Made by a program: the position numbers and the translations under genes | The notes under the pieces: model-generated | Database searches by the model: none | What the model was told of the DNA's origin: nothing | What the model saw: only the letters and a program-made list of their open reading frames with translations | NCBI GenBank assembly: GCA_030038125.1 | Contig: JASHPL010000309.1 | Coordinates: forward strand, 1-51,217 | DNA from: Candidatus Sulfotelmatobacter sp. | GTDB lineage: Bacteria; Acidobacteriota; Terriglobia; Terriglobales; Acidobacteriaceae | DNA length: 51,217 bases | Direction: 5' to 3' | Shown here: piece after piece, positions 1 through 51,217 of the stretch | Layout of the letters: every line of letters begins with the position of its first letter | Numbering within the stretch: position 1 is the first letter of the stretch

Positions 1-1988
1 GCAACGATGGCTACCTGCTTTGCTTCCAGGGCTCCTGCGCGAGTGACGAAGTCTACGTCGTAGGTGGCACTTCCGCCTCCACTCCGTCGTTCGCTGCCAT
101 CATGGCTCTGGTGGATCAGCGAATGGGGCAAGTTCTCGGAGCCAGCGCGACCCGCCAGGGTCTTGCCGATTACATTCTCTACCCTCTGGCCGCCAGCGAA
201 AGCTTCGCCAGTTGCAATGGGTCGAGCACATCGACCCCGCCTGCCAACACTTGCACTTTCAACGATGTCACCGTCGGCAACAACCAAGTTCCAGGAGAAC
301 CCGGTTATCCGAGCGCTCCCTACAATTCCAATGTCGGCTACGACCCGGCTTCGGGCTTGGGTTCGGTCAATGTCGATAACTTGGTGAAGAACTGGGCCAG
401 CGCGACGTTCCGGCCCACCACCACAACGCTGGGGCTCAGTCCAACGACGAGCATCGTGCACGGCACCGCCGTGAATGTCACGATTTCAGTGGCCCCGACC
501 AGCGGCACTGGCACTCCAGAAGGTGACGTCTCCTTAATCGCGTCGGTGGGTGGTGCGAGCGGGGGAAGCAGCAGCGTCGGGGGATTTACGTTGAGCAGTG
601 GCTCATTCTCGGGAACGACCAGCCAACTGCCCGGCGGGACGTCGTACCAGGTAACGGCGCACTATGCTGGAAACAATGCTACGACCGGCGGATTTTTTGC
701 CCCCAGCAACTCATCTCCTGTAACTGTGACAGTGACCGCCGAGAACAGCACGACTGCTTTGACCGCGGAAACTTTCGCATTGAGTGGCAGCACACTGAAC
801 GTGGTTTCTCTTAGCTCAGGAACAACAGGCTACGGCAACCTCGTCTACTTCCACGCTGACGTGCAGGGCAATTCCGGAAACGGATTCCCCACCGGAACCG
901 TCTCGTTCAACGATGCAAGCGGTGATCCTGCAATCCCCGGAAATCCCTATCCTCTGAACGGAGGGACCAACCAGAATCCCGGCGTCAGCTCAGCGGTCAC
1001 GGCTCAGGGGCTATACACGCTCTCCCCCGGGTCGTACTCCGTCACGGCGAATTACGTGGGAGATAAGAGCTTCAATGCCAGCGCTTCCGCGGCAATTCCA
1101 TTCACTATCACGCAGGCGGCGACCAGTGTCGCGGTCACGCCCAGCGCAACCAGCATTACATCCGGCGGCAGCATCACGCTGACAGCAAATGTCTCCACCG
1201 GAACCGCGACTGTGCCGAGTTTTGGCGCTGCTCCGACTGGAACAGTCTCGTTCTTTGAAAACGGAACCCTGATTGGGAGCGCTCAGCCGGTTTCTGGAAC
1301 CGCAGGAACCGGATCTTTCACAGCCGGAACATTCAATTCATCTTCCGCAACGGCAGCGCTGACCACCACCTCACTGCCAAACGGCTCTCTCTCGATTACA
1401 GCTTCTTACAGCGGCGACACTAACTACGCGACGTCGACCTCGTCCGGCGTGGTGGTGAATGTCGGCAACATTCCCGACTTCAAACTTCCGACTGGAGGCT
1501 TAGGAACCGTCACCGTCAGCGCTCCCGGCGGGAACGGCACCGTCAACCTCAGCATTACGCCGCAGAACGGCTTTACCGGTGCTGTCACGTTCACCTGTCT
1601 GTCCACCACGTTGCCGGCGGAAAGCCAATGCTCGACAGGTACCATCGCTGCCGGGCAGACCACCGGTACGATGACCGTCACCACCACCGGTCCGCATCAG
1701 GTCTCGCAATTGCAGAAACGGCATGAGCAATACGTGGCATGGTGGACGATTGGCAGCGGCCTCTCGCTGGGTGGCGTGTTTCTGTTCGGCAGCTCGCGTC
1801 GGCGGCGTTGGTCTGCGCTGATGTCGCTCATTGTGCTTGCACTGCTGGCAGCGCTGCCGAGTTGCGGCGGAGGTGGCAGCGGCAGTCAAACCGATCCGGG
1901 TACGCCCGTCGGCACCAGCACCGTCACCGTCACAGCGACCAGCGGGACGCTCTCGCATACCACAAACTTCACCCTCACCGTGCAATAG
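1..1988 (+). CDS. Sedolisin (peptidase S53, pro-kumamolisin type), 3' part, with Ig-like repeats
   Basis: The gene enters from the left edge; the reading frame is open from base 3, so the prodomain and most of the catalytic domain are missing. What remains begins inside the S53 domain: GGTSASTP around bases 63-86 is the family's catalytic-serine motif (Ser codon 72-74), and [12 protein letters not shown] about 90 residues later matches the calcium-binding end of the domain. Then come at least three Ig-like (Big_3-type) repeats rich in Thr, Ser and Gly, each ending in a [16 protein letters not shown]-type strand, and a further beta domain. Near the end is a hydrophobic stretch, an RRRR cluster, a second hydrophobic stretch and a lipobox-like LPSCGGGG, then a short beta tail ending TLTVQ. 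The protein is probably secreted and acts on proteins at acid pH, as known for sedolisins. Family assignment is firm; the role of the tail is not known. Confidence 0.85.
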
Positions 1989-2062
1989 GCGGAGTTGGGA
2001 TTTACTCGCGCTTGCCGCAAGCCTTGTCCTCTTTTCTTTGGAGGACCGGGGGTGGCGCGCAT

Positions 2063-2084
2063 CAGCGGCGGACTTCGGCCGCTG
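2063..2084 (+). terminator. Hairpin between sedolisin gene and lpxD
   Basis: CAGCGGC (2063-2069) pairs perfectly with GCCGCTG (2078-2084) across an 8-base loop, 75 bases after the sedolisin stop and 30 before lpxD. No clear T-run follows, so it may be a weak terminator, an attenuating structure or just mRNA structure. Confidence 0.3.
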
Positions 2085-2113
2085 GTGTACGATCTATTGT
2101 CTTCTCTCTGACC

Positions 2114-3118
2114 ATGAAACTTTCTGCCATCGCGGCCGCGCTTCGAGCGCGCCTGGAAAACGGTTCTCCTAATACCGAAATCAAAGGCCTTAATGGGATT
2201 GATCAAGCCGGGCCGGGAGAATTAACCTTCGTTTCCAATCCCAAGTATGCGAATGCGGCGCGCACCACGAAAGCGTCAGCCGTGATCATCGCCGAAGATT
2301 TCCCAGCCATCCCCACGGCGATGTTGCGGACGAAAGATCCTTATCTCAGCTTCGCGCGGGCGCTCGAACTGTTTCACGAACCGCCTCGCTACGCGCCGGG
2401 CGTACACCCAACTGCCGTCATGCACCCCAGCGCCACGATCGGCTCGCACGCGCACATCGGTCCTTACGTCGTTATCGAAGAAAATGTCGAGATAGGATCC
2501 AATGCTGTCCTGCTCGCTCACGTGGTGATCTATCGCGGCGTGCGCATCGGCAACAATTTCTTTGCGCACGCGCACGCCGTGGTTCGCGAAAACTGCCGCA
2601 TCGGCAACAACGTGCTATTGCAGAACGGAGTCGTTATCGGCGCGGACGGCTTTGGCTTCGCCAAGACCGCTGACGGACGCTGGCACAAAATTCCGCAGCC
2701 CGCGGCCGTTGTGATCGCAGACGATGTGGAAGTGCAGGCCAACTCCTGCATCGATCGCGCGAGTGTGGGCGAAACTCAAATTGGTCGCGGAACGAAGATC
2801 GACAATCTCGTGCAAATTGGACACGGGTCGCATGTCGGCGAAGACGCGCTTCTTTGTGCTCAGGTCGGGCTGGCGGGATCGACCGAGATCGGCAACAAAG
2901 CCATTCTCACCGGGCAAGTGGGCGTAGTCGGCCATTGCAAGGTGGGCGAGAAAGCGATTGTGACTCCGCAGAGCGGAGTCGCGAATGACATCCCTGCTGG
3001 GGCGTTGGTAAGCGGCGCGCCCGCCGTCGATCACAGGGCCTGGCTGAAGTATTCCGCGCTTTTGCCGCGCCTGCCAGATATTGTTCGCGCCGTACGCAAG
3101 AAGCGCGAAGCTGAGTAG
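2114..3118 (+). CDS. lpxD: UDP-3-O-acylglucosamine N-acyltransferase LpxD
   Basis: Third enzyme of lipid A synthesis: adds the N-linked acyl chain to UDP-3-O-acylglucosamine from acyl-ACP in the cytoplasm. The 334-residue product has the usual length. It starts with the LpxD uridine-binding domain (roughly 1-100, with LTFVSNPKY) followed by a left-handed beta-helix of hexapeptide repeats (about 100-290). The diagnostic GADGFGFA is present, as is the His of [11 protein letters not shown] at the place of the catalytic histidine. The frame is open further upstream, into the sedolisin gene, but homology begins at the ATG at 2114 (KLSAIAAAL...). No good Shine-Dalgarno precedes it. It stands alone here, without lpxA, lpxB or fabZ. 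It indicates a diderm, LPS-making organism. Confidence 0.93.
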
Positions 3119-3151
3119 AGCGTCGCGTGAGTCAAAAATCGGTTTGGGAAG

Positions 3152-3171
3152 GGCACGGCTTCAGCCTTGCC
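3152..3171. repeat. Small REP-like palindrome after lpxD
   Basis: GGCACGG and CCTTGCC (one mismatch) flank a CTTCAG loop. It sits 33 bases after the lpxD stop and has the look of short intergenic palindromes scattered through acidobacterial genomes; it could also end the lpxD transcript. No T-run is seen. Confidence 0.35.
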
Positions 3172-3435
3172 GATCGCAGCCGCCTCTGACGTGGTGTGAG
3201 CCTTGTTTGTAGGTTAGGCAAAGCGCCAACTCCCGAGCGGCTTAATCCTTACTACTAGCACACCGTCCTTTGTCCGTAGCGAGAAGAAAACAATCCAGAT
3301 CGGAACAGGCGGCGCGCACTTGTTTGTTCCGAATTCGTAACTGAAGACGATTTTCCTTGCTACTGCCCGAATTCAGAGTTACAAAATCCGCACGCTGAAT
3401 CCGGTTCCCTGGGCCCACAAGCCAGAGACAGCACC

Positions 3436-3502
3436 CGCGCCACTCCGCTGTATTGCCCACGCCACTCCGGCTGTACTCCCGCGCCATTCCGGCTGAATTA
3501 CC
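3436..3502 (+). repeat. Three tandem imperfect ~22-bp repeats
   Basis: Three adjacent units with the core (C/A)(G/C)GCCAYTCCGGCTG at about 3436, 3458 and 3480 repeat every 22 bases and stop about 20 bases before the Shine-Dalgarno of the di-haem oxidoreductase gene. Two helical turns of spacing would suit tandem protein binding, but they could equally be slippage-derived repeats. Confidence 0.5.
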
Positions 3503-3530
3503 CATTTCAGCAAGCAAACAGGAGGGAGTT

Positions 3531-4925
3531 GTGTCTAAATCCAGATTCGTGTCTCTACCTTTGGCGCTGTTGCTTATCGTCAGCGCAGCCTCAGCTCAAA
3601 CCGACCCCGGAGTTCAGAGCGCCAGCCGCGGCACGGGTGCAACCATTATCAGTCCGTCGAATGATCCGAATGGCTTCACGGCGTTCTTCAACGACGGGTT
3701 CAACCGTTTCCGCGAGATCGAAGCAGTTTCCAATTCTGCCAACAACGGTCTCGGTCCGAGATTTAATTCCAATCAATGCAGCTCGTGCCACGCGCAACCT
3801 GCGATGGGCGGATCTGGCGCTGCCGTGAATCCACAATTCCTGCTCATCAGTAGTGGTGTCGCTCCCGACAACACCATGCCGTCGTTCATTACGGCCAATG
3901 GTCCCACGCTTGAAGCTCGGGCTCCATTTTTCCTCAATTCTTCCGGAGAAGCCAACACCGCTGCTCCAAATGGCGGCGTCGAAGATCTGTTCACGGTCGC
4001 GGGCCGTTCGGATGCCGGCAATTGCAATTTGGCACAGCCGAACTTTGCCGCGTATCTGGCGGCGAACGATTTGATCTTTCGCATTCCAACGCCTACTTTT
4101 GGCGCTGGATTGATCGAGAACCTGGACGATTCGACGCTGTTAGCCAATCGCGCCAAGAATCTCAGCAACACACTTGGCATATCCGGCACCTTCAACCGCA
4201 GCGGCAACGATGGCACTATCACGCGTTTCGGTTGGAAGGCACAGAATAAGTCGCTGCATATGTTTGCTGGTGAGGCCTACAACGTGGAGATGGGAATCAG
4301 CAACGAATTATTTCCCCAGGATCGTCCTTTGCCGGAAGAAGAACAGGCCGCCGGACTGCCATCAAGTTGTTTGAACCTCAGTGGAACCGGCTACCCCGAA
4401 GATACGTCGAATCCAAGTCAGACGAATGCCGCGGTGCTTGACGATGTTTCGGCGTTTGCCAATTTCATGCGTTTCCTGGCTCCGCCCCCGCCGGGCTCAG
4501 TTGTGCTCAACGGATCGCAAGTCCCTGCCGGCCTGATCGCCGCCGGCAGCGCTTTGTTCAGTTCGATAGGCTGCGCCGCTTGCCACAACCCCAGCCCCGG
4601 CACGACGCAGCTTTCAAACTTCGTTCCGGCACTCAGCAACGTCCAGGTGAATGCATACTCGGATCTTGAGATCCATAACATGGGCACTCGCCTTGCCGAT
4701 AACGTTTCGCAAGGCAGCGCGGGTGGCGACCAGTTCCGCACCGCTCCGTTGTGGGGCTTGGGCCAACGAATCTTCCTGCTGCACGATGGCCGGACCACGA
4801 ATCTCTACACGGCCATCGAGGATCACAAAAGCACCAGGAGCGAAGCCACTACGGTGATCAACAACTTCAACAAACTCACCAGTGCTCAGCAGCAAGAGTT
4901 GTTGGATTTTCTCCGCTCGCTGTAG
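3531..4925 (+). CDS. Di-haem c-type oxidoreductase (DUF1111/COG3488-like), exported
   Basis: Predicted periplasmic di-haem cytochrome of the family often annotated as thiol oxidoreductase or di-haem oxidoreductase; the true substrate of the family is uncertain. Two haem c motifs are visible: CSSCH (residues 83-87) and CAACH (348-352). The GTG at 3531 is chosen because AGGAGG lies just upstream (3520-3525) and it gives a standard signal peptide, VSKSRFVSLPLALLLIVSAA, cut near SAQ; the frame also has an ATG at 3453 without such a site. The 464-residue length suits the family. The C-terminal third, after the second haem, carries HNMG and FRTAPLWGLG, typical of these proteins. It stands as a single gene with its own hairpin terminator. 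Confidence 0.82.
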   Translation: MSKSRFVSLPLALLLIVSAASAQTDPGVQSASRGTGATIISPSNDPNGFTAFFNDGFNRFREIEAVSNSANNGLGPRFNSNQCSSCHAQPAMGGSGAAVNPQFLLISSGVAPDNTMPSFITANGPTLEARAPFFLNSSGEANTAAPNGGVEDLFTVAGRSDAGNCNLAQPNFAAYLAANDLIFRIPTPTFGAGLIENLDDSTLLANRAKNLSNTLGISGTFNRSGNDGTITRFGWKAQNKSLHMFAGEAYNVEMGISNELFPQDRPLPEEEQAAGLPSSCLNLSGTGYPEDTSNPSQTNAAVLDDVSAFANFMRFLAPPPPGSVVLNGSQVPAGLIAAGSALFSSIGCAACHNPSPGTTQLSNFVPALSNVQVNAYSDLEIHNMGTRLADNVSQGSAGGDQFRTAPLWGLGQRIFLLHDGRTTNLYTAIEDHKSTRSEATTVINNFNKLTSAQQQELLDFLRSL

Positions 4926-4939
4926 CTGTTTGCGGATAT

Positions 4940-4971
4940 GGCTGACGAGGCGCTCACACGTCTCGTCAGCC
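4940..4971 (+). terminator. Strong hairpin after the di-haem oxidoreductase gene
   Basis: GGCTGACGAG (4940-4949) pairs perfectly with CTCGTCAGCC (4962-4971), and the stem extends inward to about 13 pairs with a 6-base loop. It lies 15 bases after the stop codon. It is followed by TCTTCGAACTTCTC rather than a clean T-run. Confidence 0.6.
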
Positions 4972-5050
4972 TCTTCGAACTTCTCAGGGATCATCTAAGG
5001 TCAACGCTCCGGCCCAACCTGCCTGAAGTTGTTTCATTTCGAAGGACGAT

Positions 5051-6061
5051 ATGAATCTTTATTTTCTCTCGCTGGTAGTCTTGTCCGCCTCGCTCTTGGC
5101 TGCAGGCCAAACTCCGAGTCTGAACAGTGGAAGCAGCGTGGAGTCCTCCAATAAGCATCAGTCCCTCCCGAAAGTTCCAGCGGAGTCGATCCTGGTGAAG
5201 GGCGCGTGGTCGAGCGCTAGTGATTCCATGATTCCAGTGCCGGAAGCTGCAACCGTTTCTGAAGGTGTTTTTAGTGATCCGTACTTTGGAATTAGCTACA
5301 AGCTACCCCAAGATTGGAGCCAGGAGTACGAAGGCCCACCGGCCTCCGAAAATGGTCGTTACGTGCTCGCTCAAATCGGTCCTCCCAAAACGAGAGACGG
5401 ACCTGATTCGGCGAGTATGTTGATTACGGCCCAGGATATGTTTTTCACGCCTCTGCCCGCGGCTAATGCGGTGGAACTGACTGAATACTTAAAGCACCAT
5501 TTGCAGGCAGACTACAAAGTGGAGATTGCTCCCACCTCGGCGAAAATCGCCGACCGTTCCTTCAGCTTTTTTGCCTACTGGTCGCCGGTGGCGGAGTTGC
5601 ATTGGTATGTTGTGGCAATCCAAATCCGCTGTCACGTGGTGCAGTTTGTGATGACCAGCCGCGACACGAAGCTCCTTGATCACTTGCTCGGCCTGAACAA
5701 CATGAAATTGCCAGCCGGTGTCAGCGCCACAAGGGGAGACGGTGGGGGGCCTGTTCCTGTTTGCATCAATGATTACGCACGGGACGAAAACGTGATCACA
5801 CGGATTGATCCGGTGTTTACCGCGCGTCGCTTCAATCCGGTTCCGGTCCGTATCATCATCGATAAACAAGGCAAGATAAAACACATCCACTTCATCAGCG
5901 CCTTTCCTGATCAGGCAAAGGCGATCAGCGACGCGCTGGAGCAGTGGAAGTTTAAACCGTACGCCATCGATGGAAAGCCAGTGGAAGTGGAAACCGGAAT
6001 CCTGTTTGGGCGCGCCCGACAGACTCGCGCACCGCGCGCGTCTGGACCAGCGGGGCAATAG
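5051..6061 (+). CDS. Exported protein with TonB-C-like domain
   Basis: A 336-residue protein with a clear signal peptide (MNLYFLSLVVLSASLLAAGQ) and GAAGGA upstream of the ATG. The middle (about 75-220) is a mixed alpha/beta region I cannot name. The last ~80 residues, PVRIIIDKQGKIKHIHFISA followed by a DALEQWKFKPY segment and GKPVEVETGILF, follow the pattern of the TonB C-terminal domain (energy transducer TonB). Unlike a true TonB it lacks an N-terminal anchor that stays in the membrane and a Pro-rich linker. In Acidobacteria such domains occur on many secreted proteins not known to energise receptors, so function is open. Confidence 0.65.
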   Translation: MNLYFLSLVVLSASLLAAGQTPSLNSGSSVESSNKHQSLPKVPAESILVKGAWSSASDSMIPVPEAATVSEGVFSDPYFGISYKLPQDWSQEYEGPPASENGRYVLAQIGPPKTRDGPDSASMLITAQDMFFTPLPAANAVELTEYLKHHLQADYKVEIAPTSAKIADRSFSFFAYWSPVAELHWYVVAIQIRCHVVQFVMTSRDTKLLDHLLGLNNMKLPAGVSATRGDGGGPVPVCINDYARDENVITRIDPVFTARRFNPVPVRIIIDKQGKIKHIHFISAFPDQAKAISDALEQWKFKPYAIDGKPVEVETGILFGRARQTRAPRASGPAGQ

Positions 6062-6149
6062 GGAACCGTAGTTTCGCGTACGCCTGCGGAGATTCACCCT
6101 TCAATCTTCTGGATTGCGATCGTCATGCAAGGTGAAACTGCCGCATGTT

Positions 6150-7775
6150 TCAGAGCCGCTGGGACGTTTGGCGCGGCTGAGCGATGCAGTTTCTCAATTC
6201 ACGCCGCAGGATCTTGCCCGATGCTGTTTTCGGCACCGACTCCACAAAATGCAGTTCTCGCGGCTGTTTGTAGTGGGTCAGGCGATCGGCGACAAATGCG
6301 CAAAGTTCGTCGCTCAATTTTCCACTCTCCACAAAGCCATCGCGCAAGGCGACAAACGCGACTGGAATTTCTCCCGCCGCCGCATTCGCGCGGCCCACTA
6401 CTCCGCACTCTCTCACCGCCGGATGTTCCATCAACACCGCTTCCACTTCGGCCGGTGCGATGGGGAAGCCCTTGTACTTGATCATCTCCTTGCGGCGATC
6501 GACGACGCGATAGAAGCCTTCGCGATCGCGCGTTACGATATCGCCCGACCAGTACCAACCGTCTCGCAACACCGCGGCCGTGGCCTGAGGTTCCTTCCAG
6601 TAGCCGAGCATGAATTGCGGCCCACGCATGACCAGTTCGCCCGGCTGATCGGAAGGCGCTTCGGTAAGATCGTCGATGGTGTCGTTTGGATCGATGTCTG
6701 ATTGCGAAAGCACCCGGCAATCCGTCTGCGCGAGCGGCTGTCCGATCGAGTCGGGGTGATACAGTTCGGGTTCAAGGTATCCAACGTGCGTGACGGGAGA
6801 AGCTTCCGTCATTCCGTACCCCTGGCACACGAGGATGTTGGTGAGCGCGGTGAAACGACGGGGAAGCTCCGGAGGCAGCGGCGCCGCCCCCGATTTCACC
6901 CACTTCAGCTTGTGATCGCGGGGAAACTCGCCAGCTTCCGCTGCCTGGCAGAAGCAGTTGATCACGGGCGGCACCAGCGGGGCCGTGGAAATCTCCTCTT
7001 CCATCAGAAGACGCATGGCTTGCTGCGCGTGAAAGCGTGGAACCATGACAATCGTCGCACCGAGAATCAGCACGGGGTTGAGAATGACGTTTAGCCCGTA
7101 AATGTGGTAGAGCGGCAGAATGCAGAGAATCTTATCGTTGGTCGAAAGCGGAGTCGCATGCGGCCCGATGTATTGATACACGTTGGCGACGAGATTGAAA
7201 TGCGAAAGCATGACTCCCTTGGGCAGGCCGGTGGTCCCACTCGAATAAGGAAGAGCGGCGAGAGCTTGCCCGGAACTCTGAACCGGTGGTGGCAAGGGTG
7301 CCGTGGCAGGCTTCAGCAGGTTGGCGAATGATTCCGTTCCTGGTGCGTGCTGCCTCGTCACGTAAACCCTGCGGAGATTGGGCAATCCGCCCAGGTGAAT
7401 GCCCTCGATGTTCACACCGTCGGTGATCAGGAAGGCCGCGCCGGAATTCTCCAGTTGGTAGCGCACCTCACGCTCGCGAAAGGTGGGATTGAGCAGCGTG
7501 GGAACTGCGCCGGCCAGCAGGATGGAATGAAATGCGACGCAGAATTCCCACGAGTTCATCAGGAAAATGGCGGCCACCTCACCCGGCTGCAGCCCCGCCG
7601 CGACCAGCCCGCGAGCGATGCTCTCGACTTCTTCTCCGTATTCTGCGAAGGTGAGGCGGCGGCCGCAGGAGACATCCACCAAAGCTGTCTTCTCCCCGTT
7701 GCGCCGACATGAGTCCAGCACTACATCGTGCAGAAAGAGATTGTGGGGATCAGCGTGGAGTTGGTTCCGCAACAT
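6150..7775 (-). CDS. AMP-dependent acyl-CoA synthetase/ligase (4-coumarate-CoA ligase-like)
   Basis: ANL-superfamily enzyme that activates a carboxylic acid with ATP and transfers it to CoA. The 541-residue chain has the phosphate loop YSSGTTGLPKG (177-187), the YGMTEASP adenine motif, WSGDIVTRDREGFYRVVDRR (core motif and hinge), and the catalytic lysine in KTASGKILRREL (Lys about 521). No signal peptide, so cytoplasmic. The N-terminal half resembles medium/long-chain and 4-coumarate ligases; the actual acid cannot be read from sequence. It converges with the TonB-C gene and is followed upstream, on the same strand, by a glutaredoxin-like gene 56 bases away, so it may be second in a two-gene unit. 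Confidence 0.88.
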   Translation of the reverse strand: MLRNQLHADPHNLFLHDVVLDSCRRNGEKTALVDVSCGRRLTFAEYGEEVESIARGLVAAGLQPGEVAAIFLMNSWEFCVAFHSILLAGAVPTLLNPTFREREVRYQLENSGAAFLITDGVNIEGIHLGGLPNLRRVYVTRQHAPGTESFANLLKPATAPLPPPVQSSGQALAALPYSSGTTGLPKGVMLSHFNLVANVYQYIGPHATPLSTNDKILCILPLYHIYGLNVILNPVLILGATIVMVPRFHAQQAMRLLMEEEISTAPLVPPVINCFCQAAEAGEFPRDHKLKWVKSGAAPLPPELPRRFTALTNILVCQGYGMTEASPVTHVGYLEPELYHPDSIGQPLAQTDCRVLSQSDIDPNDTIDDLTEAPSDQPGELVMRGPQFMLGYWKEPQATAAVLRDGWYWSGDIVTRDREGFYRVVDRRKEMIKYKGFPIAPAEVEAVLMEHPAVRECGVVGRANAAAGEIPVAFVALRDGFVESGKLSDELCAFVADRLTHYKQPRELHFVESVPKTASGKILRRELRNCIAQPRQTSQRL

Positions 7776-7831
7776 GCCGGGACCGATTGTAACGGAAGGC
7801 GCGGATGCGCGGCCAGCTTGCCGATAGAAAG

Positions 7832-8116
7832 TCAGCGGGCTAGTCTGCGGAGGAATTCCTTCTCGTCCATGCGATACTTGAACGCCTTGCGCCCATCGAT
7901 AAACACAACCGGAACTTCATCGTTGAACTCGCGGCGCAGCTCCGGGTCCGCATCGACGTCCATTTCCTGCCAACTGAAGCCACCGTGGCGAGAGAGCTTC
8001 GTGAGACTCTCTTTCACCACCTCGCAGAGATGACATCCCTTCCGCGAATACAAGACGACCTTGCGAGGCTCTGGCACGCGCGTGAATTCTAGCGCGTTCC
8101 ACCGCGGGTTTTCCAT
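7832..8116 (-). CDS. Glutaredoxin-like thiol-disulfide protein
   Basis: A 94-residue protein with the thioredoxin-fold start VVLYSRKGCHLC; CHLC at about 28-31 is the likely redox pair. The cis-proline segment is VPVVFIDG and the C-terminal helix is short, as in the glutaredoxin-like (DUF836) family. It probably reduces disulfides or deglutathionylates partners in the cytoplasm, but the partner is unknown. The first ~17 residues before the fold are not conserved in type, so translation might begin slightly later. An exact tandem repeat lies 19-55 bases upstream of the start. Confidence 0.75.
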   Translation of the reverse strand: MENPRWNALEFTRVPEPRKVVLYSRKGCHLCEVVKESLTKLSRHGGFSWQEMDVDADPELRREFNDEVPVVFIDGRKAFKYRMDEKEFLRRLAR

Positions 8117-8134
8117 TCAGAAGAAAGGGCTACG

Positions 8135-8171
8135 CAGAAATCCCTGTAAGTCTAAACAGAAATCCCTGTAA
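8135..8171. repeat. Exact 15-bp direct repeat with 22-bp period upstream of glutaredoxin gene
   Basis: CAGAAATCCCTGTAA occurs at 8135-8149 and again, identical, at 8157-8171. The 22-base period is two helical turns. The pair sits in the divergent region, 19 bases before the glutaredoxin start and 174 before the receiver-domain gene, so it is a candidate tandem operator. Confidence 0.6.
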
Positions 8172-8344
8172 CTAAGGCGTGGCCTTTAACTGCTGGGTTG
8201 ACCCCGCTTCGACTGCCAGAATTTGGTGAGAAAACTACGTGATCATGCTCACTGCATACCGCCGCCGCTTCTGCTACTCATTAAACAAAATTTAGGGGCG
8301 CTTGGTACGGGATTCAGTCGTGGTCCCCAAAGGGGGAGGGGCCA

Positions 8345-8716
8345 ATGAAGAAGCGATCTGGTAAATCGGTGCTCTGTATCGGCAGTGATCTCATCAACCT
8401 CAACCTCCGTTGTTCCTTACTCAGGAAACATGGTTGGGATGTTGTGAGCTCCAGCAGCGGGCATGATGGAGTATTTCGTTTTGCCAAGGGAAACTTCCAG
8501 GCCGTGGTGCTGGACCTCAACGATGATGGCGCGGAAGCAGCGCTGATTGCCGCGGAGTTGAAACGACAACGCCCGGGGATCCGTATCATTATGTTGATCA
8601 CGAACATGGAGGGGCTTGCTCCCCGCGCCACCGAACAAGCCGACGCCGTGATTCTTAAATCGCAGGAAGAAACAATTCTGCCCGATCGCCTTCGCGACCT
8701 GATTCTTCCCATGTAA
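8345..8716 (+). CDS. Stand-alone response-regulator receiver-like domain
   Basis: A 123-residue single-domain protein with the order expected of a CheY-like fold: beta-1 VLCIGSD, beta-3 AVVLDLNDD with the likely phospho-Asp at about 55, beta-4 IIMLITN, and the beta-5 lysine in AVILKSQ. Only one acidic residue remains at the end of beta-1, where most receivers have two, so metal-dependent phosphorylation may be weak. There is no output domain and no histidine kinase nearby. A purine-rich GGGGAGGGG just before the ATG is the ribosome site. Function cannot be named beyond signalling or protein interaction. Confidence 0.72.
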   Translation: MKKRSGKSVLCIGSDLINLNLRCSLLRKHGWDVVSSSSGHDGVFRFAKGNFQAVVLDLNDDGAEAALIAAELKRQRPGIRIIMLITNMEGLAPRATEQADAVILKSQEETILPDRLRDLILPM

Positions 8717-8805
8717 TTGCCGAGCCGACTTGATTCAGGCGTGAATTGGCATCACTGCTGGCTGCAATGTACTGACATGGGCTCCGGCAGGGTAAAATTC
8801 CCGGC

Positions 8806-9594
8806 ATGCAAGATCTCCATGCGAAAGCTTTGGCAGGGAAGACCGCGCTGATTACCGGGGCGGCGCGACGCCTGGGACGAGCCTCGGCCATGGCTTTGGC
8901 TCGAGCCGGCGCCGACGTCGCGATTACGTTCAACAGATCGGCGCGCGAAGCGCGAGAAACGGTCATTGATCTTTCTGGTCTGGGCGTGCGGGCTTTTGCG
9001 CTCAAATGCGACGTCACCATTGAAGAGAGCGTCAGTGAAGCGATGAAAGAAGCGGCGCGCGAACTCGGGCACATCGACATTCTCGTGAATAATGCCGCCA
9101 ATTACGAAACCGCAGACTTCGAGAAGCTGACGCTGAAGCAATGGGACGCGATCTTCGCCAGCAATGTTCGCGGTCCCTTTCTAGTGACCCGCGAGGCCTT
9201 GAAATGGATGCGGCCAGGTTCAGCGAGCAATCGCAGGAAAACAGGAGCCCGGCAGGCGTTCGCCGGAAAAATCATCAACATGGGTTCGCTGGGAGGGATT
9301 CGTGCGTGGGCGACGCACGCTCACTATTGCTCCTCCAAAGCCGCACTGCACATGCTGACGAAAGTCATGGCCAGGGCCCTGGCGCCGGAGTTCGCGGTCA
9401 ACGCTGTAGCTCCGGGCATGATCGATCTGGGAGAAAAATCGGCTGCGGCTTTCATGCGGCGTATGGCCAAACAGACTCCAATGCAGCGCAACGGCCGTGC
9501 CGACGAAGTCGCCGAGGCCGTGTTGTTCTTCGCCACGGCTCCTCAGTTCATCACGGGGCAAATTCTGCTCGTCGATGGCGGACTTGGCCTGTAA
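8806..9594 (+). CDS. Short-chain dehydrogenase/reductase (FabG or pteridine-reductase-like)
   Basis: Classical SDR, 262 residues, NAD(P)H-dependent carbonyl reductase. Visible motifs: TGAARRLG (17-24, nucleotide binding; the Arg after it suggests NADPH), NNAA (95-98), catalytic Ser161, Tyr174 and Lys178 (YCSSK), and the C-terminal ITGQILLVDGGLGL. A ~20-residue insertion rich in basic residues (about 137-155) lies between the NNAA helix and the catalytic serine. The TGAARRLG signature and this insert point towards FolM/pteridine-reductase-like members as much as FabG; the substrate cannot be told from sequence. It lies 37 bases upstream of glmU on the same strand. Confidence 0.82.
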   Translation: MQDLHAKALAGKTALITGAARRLGRASAMALARAGADVAITFNRSAREARETVIDLSGLGVRAFALKCDVTIEESVSEAMKEAARELGHIDILVNNAANYETADFEKLTLKQWDAIFASNVRGPFLVTREALKWMRPGSASNRRKTGARQAFAGKIINMGSLGGIRAWATHAHYCSSKAALHMLTKVMARALAPEFAVNAVAPGMIDLGEKSAAAFMRRMAKQTPMQRNGRADEVAEAVLFFATAPQFITGQILLVDGGLGL

Positions 9595-9631
9595 ATAGCC
9601 AGCGCTCGTCGCTCGCGCTATAGTGGGGCGA

Positions 9632-11092
9632 ATGAAAAAACCGAAGGCAAAATCGGCTCGGCGGAAGATCGCCGAGGTGTCGCACCGCCCGTCTGCGCCG
9701 CGAGTTGCCATCGCCATTATGGCGGCGGGCAAGGGAACCAGGCTGAAATCGCAACTTCCTAAAGTTTTGCATGAAGTCGGGGGCAAGCCTCTGCTGGAGC
9801 ATGTGATTCGCGCAGCCCTGCGCGTTGCCCCGGCGAGCGATATCTACGCGATCATCGGCCACGAGGCGCAGCGCGTGCGGGCGGCCCTGCAACACACGGG
9901 CGTCAGGTTTGTTCTCCAGGCGGAGCAGCGCGGTACCGGGCATGCGCTGATGGTCGCACGCGACGCTCTCGCGGGGTACGACCACGTCATCGTGCTTTCC
10001 GGCGACGCGCCGCTGATTACGCCCCAAACGATCGAGCACTTGCGTGATTTTCATCTCGCCGAGAAAGCGGCTATGACACTGCTCAGTGCGGACCTGGCAA
10101 ATCCCACGGGATACGGGAGAGTCTTGCGCAAAAGCGCACGCAGTGCCGACGTAGAAGCGATTGTTGAGGAAAAAGCGGCGAGCCCGGCTGAGAAAAAGAT
10201 TCGCGAGATTAATTCTGGCTTTTATGTTTTTTCGGTCGAAAACATGTATGGCCATATCGACGAACTTTCGACGGATAATCCGCACTCGGAGTATTACCTG
10301 ACCGATATGGCCGAAGTTCTGCGACGTGCAAAGAAACGCGTGGTGGCTTGGAAAACTGAGAACCCTGGCGAAGTGCTGGGTGGAAACACGCGGGCCGAAC
10401 TGGCCGATATTGACCACTTCCTGCGAATGGCGAAGGCGCGCCAGTTGATGGCGGATGGTGTCACGATCTATTACCCCGCGACGTGTGTGATCGACGCCGA
10501 CGTTGCGGTGGCGCCCGATACGATCATCGAGCCCTATGTGCAATTGCTGGGAAACACGCGCATCGGTACGAGGTGCCGCGTGAGTTCTTACTCGGTGATT
10601 CGTGATACTGAAATCGGAGACGAGGTGACGATTCGTCCGGGATGCATGATGAGCGAATCGCGCATCGAGGCGCGGGCGATCCTCGGACCGTATTCGCATC
10701 TGCGACCAGGCAGCGAGATTGGCGAAGGGGCGCACGTGGGGAATTTCGTCGAAACCAAGAAAATCAAACTGGGCAAGGGATCGAAGGCGAATCACCTGAC
10801 CTATCTCGGCGATGCCGAGATCGGCGCGAATGTGAACGTCGGGGCGGGCACGATCACGTGCAACTATGACGGCATGCACAAACACAAAACGATCATCGAG
10901 GATGGCGTCTTTGTGGGCAGCGACAGCACGCTGGTCGCTCCGGTACGTGTTGGCAAGGGCGCGTACGTTGCCGCGGCGTCCTGCATCACCGATGATGTCC
11001 CCGATGGCGCGTTAGCTCTCGGCCGCGCGCGGCAGATCGTGAAAGAAGGCTGGGCGAAGGAGAAGCGCGTCAAGCGTGCCAACGAAAGTTAG
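9632..11092 (+). CDS. glmU: Bifunctional GlcNAc-1-P uridyltransferase / GlcN-1-P acetyltransferase GlmU
   Basis: Makes UDP-GlcNAc for peptidoglycan and lipid A: the C-terminal half acetylates GlcN-1-P, the N-terminal half couples it to UTP. The pyrophosphorylase domain shows MAAGKGTRLKSQLPKVLHE (from residue 30), EQRGTGHAL, SGDAPLI and NSGFYVF. The left-handed beta-helix has GPYSHLRPG, the catalytic His in KANHLTYLGDAEIG, and GAGTITCNYDG. The 486-residue product carries about 25 extra, Lys/Arg-rich residues before the usual start. The ATG at 9632 is preferred; a GTG three codons upstream is possible. It sits after the SDR gene and likely shares its transcript. Confidence 0.95.
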   Translation: MKKPKAKSARRKIAEVSHRPSAPRVAIAIMAAGKGTRLKSQLPKVLHEVGGKPLLEHVIRAALRVAPASDIYAIIGHEAQRVRAALQHTGVRFVLQAEQRGTGHALMVARDALAGYDHVIVLSGDAPLITPQTIEHLRDFHLAEKAAMTLLSADLANPTGYGRVLRKSARSADVEAIVEEKAASPAEKKIREINSGFYVFSVENMYGHIDELSTDNPHSEYYLTDMAEVLRRAKKRVVAWKTENPGEVLGGNTRAELADIDHFLRMAKARQLMADGVTIYYPATCVIDADVAVAPDTIIEPYVQLLGNTRIGTRCRVSSYSVIRDTEIGDEVTIRPGCMMSESRIEARAILGPYSHLRPGSEIGEGAHVGNFVETKKIKLGKGSKANHLTYLGDAEIGANVNVGAGTITCNYDGMHKHKTIIEDGVFVGSDSTLVAPVRVGKGAYVAAASCITDDVPDGALALGRARQIVKEGWAKEKRVKRANES

Positions 11093-11123
11093 ATGTGTTG
11101 GCTGGGGCGCGTGCGTCCGATTT

Positions 11124-11176
11124 TGTGGCGATAGCCGCCCTCGGTTGTCCGGCGAAACAGAACTCCGCTGCGCCGT
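11124..11176. repeat. REP-like palindromic element, copy 1
   Basis: This stretch, between convergent glmU and the ArsR gene, aligns over about 50 bases with 45279-45331: both run GTGG-GA-AGCCGCCC-CGG-TGTCCGGC and then a CTCCGC block. The core is an inverted repeat (GATAGCCGCC / CGGTTGTC, imperfect here, better in the other copy). It looks like a dispersed non-coding repeat family and may act as a bidirectional terminator. Confidence 0.6.
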
Positions 11177-11490
11177 TAGAGTCTGCCCCGCAGTGTCTTC
11201 ACCACCTGGCGAATAGCTTTCTCATTCCGTCGATACCAACGCCACTGGCCTTGTTTCGTAGCTTCGACCAATCCGGACTTGGTCAGAATCGCCATGTGAT
11301 GGGACACGGTCGGCTGCGACAGACGGACCTGTTCTTCGATATCGCCTCCGCACAAGCAAGCGGCGTGGATGCCTGCACCTGCTTGCTTCGGGGCGCGAGC
11401 GCCTTCTTTCAAGGCTTTCAGGATGTGGCGTCGGGTAGGATCGGCGATGGCATGAAGCGCGCGGTCGAGCGAAGCATCATCGGTGGACAT
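11176..11490 (-). CDS. ArsR-family repressor with CxC metal-site motif
   Basis: A 104-residue winged-helix protein: ADPTRRHILKALKEG (helix 1-2), recognition region LSQPTVSHHMAILTKSG, and the wing GQWRWYRR. Just before the recognition helix is ACLCGGDIEEQ; the Cys45-x-Cys47 pair is where arsenic sensors of the ArsR type carry CVC, so a thiophilic metal or arsenite ligand is plausible. The start is set at the ATG at 11490, giving the usual family length; the frame continues 13 codons further upstream. No arsenate reductase, efflux pump or other metal gene is next to it, so the regulated genes are not evident. Confidence 0.8.
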   Translation of the reverse strand: MSTDDASLDRALHAIADPTRRHILKALKEGARAPKQAGAGIHAACLCGGDIEEQVRLSQPTVSHHMAILTKSGLVEATKQGQWRWYRRNEKAIRQVVKTLRGRL

Positions 11491-11538
11491 GGCTGGAGTA
11501 CAAATAACGCGAGAATCGATGAGTGTCAATGTCCGCGG

Positions 11539-12129
11539 TTACTTCTTCAGGATCGGGCTGTACCCATCTCCGATCAGGCGCGCGCGCATGGCTTCGGCGT
11601 CCTTCGCGTCGGAGTATGGCCCCACTTGCACGCGAAAGAAATTGTCCGCCTTGGATTGCGAAGCCACGAATGCGGGATAGTCTTTCTTCTTGAGCGCGTC
11701 TACCAGCGCGTCGGCATCTTCCTGCTTGGTGACGGCGGCGACCTGCACGAAGTATCCCGAAGTCGGCAAAACCGTACTCGGAGCTTGATCGTTCGTGGCC
11801 GCGGGAGACTGCGCTGGATTGGCATTGGCCGATGGAGCCGGGGCATCGGTTTTTTGCTCTGTCGCGGGGGTGAGTTGTGGGTTGGCGTCTTTCTGCTCGA
11901 CGTTCTTGTAGAACGTCATGGACGGCGTTGCCGGAGCGGAATTCGTGATCGCGGGACTGGCCGCCGGTTGCACGGGAATGGTACTGGCCCGCGCCAGTGC
12001 CGGCTCGGATTTCCGGCCCAGCGAATATCCCAGCGCAAAGAATAAAGCGCACATGCCCACCAGGCCGAAGAACAGCACCAGCAGTTTGCTCGTTCCCAGC
12101 GTGATTTCCGTATCTTCAGACGAAGCCAT
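11539..12129 (-). CDS. Membrane-anchored SPOR-domain protein
   Basis: 196 residues: a short cytoplasmic N-terminus, one membrane segment (LLVLFFGLVGMCALFFALGY, about 14-33), a Pro/Ala/Thr-rich periplasmic linker (about 45-120), and a C-terminal SPOR domain beginning SGYFVQVAAVTKQEDADALV and ending GYSPILKK. SPOR domains bind denuded glycan strands at the division septum, so it probably acts in envelope or division biology. The start at 12129 is chosen because GGAG stands just upstream of that ATG; the frame is open for 20 more codons. It may be co-transcribed with the ArsR gene 48 bases downstream. Confidence 0.82.
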   Translation of the reverse strand: MASSEDTEITLGTSKLLVLFFGLVGMCALFFALGYSLGRKSEPALARASTIPVQPAASPAITNSAPATPSMTFYKNVEQKDANPQLTPATEQKTDAPAPSANANPAQSPAATNDQAPSTVLPTSGYFVQVAAVTKQEDADALVDALKKKDYPAFVASQSKADNFFRVQVGPYSDAKDAEAMRARLIGDGYSPILKK

Positions 12130-12255
12130 AATCCACTCCAGGGCGCGAAGATCTGGATGGTATCCCGCAGCGGCAAAAGCCGCTGCCACGAGATCCCGAC
12201 CAGTGGACGACCTTCAAAACTGTCCGTTTCAAGACCAGTTCAGCTCATTCCTTCG

Positions 12256-13068
12256 TTACGCCGTCTTCGCCTGTACTGGTGCTGCCGGCTTGCCGTTTGC
12301 GACGGCATTGTTGAGAAGCTTCTCGATTCCCGAGAAAACGTCGACCGGCACGGGGAAGACCACCGTCGTATTTTTCTCGACGCCGATTTCCGTCAAGGTC
12401 TGCAAATAACGCAACTGCACGCTCACCGGTTCGGTGGCGAGCAGGCGAGCCGCATCGACCAGACGCTGCGCCGCTGAGAACTCGCCTTCGGCGTGAATGA
12501 TCTTCGACCGCTTCTCGCGCTCGGCTTCGGCCTGCTTAGCCATCGCACGCAGCATGGATTCCGGCAGATCAACTTGCTTAACTTCCACATTGGTCACCTT
12601 CACGCCCCACGGCGATGTATGGGTGTCAAGAATGCTTTGCAGGCGCAAATTGATCTTGTCGCGATGCGCCAGCAATTCATCCAGTTCCAGTTCGCCCAGC
12701 ACCGAGCGCAGTGTGGTCTGAGCGAACTGCGAAGTCTGGTAAACGTAATTGGAAACTTCGACTACCGCCTTGTTCGGCTCGATGACGCGCAGAAAAATGA
12801 CAGCATTCACTTTCAGCGTGACGTTATCGCGGGTGATGATGTCCTGCGGCGGAACTTCCAAGGCTTCCTGGCGCAGCGAGACGCGCACAATGCGATCCAC
12901 CGGCGCGAAAACCAGGATTACGCCCGGTCCTTTCGCCGCGGGAAGCAAACGGCCGAGGCGGAAGATAACTCCGCGCTCGTATTCCGCCAGGATTTTGATG
13001 GAACTGAGAAGGTAGATGGCGACGATGACGCCAATAATAGTTCCGAACCCAACGCCCAGGGATTCCAC
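12256..13068 (-). CDS. Slipin / stomatin-like SPFH (band 7) membrane protein
   Basis: 270 residues with an N-terminal membrane hairpin (GFGTIIGVIVAIYLLSSI), the SPFH opening EYERGVIFRLGRL, the core VPPQDIITRDNVTLKVNAVI and RSVLGELELDELLAHRDKIN, then a charged coiled-coil helix AMAKQAEAEREKRSKII and a C-terminal oligomerisation segment. These are the hallmarks of bacterial slipins, which form ring assemblies in membranes, often with NfeD; no nfeD gene is adjacent. The GTG at 13068 is preferred because GGAGG lies five bases upstream and the product then matches the usual size; the open frame extends 47 codons further but that part is Arg-rich and unlike a protein start. Confidence 0.87.
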   Translation of the reverse strand: MESLGVGFGTIIGVIVAIYLLSSIKILAEYERGVIFRLGRLLPAAKGPGVILVFAPVDRIVRVSLRQEALEVPPQDIITRDNVTLKVNAVIFLRVIEPNKAVVEVSNYVYQTSQFAQTTLRSVLGELELDELLAHRDKINLRLQSILDTHTSPWGVKVTNVEVKQVDLPESMLRAMAKQAEAEREKRSKIIHAEGEFSAAQRLVDAARLLATEPVSVQLRYLQTLTEIGVEKNTTVVFPVPVDVFSGIEKLLNNAVANGKPAAPVQAKTA

Positions 13069-13225
13069 AAACGCCTCCAAATCGGAGCGCGCCAGCGCCC
13101 CAACGCCGGATTGTATAGCAGCCGGAACGCGGCGGAGCGCAAATCGCGGCCTGCGGCATTGCTTGGCTTGATGCGGCAGGGAATTCTGGACGTAAGAGTG
13201 AAGCCGCAAATTAGGAGTCGTCTGC

Positions 13226-13468
13226 TTACGGCTGTGCCTCTTGCCCTTCGGTCGTCAGCCCCTCTGCACCGCCCCTAAGCCGGCGATAAATTGGCGCCAG
13301 AATACTGTTCTGGAGGACTTCCGACTCAGCCTGAACCCAATCCTGGAGAGCCTGGCCTTCGACCTGGCCTCGTTCTTCGTACAGTTGCTGGGCGCGCTCC
13401 CGCACCCTTCTCTCCACCGCGCGGAGCAGGATAGCTTGCTGTTTCTTCCTGCGGGTCACGAGATCCAC
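13226..13468 (-). CDS. Small DUF2934-like protein
   Basis: An 80-residue, very basic N-terminal helix followed by RAQQLYEERGQVEGQALQDW and VQAESEVL, which match the DUF2934 pattern (A-x-x-L-Y-x-x-R-G-x-x-x-G-x-x-x-x-D-W-x-x-A-E). The family is common in Acidobacteria, often in many copies, and has no known function. No signal peptide or membrane segment. It lies 157 bases upstream of the slipin gene on the same strand. Confidence 0.65.
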   Translation of the reverse strand: MDLVTRRKKQQAILLRAVERRVRERAQQLYEERGQVEGQALQDWVQAESEVLQNSILAPIYRRLRGGAEGLTTEGQEAQP

Positions 13469-13781
13469 GACGACTCCTTTGCTGTCGGCTTTATCGATTT
13501 CTATGATAGCGGATGGCTGTTAACGAATAATTACATTTGGCTTAGGATTGTGATTACCAAAGTGTTACAAGCGCGGTCGAGGTCGCGAGCTGTAATTTAT
13601 TGATAAACAAGCAGTAAGCGAGTCGATGGCTGAGTTCATGAGCGCGCGTCTGGGAACGATCAAATGGGCGGATGTCCAATGATCCTACTTACAGAACCTA
13701 AGAACCAGATTGGGCCGGGTTGCAGCTGAACGAGGAAGGAATCGAACCCACGCGGCGCCGTCGCGGCATCCCGCAGACGGA
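13469..13781. other. Intergenic region, no gene seen
   Basis: 313 bases between two same-strand genes. The half next to the DUF2934 start is AT-rich and probably holds its promoter, though no clear pair of boxes stands out. A tRNA T-loop-like string on the minus strand near 13736-13750 has no matching acceptor stem and is not called. Confidence 0.4.
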
Positions 13782-14156
13782 TTATTTTTGCGCTTCGATT
13801 TTCTCGATCGCGATCGCGCTCGATCCTCCTCTTTCAAACACTTTCCCACTAGCCGTAACTTTCTGCCCGGCAAACGGCAGGAGTCTGTCGTTTTGGCCGC
13901 TGGAAGGAGTCGTGTCGGCAATGGGCCAGTAGATCGTGCCGCTGTCGGACAGAATCACCAAAGGAGAACCGGTTTTGGCACAAGCCGTGGCACATTCGGG
14001 GCTGATCGGTTTCTTCAGGCCCTTGGTGAACGCGCATGCCGAATCCAGCACGTAGCCCTTGACCGTAGCCGACTTGCCGGTATCGCTACTCCAAGCCATA
14101 ACCCCAGCAACCAACCCAATCGCCAGTGACATCTTCACTGCGTCGCGAAAATTCAT
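13782..14156 (-). CDS. Small exported Cys-containing protein (paralogue A)
   Basis: 124 residues with an N-terminal hydrophobic export segment (MSLAIGLVAGVMAWSS). The mature part begins VKGYVLDSACAF and has ECATACAKTGSPLVIL. The pattern G-x-V-x-D-S-x-C ... C-x-x-A-C-x-x-x-G-S is shared with the gene at 15085-15435, so the two are paralogues on either side of the arginine decarboxylase gene. The pattern suggests a small beta domain with disulfides or a metal or haem site, but none is established. I do not recognise a named function. Confidence 0.6.
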   Translation of the reverse strand: MNFRDAVKMSLAIGLVAGVMAWSSDTGKSATVKGYVLDSACAFTKGLKKPISPECATACAKTGSPLVILSDSGTIYWPIADTTPSSGQNDRLLPFAGQKVTASGKVFERGGSSAIAIEKIEAQK

Positions 14157-14348
14157 AGGCCGCTCCGAGTCGGAAATATCGCATCACTTTATGCACTGCG
14201 TTCTCGCCTTGAAATACTACGAAACCACTACGATCCACAGATGCGCGCAGACAAAGTTTTCCGGAAGCAGTAGCCTGAGGCTTGTTCTGGCAACATAAAG
14301 AAGCGAATGCCGGAACAAAGCTATCGCAGGTCACACCGGGAAGACTGC

Positions 14349-14894
14349 TTAGTCGAAGATCAATACCGCCGAGGCGATCACGGTGGTCCACAGGCCGCGT
14401 TTGTCGCCCACGGCCGATTGCGTGACGTTGGCCGTGCGCACGATTTTGTTAGAGAGACGGTAGATCTGCTTTTTCTCGTCCCAGGAACGATCGGGATCGA
14501 ATTCGACGTTCAGCGTTGTGGCCAGCATTTCGGCGGCGAGTTCTTCGGCATATTCTCCCGCCGAATCTTCGGTTTCGCCGAAGGAGTGGTGCTCGCTGAG
14601 ATAGCCGTAGGTGTTGCGATCTGCCGGGATGGCGACTCCAATCGACGCCGCGAGCAGGCGGTGCGGTTCGCGGGTGGAGTTCTCCGCGACTACGGCGAAG
14701 ACCACTTCTCCCGGGTGCAGATATTTCACGCCTTCTTTGCGGGCCAGCAGTTTGCAGTTGGGAGGAAAGATGGACGATACCCGAACCAGGTTCTGCGCGG
14801 CGATTCCGGCGTCGCGCAGCGCCAATTCAAATGAGGTCAACCGCTCGCGGTGTTTCCCTACACCTTTGGTAAAGAAAATCCGCTTGGGAACCAT
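14349..14894 (-). CDS. pdaD: Pyruvoyl-dependent arginine decarboxylase (PvlArgDC)
   Basis: Converts arginine to agmatine, the entry to polyamine synthesis or acid-linked arginine use. The 181-residue proenzyme has VSSIFPPN with the Ser40-Ser41 autocleavage site; in characterised family members the second serine becomes the pyruvoyl group. It also has [20 protein letters not shown] at the start, and [20 protein letters not shown] and [12 protein letters not shown] in the body, as in archaeal and bacterial family members. The ATG at 14894 is preferred, with GGGAAAAG upstream; a TTG four codons earlier is possible. Genes for agmatinase or agmatine deiminase are not in the window. Confidence 0.92.
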
Positions 14895-15035
14895 GTCTTT
14901 TCCCAATTCCCTGACCCTCCGAGCATGAAATTTCAGGATAAAGAATGCTCAATCTAACACATTGGTTTGTAAAGGAACGATGAATTTGACGGCTGGATAG
15001 AAAAAATACGGAGAGCGCGCCAGCGTCCTGCCGCT

Positions 15036-15064
15036 CGGGGACGGACGGCGATCCCGTCCCCACA
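15036..15064. repeat. GC-rich palindrome downstream of exported Cys protein B
   Basis: On the minus strand GGGGACGG ... CCGTCC-GTCCCC forms nested stems, preceded by TGTG. The opening TGTGGGGAC is the same as in the element at 45279, so this may be a diverged member of the same dispersed family, or the terminator of the gene ending at 15085. Confidence 0.4.
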
Positions 15065-15084
15065 CTGAAACTGGCGATGACCGG

Positions 15085-15435
15085 CTACTGAACTGCTTTG
15101 ACCGAACGCACCGTGATCGTGTTGTCCTGCTCCGTCCCGGTCACCGTTACTTTGGCGCCAGCTTGCTTGTACAGCGTATCTAAAGCTTGCTTGTCGCTGG
15201 TATCGAGCGTGTAGACTTTGTCGCCGACCACGAGCGCATATTTCGAACCTTTGGAAACGCAGGCGCGAGTGCATCCGGCGTCATCTCCCGGCATGGCATG
15301 CTTGGCTCCGCACATGGAGTCGCTCACGGTTCCGGTGAATGTGGAGGATTTTGCCGCGGCGACGGATGCGGCCATGCCAAAGACGAGGATGGCGGTCAAC
15401 AGCGCGGTTCCGAGTTTCTGGGCGCAAAAGTTCAT
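15085..15435 (-). CDS. Small exported Cys-containing protein (paralogue B)
   Basis: 116 residues; signal peptide MNFCAQKLGTALLTAILVFG with a cut near AAA-KSS. The mature part starts FTGTVSDSMCGAKHAMPGDD and continues GCTRACVSKGSKYALVV, sharing the D-S-x-C ... C-x-x-A-C-x-x-x-G-S pattern of the protein at 13782-14156. A short beta-rich C-terminus follows (VTVTGTEQDNTITVRSV, OB-like by eye). The ATG at 15435 is chosen because AAAGGAGAAA lies just upstream; the longer open frame has no such site. Function unknown; probably periplasmic or extracellular. Confidence 0.7.
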   Translation of the reverse strand: MNFCAQKLGTALLTAILVFGMAASVAAAKSSTFTGTVSDSMCGAKHAMPGDDAGCTRACVSKGSKYALVVGDKVYTLDTSDKQALDTLYKQAGAKVTVTGTEQDNTITVRSVKAVQ

Positions 15436-15956
15436 TAGCAGTTTCTCCTTTGGATTTGAGCCAGTTCTTGTTACCGAGACGCAGTGTACAGCGATTCCGG
15501 TCCCAAAAATGTCATAGGCTGGCAATTTTCTGCTAACCGAAAGCGAATTCTCACCACCGAGACACGTAGACACATTGCACGTAGGAGAGAAGAAAGTTTC
15601 TGACCGGTTGACGCGTTGGCCGAATCTTCAACTTTCCCCAATGAAGCCCCACGAACGATCCCAGAATGACAGTCCCACCAGACTTACTGTTTCTTTGTGC
15701 CCGCATGGTCAGAAATCGCGGTTGGCGCGCCGACAAAAATGCGGGGAAGCGCTGGCGCGCAACCCCGCCATAATGCCCGGTTGGAAATTTGGGGGGAAGG
15801 CTCCGGGCAAAAAACCTATCGGCCTAAACCGAAAATCAAAAGGAAATACAAATACTGATTCGGGACAAAATAAAGCTTCGAAGGAAAATGAGCAATGATT
15901 TTTTCAAGTTGTTCCGAAATCCGGAAAAACTCTGGGTCCGAAACCGGACCCAGCCC
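15436..15956. other. Intergenic region with terminator, no supported gene
   Basis: 521 bases. It contains the terminator at 15932-15953. A plus-strand open frame (15575-15898, Lys-rich C-terminus) begins with TTG without a ribosome site and resembles no protein I know, so it is not called. Confidence 0.4.
15932..15953 (-). terminator. Intrinsic terminator of the LysR-POTRA unit
   Basis: CTGGGTCCG (15932-15940) and CGGACCCAG (15945-15953) form a perfect 9-bp stem with an AAAC loop. Read on the minus strand it begins 3 bases after the stop at 15957 and is followed by AGTTTTTCC, the expected T-run. Confidence 0.85.
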
Positions 15957-17303
15957 TCATCGCGGCGCCTTGGCGGTATAGATCAAGTCCACGTCCACAC
16001 TTTTGTCCCGCAAGTTCGGCGTGACGTGCGACGCTACATCCCAGTCCAAGGTTGACGGTAATAGCTTGCGCGCGGCGGGTAGATATTGTTCCAGGTAATT
16101 GGCGTTGTAGACGTCGCCCGGACGCAGTTGCCACGCAGCCCGCAGCTTCGCAATCAGAATGTTGTCGAGACCCCGGAACTCCAAGTCGCCCATATGATAG
16201 GGAAAACCCTCGGTTACGTCGATAGTGAGAAGTACAGTCCCTGCACTGTCGTCAAATTGCGGATTCGCCTTGAACGCCGCGGTGATGAAACCACGGGTGC
16301 CATAGAGTCTTTGGACTTGCTGCAGATCTTCATCCAGGCGGACGGTGTTGGCCGGTTGACCGGGTTCGGCATGAACCATCGGAGCCAATTGATCGGTTGG
16401 GAACGCATGATTGCCCGACCAGTCGATGCTCTTCAGCTTGTATTGCTCTCCGGGCGTGACTGGGAATGTCAGGTCAACCACGGTCTGATTCCGCACTCCT
16501 TCCTGGACGACTTCCGCGCTTGGCAAATTTACCGATTTGGTCTGCGGGGCGCCAAAAGAGGCTCTTAGATATCCGCGCGAGTGGTAAATCGGGAGTAGTT
16601 CGCGTTGCACAAACAACTGCAGCCGGCTGCGGGAGTATTCGCGGTTCGGCATGTCTTTGCCGGCCTGTTCGAGTTCCGCCAATTCGGGTTCCGCCGCCCC
16701 AGTGAACTCGATATTACGAATACGGATCAGGACATCGGAAACTTTGTAGTCGATTGATTCAATGGGGCCATCGTCTTTGCCGCTTTTCAGATAATCGACA
16801 TGTCCCGGAATTGCGCGCTGGACCAGCATTGCCTGCAACACGTCAGAAACCTGGTCTGCCAGGTTGCCGGAGAGCGGCAACTGGCCATCAAACAGCGGAA
16901 CGTGATCTTTGAGTTGTTTGCGAAGATCGACATCAGGGAACCACACGAAATCGATAAAACGCGCGGGAACAAATTTTTGGGCGTCCGTGACCTGAAATTC
17001 CAGCTTGGTTCCCGCGTCGGAATAACTGTATTTGTAGCCGACGTCGGTGAACGCTCCCGTGTCTCCCAGGCGCCGCGACGCGCGTTTGAAATCATCGTCG
17101 CTGACGGGTGTCCCGAGTTGTAGACCGGTGGCCGCAGCGATCTCGGCCTCCGAAAATCGTTTGCTTCCCTTGACCTTGATTTCGATTAGCTGGCGCGCAG
17201 ACCCAGGCATCTGCGCCATCGACTTCTGCGTCTCCTGTGCCGATCCTGGCAAGCAGATTCCCAGCATCAGCAGGAGGAACACTTTGGACCCGGTCTTCGT
17301 CAT
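15957..17303 (-). CDS. Exported POTRA-domain protein without a beta-barrel
   Basis: 448 residues with a signal peptide (KVFLLLMLGICLPGSAQ). It carries several POTRA-like units: IEIKVKGSKRFSEAEIAAAT with DDFKRASRRLGDTGAF (about 40-100), a central region, YKLKSIDWSGNHAFPTDQL with QRLYGTRGFITAAF (about 290-350) and YHMGDLEFRGLDNILIAKL (about 375-440). This is how BamA/TamA proteins begin, but the chain ends where a 16-strand barrel would start, and the next bases hold a terminator, so it is not obviously truncated. It probably works in the periplasm as a scaffold or chaperone. Its ATG overlaps the stop of the LysR gene by 4 bases, implying translational coupling. Confidence 0.7.
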   Translation of the reverse strand: MTKTGSKVFLLLMLGICLPGSAQETQKSMAQMPGSARQLIEIKVKGSKRFSEAEIAAATGLQLGTPVSDDDFKRASRRLGDTGAFTDVGYKYSYSDAGTKLEFQVTDAQKFVPARFIDFVWFPDVDLRKQLKDHVPLFDGQLPLSGNLADQVSDVLQAMLVQRAIPGHVDYLKSGKDDGPIESIDYKVSDVLIRIRNIEFTGAAEPELAELEQAGKDMPNREYSRSRLQLFVQRELLPIYHSRGYLRASFGAPQTKSVNLPSAEVVQEGVRNQTVVDLTFPVTPGEQYKLKSIDWSGNHAFPTDQLAPMVHAEPGQPANTVRLDEDLQQVQRLYGTRGFITAAFKANPQFDDSAGTVLLTIDVTEGFPYHMGDLEFRGLDNILIAKLRAAWQLRPGDVYNANYLEQYLPAARKLLPSTLDWDVASHVTPNLRDKSVDVDLIYTAKAPR

Positions 17304-18211
17304 CTTCCCGGGAGAGGCTCCAGTTCCTGAGCGGATTTATGCTTCACAGCGATATCGATGAAGGCGAGCGCAGCGCGGCTGAGAGCCTTGTCTTTGCGAA
17401 AAACCAGCGCTAGATCCCGGCGCACCTGCGCGTCCGCAAGGTGAACGGCAGAGAGAACTTTCGCTCGAACATCCTCTTCGACATTGGAGCGCGCGATGAA
17501 TCCCACCCCCACCTCGGCTGCTACAAAACGTTTCAGCAGTTCGCTGGAGTCGAGCTCCATAGTAAAGTTCGGCTTCAGACGGCGCTCGTGAAAGAGTTCT
17601 TCAATGGCGTCGCGGGTGTGACCGGCCTTGGGAACGACCAGGGGGAATTTCGCGATCTCGGCGATGGTGGCCGATTTCATCCTGCCTAAAGGATGATGCG
17701 GTGGTGCAATCAAAATCAACTCATCCCGATGGATGAGAACCACGGTCAGCCGGTTGTCTGTGACCGGCAGCGAGACCACGCCGAAGTCCACGGAATTATC
17801 GATCACCGATTCAAGAATTTTCGCGTAATCCGCGCGTTTGATATTCACCGAGACGTCGGGATACTGCTTCTTGAAGTCGGCGAAAACGTAAGGCAGGATG
17901 TGCAGGCAGGTGCCCTCATTGGCTCCCACGATGATCTCGCCGCGCGGCACGCGCTCCATTTCCGCGATGGAAACCAGCATTGCCTTGCGGGCATCAAGAG
18001 TCTCTTCTACATATTTCAGGAATGCCTTACCGGCCTGAGTCAACGAAACCTTGCCTCCGGAACGGTCAAACAGCTTGGCTCCAACCTCTTCCTCTAGTCC
18101 CCGAATCTGCGAGGAAATTGCGGGCTGGGTGCGGAAACGCTTCTCCGCCGCACGCGAGAACGAAGCATGCCGCGCCACTTCCAGAAACGTCTCCAGCTGA
18201 TCAAAGTCCAT
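17300..18211 (-). CDS. LysR-family transcriptional regulator
   Basis: 303 residues: N-terminal helix-turn-helix MDFDQLETFLEVARHASFSR, with AISSQIRGLEEEVGAKLFDR as the recognition and linker region, then a substrate-binding domain (about 90-295) starting RGEIIVGANEG. It is closest in feel to the CysB/CbbR-like subgroup; the effector is unknown. The gene is divergent from glnA (303-bp gap) and overlaps the POTRA gene by 4 bases. LysR regulators often control the divergent gene and themselves through a T-N11-A site; such a dyad is present at 18332-18346. Confidence 0.88.
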   Translation of the reverse strand: MDFDQLETFLEVARHASFSRAAEKRFRTQPAISSQIRGLEEEVGAKLFDRSGGKVSLTQAGKAFLKYVEETLDARKAMLVSIAEMERVPRGEIIVGANEGTCLHILPYVFADFKKQYPDVSVNIKRADYAKILESVIDNSVDFGVVSLPVTDNRLTVVLIHRDELILIAPPHHPLGRMKSATIAEIAKFPLVVPKAGHTRDAIEELFHERRLKPNFTMELDSSELLKRFVAAEVGVGFIARSNVEEDVRAKVLSAVHLADAQVRRDLALVFRKDKALSRAALAFIDIAVKHKSAQELEPLPGR

Positions 18212-18514
18212 AAGAGCAGCGGCTACTGTTAGGGACTAGAGGTTCGTGTGAGGGGAGTGCCCCGCAAGCAGCGTTAGTCCCTGCGCCCTGAGCCCTAGCC
18301 GCTAATCCTGACCCCTGAGTATAAGGGCCTGTTATGTGGGCTATAAGAACAATCAAATTGCCTGTCCTTGCCGGAGCAATTACACTCTCCGGTCCCGCTT
18401 ATCGCGACCGATTGTAACAGCCGGATTCCAAGTTTTTCGTCTTCTGGGCGAAGCAGTGGCCTTGCCGGACTCTGCCGTTCCGGGGACCTCTAACCTTAGC
18501 GCGAGGGAGTTGTG
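18212..18514. other. Divergent regulatory region LysR gene / glnA
   Basis: 303 bases with no gene. It contains the LysR-type dyad and, at the right end, GAGGGAG as the glnA ribosome site (18502-18508). I could not fix a confident promoter for either gene. Confidence 0.5.
18332..18346. promoter_or_regulatory. Candidate LysR-type operator (TTAT-N7-ATAA)
   Basis: TTAT-GTGGGCT-ATAA is a perfect 4-7-4 dyad with T-N11-A geometry, in the divergent region between the LysR gene and glnA. TATAAG occurs twice here (near 18319 and 18342). Support is positional and by pattern only. Confidence 0.35.
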
Positions 18515-19927
18515 ATGGCCAGCGTCAAGACCGTTCTCGATTTCGCCAAGACCCACGAGACGAAAATTCTCGACCTACGTTTCACCGACATTCCCGGGCT
18601 GTGGCATCACGTTTCCTATCCTATCGATCAGTTGACAGAACGTTCCCTGACCGAGGGATTCGGTATCGACGGCTCTTCGATCCGCGGCTGGGCGGCCATT
18701 CACGAGAGCGATATGCTGCTCATCCCCGATGGCAACACGCATCTGCTCGATCCTTTTACCGAGGTGCCCACGCTGGTGCTCATTTGCGACGTGGTCGATC
18801 CGGTCACCAAGCAGCGCTATGATCGCGATCCGCGTCATATTGCGCGGAAAGCGGAGATGTATCTGAACTCCAGTGGAATCGCGGACACGGCGAAATTCGG
18901 AGCCGAGGCCGAGTTTTTCATCTTCGACAACGTTCGCTTCGATCAGCGCGAGCAATACGGTTTTTACTTCATCGACGCCGAAGAAGGACGCTGGAACTCC
19001 GGCAGGGAACAGAACAATCTTGGCTATCGTCCGCGTTACAAGGAAGGATATTTCCCGGTCCCGCCAACCGATCACTATCAGGACCTGCGCTCGGAAATGG
19101 TGTTGACCATGCAGAGCTGCGGCATGGAGGTGGAATGCCATCATCATGAGGTCGCCAGTGGCGGTCAGACGGAAATCGATCTGAAGTTCGATTCGCTTCT
19201 ACGCTCCGCCGACAAGATGCTGCTTTACAAGTACATCGTGCGCAATGTGGCCAATCACTATGGCAAAACGGTGACCTTCATGCCCAAGCCAATCTTTGGT
19301 GATAACGGCAACGGGATGCACACGCATCAGTCGCTGTGGAAGAGCGGCGAGCCGCTGTTTTCCGGGGATGGTTATGCCGGGATGTCGCAGCTGGCGCTGT
19401 GGTATGTCGGAGGATTGCTGAAGCACGGACCGGCGCTGGCCGCGATCATCGCCCCCACGACCAATTCCTATAAGCGGCTGGTGCCGGGCTTCGAAGCGCC
19501 GGTGAATCTGGCATATTCGCGCCGCAATCGCTCGGCGGCATGCCGCATCCCCATGTACTCGTCGGCGAAGGGCTCGAAGCGAGTGGAGTTCCGTCCTCCT
19601 GATCCGAGTTGTAACCCGTATCTGGCGTTTGCCGCGATGCTGATGGCCGGGCTCGACGGTATTGAGAACAAGATGGATCCGGGCCAGCCTCTGGATAAAG
19701 ACATCTACGAACTCGATCCCGAAGAATTGGCGAGCGTGCCCTCGATGCCGGGCTCGCTCGAAGAGGCGTTAGAGGAGCTCGAGCGTGATCACGCTTTCTT
19801 GCTGAAGGGAGATGTCTTCACCGAAGAATTGCTGCGAACCTACGTCGACTACAAGCGGTCGAAAGAAGTGGATGCAATCCGGCTAAGGCCGCATCCGTAT
19901 GAGTTTGCCCTCTATTACGATATTTAG
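18515..19927 (+). CDS. glnA: Type I glutamine synthetase
   Basis: ATP-dependent synthesis of glutamine from glutamate and ammonia; dodecameric in the family. The 470 residues show the beta-grasp N-domain with [12 protein letters not shown], metal ligands in [42 protein letters not shown] and [26 protein letters not shown] near residue 395 keeps the tyrosine that is adenylylated in enterobacterial GlnA, so covalent control is possible. GAGGGAG lies 6 bases before the ATG at 18515; a GTG one codon upstream is also in frame. It is divergent from the LysR gene, which may regulate it, and no glnB or ntrBC is nearby. Confidence 0.96.
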
Positions 19928-19983
19928 ACGTAAGTCGTTATAAGCAACGATTTGAACTGCGATGGCTTAGGTAAAGACAAGAA

Positions 19984-20007
19984 AAGCCCCACCGGAGGGC
20001 GGGGCTT
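19984..20007 (-). terminator. Terminator between convergent glnA and CHRD gene
   Basis: AAGCCCC (19984-19990) and GGGGCTT (20001-20007) form the stem. On the minus strand the stem runs directly into TTTTCTTGTCTTT, so it best serves the CHRD gene ending at 20025; glnA transcripts may also stop here. Confidence 0.8.
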
Positions 20008-20024
20008 GACTCAAGTACGACGTC

Positions 20025-20609
20025 CTACTGGCGGCAGGGATGAGCATGCGCTCCGGGAAGTCGGTCCTCCGGGTCGGGAGTCGAGCAAATCTGCCCGCGG
20101 ATTTCCCCGTTGGGGAAGTTGACAGAGTGGACATTTACATAGGTAACGTGGCTGACGATTGCGCGAACGACATCCTTGAAGTCGCCAGCCGGAATGCCTT
20201 GTCCCGCTGCGAGATTGGTCACATCGGCAGCGGATATGGTGCGCGTCACAGTGCCAGAGTGGGCAGCGTCGTCGGGGCACGCCGGCGTGCCTGCGGGTCC
20301 ATTGCCCAAATTGCTGCACAGAAAGATTGTGATATCGCCCGCGACCTTGGTCGCCCCGACGTGGATGTGCGACTGCAGGACCGAGCTCGAGAGGTTGTTG
20401 TAAGTGAGCGTGTAGGTGAGAGTGGAGTCGTTATTGACGGTGGCCTTGAAGGTGCCGGTTGCCTTGGTGATGATCGTTCCCGCGACGACCTCCTGAACTC
20501 CAACTATTGTCGCGTGCATTTCGATTGTGTCTCCCGCTGCGCTGACCATCACCCATGGAAGTAGAACGGTCAGTGCGACGGTTAGCAGCCCTTTGATATT
20601 CAGCGTCAT
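20025..20609 (-). CDS. Exported CHRD-domain protein
   Basis: 194 residues, signal peptide (LLTVALTVLLPWVMVSAAG), then one CHRD domain: GTFKATVNNDSTLTYTLTY, NNLSSSVLQSHIHVG, and near the end YVNVHSVNFPNGEIRGQI. CHRD domains, first described in chordin, are found in many secreted bacterial proteins with no settled role. Two pairs of cysteines (CSN...ACP and GQICS...HPC) could form disulfides. GAGGAG precedes the ATG. A single gene with its own terminator. Confidence 0.85.
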   Translation of the reverse strand: MTLNIKGLLTVALTVLLPWVMVSAAGDTIEMHATIVGVQEVVAGTIITKATGTFKATVNNDSTLTYTLTYNNLSSSVLQSHIHVGATKVAGDITIFLCSNLGNGPAGTPACPDDAAHSGTVTRTISAADVTNLAAGQGIPAGDFKDVVRAIVSHVTYVNVHSVNFPNGEIRGQICSTPDPEDRLPGAHAHPCRQ

Positions 20610-20954
20610 AATCGTAGCTCCTCAGGCTTAGCAAAACCGGTGGTTTACTTTTTGTGGGAAGGCGAAAATTTGTGAGCGCTTTAGGCGGCAGGGTACGTGT
20701 TACTGAGGTTAGCAGGTTTTGTTCCAGGGTTGGTTAATTTTGAATGAATTTGAAAGTGTTTTCTTGAATCGATGTGGTTCGCGGTTCCGGCAAAACCATC
20801 ACCTGCGAGCACTGCTTGGCACCTACTCGTATATGTGCACCGAGTCGTGAATTAAAGAATGACGCGTCTCTTCATTAGGCGAAGATGCGTGCTGACCTAT
20901 ACGCGGCAGGGAAAATTGGTAGAGGCAGTCAAACAATGGCGCTTGTTAAGAACG
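20610..20954. other. Intergenic region upstream of CHRD gene
   Basis: 345 bases between two same-strand genes. The part nearest the CHRD gene is AT-rich and should hold its promoter, but no clear boxes stand out. A plus-strand open frame crossing into the next gene has no ribosome site and is not called. Confidence 0.4.
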
Positions 20955-21365
20955 TCATTCGGCCGCTATCTCAACGTTCTGAGCAGATGCGACTACGAGA
21001 GTTTGGTGACGCGCTTTGAGCAGTTCACGACCCGAGTGTTCTGTCGTCCAGAACTCCGTCAAAACGTAGCGCTTGTCGAATTGTTGGAACACCACCACAC
21101 GGTGATGGCTGATTATTGGTGAGGAGGCATCGTGCGTGATGATCGAAACCGAGAGCCGGTCGTCGTCGCTCGTGATCCTCCAGGCGGTATTGGTGTCGAC
21201 ATTTACGGCCGCGATCGTGTAGTGGCCAGCCGGAAGATCTTGGCCGCCAACGACAAAGTTAAAAGGAATGGTTACACCCATTTTTGTTCTTATTTGCTGC
21301 GCGCTGGCTGGGAGCCCAACGGCCACCAGCAAGCCCAGCGCTGCTCCGACTCTTCCGAATTTCAT
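20955..21365 (-). CDS. Small exported protein, acidobacterial family, unknown function
   Basis: 136 residues with signal peptide VGAALGLLVAVGLPASAQQ. The mature part opens VTIPFNFVVGGQDLPAGHYT and is predicted all-beta, with RRHRVVV/FWTTE-type strands. I recall this opening from a family of secreted proteins abundant in Acidobacteria, without a known function. GGGGAGA lies 10 bases before the ATG. The gene is transcribed away from the membrane-protein gene at 21654. Confidence 0.7.
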   Translation of the reverse strand: MKFGRVGAALGLLVAVGLPASAQQIRTKMGVTIPFNFVVGGQDLPAGHYTIAAVNVDTNTAWRITSDDDRLSVSIITHDASSPIISHHRVVVFQQFDKRYVLTEFWTTEHSGRELLKARHQTLVVASAQNVEIAAE

Positions 21366-21653
21366 GGAATCTAATCTCCCCGAAATGATTTGTGTCAGCC
21401 GGCGCAGGAATTCGCGCAGTCACCCCACCGCGACAGAGTGAGAGGTTAGGGCAACAACAAACGAGGCGCCAGATTACGTTAGTAGCGTCATGGCAGATGA
21501 CTTGGCGAAATGTGCCTGTGACGCAAGTAACGTAACTCCTTCCCCTGCAATGGAAAGTGAAATGAGCGCGTCTTTCCTTCTTCGATTTGATTTGATCCCC
21601 GCCACAATTCCGAGTATCTTGCCGCTGAACCGCTTCTGCGCCCGAGGTGTGGT

Positions 21654-22718
21654 TTGCCGATCAGCGCCGTGGACTCGATCAATCTCGCCCTGGAGCACAC
21701 CAAGCAACAACTATTCCGGCCATTCCGCCTTGGCCAATGGACCAGGCTTGCTTTCGTCGGCTTGTTGGCGGGAGAACTCGGCGCCAACGGCTTTAACCGC
21801 TCCAACTTCCAATTTCATCCTCATCCAGACGCGGCGCCGCACATCGCGTTTCCGGGCACTCTTGGAATTGATCATGCCCTGTTAGCGGCTTTTATAGCCG
21901 CCGCAATTGTCGCGGCGTTCTCCGTGGGAATCATTTTGATGTATGTCGGAAGCGTCATGCGTTTTGTGCTGTTCGATAGCATCGTCGCCCGGGAGTGCCA
22001 CGTCCGAGCAGACTGGAGCCGCAGCCTTGGGCCGGGCTGGCGCTACTTCGTGTGGAAGCTGGGATACATTCTCCTCACGCTGGCGGGCATCGTGATTGTG
22101 GTGGGGATCCCCGTGGGCCTTGCGTTCGCCCGTGGTTGGCTAAGAGAACCGCAAGAGCATCTGCCTCCACTGATCATGGGCGGAGTCATTCTCGGCTTTC
22201 TGTTATTCGCCTTTTTTGTGGTCACAGCGGTGGTCCTGGTGCTGACGAAAGATTTTGTCGTTCCGCAGATGGCTCTTGAGAATATCGACACGACGGAAGG
22301 CTGGCGGCGTCTCTGGCCGATGATGAAGGCAGAGAAAGGAGCCTACGCTGTTTACATCGTGATGAAGATCGTGCTCACGTTAGTGGCGACCGTTCTGGTC
22401 GGCATCGCAACGGTTATTTTGGGATTGATTATCGCCATACCCAGCCTCGGACTCGGCCTTCTCGCCGTTCTTACGGGCAAGAGCGCGGGCCTCACCTGGA
22501 ATGTTCATACCATCGCCCTGGCCGTCCTCATCGGCTGCGTTTTATTGGCGGTGTTCTTCTATGTGGTCTCGCTGATCTATGTGCCGGCGATCGTATTCTT
22601 TCCCGCGTATTCCATTCATTTCTTCGCTGGACGCTACCCCCGCCTGAGCGCCGCGCTCTACACGGCGCCGCGTGGATTCCAGGTTATGCCAGGCGCCACG
22701 CCCGCACACTCTTCGTGA
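21654..22718 (+). CDS. Multi-pass membrane protein, unknown function
   Basis: 354 residues. After an N-terminal region with an amphipathic start (INLALEHTKQQLFRPFRLGQ) there are six or so hydrophobic segments: about 78-105, 135-160, 172-200, 225-250, 255-275 and 290-320. The layout (long loop with DFVVPQMALENIDTTEGWRR, then paired helices) resembles the uncharacterised glycerophosphoryl-diester-phosphodiesterase-membrane-like/DUF975-type proteins. The TTG at 21654 is supported by GAGG about 6 bases upstream; a GTG five codons later is an alternative. No catalytic motif is visible. Confidence 0.7.
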   Translation: MPISAVDSINLALEHTKQQLFRPFRLGQWTRLAFVGLLAGELGANGFNRSNFQFHPHPDAAPHIAFPGTLGIDHALLAAFIAAAIVAAFSVGIILMYVGSVMRFVLFDSIVARECHVRADWSRSLGPGWRYFVWKLGYILLTLAGIVIVVGIPVGLAFARGWLREPQEHLPPLIMGGVILGFLLFAFFVVTAVVLVLTKDFVVPQMALENIDTTEGWRRLWPMMKAEKGAYAVYIVMKIVLTLVATVLVGIATVILGLIIAIPSLGLGLLAVLTGKSAGLTWNVHTIALAVLIGCVLLAVFFYVVSLIYVPAIVFFPAYSIHFFAGRYPRLSAALYTAPRGFQVMPGATPAHSS

Positions 22719-22824
22719 GCCAATGCTATTCGTGGCGGGGATTAAGCCAGTATCGTGAAATGAGGCAAAAATCCTTACCCGCACTTAGAGCATCATTCTG
22801 TTGCGTTCTGCTAGAGTCATCTCA

Positions 22825-23559
22825 ATGAGTCCCGAAACGAAGAAAAAAATCCAACTGGGGTTGCTGATCGCAATGGTGGTGGCGGGTGCGCGCACGGGCT
22901 ACATCTTCTATCAACGGCACGAAGACAAACTCGCGGCTGAGAAGCAAAAGCGGGCGCAGAACGTCGGCTATTCCGATCCCGATCTTTACGTCAATCCCAA
23001 GAAGCTTTACCCGTATGATTTAAACTCGGCGAAGCAGTTGACCGAGCAGCCAGTGTGGGTGCAGGAGGGATATCACTACACCTATTATCCCTACGATCCG
23101 GCGGCGAAACACGCGGATTTCAAGCATGAAGCGGGACTGCTCGGCCCGATCGAGGAGTTGCATATCTCCGACGTGATCACGGGCACGCCCCCTGGCGCCG
23201 GGCAGCAGAAACAAGTCATGGCGATATTTGAGAAGGAAGGGAAGAGCTATGCCGTGCCCATCGGAGTGGAAGCCGACGGGGAGTACAAGATTTATTCCGA
23301 TTACATGTTTTTCATTGAGAATCCGCGCAACCTCTATCAGCATTGGCCCGCCGATGTGTGGCAGGCCATCGATCAACACCAAGTCAAGCCGGGAATGAAT
23401 GAACTGCAGGCGAGTTTCGCCGTGGGTATGGGCATGCCGGATCCGGGCGGCTCCGAGGAAGAAAAGACTGTGCATTACGCGAACGGGGGCAAGCCGCTCG
23501 CGGTCGAGTTTCAGAATGGCAGGGCGGCGCAGATCACCGCGGGAACGCAGGGATCGTAA
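22825..23559 (+). CDS. Membrane-anchored protein of unknown function
   Basis: 244 residues: a basic start and one N-terminal anchor (IQLGLLIAMVVAGARTGYIFY), a charged helix, then a globular extracytoplasmic domain with many Tyr (YHYTYYPYDP), GKSYAVPIGVEADGEYKIYS, and a Gly-rich segment GMGMPDPGGSEEEKTVHYAN followed by KPLAVEFQNGRAAQI. The last part is like the BamE/SmpA-type fold (short beta hairpin with G-x-P-x-x-G), but I would not call it. The ATG at 22825 is chosen because the anchor follows it directly. Confidence 0.65.
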   Translation: MSPETKKKIQLGLLIAMVVAGARTGYIFYQRHEDKLAAEKQKRAQNVGYSDPDLYVNPKKLYPYDLNSAKQLTEQPVWVQEGYHYTYYPYDPAAKHADFKHEAGLLGPIEELHISDVITGTPPGAGQQKQVMAIFEKEGKSYAVPIGVEADGEYKIYSDYMFFIENPRNLYQHWPADVWQAIDQHQVKPGMNELQASFAVGMGMPDPGGSEEEKTVHYANGGKPLAVEFQNGRAAQITAGTQGS

Positions 23560-23645
23560 GGCATACTTACGCAGACCTCTATCCTCGCAGTTCAGTACTG
23601 GACCGAATTCGGATTCTGACCAAAATCCTCAAATTTCCCTCGATG

Positions 23646-23768
23646 GCGTCATCCCGAGCGCAGCTGTTTTTTCAAGCGGAGCGAGGGATCTCGCGTGCAG
23701 CTTCCAGTGCCCGCTCCGCGCGAGATTCCTCGCCCGCTGGTGAAAGCGCGGGGGCTTCGCCGTGACGC
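23646..23768. repeat. Dispersed palindromic repeat (~123 bp, REP/MITE-like)
   Basis: The ends are inverted (GGCGTCA at 23645-23651, TGACGC at 23763-23768). Inside, GCGAGGGATCTCGCG (23681-23695) pairs with CGCGAGATTCCTCGC (23719-23733) with one mismatch, and the sequence GTCATCCCGAGCG followed by GAGCGAGGGATCTCGCG is one I recognise as a common intergenic element in Acidobacteria. No coding capacity, no transposase. It lies between convergent genes. Confidence 0.7.
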
Positions 23769-23830
23769 ACCGGAGTAAGACATTCAAACTGAACCACCAC
23801 TCGAAGTTCCGATGCTTCGAACTTCTGTAC

Positions 23831-24730
23831 TCACTCGCTAGGATGCGGCGCGGTAAAGTCGGAACAACAGGGTTTCTGTACCGGTTTGAATTCCATCAAT
23901 TCGACGCGCGTCAGATCGGGATCGTAAATATTGAGCTGCCACTTGCCGTCTCTGCCCATTTGCGCATGCTCATCGCCGTGCGGCTTCCAGCCGTGGGATT
24001 CGAGAAGCGCCTGGGCTGCTTTTATGTCGACGACGCCGAGAGAGATATGATTCATGACCCCGGTGAGCTGCAGGTCGGGATGCTCGGGCTGATTGAGCAT
24101 ATATTCGATCCAGTCGTTGCCGTCGGGAACCTGCAAGGAAACCCAGTCGGTTTCGCCTTCCTTCATTCCGCCGTGCCAATAGGGACGGAAGCCGAGAATC
24201 TCGCGAAAGAAATGATCTTCGGCCTCGCGGTGGTAGACGAGAAATCCAGCGTGAATCATGTGGTGGGAAATGGCGCTGGCGAGAGGCGCTGAAATGTCCT
24301 CTTTGCCGCGCTCCACAAACTCGATGCGATGGTTCTCAGGATCGTTCACGGTGAAGCTGAGACTGTGATCGGAGCGGCCTTCGATCTGCGAGGGCTTGAG
24401 ACCTTTTTCGACCAGGTAGCGACGAAGGGCGATGATGTTGTCGGTTGTGAAAGCCGCGTGATCCATGCGGTCGGTCGCTTTGGGATCAGGCGCGGCGGAG
24501 TAGCCGACCCACTGCTTGCCCACCCAGTAGCGTAGCGTTTCTCCGGGTTCGATCGGCGCGGCCGATGCCAGTCCCAGCACATCGACGTAAAGCTTGTTCA
24601 CGCCATCGGCGGCTGTTGTGTAGAAGGCGACGTGATCGATGCCGACGATGTGCGGACGCTGCGCCGAGGACTGGGAAAAAGCGAGAGCAGCGATGAGCGG
24701 GGTCAGAAGGGATATGGCGGGGATTTTCAT
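23831..24730 (-). CDS. Exported protein with two VOC (glyoxalase/dioxygenase-like) domains
   Basis: 299 residues with a signal peptide (MKIPAISLLTPLIAALAFSQ). Domain 1 (about 28-145) starts HIVGIDHVAFYTTAADGV and ends NHRIEFVERG; domain 2 (about 160-285) starts MIHAGFLVYHREAEDHFFRE and ends DPDLTRVELMEF. The His at each start and Glu at each end are the usual VOC metal ligands, so a mononuclear metal site is plausible; the reaction is not. Export is unusual for the superfamily but common in Acidobacteria. The ATG at 24730 gives the clean signal peptide. The alpha/beta-hydrolase gene lies 43 bases upstream on the same strand, so the two may be an operon. Confidence 0.78.
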   Translation of the reverse strand: MKIPAISLLTPLIAALAFSQSSAQRPHIVGIDHVAFYTTAADGVNKLYVDVLGLASAAPIEPGETLRYWVGKQWVGYSAAPDPKATDRMDHAAFTTDNIIALRRYLVEKGLKPSQIEGRSDHSLSFTVNDPENHRIEFVERGKEDISAPLASAISHHMIHAGFLVYHREAEDHFFREILGFRPYWHGGMKEGETDWVSLQVPDGNDWIEYMLNQPEHPDLQLTGVMNHISLGVVDIKAAQALLESHGWKPHGDEHAQMGRDGKWQLNIYDPDLTRVELMEFKPVQKPCCSDFTAPHPSE

Positions 24731-24773
24731 GGCGGGTCGATTGTAGTTCAACGGGACGTGACTGGGTTTGCTC

Positions 24774-25580
24774 TTACAATCCGTCCAGAAACTGGCGCAG
24801 TAGTGTGCCGAATTGAGCCGGTTGCTCCCATGCCGCATAGTGGCCGGCCTTGGGAATCAGGCGTAGATGGCTGCCGGCAATGTGCCGGCGCATGAGTTCG
24901 GCTTCATTGATTCCGGTCATGACGTCTTCGTCGCCGGTCACCAGTAGCGTGGGCACATTGATGGTCTTCAATGTATCGACCGAATCCGGCCGCTCGGCCA
25001 TGCCGCGCTGAATTTTCGCGAAATCATCCGGAGACATGGTATGCATCATGCGCATGGCGCCGTCGACGAGATCCGGGCGGGATTCGCGCGTGCTCTTGCC
25101 CAGCAGCTTGGGAATCATGCTTTCGAATGCAGGCTCGGTGCCGCGTTCGAGAGCGTCGGCGGCGGCTTGCAGGCGTGCGGCGCGAGATTCAGGGCTGTCC
25201 GCTGAAGGTTTCGTGTTCGAAAGGCCAAGCGCGGCCACCCGACCGCGGTGTTTTCGCCAGAACTCAAACAGGATGTAGCCGCCAATCGAGACGCCGATCA
25301 TAGGCGCGCGGCCAACGTCAGCATCGTCCATTACTTTCGCGATGTCAGCGGCGTGCTTCGGCATTGTCGCCGAACTCTCGCCGACTTCGGATTCGCCGTG
25401 TCCGCGAAGATCGGGAAGGATGAGGCGATAGCGCGGGGAAAGCGCTTCGGCCATTGGCAGCCAGAATCCATGATGCACCGGAAACGGATGCAGAAGCACG
25501 ACGGGCGGGCCGTCGCCGAGAGTCCAATACGCGATCTCGCCATCGTCGCTTTTGACCCGCTGTGAGGGTGTCGGCGGCAT
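24774..25580 (-). CDS. Alpha/beta-hydrolase
   Basis: 268 residues, no signal peptide. Fold markers: VVLLHPFPVHH (oxyanion strand), DLRGHGES, nucleophile elbow GVSIGGY (Ser about 97), acid in LLVTGDEDVMT and the catalytic His in IPKAGHYAAWEQP. The overall pattern is that of 3-oxoadipate enol-lactonase or haloperoxidase-like esterases; the substrate cannot be read from sequence. It is first in a likely two-gene unit with the VOC protein. Confidence 0.85.
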   Translation of the reverse strand: MPPTPSQRVKSDDGEIAYWTLGDGPPVVLLHPFPVHHGFWLPMAEALSPRYRLILPDLRGHGESEVGESSATMPKHAADIAKVMDDADVGRAPMIGVSIGGYILFEFWRKHRGRVAALGLSNTKPSADSPESRAARLQAAADALERGTEPAFESMIPKLLGKSTRESRPDLVDGAMRMMHTMSPDDFAKIQRGMAERPDSVDTLKTINVPTLLVTGDEDVMTGINEAELMRRHIAGSHLRLIPKAGHYAAWEQPAQFGTLLRQFLDGL

Positions 25581-25741
25581 GCAGAGGAATTAGAACATAG
25601 TCACCCGCAGATTCTTACCACAGAGGCACAAAGAAGCGGAGGAAGGCAATGGACACGGCTTTTCGTGGATTTCAATGGGCCGGGCTTAATGGCCGCGGAT
25701 CGACCCCGAGCTCAATAGTGCTGACTGATTGCGTTCTGCCG

Positions 25742-26059
25742 CTATGGGTTGGTTGCGGTTTTAGCTATGGGAGCCGGTGCCGCCACTACCGGCGGCTCTT
25801 CCGGCATGACGATCCAAGCGATTGGATACGAGAGAAAGCCGATGATGGTCGTACAGGAGGCAATCAGCCACACGACGCGGACCAAGGTAACATCGACGTC
25901 GAAGTATTCAGCAAAACCGAGGCACACGCCGGCAATTTTGCGTCCCGACCGCGGACGCACCAGGCGACTGCGGGCCTGTGAGGCGCCAATACGGACGCCG
26001 CAGTAGGCGCAAACATTGGCATCATCCTGAATGACCTTTCCGCAATAGTTGCAGTACAT
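25742..26059 (-). CDS. Zinc-ribbon plus PspC-domain membrane protein
   Basis: 105 residues: an N-terminal zinc ribbon (CNYC at 3-6, CAYC at 17-20), a basic linker, then a PspC domain with RKIAGVCLGFAEYFDVDVTL and two close membrane segments (VRVVWLIASCTTIIGFLSYP, then IAWIVMPEEP). PspC domains take part in envelope-stress signalling in Enterobacteria; here no other psp gene is nearby. AGAGGG stands before the ATG. A Pro/Ala tail ends the protein. Confidence 0.82.
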   Translation of the reverse strand: MYCNYCGKVIQDDANVCAYCGVRIGASQARSRLVRPRSGRKIAGVCLGFAEYFDVDVTLVRVVWLIASCTTIIGFLSYPIAWIVMPEEPPVVAAPAPIAKTATNP

Positions 26060-26125
26060 GGTTCAACCCTCTCAGTAGATGATACGCGAGCGCCGGCAGG
26101 AAGTTCCAACAACCTTGGTCGGGCC

Positions 26126-27349
26126 TTACTCCCGATAGGCATCCTTGATGTAGCGTCGGGCCTGATCGGCCTGACCGGTATTGGCATTTTCGGCGACCAC
26201 GATTTCGTACTGCTTCATGGCCAGATCACGCTGCTGGAGCAGGTCGTACATCTCGCCGGCGGCGAGATTGGCTTTCTGAAGAATGTCGGGATCGGGGTTC
26301 GGCGCCTGATTTACGAGTTCATAGGCGGCGGCGGCAGCGGAGGCATTTTTCTCGTTGCGCAGCAGTTCACCAAGTCCCCAAGCCGCAATTTCGTAATGAA
26401 GCTTGTCGTACTTTCCGTCGCGGCCGTTTTGCCAGACTTTACGGTACATGGCTTCACTTTCCTGCAGCCGACCAGCGGCGCGCAGCAGATTGGCAACCTC
26501 GGTCGGAAACAAATGATTGTGGGGATAATGCGCTGCGAGGTCCTGCATGTACCCCAGGGCTTCGTCGTATTTATGTTCGCGGCGGAGGAACAGGCTCAAG
26601 ATGACTTTTGCGTCCACTGACGTTTCGGTGTCGCTTCGAGCAACCTCGCGAAGATATTCCAGGCCTTTTTGTTTCGAGCCATTCAGGCCGGCCAATGTGG
26701 CGGCGGCCTTGATGCTCCAGGGCAAATTACCGACTACGTAATTGTGCGTGCCGACCACCATCTTCGCATCCAGATATCCCGGATCAAGTTCCAGCACGCG
26801 TTCGTGGTCGTGCCGGGCGCCAAGCGCATTGCGCAAAGCAGAAAACCAGGCCCGCTCAATAAGTCCGGTATAAACGGCGAACTGGGCGCGGGTGACCCCG
26901 CGGCAGTAGATTGCGTCGACGTCATTGGGATTGGCCTTCAGCCGCTGTTCTTCCAGAGCCTCGGCGCGTTGCGCCAAGTTTTTGATCCGCGCCTTGATCT
27001 TAGGATCTGTGGGGCGCGGAGCATGCCCGATGAAACTGTCATTGGTGTAATCGCCGGTGTTCATGCCTCCGGTCTCATAGAGATCGTGCATGAGAATCAC
27101 CGACATTAAATGGTTCACCGCAAACGGATCGTCCGGATGCTTCTCAAAAATTCTTTCGAACTCCTGAGTCGCAAGGTCGTACTCCATGTTGTAGAAGTGG
27201 TCAAAGGCAGCATCGGTTTGAGGATCATGCGGGGCACTATGGACTGCCGTGGAGGAGGTTTGACCGGCAGCCAATGCAAGGCCGATGAGCGCACAGCAAA
27301 ATACAATCGCGCGCGCTCGCAAGAGAATCGATGGGGTGAAGCTTGGCAC
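26126..27349 (-). CDS. Exported TPR-repeat protein
   Basis: 407 residues with signal peptide (AIVFCCALIGLALAAGQ). The body is a run of helical repeats in TPR style: FYNMEYDLATQEFERIFEKH near the start, ALGARHDHERVLELDPGYLD, LGYMQDLAAHYPHNHL, AAGRLQESEAMYRKVW, and a C-terminal YEIVVAENANTGQADQAR. It is probably a periplasmic interaction scaffold. Partner and process are not evident. Confidence 0.78.
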   Translation of the reverse strand: MPSFTPSILLRARAIVFCCALIGLALAAGQTSSTAVHSAPHDPQTDAAFDHFYNMEYDLATQEFERIFEKHPDDPFAVNHLMSVILMHDLYETGGMNTGDYTNDSFIGHAPRPTDPKIKARIKNLAQRAEALEEQRLKANPNDVDAIYCRGVTRAQFAVYTGLIERAWFSALRNALGARHDHERVLELDPGYLDAKMVVGTHNYVVGNLPWSIKAAATLAGLNGSKQKGLEYLREVARSDTETSVDAKVILSLFLRREHKYDEALGYMQDLAAHYPHNHLFPTEVANLLRAAGRLQESEAMYRKVWQNGRDGKYDKLHYEIAAWGLGELLRNEKNASAAAAAYELVNQAPNPDPDILQKANLAAGEMYDLLQQRDLAMKQYEIVVAENANTGQADQARRYIKDAYRE

Positions 27350-27884
27350 TGAAGAGTGCTCCTAGTCTAAACGAAGTGCGGAAATCGTGCTTGCTCGTTC
27401 CTCATCCTCATGCCCAGACCGAGCCATATCGTAAGCTTGGCACTCGCTTCTCTGCGGGCCTGGCAATCCTGCTAAAAGGGGCGGACCTGGTGACGCAACC
27501 TAGTATCCGACCCCGAGTTCCGAACCACAAACGCCAACACGTTCCCCAACTGCTAACTGTCAGGGCAAGATTTCGCTTCCTATAATGCAAACGCGCGTGG
27601 AGAAAAAATGCGAGGTTCGACTCCTTATCATCAGGAGTGCGGAATGCCGATCAGCAGTCGGAAAGTCAGCAAAGCGAATTTCTGTTTTTCGCAGAAGTGC
27701 CAAGGCTTTTGTAACCAGCGCATCTTTACTCGCTAACGCGCGTAATTATTGCGCACGTTGCACTTGCGGGTGGCCGTTGAAAACTTGGTAAGCGTCCATT
27801 CATTAGACACTTACAGCGGACTGCGGTTTGGCTGAAGGAATGCCAAGAGTGGTTTCAAACCCCCGATGTGGGATGTGTTGAATT
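27350..27884. other. Long intergenic region with promoter and possible structured leader or RNA
   Basis: 535 bases between divergent genes. It contains the promoter at 27557-27586 and then 292 bases before the next start codon. That stretch holds hairpins (GCGAA/TTCGC near 27677-27697; AACGCGCG/GCGCACGTT at 27735-27759, one mismatch). No RNA family I know fits. Confidence 0.4.
27557..27586 (+). promoter_or_regulatory. Candidate sigma-70 promoter
   Basis: A perfect -10 box TATAAT (27581-27586) with CTGTCA (27557-27562, 4 of 6 matches to TTGACA) 18 bases upstream. Transcription would start near 27593, leaving a leader of about 290 bases before the next coding start, or giving a separate small RNA. 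Confidence 0.45.
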
Positions 27885-28439
27885 ATGTCTGAAGTGTTGC
27901 ATGAAGCTCAGCAGGAGTTTTGGCGTGCACCGTCGCCGACGGTGGCGGAGCCGGTGGCTGTGCCCGAAACGGCCCTACCCGCGATGGCCGAAGTTTGTCC
28001 CCGCTGCAGTTCGGAATTTCTTCTCGGATCCCGTTTTTGCCATACCTGTGGTGCTAGCCGGCCACTTGCGGTTAGCCCGGACGTTCGGGCCGACGCCGCG
28101 GAATTTGCCGGATATTGGGAACATGCAGTGGCCGAAGTTCATTCGCTGGTAACGCGGGGCGTCGAAACCGTGGCGCAGATTCGGGTCCCGGGTTGGCTTC
28201 ATTATCTGCATTTTCACGAGATCAAACGCTGGATCGGTTTACCGTCGGCATCGCTCATCGCTTTTGTGATTGGCATGGCCTGCGTCGCGGGCGCCCTACT
28301 CGTGGGCCTGCTGACCGCCAAGACGTACGTGGATTGGCAGGCAATACAGTTCTATCGCGCTGAGTGGCTCTTGGCGGCGACTGCTTCCTTCGTGGCGGGG
28401 ATCCTCCTCAAGAGGCCGTCGAAGCCAGACGGGGAGTGA
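27885..28439 (+). CDS. Zinc-ribbon membrane protein
   Basis: 184 residues. A zinc ribbon (CPRC at about 38-41, CHTC at 52-55) is followed by an amphipathic region and two or three membrane segments (ASLIAFVIGMACVAGALLVG, then EWLLAATASFVAGILL). No signal peptide. The N-terminal half carries no catalytic motif. The layout, soluble ribbon then membrane hairpin, is like the PspC-type protein at 25742 but without homology visible to me. Function unknown. Confidence 0.65.
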   Translation: MSEVLHEAQQEFWRAPSPTVAEPVAVPETALPAMAEVCPRCSSEFLLGSRFCHTCGASRPLAVSPDVRADAAEFAGYWEHAVAEVHSLVTRGVETVAQIRVPGWLHYLHFHEIKRWIGLPSASLIAFVIGMACVAGALLVGLLTAKTYVDWQAIQFYRAEWLLAATASFVAGILLKRPSKPDGE

Positions 28440-28488
28440 AGTATCAAGAAAAGACCGCCACACTTCTGCTCCGAGATCCTTAGTCTTT

Positions 28489-29379
28489 CTACGATTCGCT
28501 GCCCGAGCCTGCCGCGCGCCTCTGCTGATTCATGCGATACAAATGGTGAACTGGTCCAATCCCATGCCCGAGCGTTTGTCCGTTCGATATGGCGGCACTG
28601 ACGTAAGTCTTTGCTAGCAGAGCGGCTTCCGCCAGCCCTCGATTGAGCGCCAGATGACAGGCGACAGAGGTGGCAAAGGCGCATCCTGTGCCATGCGTGG
28701 AATTGGAACGCTGGCGCTCGGCTTTGAAAACCTCCTGTTCGATGCCGCGCTGGCTGGTAAAGCTCAAAAGATCAATCGCTTTATCCAAGTGCCCGCCGGT
28801 GATCACCACGGCGGGCGCGCCGATTTTATGGCATCGATTGGCAGCTGCTCTCATGTCTTCTAAGTCCTTGATTTTAATTCCGGTAATGGCTTCTGCCTCA
28901 TCGACATTGGGGGTAATTACGTCGGCCACGGGGACGAGGCGGTCTATAAGCAACTTGGTGCCAGCCGCATCCAGCAGATCGGCACCCGAGGAGGATTTCA
29001 GAATGGGGTCCAGCACGATACTCGGCAGGCGTTTTCGCGCTCCCACCTCGCCCGTTTGCTGAACGCTTTGGCCCGTACTGCTCTTGCCGCTGAGGAACTC
29101 AGCAACTGCCTTTACGACCTTGGCTGACCCCAACATGCCAATGTGAACGGCTGCGATCTCGAAGTCACAGGCCAGTTCCTCCAAAATTTCGGAAATCAAG
29201 ACCGGATCAACGGCGTCGACCCGGCGCACCCCGGCAGTGGATTGCACTGTCAGGGCACTGATGCAGGCGATGCCATAGCAGCCGTGCGCCGCGATTGTCT
29301 TGATATCGGCGGTGACTCCAGCTCCAGAGGAAGGATCGAACCCCGCGATGGTGAGGACGATAGGTGGTTTTTCGGGCAT
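28489..29379 (-). CDS. thiD: Hydroxymethylpyrimidine/phosphomethylpyrimidine kinase ThiD
   Basis: Phosphorylates HMP and HMP-P in thiamine synthesis. 296 residues, ribokinase fold: IAGFDPSSGAGVTADIKTI (substrate binding), YGIACISALTVQST, PSIVLDPILKSSSGADLL, ITPNVDEAEAITG, VVITGGH and the anion-hole motif STHGTGCAFAT near the C-terminus. A ~20-residue insertion (GKSSTGQSVQQTGEVGAR) lies before the LDP strand. It stands alone, not with thiE or thiC, and I find no convincing TPP riboswitch upstream. Confidence 0.92.
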   Translation of the reverse strand: MPEKPPIVLTIAGFDPSSGAGVTADIKTIAAHGCYGIACISALTVQSTAGVRRVDAVDPVLISEILEELACDFEIAAVHIGMLGSAKVVKAVAEFLSGKSSTGQSVQQTGEVGARKRLPSIVLDPILKSSSGADLLDAAGTKLLIDRLVPVADVITPNVDEAEAITGIKIKDLEDMRAAANRCHKIGAPAVVITGGHLDKAIDLLSFTSQRGIEQEVFKAERQRSNSTHGTGCAFATSVACHLALNRGLAEAALLAKTYVSAAISNGQTLGHGIGPVHHLYRMNQQRRAAGSGSES

Positions 29380-29520
29380 GAACTTCCGTTTCGACGAGGA
29401 CTATAGTACTCGTTTTGGGCTGGATAGAACCTGTGATCGGAGCTAGCCGAAGTTACCTTTGGAGCTCAGCCGTGAAAAAAAATCTTTGCCGTCGCTTTCA
29501 CAATTGACACCGTAAATCCA

Positions 29521-29573
29521 TGATTCCAAGTAGTTTTGCGTCGGTATCCCAGTAAGTCGCTGATTCCAGGTAG
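29521..29573. repeat. Three related ~13-bp motifs
   Basis: TGATTCCAAGTAG (29521), GTATCCCAGTAAG (29544) and TGATTCCAGGTAG (29561) share the core ATYCCA-GTA. The first and third differ at one base. They resemble the AATCCCTGTAA units at 8135-8171 in form (ATCCC-xGTAA), so a common DNA-binding protein is conceivable. Confidence 0.45.
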
Positions 29574-29733
29574 CTTGTAAATTCTACCCGCCGCATTCTT
29601 CCGGGCTATTTACTAAATTGCAAATATGTAACCTTGCTAAAATAAATGAGGTTTCGCGCATGTAGTTAAATTAGCAGGAGGTTACGTTTGAAATCCATAA
29701 CTGGGAGGTCATCGCCTTTGGTGTGGTTGATCC

Positions 29734-29762
29734 TTGACAGGGGTTTGGCCCCTCGCTAGCAT
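29734..29762 (+). promoter_or_regulatory. Sigma-70 promoter of rlpA-pyrF
   Basis: Perfect TTGACA (29734-29739), 17-base spacer, and TAGCAT (29757-29762). The spacer holds GGGGTTTGGCCCC, an inverted repeat that could bind a repressor. The start point would be near 29769, 55 bases before rlpA. Confidence 0.65.
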
Positions 29763-29823
29763 TTCAAAACTACGTAATTCCGAACCTAGGCTAGGACACT
29801 TTTGAGTATGCGAGGAGAACTGA

Positions 29824-30330
29824 ATGGGAAGACGTATAGCTCATGGACTGGCGCTCAGCTTCATAGTCGCCAGCCTGGGAGCGGCTCAGGGACCGAACAT
29901 CTCGGAGGCGACACCAGCGCCGACTAGTTCCGCCCAGACACGAACTCAAAGCCGAAAACAGGCTAGCAAACAAAAACCGTATCAAATAGGAACCGCGTCG
30001 TGGTATGGCCAGGATTTCGAAGGCAAGCCAACCGCCAGCGGTGAGCCTTACGATATGTACGACATGACGGCTGCGCATTTGACGCTTCCTTTAGGAAGCT
30101 ACGTGCGGGTTACGAACCTGCACAACGGTCGCAGCGTGGTCGTAAGGGTGAATGATCGAGGACCGATCGTTCCCGGCCGCATCATCGACGTTTCTTACGG
30201 CGCAGCCCAAGCATTGCAATTCCGGAGCAAGGGCTTGCAACGGGTACGTCTGGATCTTGTCAAAGTTCCGGCATCCGAGTCGTACCAGACCGTAGCGGAG
30301 AATCGTCCCCCAATAGAAGTGCTCCCCTAA
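29824..30330 (+). CDS. rlpA: RlpA-like septal-ring lytic transglycosylase / DPBB protein
   Basis: 168 residues, N-terminal export segment (MGRRIAHGLALSFIVASLGA). The mature protein has a basic Ser/Gln linker and one double-psi beta-barrel (about 55-146): IGTASWYGQDFEGKPTASGE at the start and VRVNDRGPIVPGRIIDVSYG, with the Asp of NDRGP at the active place. In Pseudomonas RlpA cleaves peptide-free glycan strands at the septum. There is no lipobox Cys and no SPOR domain, both of which full-length RlpA has, so it is a short soluble variant. GAGGAGA precedes the ATG. pyrF follows after 21 bases. Confidence 0.87.
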   Translation: MGRRIAHGLALSFIVASLGAAQGPNISEATPAPTSSAQTRTQSRKQASKQKPYQIGTASWYGQDFEGKPTASGEPYDMYDMTAAHLTLPLGSYVRVTNLHNGRSVVVRVNDRGPIVPGRIIDVSYGAAQALQFRSKGLQRVRLDLVKVPASESYQTVAENRPPIEVLP

Positions 30331-30351
30331 AAACTGTTACACTCGCCCGGG

Positions 30352-31098
30352 ATGACTGCAGCTCTGCCGAGCCGTGTCTCGCGCGGTGGCGTTGATCGAA
30401 AGCTTGATCCGCGAGGGCGACTCATCGTCGCCCTCGACGTGTCTAGCGCTGCTGCCGCGCAGAGAATTGTTACCGCACTGGGCGAGTCGGTGCTGATCTA
30501 TAAAGTCGGCATGCAGCTCTACACCGCCGAAGGTCCGCGCGTACTGCGGGATCTCGTGGCTTCGGGGCGGCATGCATTTCTCGACCTTAAATACCATGAC
30601 ATTCCGAATACCGTAGGGTCGGCCGTTGCTGAAGCTGCCAAGCTCGGCGTCAGCATGCTGACCGTACATGCCGCGGGAGGCGAAAAGATGCTTCGCGCTG
30701 CAACCGAAGCGGCGAAAGCCAGTCCAGAGCTGATCGTGCTGGCAGTTACGGTCCTCACCAGTCTGGACGAAAACGATTTGGAGAAGACGGGCGTTCGCGG
30801 ATCGGTCCCAGAGAATGTAATGCGTCTCAGTTCTTTCGCACTGGAGAACGGATGTCGAGGAATTGTGACCTCCGCCCGCGAGGCGTCGGCGGTCAGAGCT
30901 AAGCTTGGCGACCAATTTCCAATCGTGACTCCCGGTGTCCGGCCAGCTGGGAAAAGTGCCGGGGACCAAGTTCGGGTCGTAACTCCCGCCGAAGCCATTG
31001 CCGCCGGAGCCAGTCATATCGTGGTAGGCCGGCCAATCACAGAAGCCGCCGATCCTGCGGCCGAGGCCAGAGCCATTCTGGATGAGATCGGCGGCTAA
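30352..31098 (+). CDS. pyrF: Orotidine 5'-phosphate decarboxylase
   Basis: Last step of UMP synthesis: decarboxylates OMP. 248 residues, group I. RLIVALDVSS carries the first Asp, KVGMQLY the Lys, and FLDLKYHDIPNTV (Asp78, Lys80, Asp83) the catalytic tetrad; TPGVRPAG and IVVGRPIT are the phosphate-binding loops. About 20 extra residues precede the fold. It lies 21 bases after rlpA and probably shares its promoter. Confidence 0.95.
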   Translation: MTAALPSRVSRGGVDRKLDPRGRLIVALDVSSAAAAQRIVTALGESVLIYKVGMQLYTAEGPRVLRDLVASGRHAFLDLKYHDIPNTVGSAVAEAAKLGVSMLTVHAAGGEKMLRAATEAAKASPELIVLAVTVLTSLDENDLEKTGVRGSVPENVMRLSSFALENGCRGIVTSAREASAVRAKLGDQFPIVTPGVRPAGKSAGDQVRVVTPAEAIAAGASHIVVGRPITEAADPAAEARAILDEIGG

Positions 31099-31237
31099 GC
31101 CAGTACCAGGAAGACAAACCGGCGTTTTACAGACTAAGTGTTGCTGTGCCCCGGGTGGTTTAATGAATTCAGGACACTGCCTGGCGGCTTCGACGTTCGC
31201 TGAATTCTTTCTCATTGTTTAGAATAGAAAGTTACCC

Positions 31238-32404
31238 ATGAAGCTTGACGCCATTCAGTCTGCGCTGCGCGAACGCAACATCGATGCCTGGCTTTTTTAT
31301 GACCATCACCATCGCGATCCCATCGCCTATCGTGTTCTTGGCTTACCCGAGACCCTGATGGTAACGCGGCGCTGGTTTTATCTGATTCCAGCGGAGGGCG
31401 AGCCAGTCAAGTTGGTGCACAAGATCGAAGCCGGGCATCTCGACTCGCTACCCGGCAAGAAGCAGCAGTACTCTGGATGGCAGGAATTATTCGAGAAGCT
31501 GAAGGCGATTCTGGCGAATTACCGTGATCTGGCCATGCAGTACTCGCCCAACAATATCGTATTTACGGTTTCGCTGGTGGATGGCGGCACGATCGATCTG
31601 CTGCGCGGTTTGGGCAAAAACGTGGTCAGTTCGGCGGATCTGGTAGCGCAGTTTGAATCGACGTGGACGGAAGATCAGATCAGATCGCATTTCGCAGCGC
31701 GGGATGCGATTGACGCGATCGTTGCCGAGTCCTTCAAGGAAATCGGCAGGCGAGTGCGAAATGGCGGAACGACGGAGCAGCAAATCCAGCAATGGTTCAT
31801 GGAAGCGTTTGCCCGCGAGAAACTTTCTACCGATGACCCGCCGATAGTGGCCGTAAATGCGAACGCAGGAAATCCGCATTACGAGCCGCACGCGAGCCAT
31901 CCTGTGCCGATTCGCGAAGGAGATATAGTCTTGCTGGATGTCTGGGGGAAGAAAAATACTCCAGGCGCGGTGTATTACGACATCACGTGGGTAGGATTTG
32001 TCGGCACGTCACCGTCGGAGCGCATGCGCGAAATTTTCTATATTGTCCGTGATGCACGGGACGCCGGGGTGAAAACTGTGGTCGATGCGATCCACAGCGG
32101 ACAACATATCGCCGGATGGCAGGTGGATCGTGCCACCCGGGGATTCATTCAAAAAGCGGGTTACGGCGACTATTTTATTCATCGCACCGGACATTCCATC
32201 GGCACCGACGTTCATTCCAATGGCGCCAATATGGATGACCTGGAAATTCATGACGAACGGCAGATTCTTCCCAACTCCTGCTTCTCGATCGAGCCCGGAA
32301 TTTATCTGTCGGAGTTCGGAGTCCGCAGCGAAGTGAATGTGCTGGTGCGTGCAAATTCGGCGGAAGTGACAGGCAAAATTCAATATGAGATTGTGACGAT
32401 CTGA
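31238..32404 (+). CDS. M24-family metallopeptidase (Xaa-Pro aminopeptidase/dipeptidase-like)
   Basis: 388 residues. N-terminal creatinase-type domain (about 1-145), then the pita-bread catalytic domain with the expected five metal ligands: Asp in IVLLDVWG, Asp in YYDITWVG, His in HRTGHSIG, Glu in FSIEPGIY and Glu in VRSEVNVLV. It is thus a two-metal peptidase, most like Xaa-Pro dipeptidases or aminopeptidases; substrate preference is inferred. No signal peptide. The next gene begins at the base after its stop, so they are translated together. Confidence 0.88.
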   Translation: MKLDAIQSALRERNIDAWLFYDHHHRDPIAYRVLGLPETLMVTRRWFYLIPAEGEPVKLVHKIEAGHLDSLPGKKQQYSGWQELFEKLKAILANYRDLAMQYSPNNIVFTVSLVDGGTIDLLRGLGKNVVSSADLVAQFESTWTEDQIRSHFAARDAIDAIVAESFKEIGRRVRNGGTTEQQIQQWFMEAFAREKLSTDDPPIVAVNANAGNPHYEPHASHPVPIREGDIVLLDVWGKKNTPGAVYYDITWVGFVGTSPSERMREIFYIVRDARDAGVKTVVDAIHSGQHIAGWQVDRATRGFIQKAGYGDYFIHRTGHSIGTDVHSNGANMDDLEIHDERQILPNSCFSIEPGIYLSEFGVRSEVNVLVRANSAEVTGKIQYEIVTI

Positions 32405-32821
32405 ATGGCGAATACGACAACGGAAAGAGCGAAAGTGACGCAAGCGGAACCGGTGAGCCCGATGGCGGTAATCGCTCCGGCCGTGGGATGGTTTATTCCC
32501 GGCGCCGGACACATAATTCAGAAGCGCTGGATTCGCGGCGCACTGCTGTTCGTCTCGGTTGTAACTTTGTTCTTGCTTGGGTTGGGAATGCAAGGCCGCA
32601 TTTACCGGGCGAATGGCGGAGATATTCTGGACATTCTGGGCTTTGTCGGCGATGCCGGGGCGGGTGCGCTTTACATAATCAGCATGGCCATGGATTGGGG
32701 ACAGAACGCGATGGCGTTTGCGGTTGCCGATTATGGAACAAAGTTTATGATCGTTGCCGGACTGCTGAATTTCATTGCGGTGGCTGACGCGTATCACATT
32801 GCGATTGGAAAAAAGCAATAA
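32405..32821 (+). CDS. Small membrane protein (DUF6677-like), unknown function
   Basis: 138 residues with three or four hydrophobic segments: IAPAVGWFIPGAGHIIQ, ALLFVSVVTLFLLGLGM, ILGFVGDAGAGALYIIS and IVAGLLNFIAVADAYHIAIG. The GW(F)IPGAGH opening resembles an acidobacterial family I recall as DUF6677; the name is from memory. Its ATG directly follows the stop of the M24 peptidase gene with no spacer, indicating one operon. No catalytic residues are apparent. Confidence 0.7.
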   Translation: MANTTTERAKVTQAEPVSPMAVIAPAVGWFIPGAGHIIQKRWIRGALLFVSVVTLFLLGLGMQGRIYRANGGDILDILGFVGDAGAGALYIISMAMDWGQNAMAFAVADYGTKFMIVAGLLNFIAVADAYHIAIGKKQ

Positions 32822-32931
32822 TCGGCGAGAGGGCGACCAGGGCTTAGGGACCACCGATCTGAGGCCGATGGCGGGATCCGGTAGAGGTGGATTCCGCAGA
32901 AATTGGAATTTCGGAAAGAGGAAAAGATAAA

Positions 32932-33114
32932 TTGACGATTACCCTCTCTCACTTCAGCGCGGCGGCTATATTTGCGTTTTTCGCGTCGATTGTCTTCGGC
33001 ATTACTCATCGCGATACGACACGGGAAATGGTCCGCTACGGACTGTATTGTTTTGCCATGTTTTTGGGAGGCCTGATTGTCGCCGGCTGGGTCATGTGGC
33101 TGCTGAGAAGATAA
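32932..33114 (+). CDS. Very small membrane protein
   Basis: 60 residues if begun at the TTG at 32932, which has AGAGGA 9 bases upstream; the frame also has a GTG at 32887 with no usable ribosome site. Two membrane segments (SAAAIFAFFASIVFGIT and CFAMFLGGLIVAGWVMWLL) are joined by a short charged loop (HRDTTREMVRYG). It follows the DUF6677-like gene by about 110 bases on the same strand and is probably the last gene of that operon. Function unknown. Confidence 0.6.
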   Translation: MTITLSHFSAAAIFAFFASIVFGITHRDTTREMVRYGLYCFAMFLGGLIVAGWVMWLLRR

Positions 33115-33497
33115 GAGCGCCCGCCGCTGGATTCGGGGCTGTCACCGCAAGCCGCATCCCTTCCGAAAAACGCTAAGAAATTTAGATCCTTCGCGGCGGT
33201 GAAATTATCTACCCCGCCGCCAGCTTCTCTCCTGCAAATCTCTATAATTCCGACAGATCAAAACTCAAAAGTTCAGCTTGCTTTGGAGAAACGGACTGCC
33301 GTATCCATCCATTCGAGCGATACAGCCGGTGAAGTGGGTGAAGAAGTTCGCGATGTGCGCATGGCAGCGTTTGGAAGCATGTGCCTGCGGGGATAAGTGA
33401 CAAACGCTTGACTGACGAAAACCAAACAAAAATGCCCGGTCCCTGCTTACGCAGCGACCGGGCCGATCCTCCTGGCTATGCGGCCTAAACTACGCTC
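33115..33497. other. Intergenic region with terminator, no gene seen
   Basis: 383 bases between convergent genes. Apart from the terminator at 33434-33463 I see nothing I can support; a 65-codon plus-strand open frame has no ribosome site and no recognisable content. Confidence 0.45.
33434..33463 (-). terminator. Intrinsic terminator of the tail-fibre-like gene
   Basis: GCCCGGTC (33434-33441) pairs with GACCGGGC (33456-33463); inside, CTGC pairs with GCAG around a TTAC loop, with one C-C mismatch. Read on the minus strand it is followed by ATTTTTGTTTGGTTTT. It ends the gene whose stop is at 33498. Confidence 0.85.
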
Positions 33498-35579
33498 TTA
33501 ACGTTTTGGTAGTGCCGCAGCTTGCGTGCTGGCAACTTTGGCCGCCCGAGGCGCTTTAGCGGAGCGGGGTGGTGCCGTCATCTGCTTCATGATGTTCGGA
33601 TGATGCGCCCACTGAATGCTCTTCTGTGGCGGAGCGTTGTACAGTTCCGGATGCCTGTAAAATCCACGCTCATTCGCAGGCTTCATCTGTTCCACGGGGA
33701 TGCGATGCGCGTTGGCCCAGGCGTCATGCCGGATGCCGGTTACCTGCCATGAGACTTCCACGTTGGGCTTGTCGGTTTTGATCGAGAACTGATGGTTCGC
33801 GACCTTGCTGGAGACAATGGCCTGCGCGAATTGTCCCAGAACCGTCAACTGGTACCGGAAGTCCTGGTTAAGGGCCTCGAACCAATCCGGCAGGGTGACG
33901 ACTGCATCGCCCTGGGCATCGGTGGTTACGTTGCCGTTATAGATGTTCATCATATCGGGCGACTCGACGAACGAGTGATGGAGGTACTTGTTCGCTGGAT
34001 CGAGCGGATGGTCAATTTTGAATTCACCGCTGTCCTTCGACAAGTTACCTTCCACCTCCACGTCGCCGATGAATTCGCCAGCGAAGATGCTGCCATTGGC
34101 AATCAGGGCATATGGTGCCTCACCGACCAGCCCGGCACTCTCCGATGTGCTGACCGTGCCATAAATCGCGATGGAGTCCGTGGCCTGGTTCGTACCGTAC
34201 ACTCCGTAACCATCTCCGCTGTTGCTGAAGCCGTATATGCCAGGGCCGCTATTGCTAAATCCAGTAACGCCATTGCCTGTCTCGGCAGTGCCGAAGACGC
34301 CTGAGTTCGAATCGGTGCCCCCCAGAATGGCTGCGTCCACGGTGGTGTTGACGTCAAGTGCAATGTTGGCCGTGGTGTTGATGTTCATGGTGGTCGCGTT
34401 GATGTTGCTGGCAGTAAAACTGCCGGTAGAATCGCGCTTGACGATGGCGTCGGGAGTGTCGTTCGGGGTGGGAGCGGTGTTCCAGTTCAGAGCCAGCGTG
34501 CCGCTGGTCGTGACTGGTGAGCCGCTAACGATGAAGTCCGAACTGGGGGCGCTCAGTGCAACGCTGCTCACCCCGCCAGTGCCCACTCCCGGGAACTTCT
34601 GCCCCGCAGCAAAGGTGATCTGACCGTTGCCGGCGATTTTCAGGCCGGTCTCGGTCGGAGCATTCGATCCCACGCTGTGCAGCAGGTTCAGGGTTCCACT
34701 GGCGCTGGTGGTGTCGTTGCTGATGGGCTCCGCTTGCCAGCGGAAATTCTGATTGACCGCGGCTTTCGTGCCGCTATTGTAGGACGATGCCGTAAACCCG
34801 AGCGGTTGCGAGTTCTTGCCTGCAGCCGTGGTCGCCGTCCCGGTCGCCGGCAGGTTCAGCAGTCCGCGCACAGTGGCGGCGCCATTGACGTCCAGAGTAG
34901 AGGCCGGCGCAGTGGAATTGACGCCGATTTTGGCGGTGCTTCCTGAGCCGCTCTGAAACAGCACAGAATTGCCCAAGCCCCCGGTCGTGTTGGTCCAGAG
35001 CGGAAGGAAGTCGGTTGTGCCCGTACCGCTCACGGCTGGCGTAACCGTGCTCGCAGGACTCGCAGCTGCACTGCTCGAAACACTGGCACTGGCCGGCATG
35101 GCCAGCATGAAGGCGGATGCCGGCAGTCCCCCCACGGTCTCGGCATCCGCAGCTTTCAAGGCGTAAGGGACGCTCAGCAGCAGCACTCGCGGCTGTTCTT
35201 CCTCGGAATTGATGCGTACTGCCAGCCAGCGTGCTTCGCCCGAAGTAAACAGATCAAGGGGCAAGCCTTCCGAGCTGGTCGCACCCAACTGCACCGTGTA
35301 GTAGCCTTTGGCGTCGGCAGTTATGTTCTGGGTTTCCATCCACAACGGAGCGCCCCCGGATTGTTCGCTGTAGATCGAAAAGGTTGCGCCGGCGGTTCCC
35401 GAGAGGATCTTACCCTCGGCATCGAGGGCTTTGCCGGAGTAGTTCACCAGACGGGGAACCACGGCGGAGGCCTGGGCAGGCGGTAAAGTCTGCGATGAGA
35501 CGGATTGAGCGGCTGCCAGGGAGCAGAGGCAGGCAGCGGTCAGACAAATTGAGAGCACACGTCGGGTGATAGCGGTCAT
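33498..35579 (-). CDS. Large exported tail-fibre-like / surface protein
   Basis: 693 residues, signal peptide (RRVLSICLTAACLCSLAAAQ). Residues ~45-150 form a beta domain common in acidobacterial secreted proteins (VPRLVNYSGKALDAEGKILS; RVLLLSVPYALKAADAET). The middle is low-complexity, with ASTLDVNGAATVRG, GSFTASNI and a Gly-rich run (GVFGTAETGNGVTGFSNSG), as in trimeric phage tail fibres. The C-terminal ~180 residues begin FKIDHPLDPANKYLHHSFVE, pass through LPDWFEALNQDFRYQLTV and reach VSWQVTGIRHDAWANAHRIP. I recall this block from unrelated bacteria as an uncharacterised conserved region. The ATG at 35579 has GAGGAGG upstream. No phage genes are nearby, so it is probably a cell-surface or secreted protein. 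Confidence 0.72.
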   Translation of the reverse strand: MTAITRRVLSICLTAACLCSLAAAQSVSSQTLPPAQASAVVPRLVNYSGKALDAEGKILSGTAGATFSIYSEQSGGAPLWMETQNITADAKGYYTVQLGATSSEGLPLDLFTSGEARWLAVRINSEEEQPRVLLLSVPYALKAADAETVGGLPASAFMLAMPASASVSSSAAASPASTVTPAVSGTGTTDFLPLWTNTTGGLGNSVLFQSGSGSTAKIGVNSTAPASTLDVNGAATVRGLLNLPATGTATTAAGKNSQPLGFTASSYNSGTKAAVNQNFRWQAEPISNDTTSASGTLNLLHSVGSNAPTETGLKIAGNGQITFAAGQKFPGVGTGGVSSVALSAPSSDFIVSGSPVTTSGTLALNWNTAPTPNDTPDAIVKRDSTGSFTASNINATTMNINTTANIALDVNTTVDAAILGGTDSNSGVFGTAETGNGVTGFSNSGPGIYGFSNSGDGYGVYGTNQATDSIAIYGTVSTSESAGLVGEAPYALIANGSIFAGEFIGDVEVEGNLSKDSGEFKIDHPLDPANKYLHHSFVESPDMMNIYNGNVTTDAQGDAVVTLPDWFEALNQDFRYQLTVLGQFAQAIVSSKVANHQFSIKTDKPNVEVSWQVTGIRHDAWANAHRIPVEQMKPANERGFYRHPELYNAPPQKSIQWAHHPNIMKQMTAPPRSAKAPRAAKVASTQAAALPKR

Positions 35580-35731
35580 GGTGACCTCCTCTAGGTCGTG
35601 ATTCAATTTCAGAGCCCCAGCAGGAACCGGGAGAAGGTTTGAGAGTTCCTGTTTCTACTGAGGAAATCGGAAACCCCAGGCAGAAGACGACAGGAAGTCT
35701 GGAAATTTCTGAGAACTCGACTTCATACCTT

Positions 35732-35745
35732 GTGACTCAGATCAC
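35732..35745. promoter_or_regulatory. CRP/FNR-type operator upstream of the COG2403 gene
   Basis: T-GTGA-CTCAGA-TCAC-C is a GTGA-N6-TCAC dyad of the CRP/FNR kind, 80 bases before the GTG start at 35825. A candidate -10, TGTAAT (35790-35795), would put the dyad centre about 63 bases upstream of the start point, the class I activator position. Almost the same 14-mer occurs at 41752-41765 before the carbamoyl-phosphate operon. Confidence 0.6.
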
Positions 35746-35824
35746 CCTTAGAAGCGACCATTGTCACCGCTGCAAGTGACTCCTTCGGCTGTAATGGTAG
35801 GAAGAAAAAACGAAGGGGGTGTCC

Positions 35825-37162
35825 GTGACAAGCAAGAGGATCTTGATTCTTGGTGCCGCTGGGAGAGACTTTCACAACTTCAATGTGGTATTTCGCGACA
35901 AGCCCGACTATTACGTCGTAGGCTTCACTGCAACCCAGATCCCTGGGATCGCCAACCGTACCTACCCTCCCGAACTGTCAGGGGCCTTGTACCCGAGCGG
36001 AATCCCCATTTTCGAAGAAAAGGATTTAGAACAGCTGATTCACGATCACCGCATCGATGCTGTGGTGTTTTCCTACAGCGATATCTCTTACCAGAATCTG
36101 ATGCATCTGGCTTCGCGTACCGTAGCGTCAGGAGCGGATTTCTGGCTTTTGGGGTCGGAACGCACGCAGGTGAAATCGTCGGTCCCAGTTGTGTCGATCT
36201 GCGCCGTGCGGACAGGATGCGGCAAGAGCCCGCTCTGCCGATTGGTCGCCTCCGAATTGAAGCGTGAGGGCTGGAATCCCGTGGTCGTGCGCCATCCCAT
36301 GCCTTACGGCGATCTGGCGTCGCAGGCCGTGCAACGATTTGCCACGATGAGAGACCTCGACCTGCAGGAATGCACGATTGAAGAACGCGAGGAATACGAA
36401 CCCCACCTGCGCACAGGTACGGTGGTCTACGCAGGAGTAGATTACGAAAGAATCCTGCGGCAAGCGGAAATGGAGGCGGATCTGATCATCTGGGATGGGG
36501 GCAATAACGACACCCCATTCTACGTTTCTGATCTTGAAATCGTGGTTGTCGATCCGCACCGCCCCGGTCACGAGCTGGCCTATTTTCCTGGGGAAGTCAA
36601 CTTGCGTCGCGCGGGGGTGGTGGTGATCAATAAAGTTGATACCGCGGTGCCGTCGAATCTGGAAAAGGTTCGGCGGAATGTCCGCCTCAGCAATCCCCAT
36701 GCTACGGTTGTTGAAACCGCTTGCCGCGTAACGGCTTCGGCGCCCGAACTTGTGAAAGGCCACAGGGTTCTGGTCGTCGAAGATGGTCCAACACTCACCC
36801 ATGGCGAGATGCCTTATGGAGCTGGCGTAGTGGCGGCGCGGCAATGCGGCGCCGCGGAGTTGGTCGATCCGCGCCCCTTCGCGGTTGGATCGCTGCGTTC
36901 CACCTACGAACGCTATGCTCACCTCACCAATCTGCTGCCCGCGATGGGATATAGCGCGACACAGCGGGAAGAATTGGAGCAGACCATCAATCGCGTCGAT
37001 TGTGACCTGGTCCTGGTGGCAACCCCGATCGACTTGGGCCATCTGCTCAGGCTAAACAAGCCGACTGTGCGCGTAAGTTATGAAGTGGAAGAGGTGAGCG
37101 ATCCTGGCTTGGTCGAACTCCTGCGAAAATTCGCTGCCGCACACAAGCCCTCGATTGTCTAG
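35825..37162 (+). CDS. COG2403 GTPase, cyclic 2,3-diphosphoglycerate synthetase family
   Basis: 445 residues. The opening RILILGAAGRDFHNFNVVFR is the family signature. A Walker-A-like RTGCGKSP is at 129-136, DGGNNDTPF at 224-232 (in place of a Walker-B/G3 motif), and NKVD at 269-272 is a standard guanine-binding motif. The N-terminal ~115 residues look like a Rossmann unit, and the C-terminus carries a third region (YGAGVVAARQCGAAELVDPR). The archaeal prototype makes cyclic 2,3-bisphosphoglycerate with ATP; the bacterial members have no proven role, and the NKVD motif suggests GTP. The GTG at 35825 has GGGGG 5 bases upstream; a GTG two codons earlier overlaps that site. It converges on, and shares a regulatory motif with, the carbamate-kinase operon. 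Confidence 0.8.
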   Translation: MTSKRILILGAAGRDFHNFNVVFRDKPDYYVVGFTATQIPGIANRTYPPELSGALYPSGIPIFEEKDLEQLIHDHRIDAVVFSYSDISYQNLMHLASRTVASGADFWLLGSERTQVKSSVPVVSICAVRTGCGKSPLCRLVASELKREGWNPVVVRHPMPYGDLASQAVQRFATMRDLDLQECTIEEREEYEPHLRTGTVVYAGVDYERILRQAEMEADLIIWDGGNNDTPFYVSDLEIVVVDPHRPGHELAYFPGEVNLRRAGVVVINKVDTAVPSNLEKVRRNVRLSNPHATVVETACRVTASAPELVKGHRVLVVEDGPTLTHGEMPYGAGVVAARQCGAAELVDPRPFAVGSLRSTYERYAHLTNLLPAMGYSATQREELEQTINRVDCDLVLVATPIDLGHLLRLNKPTVRVSYEVEEVSDPGLVELLRKFAAAHKPSIV

Positions 37163-37239
37163 AGCGAATCAGCAAAGGGTGTGACCCGGGCCGATCGGGA
37201 AGGCCCCGGGGATTCGTGCCCTTCCCTTAGTCCAGGGCT

Positions 37240-37270
37240 CCCACGTCTCGCAAAACCGGCGGGACATGGG
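37240..37270. repeat. Palindrome between convergent COG2403 gene and rocD
   Basis: CCCACGTCTCGC (37240-37251) and GCGGGACATGGG (37259-37270) pair over 12 positions with one mismatch and one G-T pair; loop AAAACCG. The form CCCAC-CTCGC-AAAA-GCGAGA-TGGG is one I recognise as an abundant acidobacterial intergenic palindrome. Here it may terminate both transcripts. Confidence 0.6.
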
Positions 37271-37324
37271 CGGCCCAGTTGCTTTTTTCCTGTAAAGCTA
37301 TTCAGCGGCGCCGCCGCAAGGTCC

Positions 37325-38533
37325 TCAAGACTCCAGCACCTTGCGAATGCGGTCGCAGGCCCAGTCAATTTCTTCTTTCCTAATGGTCAGCGGAGGCGCA
37401 ATTCGTATCACGCGGTCATGCGTCTCCTTGCAGAGTAGGCCTTCGTCCTTCAGCGCTTCACAATAAGGCCGCGCCGCCGAGTGCAGCTCAATTCCAATCC
37501 AGAGTCCTTTGCCTCGAACTTCTTTCACCTTCGGGCTATGAATGGTCCGTAGGTGATAGATGAAATATTCTCCCATCAGCGCCGATCGTTTCACCAAGTC
37601 TTCTTCGATCAAGACGCGCAGTGCGGTGCGAGCCACCGCACATCCCAGGGGGTTACCGCCGAAGGTGCTCCCGTGATCTCCAGGATGAAAGACACCGAAG
37701 ATTTCCGCCGACGCCAACACAGCCGAGACGGGATAAAAGCCGCCTGCCAGCGCTTTACCAATGATGAGAACATCGGGCGTGATTCCTTCATGCATGTAGG
37801 CAAAGAGTTCGCCCGTGCGTCCCAGGCCGGACTGAATTTCGTCGCACATCAGGAGCACACGATGCTCGCGGCAAATTTTCGCAACTTCTTTGAGATATCC
37901 CGCCGGCGGAATAATGATTCCCGCCTCACCCTGGATCGGCTCAACCAGAAAGGCGCAGGTATTCGGGGTGATCGCCTCGGCTAAGGCGCGAGAATTTCCA
38001 TACGGAATGATTTTGAATCCCGGAGTAAACGGTCCAAATCCGTCGCGGTACTGCGCGTCGCTGGAAAAACTCACAATGGACACAGTGCGGCCGTGGAAAT
38101 TGTTTTCGCAAACTACAATTTCCGCCTTTCCGTCCGGAATGCCTTTCACTTTGTAACCCCATTTCCGCGCGACCTTGACGGCTGTCTCCACCGCTTCAGC
38201 GCCGGAATTCATGGGCAACGCCATTTCAAAGCCTGTCAGTTCATGCAGGTCACGGTAAAGCAGTGGCAATTGGTCGTTGCGGAAGGCGCGGGATGTGAGC
38301 GTCACCTTATGGGCCTGCTCGATCAAAGTCGCAAGAATTCGCGGATGGCAATGCCCCTGATTCACGGCAGAATAGGATGCGAGGCAGTCGAGATAACGCT
38401 TGCCTTCGATGTCATACACCCACACGCCCTCGGCGCGCTCAATGACCACGTCGAGAGGGTGATAGTTGTGGGCTCCAAAACGATTCTCCAGTTCGATCAA
38501 TTCCTGGGTTTGAGTTGCTTCCAATACCGACAT
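37325..38533 (-). CDS. rocD: Ornithine aminotransferase (ornithine-oxo-acid transaminase)
   Basis: PLP enzyme converting ornithine and 2-oxoglutarate to glutamate 5-semialdehyde and glutamate. 402 residues, class III aminotransferase: [19 protein letters not shown] (the NYHPL start is typical of RocD rather than ArgD), [48 protein letters not shown] and the PLP lysine in [11 protein letters not shown] (Lys260). It is the last of four same-strand genes; GAGGAGA precedes its ATG, 23 bases after the carbamoyltransferase-like gene. With the two genes at the head of the operon it would clear ornithine released from citrulline. It could alternatively act as an acetylornithine aminotransferase, but the N-terminus speaks against it. 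Confidence 0.88.
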
Positions 38534-38556
38534 GGGTTCTCCTCGACTGCATCGAT

Positions 38557-39537
38557 TTAATTCTTGTCTAGAAGCATGGTTAACAATGCCATGCGGACAT
38601 AAAGACCATTGGCTGCCTGTCGAAAATAGAGGGCGCGGGGATCGTCGTCGACAGTCCGATCCAATTCCACCGTGCGCGGCAGCGGATGCAGTATCAAGGC
38701 ATCCGATTTCATTTTTCGCAGTAATTCCGAATCCACGGCGTATCGCTTGGCACCGCGCTCGTTTGTTACGCGCTCGGGGCGAATTCGGGTCAGGTAAACC
38801 ACGTCCACTTCTCTGATTACGCGATCGATCTCCGACTCCAGCTCATATCGAACGCCGTGTTCCTCGAGGTAGGCGAGGATGTCTGGCTTCATCTGCAATT
38901 CAGGCGGCGCAACAAAGAAAATTTTGACTCGCTCGAACTTGGCCAGCAGATAGGCCAGCGACCGCGCCGTCCGCCCGCGATCGAGTTCTCCAATGATGGC
39001 GACACTAAGTCCCCCCAAAGGCCGCTCGCGATAGATCGTGTACAGATCGAGCAGCGCCTGAGTTGGATGCTGGCCCCCGTCGCCATCTCCGGCGTTGATG
39101 ATGGGTACGGCGGAAACGTCGGCGGCGCGCTCAGCTCCTCCCGCGTGCAAGTGACGCACGACAATCACGTCGGCATAGTTCGCCAGGATGCGGATGGAGT
39201 CTTCGAGGTGTTCACCGGAAATTTCGGACGAGAAAATCGACGCTTGCTCGGTAGAAAGAACTTTGCCGCCCAGCCGGTACATCGCCGCTTCAAAGCAAAA
39301 ACGAGTCCGAGTCGACGCCTGATAGAACAGGCTGGCGAGAATTTTGTTCTGATATTCAAGCGTACCGCCGCGCGCCACGACCCGTTCCATGCCGCGCGAG
39401 CGCTGAAACAGCTCCATTAACAGCGGCACCGTGAACTGTTGCGACTCGATCACATGTTTTAATTGCAGAATCTCATCTCTGATTTCCCGCCGATGATAGG
39501 GAGGGACGGGCTTCAGCGATGGATTGGAACTCGCCAT
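38557..39537 (-). CDS. Aspartate-carbamoyltransferase paralogue with altered active site
   Basis: 326 residues of the ATCase type. Carbamoyl-phosphate residues are kept: STRTR (75-79), the Arg in VVRH, HPTQ (157-160), the Arg in RGRTARS, and HPLPR (284-288), with the ATCase-like end [16 protein letters not shown]. Aligned by eye to the Escherichia coli catalytic chain, the 80s-loop Lys84 (GKKGET) becomes Ser107 (EISGEH), and Gln231, which contacts aspartate (TRVQKER), becomes Arg253 (TRIRPER). Lys84 is essential in known ATCases, so the acceptor amine is probably not aspartate, or the reaction differs. GGAGG precedes the ATG, 5 bases after arcC. It is usually annotated pyrB; I withhold that symbol. 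Confidence 0.82.
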
Positions 39538-39542
39538 GAACC

Positions 39543-40532
39543 TTAGCCTCCTACATGAATTTCTCGCTCTGCCAAAGCGGCCTCGAAAAGCGTCAGATCC
39601 GGGACAATGTGAGTTCCCGTTCGGCCCGCAACCGCATCTGTTAAGTGCTCGTACGAGGTAATCACGACCTCTTTACCACCAGCCCTGAGAAACCTCAGTG
39701 CGGACTCGATTTTCGGACCCATGTTTCCGGCAGGGAAGTGGCCAGCATGCAAATGTGCCTCCAACTCGCAAGCCGTGACCACCCGCAATTGCCGTTGCGC
39801 CGGTTTCTTGTAATCGATGTATACAAATTCCACGTCGGTGGAGATGACGAAGACGTCCATTTCCAACGCTGAAGCCAGAAGCGCAGAGGCACGGTCCTTG
39901 TCGATCACGGCCTCGACGCCCTTCAGCTCATTCCCAGAGCGAATTACCGGGATTCCGCCGCCGCCGCAGGCTACCACCAGCGCTCCTTTGTGGATCAACG
40001 AACGAACCGCATCCAACTCGACAATTTCGACCGGCTGGGGGGACGGAACCACACGCCGATAGCCGCGCGCCGCGTCTTCGACGATTTCCCACCCGAATTG
40101 GCGTTGCCGCTCTTCGGCAGACGCTCGCGAATAAAATGGTCCAATCGGCTTAGTCGGATGCCTCATCGCGGGATCGTCTTCCCGCACTATGGTCTGAGTA
40201 ATGACGCTGACTACGGGCACATTGAGGCCGGCATTTGAAAGTTCGCAGCACAGGGATTGGGAGAGCAGATAGCCAATTTCTCCCTGGCTGCACGCGCCAC
40301 AGACGTCGAGAGTCTGCCCCGGGACTTGGTCTGAGGCCCGCTCCGATCGCAACAACTGCGCTCCCACCTGTGGGCCATTTCCGTGCGTAATCACAATCTG
40401 ATAACCAGCCTTAATCAGTTCGACGATGGCTGCCGCCGTGCGCCGGGCGTTGACCCACTGTTCCGCCACAGTGCCTTTTTCGCCTGCGCGAATCAGAGAG
40501 TTACCACCGACGGCGATGAGCATCGATCTCAT
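39543..40532 (-). CDS. arcC: Carbamate kinase
   Basis: Transfers the phosphoryl group between carbamoyl phosphate and ADP, usually making ATP in catabolism. 329 residues, amino-acid-kinase fold: IAVGGNSLIRAGEKGT at the start, IVITHGNGPQVGAQLLRSE, GALVVACGGGGIPVI, EAVIDKDRASALLA, STDVEFVYIDYKKP and FPAGNMGPKIESALRFL with GRTGTHIVP near the end. Length and motifs are standard. The start could also be the ATG three codons in. It lies 9 bases after the ornithine carbamoyltransferase gene and 5 before the ATCase-like gene, so the operon is tight. Confidence 0.95.
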   Translation of the reverse strand: MRSMLIAVGGNSLIRAGEKGTVAEQWVNARRTAAAIVELIKAGYQIVITHGNGPQVGAQLLRSERASDQVPGQTLDVCGACSQGEIGYLLSQSLCCELSNAGLNVPVVSVITQTIVREDDPAMRHPTKPIGPFYSRASAEERQRQFGWEIVEDAARGYRRVVPSPQPVEIVELDAVRSLIHKGALVVACGGGGIPVIRSGNELKGVEAVIDKDRASALLASALEMDVFVISTDVEFVYIDYKKPAQRQLRVVTACELEAHLHAGHFPAGNMGPKIESALRFLRAGGKEVVITSYEHLTDAVAGRTGTHIVPDLTLFEAALAEREIHVGG

Positions 40533-40541
40533 GATCAGCTC

Positions 40542-41510
40542 TCACGAGTGACTTTCCACATCGGCGATACGTGCCGGTTCCAGCACCTCACGGTATTGCA
40601 TCAACTCCAGGAGGATGGCTTTTTGTGCGTGTAAGCGGTTCTCCGCCTGCTGATACACGACGGAATGCGCGGAGTCGATGACCTCATTCGTGACTTCTTC
40701 TCCTCGGTGCGCAGGCAGACAATGCATGAACAAAGCATCAAACTTGGCGCGGCGAAACAGTTGCGAATTCACCTGATAAGGAGCGAAAACTTTGTGCCGT
40801 GCCTCCGCTTCCTGCTCGCAACCCATACTCGTCCAGACATCGGTGTAGATAATGTCGGCGTCGCTGGCCGCCTCGACTGCATCCGGAGTCAAGGTGCAGG
40901 TTGATCCTGTTTTCTGACCCCGCTCCACGGCCCACTGAACCGCTTCTGCTTTCGGCTCGTATCCCGCAGGAGTTGCTACCCAGATGTGAGCTCCCAGCTG
41001 GGCTCCGGTAAACATGAGCGAGTGGCAGACGTTGTTGCCATCACCGATGAATGCAACCTTGAGCCCCTTCACGTTGCCCTTCAGCTCCAACATCGTCAGG
41101 TAATCCGCCATGGCCTGGCAGGGATGGCTGAAATCGGTGAGTCCGTTGATCACGGGAACGCTGGCGTACTCGGCCATCTCCTCGACGATCTCATGTGCAT
41201 AAGTGCGAATCATGATGGCTTGCACCATGCGCTCGAGATTCTTGGCAATGTCATAGACGCACTCGCGCTTCCCCAGACTGATTTCCGCGTTCGAAAGGTA
41301 CAGCGAGAATCCCCCGAGCTGTTGAATACCGACATCAAAGGAAACCCGCGTGCGCAGCGACGGTTTTTCGAAGATCATCGCCAGCGTCTTTCCCCTCAGA
41401 GCGCGGGTGTGCGCCCAAGGATGCCCCTTCATTTCTCGCGCCAAATCGAGCAGATAACTGATCTCCTCGGGTGAGAAATCACGAATGGAAAGAAAATTAT
41501 GACGACCCAT
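40542..41510 (-). CDS. argF: Ornithine carbamoyltransferase (probably catabolic)
   Basis: Interconverts citrulline plus phosphate with ornithine plus carbamoyl phosphate. 322 residues: the carbamoyl-phosphate motif is SLRTR (51-55), with HPCQ at 129-132, the ornithine-binding DVWTSMG (224-230), and HCLPAHRGEEV with HCLP at 263-266, diagnostic of OTC against ATCase. It heads the operon OTC-carbamate kinase-ATCase paralogue-ornithine aminotransferase. Linkage to carbamate kinase and ornithine aminotransferase, and absence of biosynthetic arg genes, favour a catabolic (ArcB-like) direction; sequence alone cannot prove this. The ribosome site AAGAGGTGATC before the ATG is near perfect. Confidence 0.93.
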   Translation of the reverse strand: MGRHNFLSIRDFSPEEISYLLDLAREMKGHPWAHTRALRGKTLAMIFEKPSLRTRVSFDVGIQQLGGFSLYLSNAEISLGKRECVYDIAKNLERMVQAIMIRTYAHEIVEEMAEYASVPVINGLTDFSHPCQAMADYLTMLELKGNVKGLKVAFIGDGNNVCHSLMFTGAQLGAHIWVATPAGYEPKAEAVQWAVERGQKTGSTCTLTPDAVEAASDADIIYTDVWTSMGCEQEAEARHKVFAPYQVNSQLFRRAKFDALFMHCLPAHRGEEVTNEVIDSAHSVVYQQAENRLHAQKAILLELMQYREVLEPARIADVESHS

Positions 41511-41751
41511 GGATCACCTCTTTTGCTGAATGAGTGGAATTTGCGGATATAGGGAAGAACTCGCGTTGCTCTAGCGGTGAGGAGAGCGACAGGTTCCTGC
41601 CGAGGATGAACCTGATTCCGGCTGCGACATGAACTTCAATGTCCCACGACTCCTGCGGTTGCCGGTCGCCGCCGAGGGTGAACATAACAATGCCGAATCC
41701 ATGCTCTCGTTAGGCACAAGGCTCGTGCTATGAGAAGCATCACAACAGGGG
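41511..41751 (-). promoter_or_regulatory. Long leader of the carbamoyl-phosphate operon
   Basis: About 240 bases separate the operator from the argF start, much more than a simple promoter needs. They hold an inverted repeat, CAGGTTC (41590-41596) with GAACCTG (41608-41614), and a 62-codon open frame (41685 to 41497) whose end overlaps the argF start by 14 bases. The codon content of this frame is unremarkable. It could be a leader peptide or chance. Confidence 0.3.
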
Positions 41752-41765
41752 GTGACTCGGGTCAC
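41752..41765. promoter_or_regulatory. CRP/FNR-type operator upstream of the carbamoyl-phosphate operon
   Basis: GTGA-CTCGGG-TCAC differs at only two central positions from the site at 35732-35745 (GTGA-CTCAGA-TCAC). It is between the ArsR stop and the argF leader. Arginine-deiminase-type operons are known to be driven by FNR/ANR/ArcR proteins in other bacteria, which fits. Confidence 0.6.
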
Positions 41766-41800
41766 GTCACATAGGTTGACCGGAATCAATTCTGGGTGGG

Positions 41801-42148
41801 CTAGGGTTCCTCGATGAAGCTTCGCAGGCGTTTGAGAGCGTCGTCCCACTGCTGTGAGATCAGATCAAGGTAGGACCGGATCTCGTCCATGCGGACCTGA
41901 TCCAATTGCCAGATGCTTTCGCGGCCGCGGCGCGTACAGCGAACCAGCCCCGATTTCTCCATGACCCGCAAGTGTTTTGTTACGGCCTGGCGGGTCATTG
42001 GGAAACCGGCTCCTAGACGAGTGACGGACGATGGTCCATTCTCACAGAGCCGTGAAATCAGATCTAGGCGAGTCTGATCTCCCAACGCGGCAAACAGCGG
42101 GGCGGAGTCGGCCAACTCAGCAATTTGTTTTCGACTACGCCGCTTCAC
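41801..42148 (-). CDS. ArsR-family repressor paired with SRPBCC protein
   Basis: 115 residues, winged helix: FAALGDQTRLDLISRLCENG, TRQAVTKHLRVMEKSGLV (recognition helix) and the wing CTRRGRESIWQL. No metal-binding Cys pair. It is of the subgroup that occurs with AHSA1/SRPBCC proteins. The GTG at 42148 is preferred, overlapping the upstream gene's stop by 14 bases; a TTG five codons earlier is possible. The usual order in such pairs is regulator first; here the SRPBCC gene is first. Confidence 0.82.
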   Translation of the reverse strand: MKRRSRKQIAELADSAPLFAALGDQTRLDLISRLCENGPSSVTRLGAGFPMTRQAVTKHLRVMEKSGLVRCTRRGRESIWQLDQVRMDEIRSYLDLISQQWDDALKRLRSFIEEP

Positions 42149-42623
42149 CAAGGTGCTTCTCAAGAAGTTTCACAACCACGCCCCAACCCTGCTCGTTGGC
42201 CTCGAACGCCTTGGCGCGACGAGCCAGCGGGATCTGATCGAAGCCGGATTCAGTGACCGTAAGCAGGACGCCGTCTTTTCGCGGTTCCAAAGTAAAAACA
42301 ATCAGAGTCGTCGGTTCTTGGGAGTAATCGATCCCGGGCTCGACCGCGTGGGGATGCCAGCGAAAAGAAAGCAGACGCTCCGGATCGATGCGTTCAATTG
42401 TGATTTCGAATGGCACATGCGCGTACTGCTTCTGCGCCTTGGCCACATCCGCGTCTACAGCGGTGCCTACAATCCTGCCGCGCACGTGCGCGCCGGGAGT
42501 GAACGGTCCCTCAAACTGCACCCCAAACCAGCGTCCGAATTCGTTGGAATCCGACAACGCCTGCCAGACCCGCTTCACTGGTCCCCGCAGCAGAATCTTT
42601 TTTTCGATGCGATCCGTGCTCAA
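42135..42623 (-). CDS. SRPBCC/AHSA1-domain protein
   Basis: 162 residues with the START-like fold from the first residues: DRIEKKILLRGPVKRVWQAL, FGRWFGVQFEGPFTPG, PERLLSFRWHPHAV and the long C-terminal helix ARRAKAFEANEQGWGVVVKL. The family forms a hydrophobic cavity; no enzyme activity can be claimed. The TTG at 42623 is chosen because GGAGG is 7 bases upstream and homology begins there; an in-frame ATG 23 codons earlier has no such site. It overlaps the ArsR gene and must be co-translated with it. Confidence 0.83.
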   Translation of the reverse strand: MSTDRIEKKILLRGPVKRVWQALSDSNEFGRWFGVQFEGPFTPGAHVRGRIVGTAVDADVAKAQKQYAHVPFEITIERIDPERLLSFRWHPHAVEPGIDYSQEPTTLIVFTLEPRKDGVLLTVTESGFDQIPLARRAKAFEANEQGWGVVVKLLEKHLGEAA

Positions 42624-42769
42624 TGTGCAACCTCCAGGTTGCAGATTACCAGCTCCTCGAGGAGAGCGCAACCAAAAAGTTGCGTAATTCATTGCCCATT
42701 GAACCTGCGAGGAAGGGCAGTCCTTCCACCCGGAGCGGAACTTAGCATCTCGTAGGAGAAATCGAAAGC

Positions 42770-43801
42770 TTATTTTTCCCGGGCCACAACGAATTCCGGA
42801 GCCCAGAGCAGGGCGCGCTTAATTTCAGAGTCAGGGAAACTGCAAATCAACTCTCGCGCCGATTTCGCGTATCGGGCCGCGCAAGAACTGGCGGCCTCCA
42901 GGGAGCCGTAACGCTGCAGGATTTCCAGAATGTCGGCGTGGGTGACGCCGTTGAAGGCCCGCTGGCGCAATACCGTCTCGATTCTGTTGCGTTCATCCCC
43001 GGTGCAACGCTCGAGCGAGTGAATGACAGCCATGGTTGCCTTCCCCTCGCGCAAATCGCTGGCTACTGGTTTGCCAAGCACGCCTTCCGATGCAGTCAGA
43101 TCGAGCACATCGTCGACAATTTGAAATGCCATCCCCAGGTCGTGCCCATATTTGGCAAGAGCAGCTTCCTCGGCCGAAGTCGCCCCCCCTAGAATCGCTC
43201 CCAAACGCATGCAAACGGAAAACAGGCAGGCCGTTTTGCGATAAATCAGATCGAAATAATCGTCTCGCGTGATCAGTTTACCGAGCGTTTCCATCTGCAG
43301 CAACTCGCCTTCGACCATCTGTTGCGTGAGCTCGATCAGAGTATCGAGAATGCGGAAATTCCGCTCCTCAACCGCAATCTTAAAGGCCTGCATGTAGAGC
43401 CAATCGCCGGCCAGCACACACTTGGAGTTGCCCCACTGCGTGTTCGCGGCGGGGCGGCCACGGCGCGTTTTGGCATCATCAATGATGTCGTCGTGAACCA
43501 GCGTTGCGGTATGAATGATCTCCACCACTGCGGCAAGCCGAACCGCTCCACGGCCCCGGTAATCGAAAAGCTTTGCCGCCAGCAGCAACAAGGCGGGACG
43601 AATTCTCTTGCCTCCACCATGGCGCAGATATTCGCCAATCTCGGTGATCACAGGGACGCGCGAAACCGTATCCCGCTCGAACTCGGTTTCGAGCAAAACG
43701 AGATCGTCCCGGATCAGATCGAAAATCTCTTTGCCGTTAATGGTTGCGGGCGCGCTCAATGGCTGCTTTCTTACTTTCAGCGGCGAGACCACCAAGTGCA
43801 C
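42770..43801 (-). CDS. Polyprenyl diphosphate synthase (IspB-like)
   Basis: Trans-prenyltransferase, likely making the long side chain of a quinone. 343 residues, GTG start. GGGKRIRP (62-69), first Asp-rich motif DDIID (104-108) with RRGRPAANTQWG, GDWLYMQAF, RKTACLFSVC, and second Asp-rich motif DDVLD (230-234) in GMAFQIVDDVLDL. Bulky residues just upstream of the first motif set chain length in this family; HTATLVHDD with small residues here suggests a long-chain product such as octaprenyl or a related length (inference). It lies last in the same-strand run larC-metG-tatD-yajQ. Confidence 0.9.
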   Translation of the reverse strand: MHLVVSPLKVRKQPLSAPATINGKEIFDLIRDDLVLLETEFERDTVSRVPVITEIGEYLRHGGGKRIRPALLLLAAKLFDYRGRGAVRLAAVVEIIHTATLVHDDIIDDAKTRRGRPAANTQWGNSKCVLAGDWLYMQAFKIAVEERNFRILDTLIELTQQMVEGELLQMETLGKLITRDDYFDLIYRKTACLFSVCMRLGAILGGATSAEEAALAKYGHDLGMAFQIVDDVLDLTASEGVLGKPVASDLREGKATMAVIHSLERCTGDERNRIETVLRQRAFNGVTHADILEILQRYGSLEAASSCAARYAKSARELICSFPDSEIKRALLWAPEFVVAREK

Positions 43802-43857
43802 CGAGATTTCCTGATGCCGGTTTCGTTGTGCACTCGACGTTCTCGACGTGAAGATCC

Positions 43858-44352
43858 TCAGTTTGTCCTGTAATTTGTAAACTGCATGTCGATGCCAAAA
43901 TCCTTCTGACGCAGCACAGCGATGATCTCCTGTAGCGTGTCGCGATCTTTGCTCGAAACCCGCACCAAGTCTCCCTGAATGGATGCCTGCGCCCTCTTCT
44001 TGGTGTCTTTAATAGTTTTGACGATCTCTCGTGCTTTCTCGACGGGAATACCTTGCTGCATGGTGATGCGTCGCTTGACTGTTCCGCCTGCCGCCGGTTC
44101 CAAAGCGGCGTAGTTGAGCCCCTTTAGCGGCACCCCGCGTTTGACGAGTTTTTGCTGCAGCACATCGTTGACGGCCTTCAATTTGTATTCGTCAGCCGAA
44201 TGCAATACGATCGCGTCTTTTTCGAGTTCGATGTTGGACTTCGAATCTTTCAAATCGAAGCGCGTATGGATCTCCTTCAGCGACTGCTGGATCGCATTCG
44301 AAACCTCCTGCAAGTCGATTTTGCTGACGATGTCGAAGGTGTTCTCGGGCAT
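43858..44352 (-). CDS. yajQ: YajQ-family nucleotide-binding protein
   Basis: 164 residues with the hallmark start FDIVSKIDLQEVSNAIQQ and the internal FDLKDSKSNIELEKDAIVL, GTVKRRITMQQGI and QASIQGDLVRVSSKDRDTLQ. The fold is two ferredoxin-like domains. In Xanthomonas a member binds cyclic di-GMP and acts with a LysR regulator; elsewhere nucleic-acid binding is proposed. Role here not known. It lies between tatD and the polyprenyl synthase gene, with ~60-base gaps. Confidence 0.92.
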   Translation of the reverse strand: MPENTFDIVSKIDLQEVSNAIQQSLKEIHTRFDLKDSKSNIELEKDAIVLHSADEYKLKAVNDVLQQKLVKRGVPLKGLNYAALEPAAGGTVKRRITMQQGIPVEKAREIVKTIKDTKKRAQASIQGDLVRVSSKDRDTLQEIIAVLRQKDFGIDMQFTNYRTN

Positions 44353-44412
44353 ATATTTCTAATCTTTCTGAAAACAATGGAATCTTTACCAGAGGTTAAC
44401 AGAACTTGCCGC

Positions 44413-45240
44413 TTAACGGGCAGGAACTTTGCTTTCAGAGATTTCAGCTAATTTGAAAAATCTGTAGAAATTCCGCGAGGTCTGCTCGCCGATCTCGTCC
44501 GTCGGCAGTCCGCGCAACTCGCCGAGCCTGGCCGCGGTTTCCTTCACAAAGGCGGGTTCGTTTCGTTTGCCCCGATGCGGCACAGGTGCAAGATAAGGAG
44601 AATCCGTCTCGATGAGGACGCGGTCGAGAGGAACCTGAATCGCGGCATCTCGAATCTGCTGCGCTTTCGGAAACGTAATGTTTCCGGCAAAAGAAATCAT
44701 GAATCCCATGTCGAGCGCGCGGGTGGCCTGCCCCCAGTTACCGGTAAAGCAGTGAAGAATTCCGCCCAACCCCGTTTGCTTCCATTGTTCTTGAAGCATT
44801 CTGAGGCAATCACTCCAAGCGTCATCACTCGCAGCCGAAGGGCGGCAATGAATCACAATGGGGAGTTTCGCCTTGGCGGCAAGTTCCATCTGTTTGGAGA
44901 AGACTTGTTTTTGAACTTCCCGCGGCGAATGATCATAAAAATAGTCGAGTCCAATCTCGCCCCAGGCGACAATTTTCGGATGCCGCGCCAGTTGCTCCAT
45001 GCGATCGAACGCGGCCTGATCCGCCAGCCGGGCCTCGTGCGGATGAATTCCAATCGTGGCGTAGATGAACTCGTATTTCTCCGCCAGCAAGATGCCGCAA
45101 TCGAAATTTGCGGGTCCATCCCCGTTTCCGATCGCAACGACATTCGCGATCCCCGCCTCCCGCGCGCGAGCGATTACTTTTTCGCGATCATTATCGAACT
45201 GCTTGCCTTCGAGATGAGCGTGAGAGTCGACAAACATCAA
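44413..45240 (-). CDS. tatD: TatD-family metal-dependent hydrolase (DNase)
   Basis: 275 residues, TIM-barrel amidohydrolase: DSHAHLEGKQFDNDR (first His pair), IGIHPHEA, WGEIGLDYFYD (Glu), PIVIHCRPS (His), GILHCFTGNW (His) and IETDSPYLAPVPHRGKRNEP (Asp). All the metal ligands of TatD are in place. TatD proteins are 3'-5' exonucleases in DNA repair in E. coli. It follows metG on the same strand, an arrangement found in many bacteria. Confidence 0.93.
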   Translation of the reverse strand: MMFVDSHAHLEGKQFDNDREKVIARAREAGIANVVAIGNGDGPANFDCGILLAEKYEFIYATIGIHPHEARLADQAAFDRMEQLARHPKIVAWGEIGLDYFYDHSPREVQKQVFSKQMELAAKAKLPIVIHCRPSAASDDAWSDCLRMLQEQWKQTGLGGILHCFTGNWGQATRALDMGFMISFAGNITFPKAQQIRDAAIQVPLDRVLIETDSPYLAPVPHRGKRNEPAFVKETAARLGELRGLPTDEIGEQTSRNFYRFFKLAEISESKVPAR

Positions 45241-45278
45241 ACATCAGACCTCAGACTGTGGACTTTTGGCAGAGCTCA

Positions 45279-45331
45279 TGTGGGGACAGCCGCCCGCGGC
45301 TGTCCGGCAGGGCAAAGCTCCGCAGCTAGCC
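45279..45331. repeat. REP-like palindromic element, copy 2
   Basis: GGACAGCCG and CGGCTGTCC form a perfect 9-bp stem around CCCG (45284-45305), followed by GGCAGGGCAAAGCTCCGCAG. It aligns over ~50 bases with 11124-11176. It lies in the 128-base gap between metG and tatD. Confidence 0.65.
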
Positions 45332-45368
45332 GCCACGTTCGGGCACTTAGGCCCGACACCAGACTCAC

Positions 45369-47390
45369 TTACTTGAGTCTCGCTCCCGGCGGCACATCTT
45401 CGAGGAAGCCAGCTAAAACTGGACGTCCGCTGCCCTCGAGTGACGCTGCCACGATCATTCCATTTGACTCGAGTCCGCGAAGTTTCCGCGGAGCGAGATT
45501 CGCCACGATGACCACCTTGCGGCCGATCAGCGTTTCCGGCGCATAGGCTTCGGCGATCCCAGCCACGACCTGCCGCACCTCGCTGCCGATGTCGACTTCC
45601 ATCCGCAAAAGCTTGTCAGATTTCGGAACTCGCTCCGCAACCTTGACCACACCGACGCGAAGATCGATTTTCGCGAAATCGTCGATCGTAATCTTTCCGT
45701 CGGGTGTCACGTTCGTTACACTAGGTGCAATGGGCTGCGCTTTGGTGGATGCTTGTGTTGAAGCGGCTGGCGAAGGGGTATCTTTTACTTCGTCTGCGAC
45801 TGACGTGCGTTGCTGATCCTCCATCTGCTGCATCCTTTCGACAGCGCTTTTGTCGGCACGCGGAAAGACGGGCTGCACCTCGCCCAATCTCGTTCCCAGA
45901 TGCAATTGTCCCCACGCCAACTCCTTGAGAGCAACTTTCTGGATATCGCCCAGGCCCAATTGCATCCAGATTTTCGCTGTCGCGTCCGGAATCACTGGAT
46001 GCGCCAACGCGGTGACGATCCGTAGGGCTTCAGCCGAGGTATAAAGCACGGTCGCGAGACGTGAACGGCTGTCCTCGTCCTGTTTTTCACCCAGAGACCA
46101 CGGTTCGTTTTCGACGATGTATTTGTCGACGGCGGCCACAAGCGCCCAGGCGGTCTCGAGTGCGCGCGAGAACTGAAACTGGTCAAAAAAGTTTGCAAAC
46201 TCCCGAATCGTTTTCTGGGCCAACTTCGCGATTGTGTCGTCCGCGGGCCGACGCGAGGCCGCATGCGAAGGATAAGGAACTTCACCGCGGAAGTATCGAT
46301 TGATCATTGTTAATGTGCGACTGGCCAGATTTCCGATCCCGTTGGCCAGGTCAGAGTTATAGCGCTGCACCAGTGCGTCGAACGAAAATGATCCGTCTTG
46401 CCCGAACACGACTTCGCGCAAAAGAAAGTAGCGCAGGGCATCAGCGCCGAGCACATCCAGAATCGTTTCGGTACGCACGATGTTGCCGCGCGACTTCGAC
46501 ATCTTGCTCTCTTCAAACAGGAGCCAGCCATGCGCGACAATAGCTTTGGGCAATGGCAAGTTCGCAGCCATCAAGAACGCCGGCCAGTACACGCAGTGGA
46601 AGCGAACAATTTCTTTGCCGATCATTTGCACATCAGCGGGCCAGTATTTCTTGAATGCCTCCTGGGCGCCCGGATGTGACGATCCGTACCCGATGGCGGT
46701 GATGTAGTTGGCCAGCGCATCGAACCAGACGTAGATAACCTGCTTGGGATCATCGGGTACGGGGATGCCCCAACTGAAAACCGAGCGGCTGATGGATTGG
46801 TCCCGGAGGCCGGATCGAACGAAGGAAATCACCTCATTGCGCCGCGTCTCCGGACGAATGAAATCCGGATTGGCGTACGCCTCCAGCAGCTTGTCTTGAA
46901 ATGCCGATAGCTTAAAGAAATAATTTTCCTCATGCACAGTTTCCGTAATGCGGCCGCACGTCGGACAGGGATCGCCGGGTTGCGCGCCATCTACGTACAG
47001 TTCGTCGTAGACGCAGTACTGTCCCGTGTACGTACCCTGGTAAATGTAACCGTTGTCCCGAATGCGGCGGAAGAGCTCCTGCACTCGCTTTTTATGACGC
47101 TCTTCGGTGGTGCGGATGAAGTCGTCGTTCGAGATCCCCATCCGCTTCCAGAGCTGGCGGAATTCCGAGGAGATCTCGTCCGCGTATTGCTGCGGAGTCT
47201 TTGCTGCTGCTTCCGCCGCGCGCTCGATTTTTTGCCCGTGCTCGTCGGTGCCAGTAAGGAAAAAAGTATCGTCCCCCAGCATGCGGTGCCGGCGCGCTAT
47301 CGTGTCGCAGGCGATCGTCGTATAAGCGTGACCAATGTGCGGCCGCGCATTGACATAATAGATTGGCGTCGTGATGTAAAACTTGCTCAT
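45369..47390 (-). CDS. metG: Methionyl-tRNA synthetase with C-terminal tRNA-binding domain
   Basis: 673 residues, class I synthetase. HIGH is at 18-21 and KMSKS at 296-300. The zinc insert keeps C136 and CPTC (152-155), but the partner of the first knuckle is Asp (CVYDELY) where many MetRSs have a second Cys, so it binds zinc in a variant way or not at all. The anticodon-binding helical domain follows (about 370-520), then a low-complexity linker and a Trbp111/EMAP-like OB fold (about 572-673, IDDFAKIDLRVGVVKVAERV). That C-terminal module gives dimerisation and tRNA affinity in the family. tatD lies downstream and larC upstream. Confidence 0.96.
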   Translation of the reverse strand: MSKFYITTPIYYVNARPHIGHAYTTIACDTIARRHRMLGDDTFFLTGTDEHGQKIERAAEAAAKTPQQYADEISSEFRQLWKRMGISNDDFIRTTEERHKKRVQELFRRIRDNGYIYQGTYTGQYCVYDELYVDGAQPGDPCPTCGRITETVHEENYFFKLSAFQDKLLEAYANPDFIRPETRRNEVISFVRSGLRDQSISRSVFSWGIPVPDDPKQVIYVWFDALANYITAIGYGSSHPGAQEAFKKYWPADVQMIGKEIVRFHCVYWPAFLMAANLPLPKAIVAHGWLLFEESKMSKSRGNIVRTETILDVLGADALRYFLLREVVFGQDGSFSFDALVQRYNSDLANGIGNLASRTLTMINRYFRGEVPYPSHAASRRPADDTIAKLAQKTIREFANFFDQFQFSRALETAWALVAAVDKYIVENEPWSLGEKQDEDSRSRLATVLYTSAEALRIVTALAHPVIPDATAKIWMQLGLGDIQKVALKELAWGQLHLGTRLGEVQPVFPRADKSAVERMQQMEDQQRTSVADEVKDTPSPAASTQASTKAQPIAPSVTNVTPDGKITIDDFAKIDLRVGVVKVAERVPKSDKLLRMEVDIGSEVRQVVAGIAEAYAPETLIGRKVVIVANLAPRKLRGLESNGMIVAASLEGSGRPVLAGFLEDVPPGARLK

Positions 47391-47453
47391 AACTTATCGC
47401 ATCGGAGCGCGAAGCAGAGATCCGCGACCTTTGTTCCTCTGTGCCGGTTGTGA

Positions 47454-48797
47454 TTAATGTTCGTTCTCTCGATCCAAATACAGTCGCGTCGCTTCCTGCA
47501 GCACAGACTTCAAGGGTAAATGATGCTCGCTGGCGATTCTGCGGCAGTCCTCATACTCAGGCGCATAGTTTGTGATCGCGCCATTCATGCTGGCGATCTT
47601 GATGCGCACTTCTCCCCATTGCGTGCGCACATTCTCCCAGCGACGAGCCAGGCATTGCCGCGTTTCCTCGCGCCGCCGCACCCCCAACGTCGTGGTCTCT
47701 TGAAAAATCAACTGCGAGAGTTTGCCTGCATCTTGCGGCTTGCACAAAACCGTCAGCAAAGTCCCAGGACGGTTTTTTTTCATTTGCACCGGAGCAGCAA
47801 AGGCATCGAGCGCGCCCTCTTCCAGCAACCGGTCCAGCACGTAACCGAACACCTGCGGGTTGAGATCGTCGAGATTGGCTTCGATCACGGAAATCATCTC
47901 AGAGTTTGCTTTCGGGCCGCCACTGGTTGCAGCTTCGCCGACCGTCAGGCGCACAACATTCGGATGGCCGGGAAACTCCCGCGATCCAGCGCCGTATCCC
48001 GATTTTTCGACAATCATCTCAGGAAAAGCGGCAAATCGATTTGCTAACGTGTTAACGATCGCCGCGCCCGTGGGCGTAACCAGTTCCGCCTGTATGCCTG
48101 AAGAATACACCGGCGCGCTTTTCAACAACTCGATTGTGGCCGGAGCTGGAACCGGGAAAGTGCCGTGTGCGCATTGAACCATGCCTCCACCAACATTCAG
48201 CCGCGAACACACGATCTCATCCACTCCGAGAGCCTCTGCGCCGACCGCCGCGCAAACAATATCAACCAGCGCGTCGACGGCCCCGACTTCATGAAAGTGA
48301 ACCTGCTCAACCGCAATGCTGTGAATCTTCGCTTCCGCCTCGCCGAGAGCCTGGAAGATTTGCAATGCGATCCTCTTGGCTTTGTCGGAGATCTTTGCCT
48401 TGGCAATGATCTCGCGAATCTCGCGTAGTCCCCGTCCGTGCGTGTGTGGAGCGGGTGTCCCCGTCCGCGAACTCACAATCTCGGCGCCATGCCTGTGCTC
48501 GTTATGCTGATGGGAATGATCATGGCTGTGGTTGTGCTGCGCCTCCGGCGCCTGGCGCGCGCGTTCCTGTGCCCAATATTGCTCGCGCGGCATGTCTTTC
48601 TCTTCGCCGACGTAAACATCGACCTTGGTTGCGCAAATACCGCTGCGCAACACACGAGAAATTTCCAGCCGGGCACCGACTCCCAGAGACGCCACAGCAT
48701 CTTCCAGCACGCGTGCCGGAACACCAGCATCCACAAGCGCGCCGAGAAACATATCGCCGCTCACGCCAGAGAAACATTCAAGATAGGCAATGCGCAT
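47454..48797 (-). CDS. larC: Nickel pincer cofactor biosynthesis protein LarC
   Basis: 447 residues: MRIAYLECFSGVSGDMFLGA start, a His-rich loop (11 His between 88 and 103), VHFHEVGAVDALVDIVCAAV, then the C-terminal cyclometallase half with EANLDDLNPQVFGYVLDRL and QMKKNRPGTLLTVL. LarC inserts nickel into the pincer nucleotide of lactate racemase in Lactiplantibacillus. There the gene needs a programmed frameshift; here it is one uninterrupted frame. larA, larB and larE are not in the window, so the client enzyme is unknown. It starts the run larC-metG-tatD-yajQ and is divergent from argS. Confidence 0.93.
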   Translation of the reverse strand: MRIAYLECFSGVSGDMFLGALVDAGVPARVLEDAVASLGVGARLEISRVLRSGICATKVDVYVGEEKDMPREQYWAQERARQAPEAQHNHSHDHSHQHNEHRHGAEIVSSRTGTPAPHTHGRGLREIREIIAKAKISDKAKRIALQIFQALGEAEAKIHSIAVEQVHFHEVGAVDALVDIVCAAVGAEALGVDEIVCSRLNVGGGMVQCAHGTFPVPAPATIELLKSAPVYSSGIQAELVTPTGAAIVNTLANRFAAFPEMIVEKSGYGAGSREFPGHPNVVRLTVGEAATSGGPKANSEMISVIEANLDDLNPQVFGYVLDRLLEEGALDAFAAPVQMKKNRPGTLLTVLCKPQDAGKLSQLIFQETTTLGVRRREETRQCLARRWENVRTQWGEVRIKIASMNGAITNYAPEYEDCRRIASEHHLPLKSVLQEATRLYLDRENEH

Positions 48798-48960
48798 AGG
48801 AATACGTCGTCAGTTGTTCGCTCGCGACTCACGACTCGCAACTAGCGAGTGAGCAACCGAGTTTTCATCATAGGAAACGCCTCGGTTTGCGTCAAACCTG
48901 CATGCCCAGTGGCTCTGCTAGAATCACTGTTTCTCTAACCAACCATTTCTCGAGGAATTC

Positions 48961-50991
48961 TTGTATCACTTTTTGCAGGAGCGTCTCGCCCGGCGCGTGC
49001 TGGAGTATCTCGAGCGCCGCTATCCGGGCGTGAGCTTGCCGCAGGTTGTTATTGAGCAACCCCCGAACGTCAGGCTCGGCGATTTCGCGATCCCTATGTT
49101 TCCCTTCGCCAAGCCGCTGCGCTCCGCCCCCCTGAAGATCTCCGAAGCCATCCGTACGGAGATTGGTGCGATCGACGGCATTGCGGAAATGACGGTCGCT
49201 CCTCCCGGATATTTAAACGTCAGGATCGATCGTGTCTGGTTAGCTGCCGCACTCGCGAAAGATGACGAGCCGCAAGCCCAAGCTGCCTCCGGTAAAATTC
49301 TCGTGGAGCACTCGAGCATTAATCCCAACAAAGCGGCGCACATCGGACACCTCCGCAATGCCATCCTGGGCGACACCTTCGTTCGCTTGCTGCGCAATGC
49401 CGGAAGGGAAGTCGACGTTCAAAATTACATCGACAACACCGGTGTGCAAGTTGCCGACGTGGTGGTCGGATTCCTGCATTTGGAAAAAAAATCGAGCGCT
49501 GAAATCGCAACGCTCATCGCCAAGCCGCGCTTCGATTACTACTGCTGGGATCTCTACGCGCGTGTTTCCCAATGGTATGCCGAAGATAAGCAGCATTTGC
49601 GGATGCGAGCGGAAGTTTTGCACGGAATTGAAGCCGGCAACAACGAAATCGCCGCCACCGCCGATCTGATTGCAACGGCTGTCCTGCGCCGCCATCTCGA
49701 AACAATGGATCGCCTCGACATCGAATATGACTTTCTGCCGCGCGAGAGTGAAATTCTTCACCTGCATTTCTGGCAAGCTGCATTCGCAAAGCTGAAAGAA
49801 GCCGGAGTGCTTACCTTCGAGGATGAAGGCAAAAACAAAGGTTGCTGGGTGATGCGCAGGGCGGGGACGGCAAAAGTTAATGACTCGCCCGGCAAACTCG
49901 ACGACGTGCTCACCCACATGGGGACCTCCGAAGGGCTTGGGGATCGCCCCTCCGAAATCGCTGAAGAGGACCAGAAAGTCATCGTCCGTTCCAACGGTAC
50001 GGTCGGTTATGTCGGCAAAGACATCGCCTACCACATGTGGAAGTTCGGCCTACTGGGCCGCGATTTCGGCTATCGGCGTTTTTATCGATATCCCAACCAG
50101 CACGAGTGCTGGATTTCGACCACCGACGGAGAAAAAAATCATCCGCATTTCGGCGGCGTAACGGAGATCTATAACGTCATCGATGCGCGCCAATCGGAAG
50201 CACAGAGCACTGTGATTGAAGCGCTACGCGAACTCGGACACGATGAGGCCGCCGACCACTATACGCATTTCTCCTACGAAATGGTCGCGCTCACGCCGCG
50301 CTGCGCGGCCGAACTCGGTTATGAGCTCAGCGCGGAAGATAGGTCGCGCTCGTACATCGAAGTCAGTGGCCGGAAAGGTTTCGGAGTCAAGGCCGACGAT
50401 TTGCTCGACCGGCTGATTGCTTCGGCAAAAGCCGAAGTCGATTCGCGCCACCCGCAGATGCCGGATTCCGACCGGCAGACTATCGCCACGCAAATTGCCA
50501 TTGGTGCCTTGCGTTACTTCATGCTCAAGTACACCAAGCAGTCGGTGATTGCTTTTGACTTCAAAGATGCACTGAGTTTCGAAGGCGAGACCGGCCCCTA
50601 CGCCCAATACGCAGTCGTCCGCGCGAACAGCATCTTTCGCAAGGCAGAAATCGATCCTGAATCCTACGCGACCACGGCCAGCCGCGAGATTAAATCCAGC
50701 AATGTGACTCAATATCTTGCCGAATCCGACGAAATCTGGGAACTTTGGCAGGCTTCTTCGAAAACGTCATATGTGGTCGATCAGTGCATCTGCACGACAG
50801 AACCCGCCTATCTTGCGAAACATGTCTTCCAGCTGGCACAGCTCTTCAATACCTTCTATCACCATCACCCGATTTTGACGGAACCGGACGAGGCCCGGAA
50901 GAAATTCCTGCTTGCGACCGTCTTTGTTGTCCGCCGCGAACTCATCCGCGCGCTCTCCATCATGGGCATCACAGTCCCGCCGGTCATGTAG
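48961..50991 (+). CDS. argS: Arginyl-tRNA synthetase
   Basis: 676 residues, class I. N-terminal Add1 domain (1-95), the catalytic start SSINPNKAAHIGHLRNAILG with HIGH at 127-130, IDNTGVQVADVVVG, GKDIAYHMWKFGLL, and the C-terminal DALR anticodon domain from GETGPYAQYAVVRANSIFRK. The canonical KMSK is replaced, as in most ArgRSs (GRKGFGVKADDLLDRL lies there). The TTG at 48961 is supported by CTCGAGGAA upstream and by homology beginning at YHFLQERLA. Divergent from larC, with a 163-base gap. Confidence 0.95.
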   Translation: MYHFLQERLARRVLEYLERRYPGVSLPQVVIEQPPNVRLGDFAIPMFPFAKPLRSAPLKISEAIRTEIGAIDGIAEMTVAPPGYLNVRIDRVWLAAALAKDDEPQAQAASGKILVEHSSINPNKAAHIGHLRNAILGDTFVRLLRNAGREVDVQNYIDNTGVQVADVVVGFLHLEKKSSAEIATLIAKPRFDYYCWDLYARVSQWYAEDKQHLRMRAEVLHGIEAGNNEIAATADLIATAVLRRHLETMDRLDIEYDFLPRESEILHLHFWQAAFAKLKEAGVLTFEDEGKNKGCWVMRRAGTAKVNDSPGKLDDVLTHMGTSEGLGDRPSEIAEEDQKVIVRSNGTVGYVGKDIAYHMWKFGLLGRDFGYRRFYRYPNQHECWISTTDGEKNHPHFGGVTEIYNVIDARQSEAQSTVIEALRELGHDEAADHYTHFSYEMVALTPRCAAELGYELSAEDRSRSYIEVSGRKGFGVKADDLLDRLIASAKAEVDSRHPQMPDSDRQTIATQIAIGALRYFMLKYTKQSVIAFDFKDALSFEGETGPYAQYAVVRANSIFRKAEIDPESYATTASREIKSSNVTQYLAESDEIWELWQASSKTSYVVDQCICTTEPAYLAKHVFQLAQLFNTFYHHHPILTEPDEARKKFLLATVFVVRRELIRALSIMGITVPPVM

Positions 50992-51051
50992 AATGCGAAG
51001 TCTCACGAGCAACTCCGAGGCAATCAGGTTCTTTGGAAATGGTTTCTTTTG

Positions 51052-51217
51052 ATGAGGCAATCTGACCTCCATCCTTCATGGCTGCGCCGCGGAGCTCTGG
51101 GGCTGCTCGCGTTGGTGTTGCTTCTGGCCGCGGCTGGGTTTGTTTACGAGAATATTTCCGAAGCTCGCGACCGCCGGTTCAATCTCATGCCGGGAACGTT
51201 GGTGAACATCAATTCCG
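51052..51217 (+). CDS. N-terminus of a membrane-anchored or exported alpha/beta-hydrolase-like protein (cut by window end)
   Basis: 55 codons are present. A basic stretch (HPSWLRRG) leads into a hydrophobic segment (ALGLLALVLLLAAAGFVY), then ENISEARDRRFNLMPGTLVN. That last part matches how many exported alpha/beta-hydrolases begin (YE-x-x-x-E-x-x-D-x-x-x-x-x-PGxLV). No active-site residue is in view, so the family is a guess. The ATG at 51052 fits the signal; its ribosome site is weak. Confidence 0.5.
   Translation, partial: MRQSDLHPSWLRRGALGLLALVLLLAAAGFVYENISEARDRRFNLMPGTLVNINS

Follow-up and report, generated by a model that had tools for sequence, protein, structure and literature searches.

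Gene content of the locus

The window, that is, the whole stretch of 51,217 nucleotides analysed here, contains two convergent gene units that share a promoter dyad. On the forward strand, a 447 aa ORF with a GTG start (35,819–37,162) encodes a P-loop NTPase of the COG2403 type, which we term X and which forms the conserved core of the system; "COG2403" is a label carried over from an earlier sequence-only reading, rather than an assignment against COG. As that reading had described, X faces a four-gene operon on the reverse strand, separated by 162 bases from its last gene, and the ORF coordinates bear out the reported intergenic gaps of 9, 5 and 23 bases. The operon encodes an ornithine carbamoyltransferase (OTC; 40,542–41,510; TIGR00658, 411.7 bits against a cut-off of 280.85), a carbamate kinase (CK, or ArcC; 39,543–40,532; TIGR00746, 381.3 bits), an ATCase-like carbamoyltransferase (38,557–39,537; TIGR00670, 276.8 bits) and an ornithine aminotransferase (RocD; 37,325–38,533; TIGR01885, 547.0 bits), the last three also scoring over the cut-offs of their models.

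The 9-base gap places OTC and CK in one unit, an arrangement that the locus has in common, along with ornithine disposal, with the arginine deiminase (ADI) pathway (ArcA-ArcB-ArcC). The OTC contains the motif TDVWTSMG, and thus the SMG loop that we take to mark ornithine-type carbamoyltransferases. It is the second copy in this genome, the other lying between argB and argG (C387). Judged by similarity, OTC, CK and RocD probably have the roles of their families here.

The ATCase-like protein retains the STRTR, HPTQ and HPLPR motifs of PyrB, but in all four members of its group the lysine of the 80s loop is replaced by Ser or Glu, and TRVQ by TRIR; the two changed positions correspond to the PyrB active-site residues K84 and Q231. 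It is not the only candidate pyrB of the genome, which contains a separate ATCase with a KGES loop (C49) as well as the separate OTC. The suggestion that the altered ATCase is a new part of the system did not survive comparison: among the loci examined, it lies beside X only in the window and in L025, L026 and L111, and we identified few close relatives in a sample of its phylum (Acidobacteriota). We thus ruled it out as a core part, X-CK and X-OTC linkages being found in many phyla, and the paralogue is, as far as these comparisons indicate, a local addition.

Association of X with carbamate kinase across genomes

One check proposed for the sequence-only reading was whether the COG2403-type gene and the operon co-occur beyond close relatives, and X is indeed tied to CK or OTC in many phyla. 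Among 149 genomes of the phylum, we found both X and CK in 88, X only in 2, CK only in 8 and neither in 51 (Fisher, 1e-28, with genomes treated as independent of relatedness). In 50 of these 88 genomes the two genes are at most 3 kb apart, irrespective of strand; for genomes with two CK genes one place was entered, and the nine others, on different contigs or far off, had no effect.

Across 80 X loci from different phyla, a search of the strand of X up to 2.5 kb away identified CK at 26, OTC at 16 and either at 32, leaving 48 with neither. These counts were taken from ORF lists, and a looser clustering within 6 kb gave CK-like ORFs at 30 loci. Gene maps were drawn with a composition-scored caller using a rough average protein background, which left X itself uncalled in L076, L081 and L099. 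X is more conserved than its partner, with 57–77% identity to the window's X, against 42–50% for CK in 24 of 26 loci. Common descent alone is an unlikely reason for X lying beside CK given the cross-phylum linkage, in counts that are not tree-aware.

In 50 hand-chosen genomes with X, CK was present in 43 at E≤1e-30 (32 over the cut-off), compared with 2 of 14 control genomes. It was linked to X in 16, present but unlinked in 27 of the remaining 34, and absent from 7; OTC exceeded its cut-off in 47 of the 50. RocD, pruA and sucCD recur near X, and other X loci contain genes for P5C dehydrogenase, 2-oxoacid oxidoreductase and succinyl-CoA synthetase. In eight Anaerolineae loci argS precedes X, a weak argument as it is confined to that group. 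In single genomes, with neighbours named by eye, X lies between GAPDH and PGK (L096) or beside FBPase (L102).

These neighbourhoods bear on a distinctly unlikely alternative, in which citrulline or a ureido compound is supplied from outside or by an unrecognised enzyme, while X and the altered ATCase act on some other carbamoylated or acyl-phosphate metabolite, in line with the proposal of the sequence-only reading. Two haloarchaeal plasmids contain a divergent CK-X pair, with OTC not found within 8 kb (in a third plasmid both genes are broken), and CK lies inside an apparent ureide or purine operon in some Anaerolineae and in one Caldisericaceae genome; both patterns would suit another substrate, as would the altered 80s loop and TRIR motif of the ATCase in its four loci. 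However, 15 of the 16 full-length OTC genes near X encode the SMG loop, and the close relatives of the ATCase paralogue are few in Acidobacteriota.

Deiminases and argG in genomes with X

The window genome was earlier suggested to hold a carbamoyl-phosphate/ornithine system without arginine deiminase, and a search of it covering arcA (E≤1e-30) and DDAH-like genes (E≤1e-5) agreed in matching neither. Of the 96 phylum genomes with CK, 64 had X without arcA, 24 had both, 7 had arcA without X and 1 had neither. An arcA-like gene was present in 4 of the 50 genomes in which X lies near CK, against 20 of the 38 in which it does not (p=5e-6, relatedness ignored). None of the 31 arcA-like matches in the phylum reaches the curated cut-off, which makes them putative arginine deiminases. 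DDAH-like genes were found in 20 of the 88 phylum genomes with X and CK, and 46 had neither an arcA-like nor a DDAH-like gene.

The 50 chosen X genomes were searched for arcA, DDAH-like genes, agmatine deiminase and argG. Deiminases are scarce among them, with arcA in 2 (E≤1e-20), DDAH-like genes in 9 and agmatine deiminase in 14. The ArcA of the ADI pathway was matched neither in the window genome nor in 48 of these 50, and X stands in its place as the neighbour of CK and OTC. In one genome (G029) arcA adjoins CK and X lies elsewhere; at another locus (L125) a DDAH-like gene comes after X. We identified argG (E≤1e-20) in only 23 of the 50, compared with all 14 controls. Thirteen of the 50 contained CK, and OTC over its cut-off, without argG or any of the three deiminases, and two of these are on records titled as chromosomes.

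The scarcity of argG raises the possibility that X is an NTP-dependent ligase forming arginine from citrulline and ammonia, in place of ArgG and ArgH, with carbamoyl phosphate given by CK or CPS. CTP synthase is the analogue for such chemistry, and the fold group of X includes ATP-dependent amide-forming enzymes, among whose profiles CbiA was matched by 6 of 39 X proteins. OTC exceeded its cut-off in 26 of the 27 argG-less genomes, which include five of the seven X genomes without CK; in one CK-less genome (G168, locus L172) OTC comes after a RocD/ArgD-like aminotransferase. We nevertheless consider this reading improbable. ArgG is already present in the other 23 genomes and in the window genome (argB-OTC-argG), and the catabolic neighbours of X (RocD in the window operon and its relatives, pruA and sucCD in others) argue against biosynthesis. 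In 10 of the 13 genomes described above, we saw by eye no arginine biosynthesis gene adjoining OTC (some contigs being short), the remaining three have OTC near X, and both CK-less Bathyarchaeota have an OTC without the SMG loop.

Sequence and relatives of X

X of the window matched no NCBIfam model at E≤1e-3, and its sole Pfam match was to LpxK (25.9 bits, slightly below the 27-bit cut-off). Across the 39 X proteins, Pfam gave matches to CobW/HypB/UreG in 31, LpxK in 14 and MeaB in 5, in addition to CbiA, and no guanidino-modifying family was among them. X has a nucleotide-binding core in common with the CobW/HypB/UreG and LpxK families, but differs from them in a conserved N-terminal part of its own and in 98 columns that are invariant across the alignment of the window's X with 38 cross-phylum rows, which are 57–76% identical to it. 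Invariant residues include the Walker A motif (G133-x-G135-K136-S137), the acidic motifs E188 E189 E191, D226 and D231, and R16, R158 and R248. These acidic and arginine residues are compatible with a zwitterionic, cationic substrate; the predicted ligand contacts lie in the E188/E189/E191, W225-D231 and R16-H19 motifs. An NKxD-like motif is also present (N in 36, K in 39 and D in 29 of 39); Walker A and NKxD together are the signature of GTP-specific SIMIBI NTPases. The description of X as a GTPase holds in part: the profiles indicate a P-loop NTPase of CobW/HypB/UreG-LpxK type with an NKxD-like motif, but its closest solved relatives are small-molecule synthetases.

These features would also suit a GTP-binding regulator or assembly factor, rather than a pathway enzyme, that responds to the nucleotide state by controlling labile carbamoyl phosphate or channelling it between OTC and CK. 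The CobW/HypB/UreG and MeaB families include GTPase chaperones, CK is the commonest partner of X whether or not OTC is present, and a regulator would account for genomes that contain X plus an arcA-like gene. Yet the conservation of X, above that of CK and with so many invariant columns, better suits an enzyme pocket, its nearest solved relatives are synthetases, and a regulator leaves the citrulline source unexplained in the 13 argG-less genomes in which no known deiminase was found. We regard a regulatory role as somewhat unlikely.

The nearest solved relatives of X are cyclic 2,3-diphosphoglycerate (cDPG) synthetases (9sxb, E=2.4e-9; 8oru, E=2.4e-6). The homology is remote and covers the nucleotide domain, and the solved enzymes (8ork, 8oru, 9sxb) resemble X in Walker A and in length (436–460 aa, against 447). 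The public record of a haloarchaeal relative names it cyclic 2,3-diphosphoglycerate synthase. This annotation, with the GAPDH-X-PGK arrangement seen by eye in one genome, could suggest that X makes cDPG, but we consider this very improbable. In the structural account of PMC10690619, the P-loop of the synthetase contacts its substrate (2,3-DPG) through K145 and R146; these two, the contacts within reach of the alignment, fall on T132 and G133 in all 39 X proteins, the alignment being weak there but anchored on Walker A. The same source, in its remarks on occurrence, gives cDPG as found only in hyperthermophilic methanogens. X also differs from the synthetase in its NKxD-like motif, its organisms and its recurrent genomic partners, which are CK and OTC. 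We thus rejected X as simply a cDPG synthetase on contact residues and genomic context.

A possible arginine fermentation without arginine deiminase

We tentatively favour, at slightly less than even chances, reading the locus as a variant of arginine fermentation that lacks ADI, with X most likely the citrulline-delivering enzyme. X would convert arginine to citrulline by a nucleotide-linked deimination; the reaction itself, the way it runs and the involvement of GTP are all inferred. OTC would then cleave citrulline by phosphorolysis to ornithine and carbamoyl phosphate, from which CK would form ATP, and RocD (elsewhere with P5C dehydrogenase, 2-oxoacid oxidoreductase and succinyl-CoA synthetase) would take ornithine to glutamate and succinate. 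This reading is supported by the X-CK linkage, the complementarity with ArcA and the missing citrulline step, and also by the SMG-loop OTCs near X, the RocD, pruA, sucCD and argS neighbours, and the conserved residues of X. It is weakened by the arcA-like and DDAH-like genes in 24 and 20 of the 88 phylum genomes, by the 7/50 genomes without CK and 48/80 loci without CK or OTC nearby, and by individual cases (arcA beside CK in G029, the DDAH-like gene of L125, the haloarchaeal pair without a nearby OTC, CK in ureide-like operons, and X beside GAPDH/PGK or FBPase). The lack of a guanidino-modifying family among the Pfam matches likewise weakens it, and a deimination that spends GTP would cancel the ATP gain.

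A more specific version, which we consider unlikely, is that X is a nucleotide-linked guanidino enzyme, acting as a reversible amidoligase resembling CTP synthase, and in the catabolic direction would form citrulline, ammonia and GTP from arginine, GDP and phosphate. If so, arginine would yield two NTP rather than one, operons of the type X-CK-sucC-sucD-ndk would represent a set of substrate-level phosphorylation steps, and X could form arginine from citrulline in argG-less genomes. Without X as supplier, CK and OTC in the genomes lacking both argG and deiminases have no assigned citrulline source. If X does supply citrulline, this would give a function to a family that numbers at least 573 relatives within a single genome collection, would account for a capacity of many uncultured anaerobes and archaea to live on arginine, and would represent new chemistry on a P-loop fold. 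Among the papers listed in a literature search, none evidently dealt with X and carbamate kinase together, and the term COG2403 was found in none.

The promoter dyad

The same operator-like dyad had been noted at both units, and GTGA-N6-TCAC is indeed present in both promoter regions: GTGACTCAGATCAC (35,732–35,745), starting 88 bases before X, and GTGACTCGGGTCAC (41,752–41,765), starting 255 bases before the OTC operon, neither assigned to a strand. We take the motif to be CRP/FNR-like, and presume a likeness to the FNR/CRP-like operator of the ADI pathway. It is conserved in relatives, starting 65–100 bases before X in L026, L112 and L113. Dyads were found by direct pattern search, as alignment of the promoter regions yielded nothing usable. 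We counted four GTGA-N6-TCAC sites in the window, compared with an expectation of 0.68, and 0 of 100 shuffles reached this number; for GTGAC-N4-GTCAC with one mismatch allowed, four occurrences compare with 1.12 expected, and 3 of 100 shuffles reach four. The remaining two GTGA-N6-TCAC sites, at 8,239 and 49,748, are distant from the genes of X and the operon. The interval originally marked out, 35,732–41,765, runs from dyad to dyad.

Organisation of the locus

The window forms the first 51,217 bases of contig C7 in a 6.02-Mb genome of 494 contigs (93% complete). ORF and family matching recovered the four-gene operon of the sequence-only reading, in agreement with it on gene order, strand and intergenic gaps (9, 5 and 23 bases): ornithine carbamoyltransferase (OTC; 40542-41510), carbamate kinase (CK; 39543-40532), an ATCase-like gene (38557-39537) and ornithine aminotransferase (RocD; 37325-38533), all on the minus strand. 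As that reading also held, the operon is opposed by a COG2403-type P-loop NTPase gene, here called X (35819-37162, plus strand, 447 aa), which starts at 35819. We identified a second ATCase on contig C49, with a KGES loop, and a second OTC between argB and argG on C387; thus each carbamoyltransferase of the operon has a counterpart elsewhere in the genome, ruling out the ATCase paralogue as the only pyrB. A 702-aa protein without a Pfam match at E<=1e-3 adjoins X on the opposite strand (33498-35606), and an ArsR-type regulator overlaps an AHSA1-domain gene immediately upstream of the operon (41801-42692).

The nearest X copies, among the matches listed in the genome collection, were in Terriglobia and Acidobacteriaceae records; in G084, of the same genus as the window, X, CK and ATCase gave no match at the thresholds used. 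Related loci showed the orders X-OTC-CK-ATCase-RocD in one direction (L025, L026), OTC-CK-ATCase-RocD-X (L111) and X-OTC-RocD (L113, and L112 with one short called ORF between OTC and RocD), while the contig of L030 stops inside X-OTC. These orders indicate that the window's face-to-face layout probably arose when a single operon underwent local inversion.

The dyad proposed to be common to both units, GTGA-N6-TCAC, was found at each, starting 88 bases ahead of X and 255 bases ahead of OTC. L026, L112 and L113 also have it, starting 65-100 bases ahead of X; L025 and L030, also among the six loci of this group, have no more than one-mismatch versions, and it was present in none of four other promoters tested (L111, L124 and two of L121). 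We take this to be a CRP/FNR-family form, fitting possible control of X and the OTC operon by energy or oxygen state.

Four loci (the window, L025, L026 and L111) have an ATCase paralogue whose 80s loop consists of SSEI, then S-G, E-A or E-V, then E, and in which TRIR stands for the usual TRVQ; the second ATCase of the window's genome has KGES and LRVQ at these places. The functional roles of these residues are assumed from E. coli ATCase. Nine of 149 genomes of the phylum contained matches to the paralogue at E<=1e-60, with identity above 47% restricted to the window (100%) and G143 (71%).

Distribution of X and its linkage to carbamate kinase

A profile of 12 X proteins identified at least 573 relatives in genome contigs, the best 80 of which were kept; these come from many phyla of bacteria and several groups of archaea. 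On the same strand within 2.5 kb of X, we found CK in 26 of the 80 loci, OTC in 16, either in 32 and both in 10, so that the linkage of X to CK extends across many phyla, beyond close relatives, and is a firm result. Further neighbours were sucC (9), argS (8, Anaerolineae only), sucD (5), pruA (4), ATCase (2) and RocD (1). The altered carbamoyltransferase, proposed as a new part of the system, is not needed by X-CK-OTC elsewhere. Recurrent orders were X-CK-OTC, X-CK-sucC-sucD-ndk, pruA-X-CK and argS-X (ndk named by eye, argS, sucC, sucD and pruA by family search), and 15 of the 16 full-length OTC genes near X contain the SMG loop. Of the 149 genomes of the phylum, 90 gave a match to X (E<=1e-10) and 96 a match to CK (E<=1e-40). 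The two genes occur together in 88, X alone in 2, CK alone in 8, and 51 have neither; in 50 of the 88 they lie less than 3 kb apart. Among the papers listed by our literature searches, none was evidently on X together with CK.

Several loci had individual surroundings. Symbiobacterium carries X twice next to OTC, the two X genes being separated by about 1.9 kb in which a single 543-aa gene lies (L069:8994-13703). With names by eye, X is flanked by GAPDH and PGK in a genome of Elusimicrobiales (L096:5783-9572); in one of Stahlbacteria (L102:5229-8714) CK and an FBPase-like gene come after it, and in one of Thermoproteota (L098:9833-13486) it is followed by creatininase- and pyruvate kinase-like genes. 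Four Aminicenantes loci (L034, L042, L050, L091) carry an unnamed protein family past the CK or OTC of X-CK(-OTC), of 508-744 aa as called, some members being cut by contig ends; neither Pfam nor NCBIfam gave a match to the L042 member at the thresholds used. The gene that takes the place of OTC behind X and CK in L050 (12263-13171) is only 31% identical to the window's OTC, and the searched carbamoyltransferase motifs were not found in it.

CK and X are divergent on two haloarchaeal plasmids; in a third haloarchaeon both are broken, with an IS1595 transposase in between (Salinigranum plasmid, L155 6007-9041), and appear to decay together. OTC was not found within 8 kb of the haloarchaeal pair, which favours action of X on another carbamoyl substrate, a reading we consider improbable.

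X as a sister family of cyclic 2,3-diphosphoglycerate synthetases

Among PDB entries, profiles of X matched cyclic 2,3-diphosphoglycerate (cDPG) synthetases (9sxb, E=2.4e-9; 8oru, 2.4e-6) and, weakly, HypB; Pfam matches of 39 members at E<=0.01 were to cobW (31), LpxK (14), CbiA (6) and MeaB (5). An annotated haloarchaeal record likewise names the pair carbamate kinase and cyclic 2,3-diphosphoglycerate synthase, among universal stress proteins. This homology and naming would suit cDPG synthesis by X, but the P-loop substrate contacts reported for cDPG synthetase in PMC10690619, K145 and R146, align with T132 and G133 of X, invariant in 39/39 X sequences; we rate that function as very improbable. 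The alignment of these 39 rows has 98 invariant columns, and its conserved motifs include R-T-G-x-G-K-S, R-H-P-M-P-Y-G, T-x-E-E-x-E-x-Y, W-D-G-G-N-N-D, E-D-G-P-T-x-T-H-G and an NKxD-like motif. From these motifs and the non-matching contacts, we infer that X is a sister family of the synthetases with a different, partly acidic conserved residue set.

A possible citrulline-forming step

Neither arcA, encoding arginine deiminase (ADI), nor a DDAH-like gene was matched in the window's genome (E<=1e-30 and E<=1e-5, respectively). Among the 96 CK-bearing genomes of the phylum, 64 had X but no arcA match; X and arcA were matched together in 24, arcA alone in 7 and neither in 1. Where X lies near CK, arcA was matched in 4 of 50 genomes, versus 20 of the remaining 38 with X and CK, and none of the 31 arcA matches in the phylum reached the family cut-off. 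A DDAH-like gene is present in 20 of the 88 genomes with X and CK, and 46 of the 88 have neither this nor arcA.

We compared 50 X genomes, hand-chosen from the 80 loci, with 14 controls. CK was found in 43 (32 over cut-off) versus 2 controls, and argG in 23, versus an argG match in all 14 controls; the 50 also contained OTC over cut-off (47), arcA (2), DDAH-like genes (9) and agmatine deiminase (14). CK is linked to X in just 16, and lies elsewhere in 27 of the other 34. Thirteen have CK and an OTC over cut-off without matches to argG, arcA, DDAH-like genes or agmatine deiminase, two of them on records titled as chromosomes (L090, L091). Judged by gene content, OTC in these 13 genomes cannot serve usual arginine synthesis, and their citrulline would be unaccounted for unless X supplies it. 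Most of these genomes are metagenome assemblies, in which single absences are weak, so the argument is the overall pattern.

We tentatively place first an arginine route without ADI, in which X would be the citrulline-forming enzyme; X as an arginine-forming ligase seems distinctly improbable. Several observations weigh against X filling the missing step: 24 phylum genomes have arcA as well as X, CK was not found in 7 of the 50 chosen genomes, 48 of the 80 loci lack both CK and OTC nearby, and the haloarchaeal pair has no OTC found within 8 kb. X might instead regulate the carbamoyl-phosphate enzymes, which we rate as unlikely.

The established catabolic transcarbamylases named in a review (PMC6022934) act on ornithine, putrescine and ureidoglycine, and their genes are usually near CK. 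In three Anaerolineales and one Caldisericaceae locus (L126, L127, L128, L130), CK follows an OTC-family gene 29-33% identical to the window's OTC, preceded in the Anaerolineales by an ATCase-like gene; with amidohydrolase-like genes, named by eye, in L126, L128 and L130, these clusters are probably for ureide or purine fermentation.
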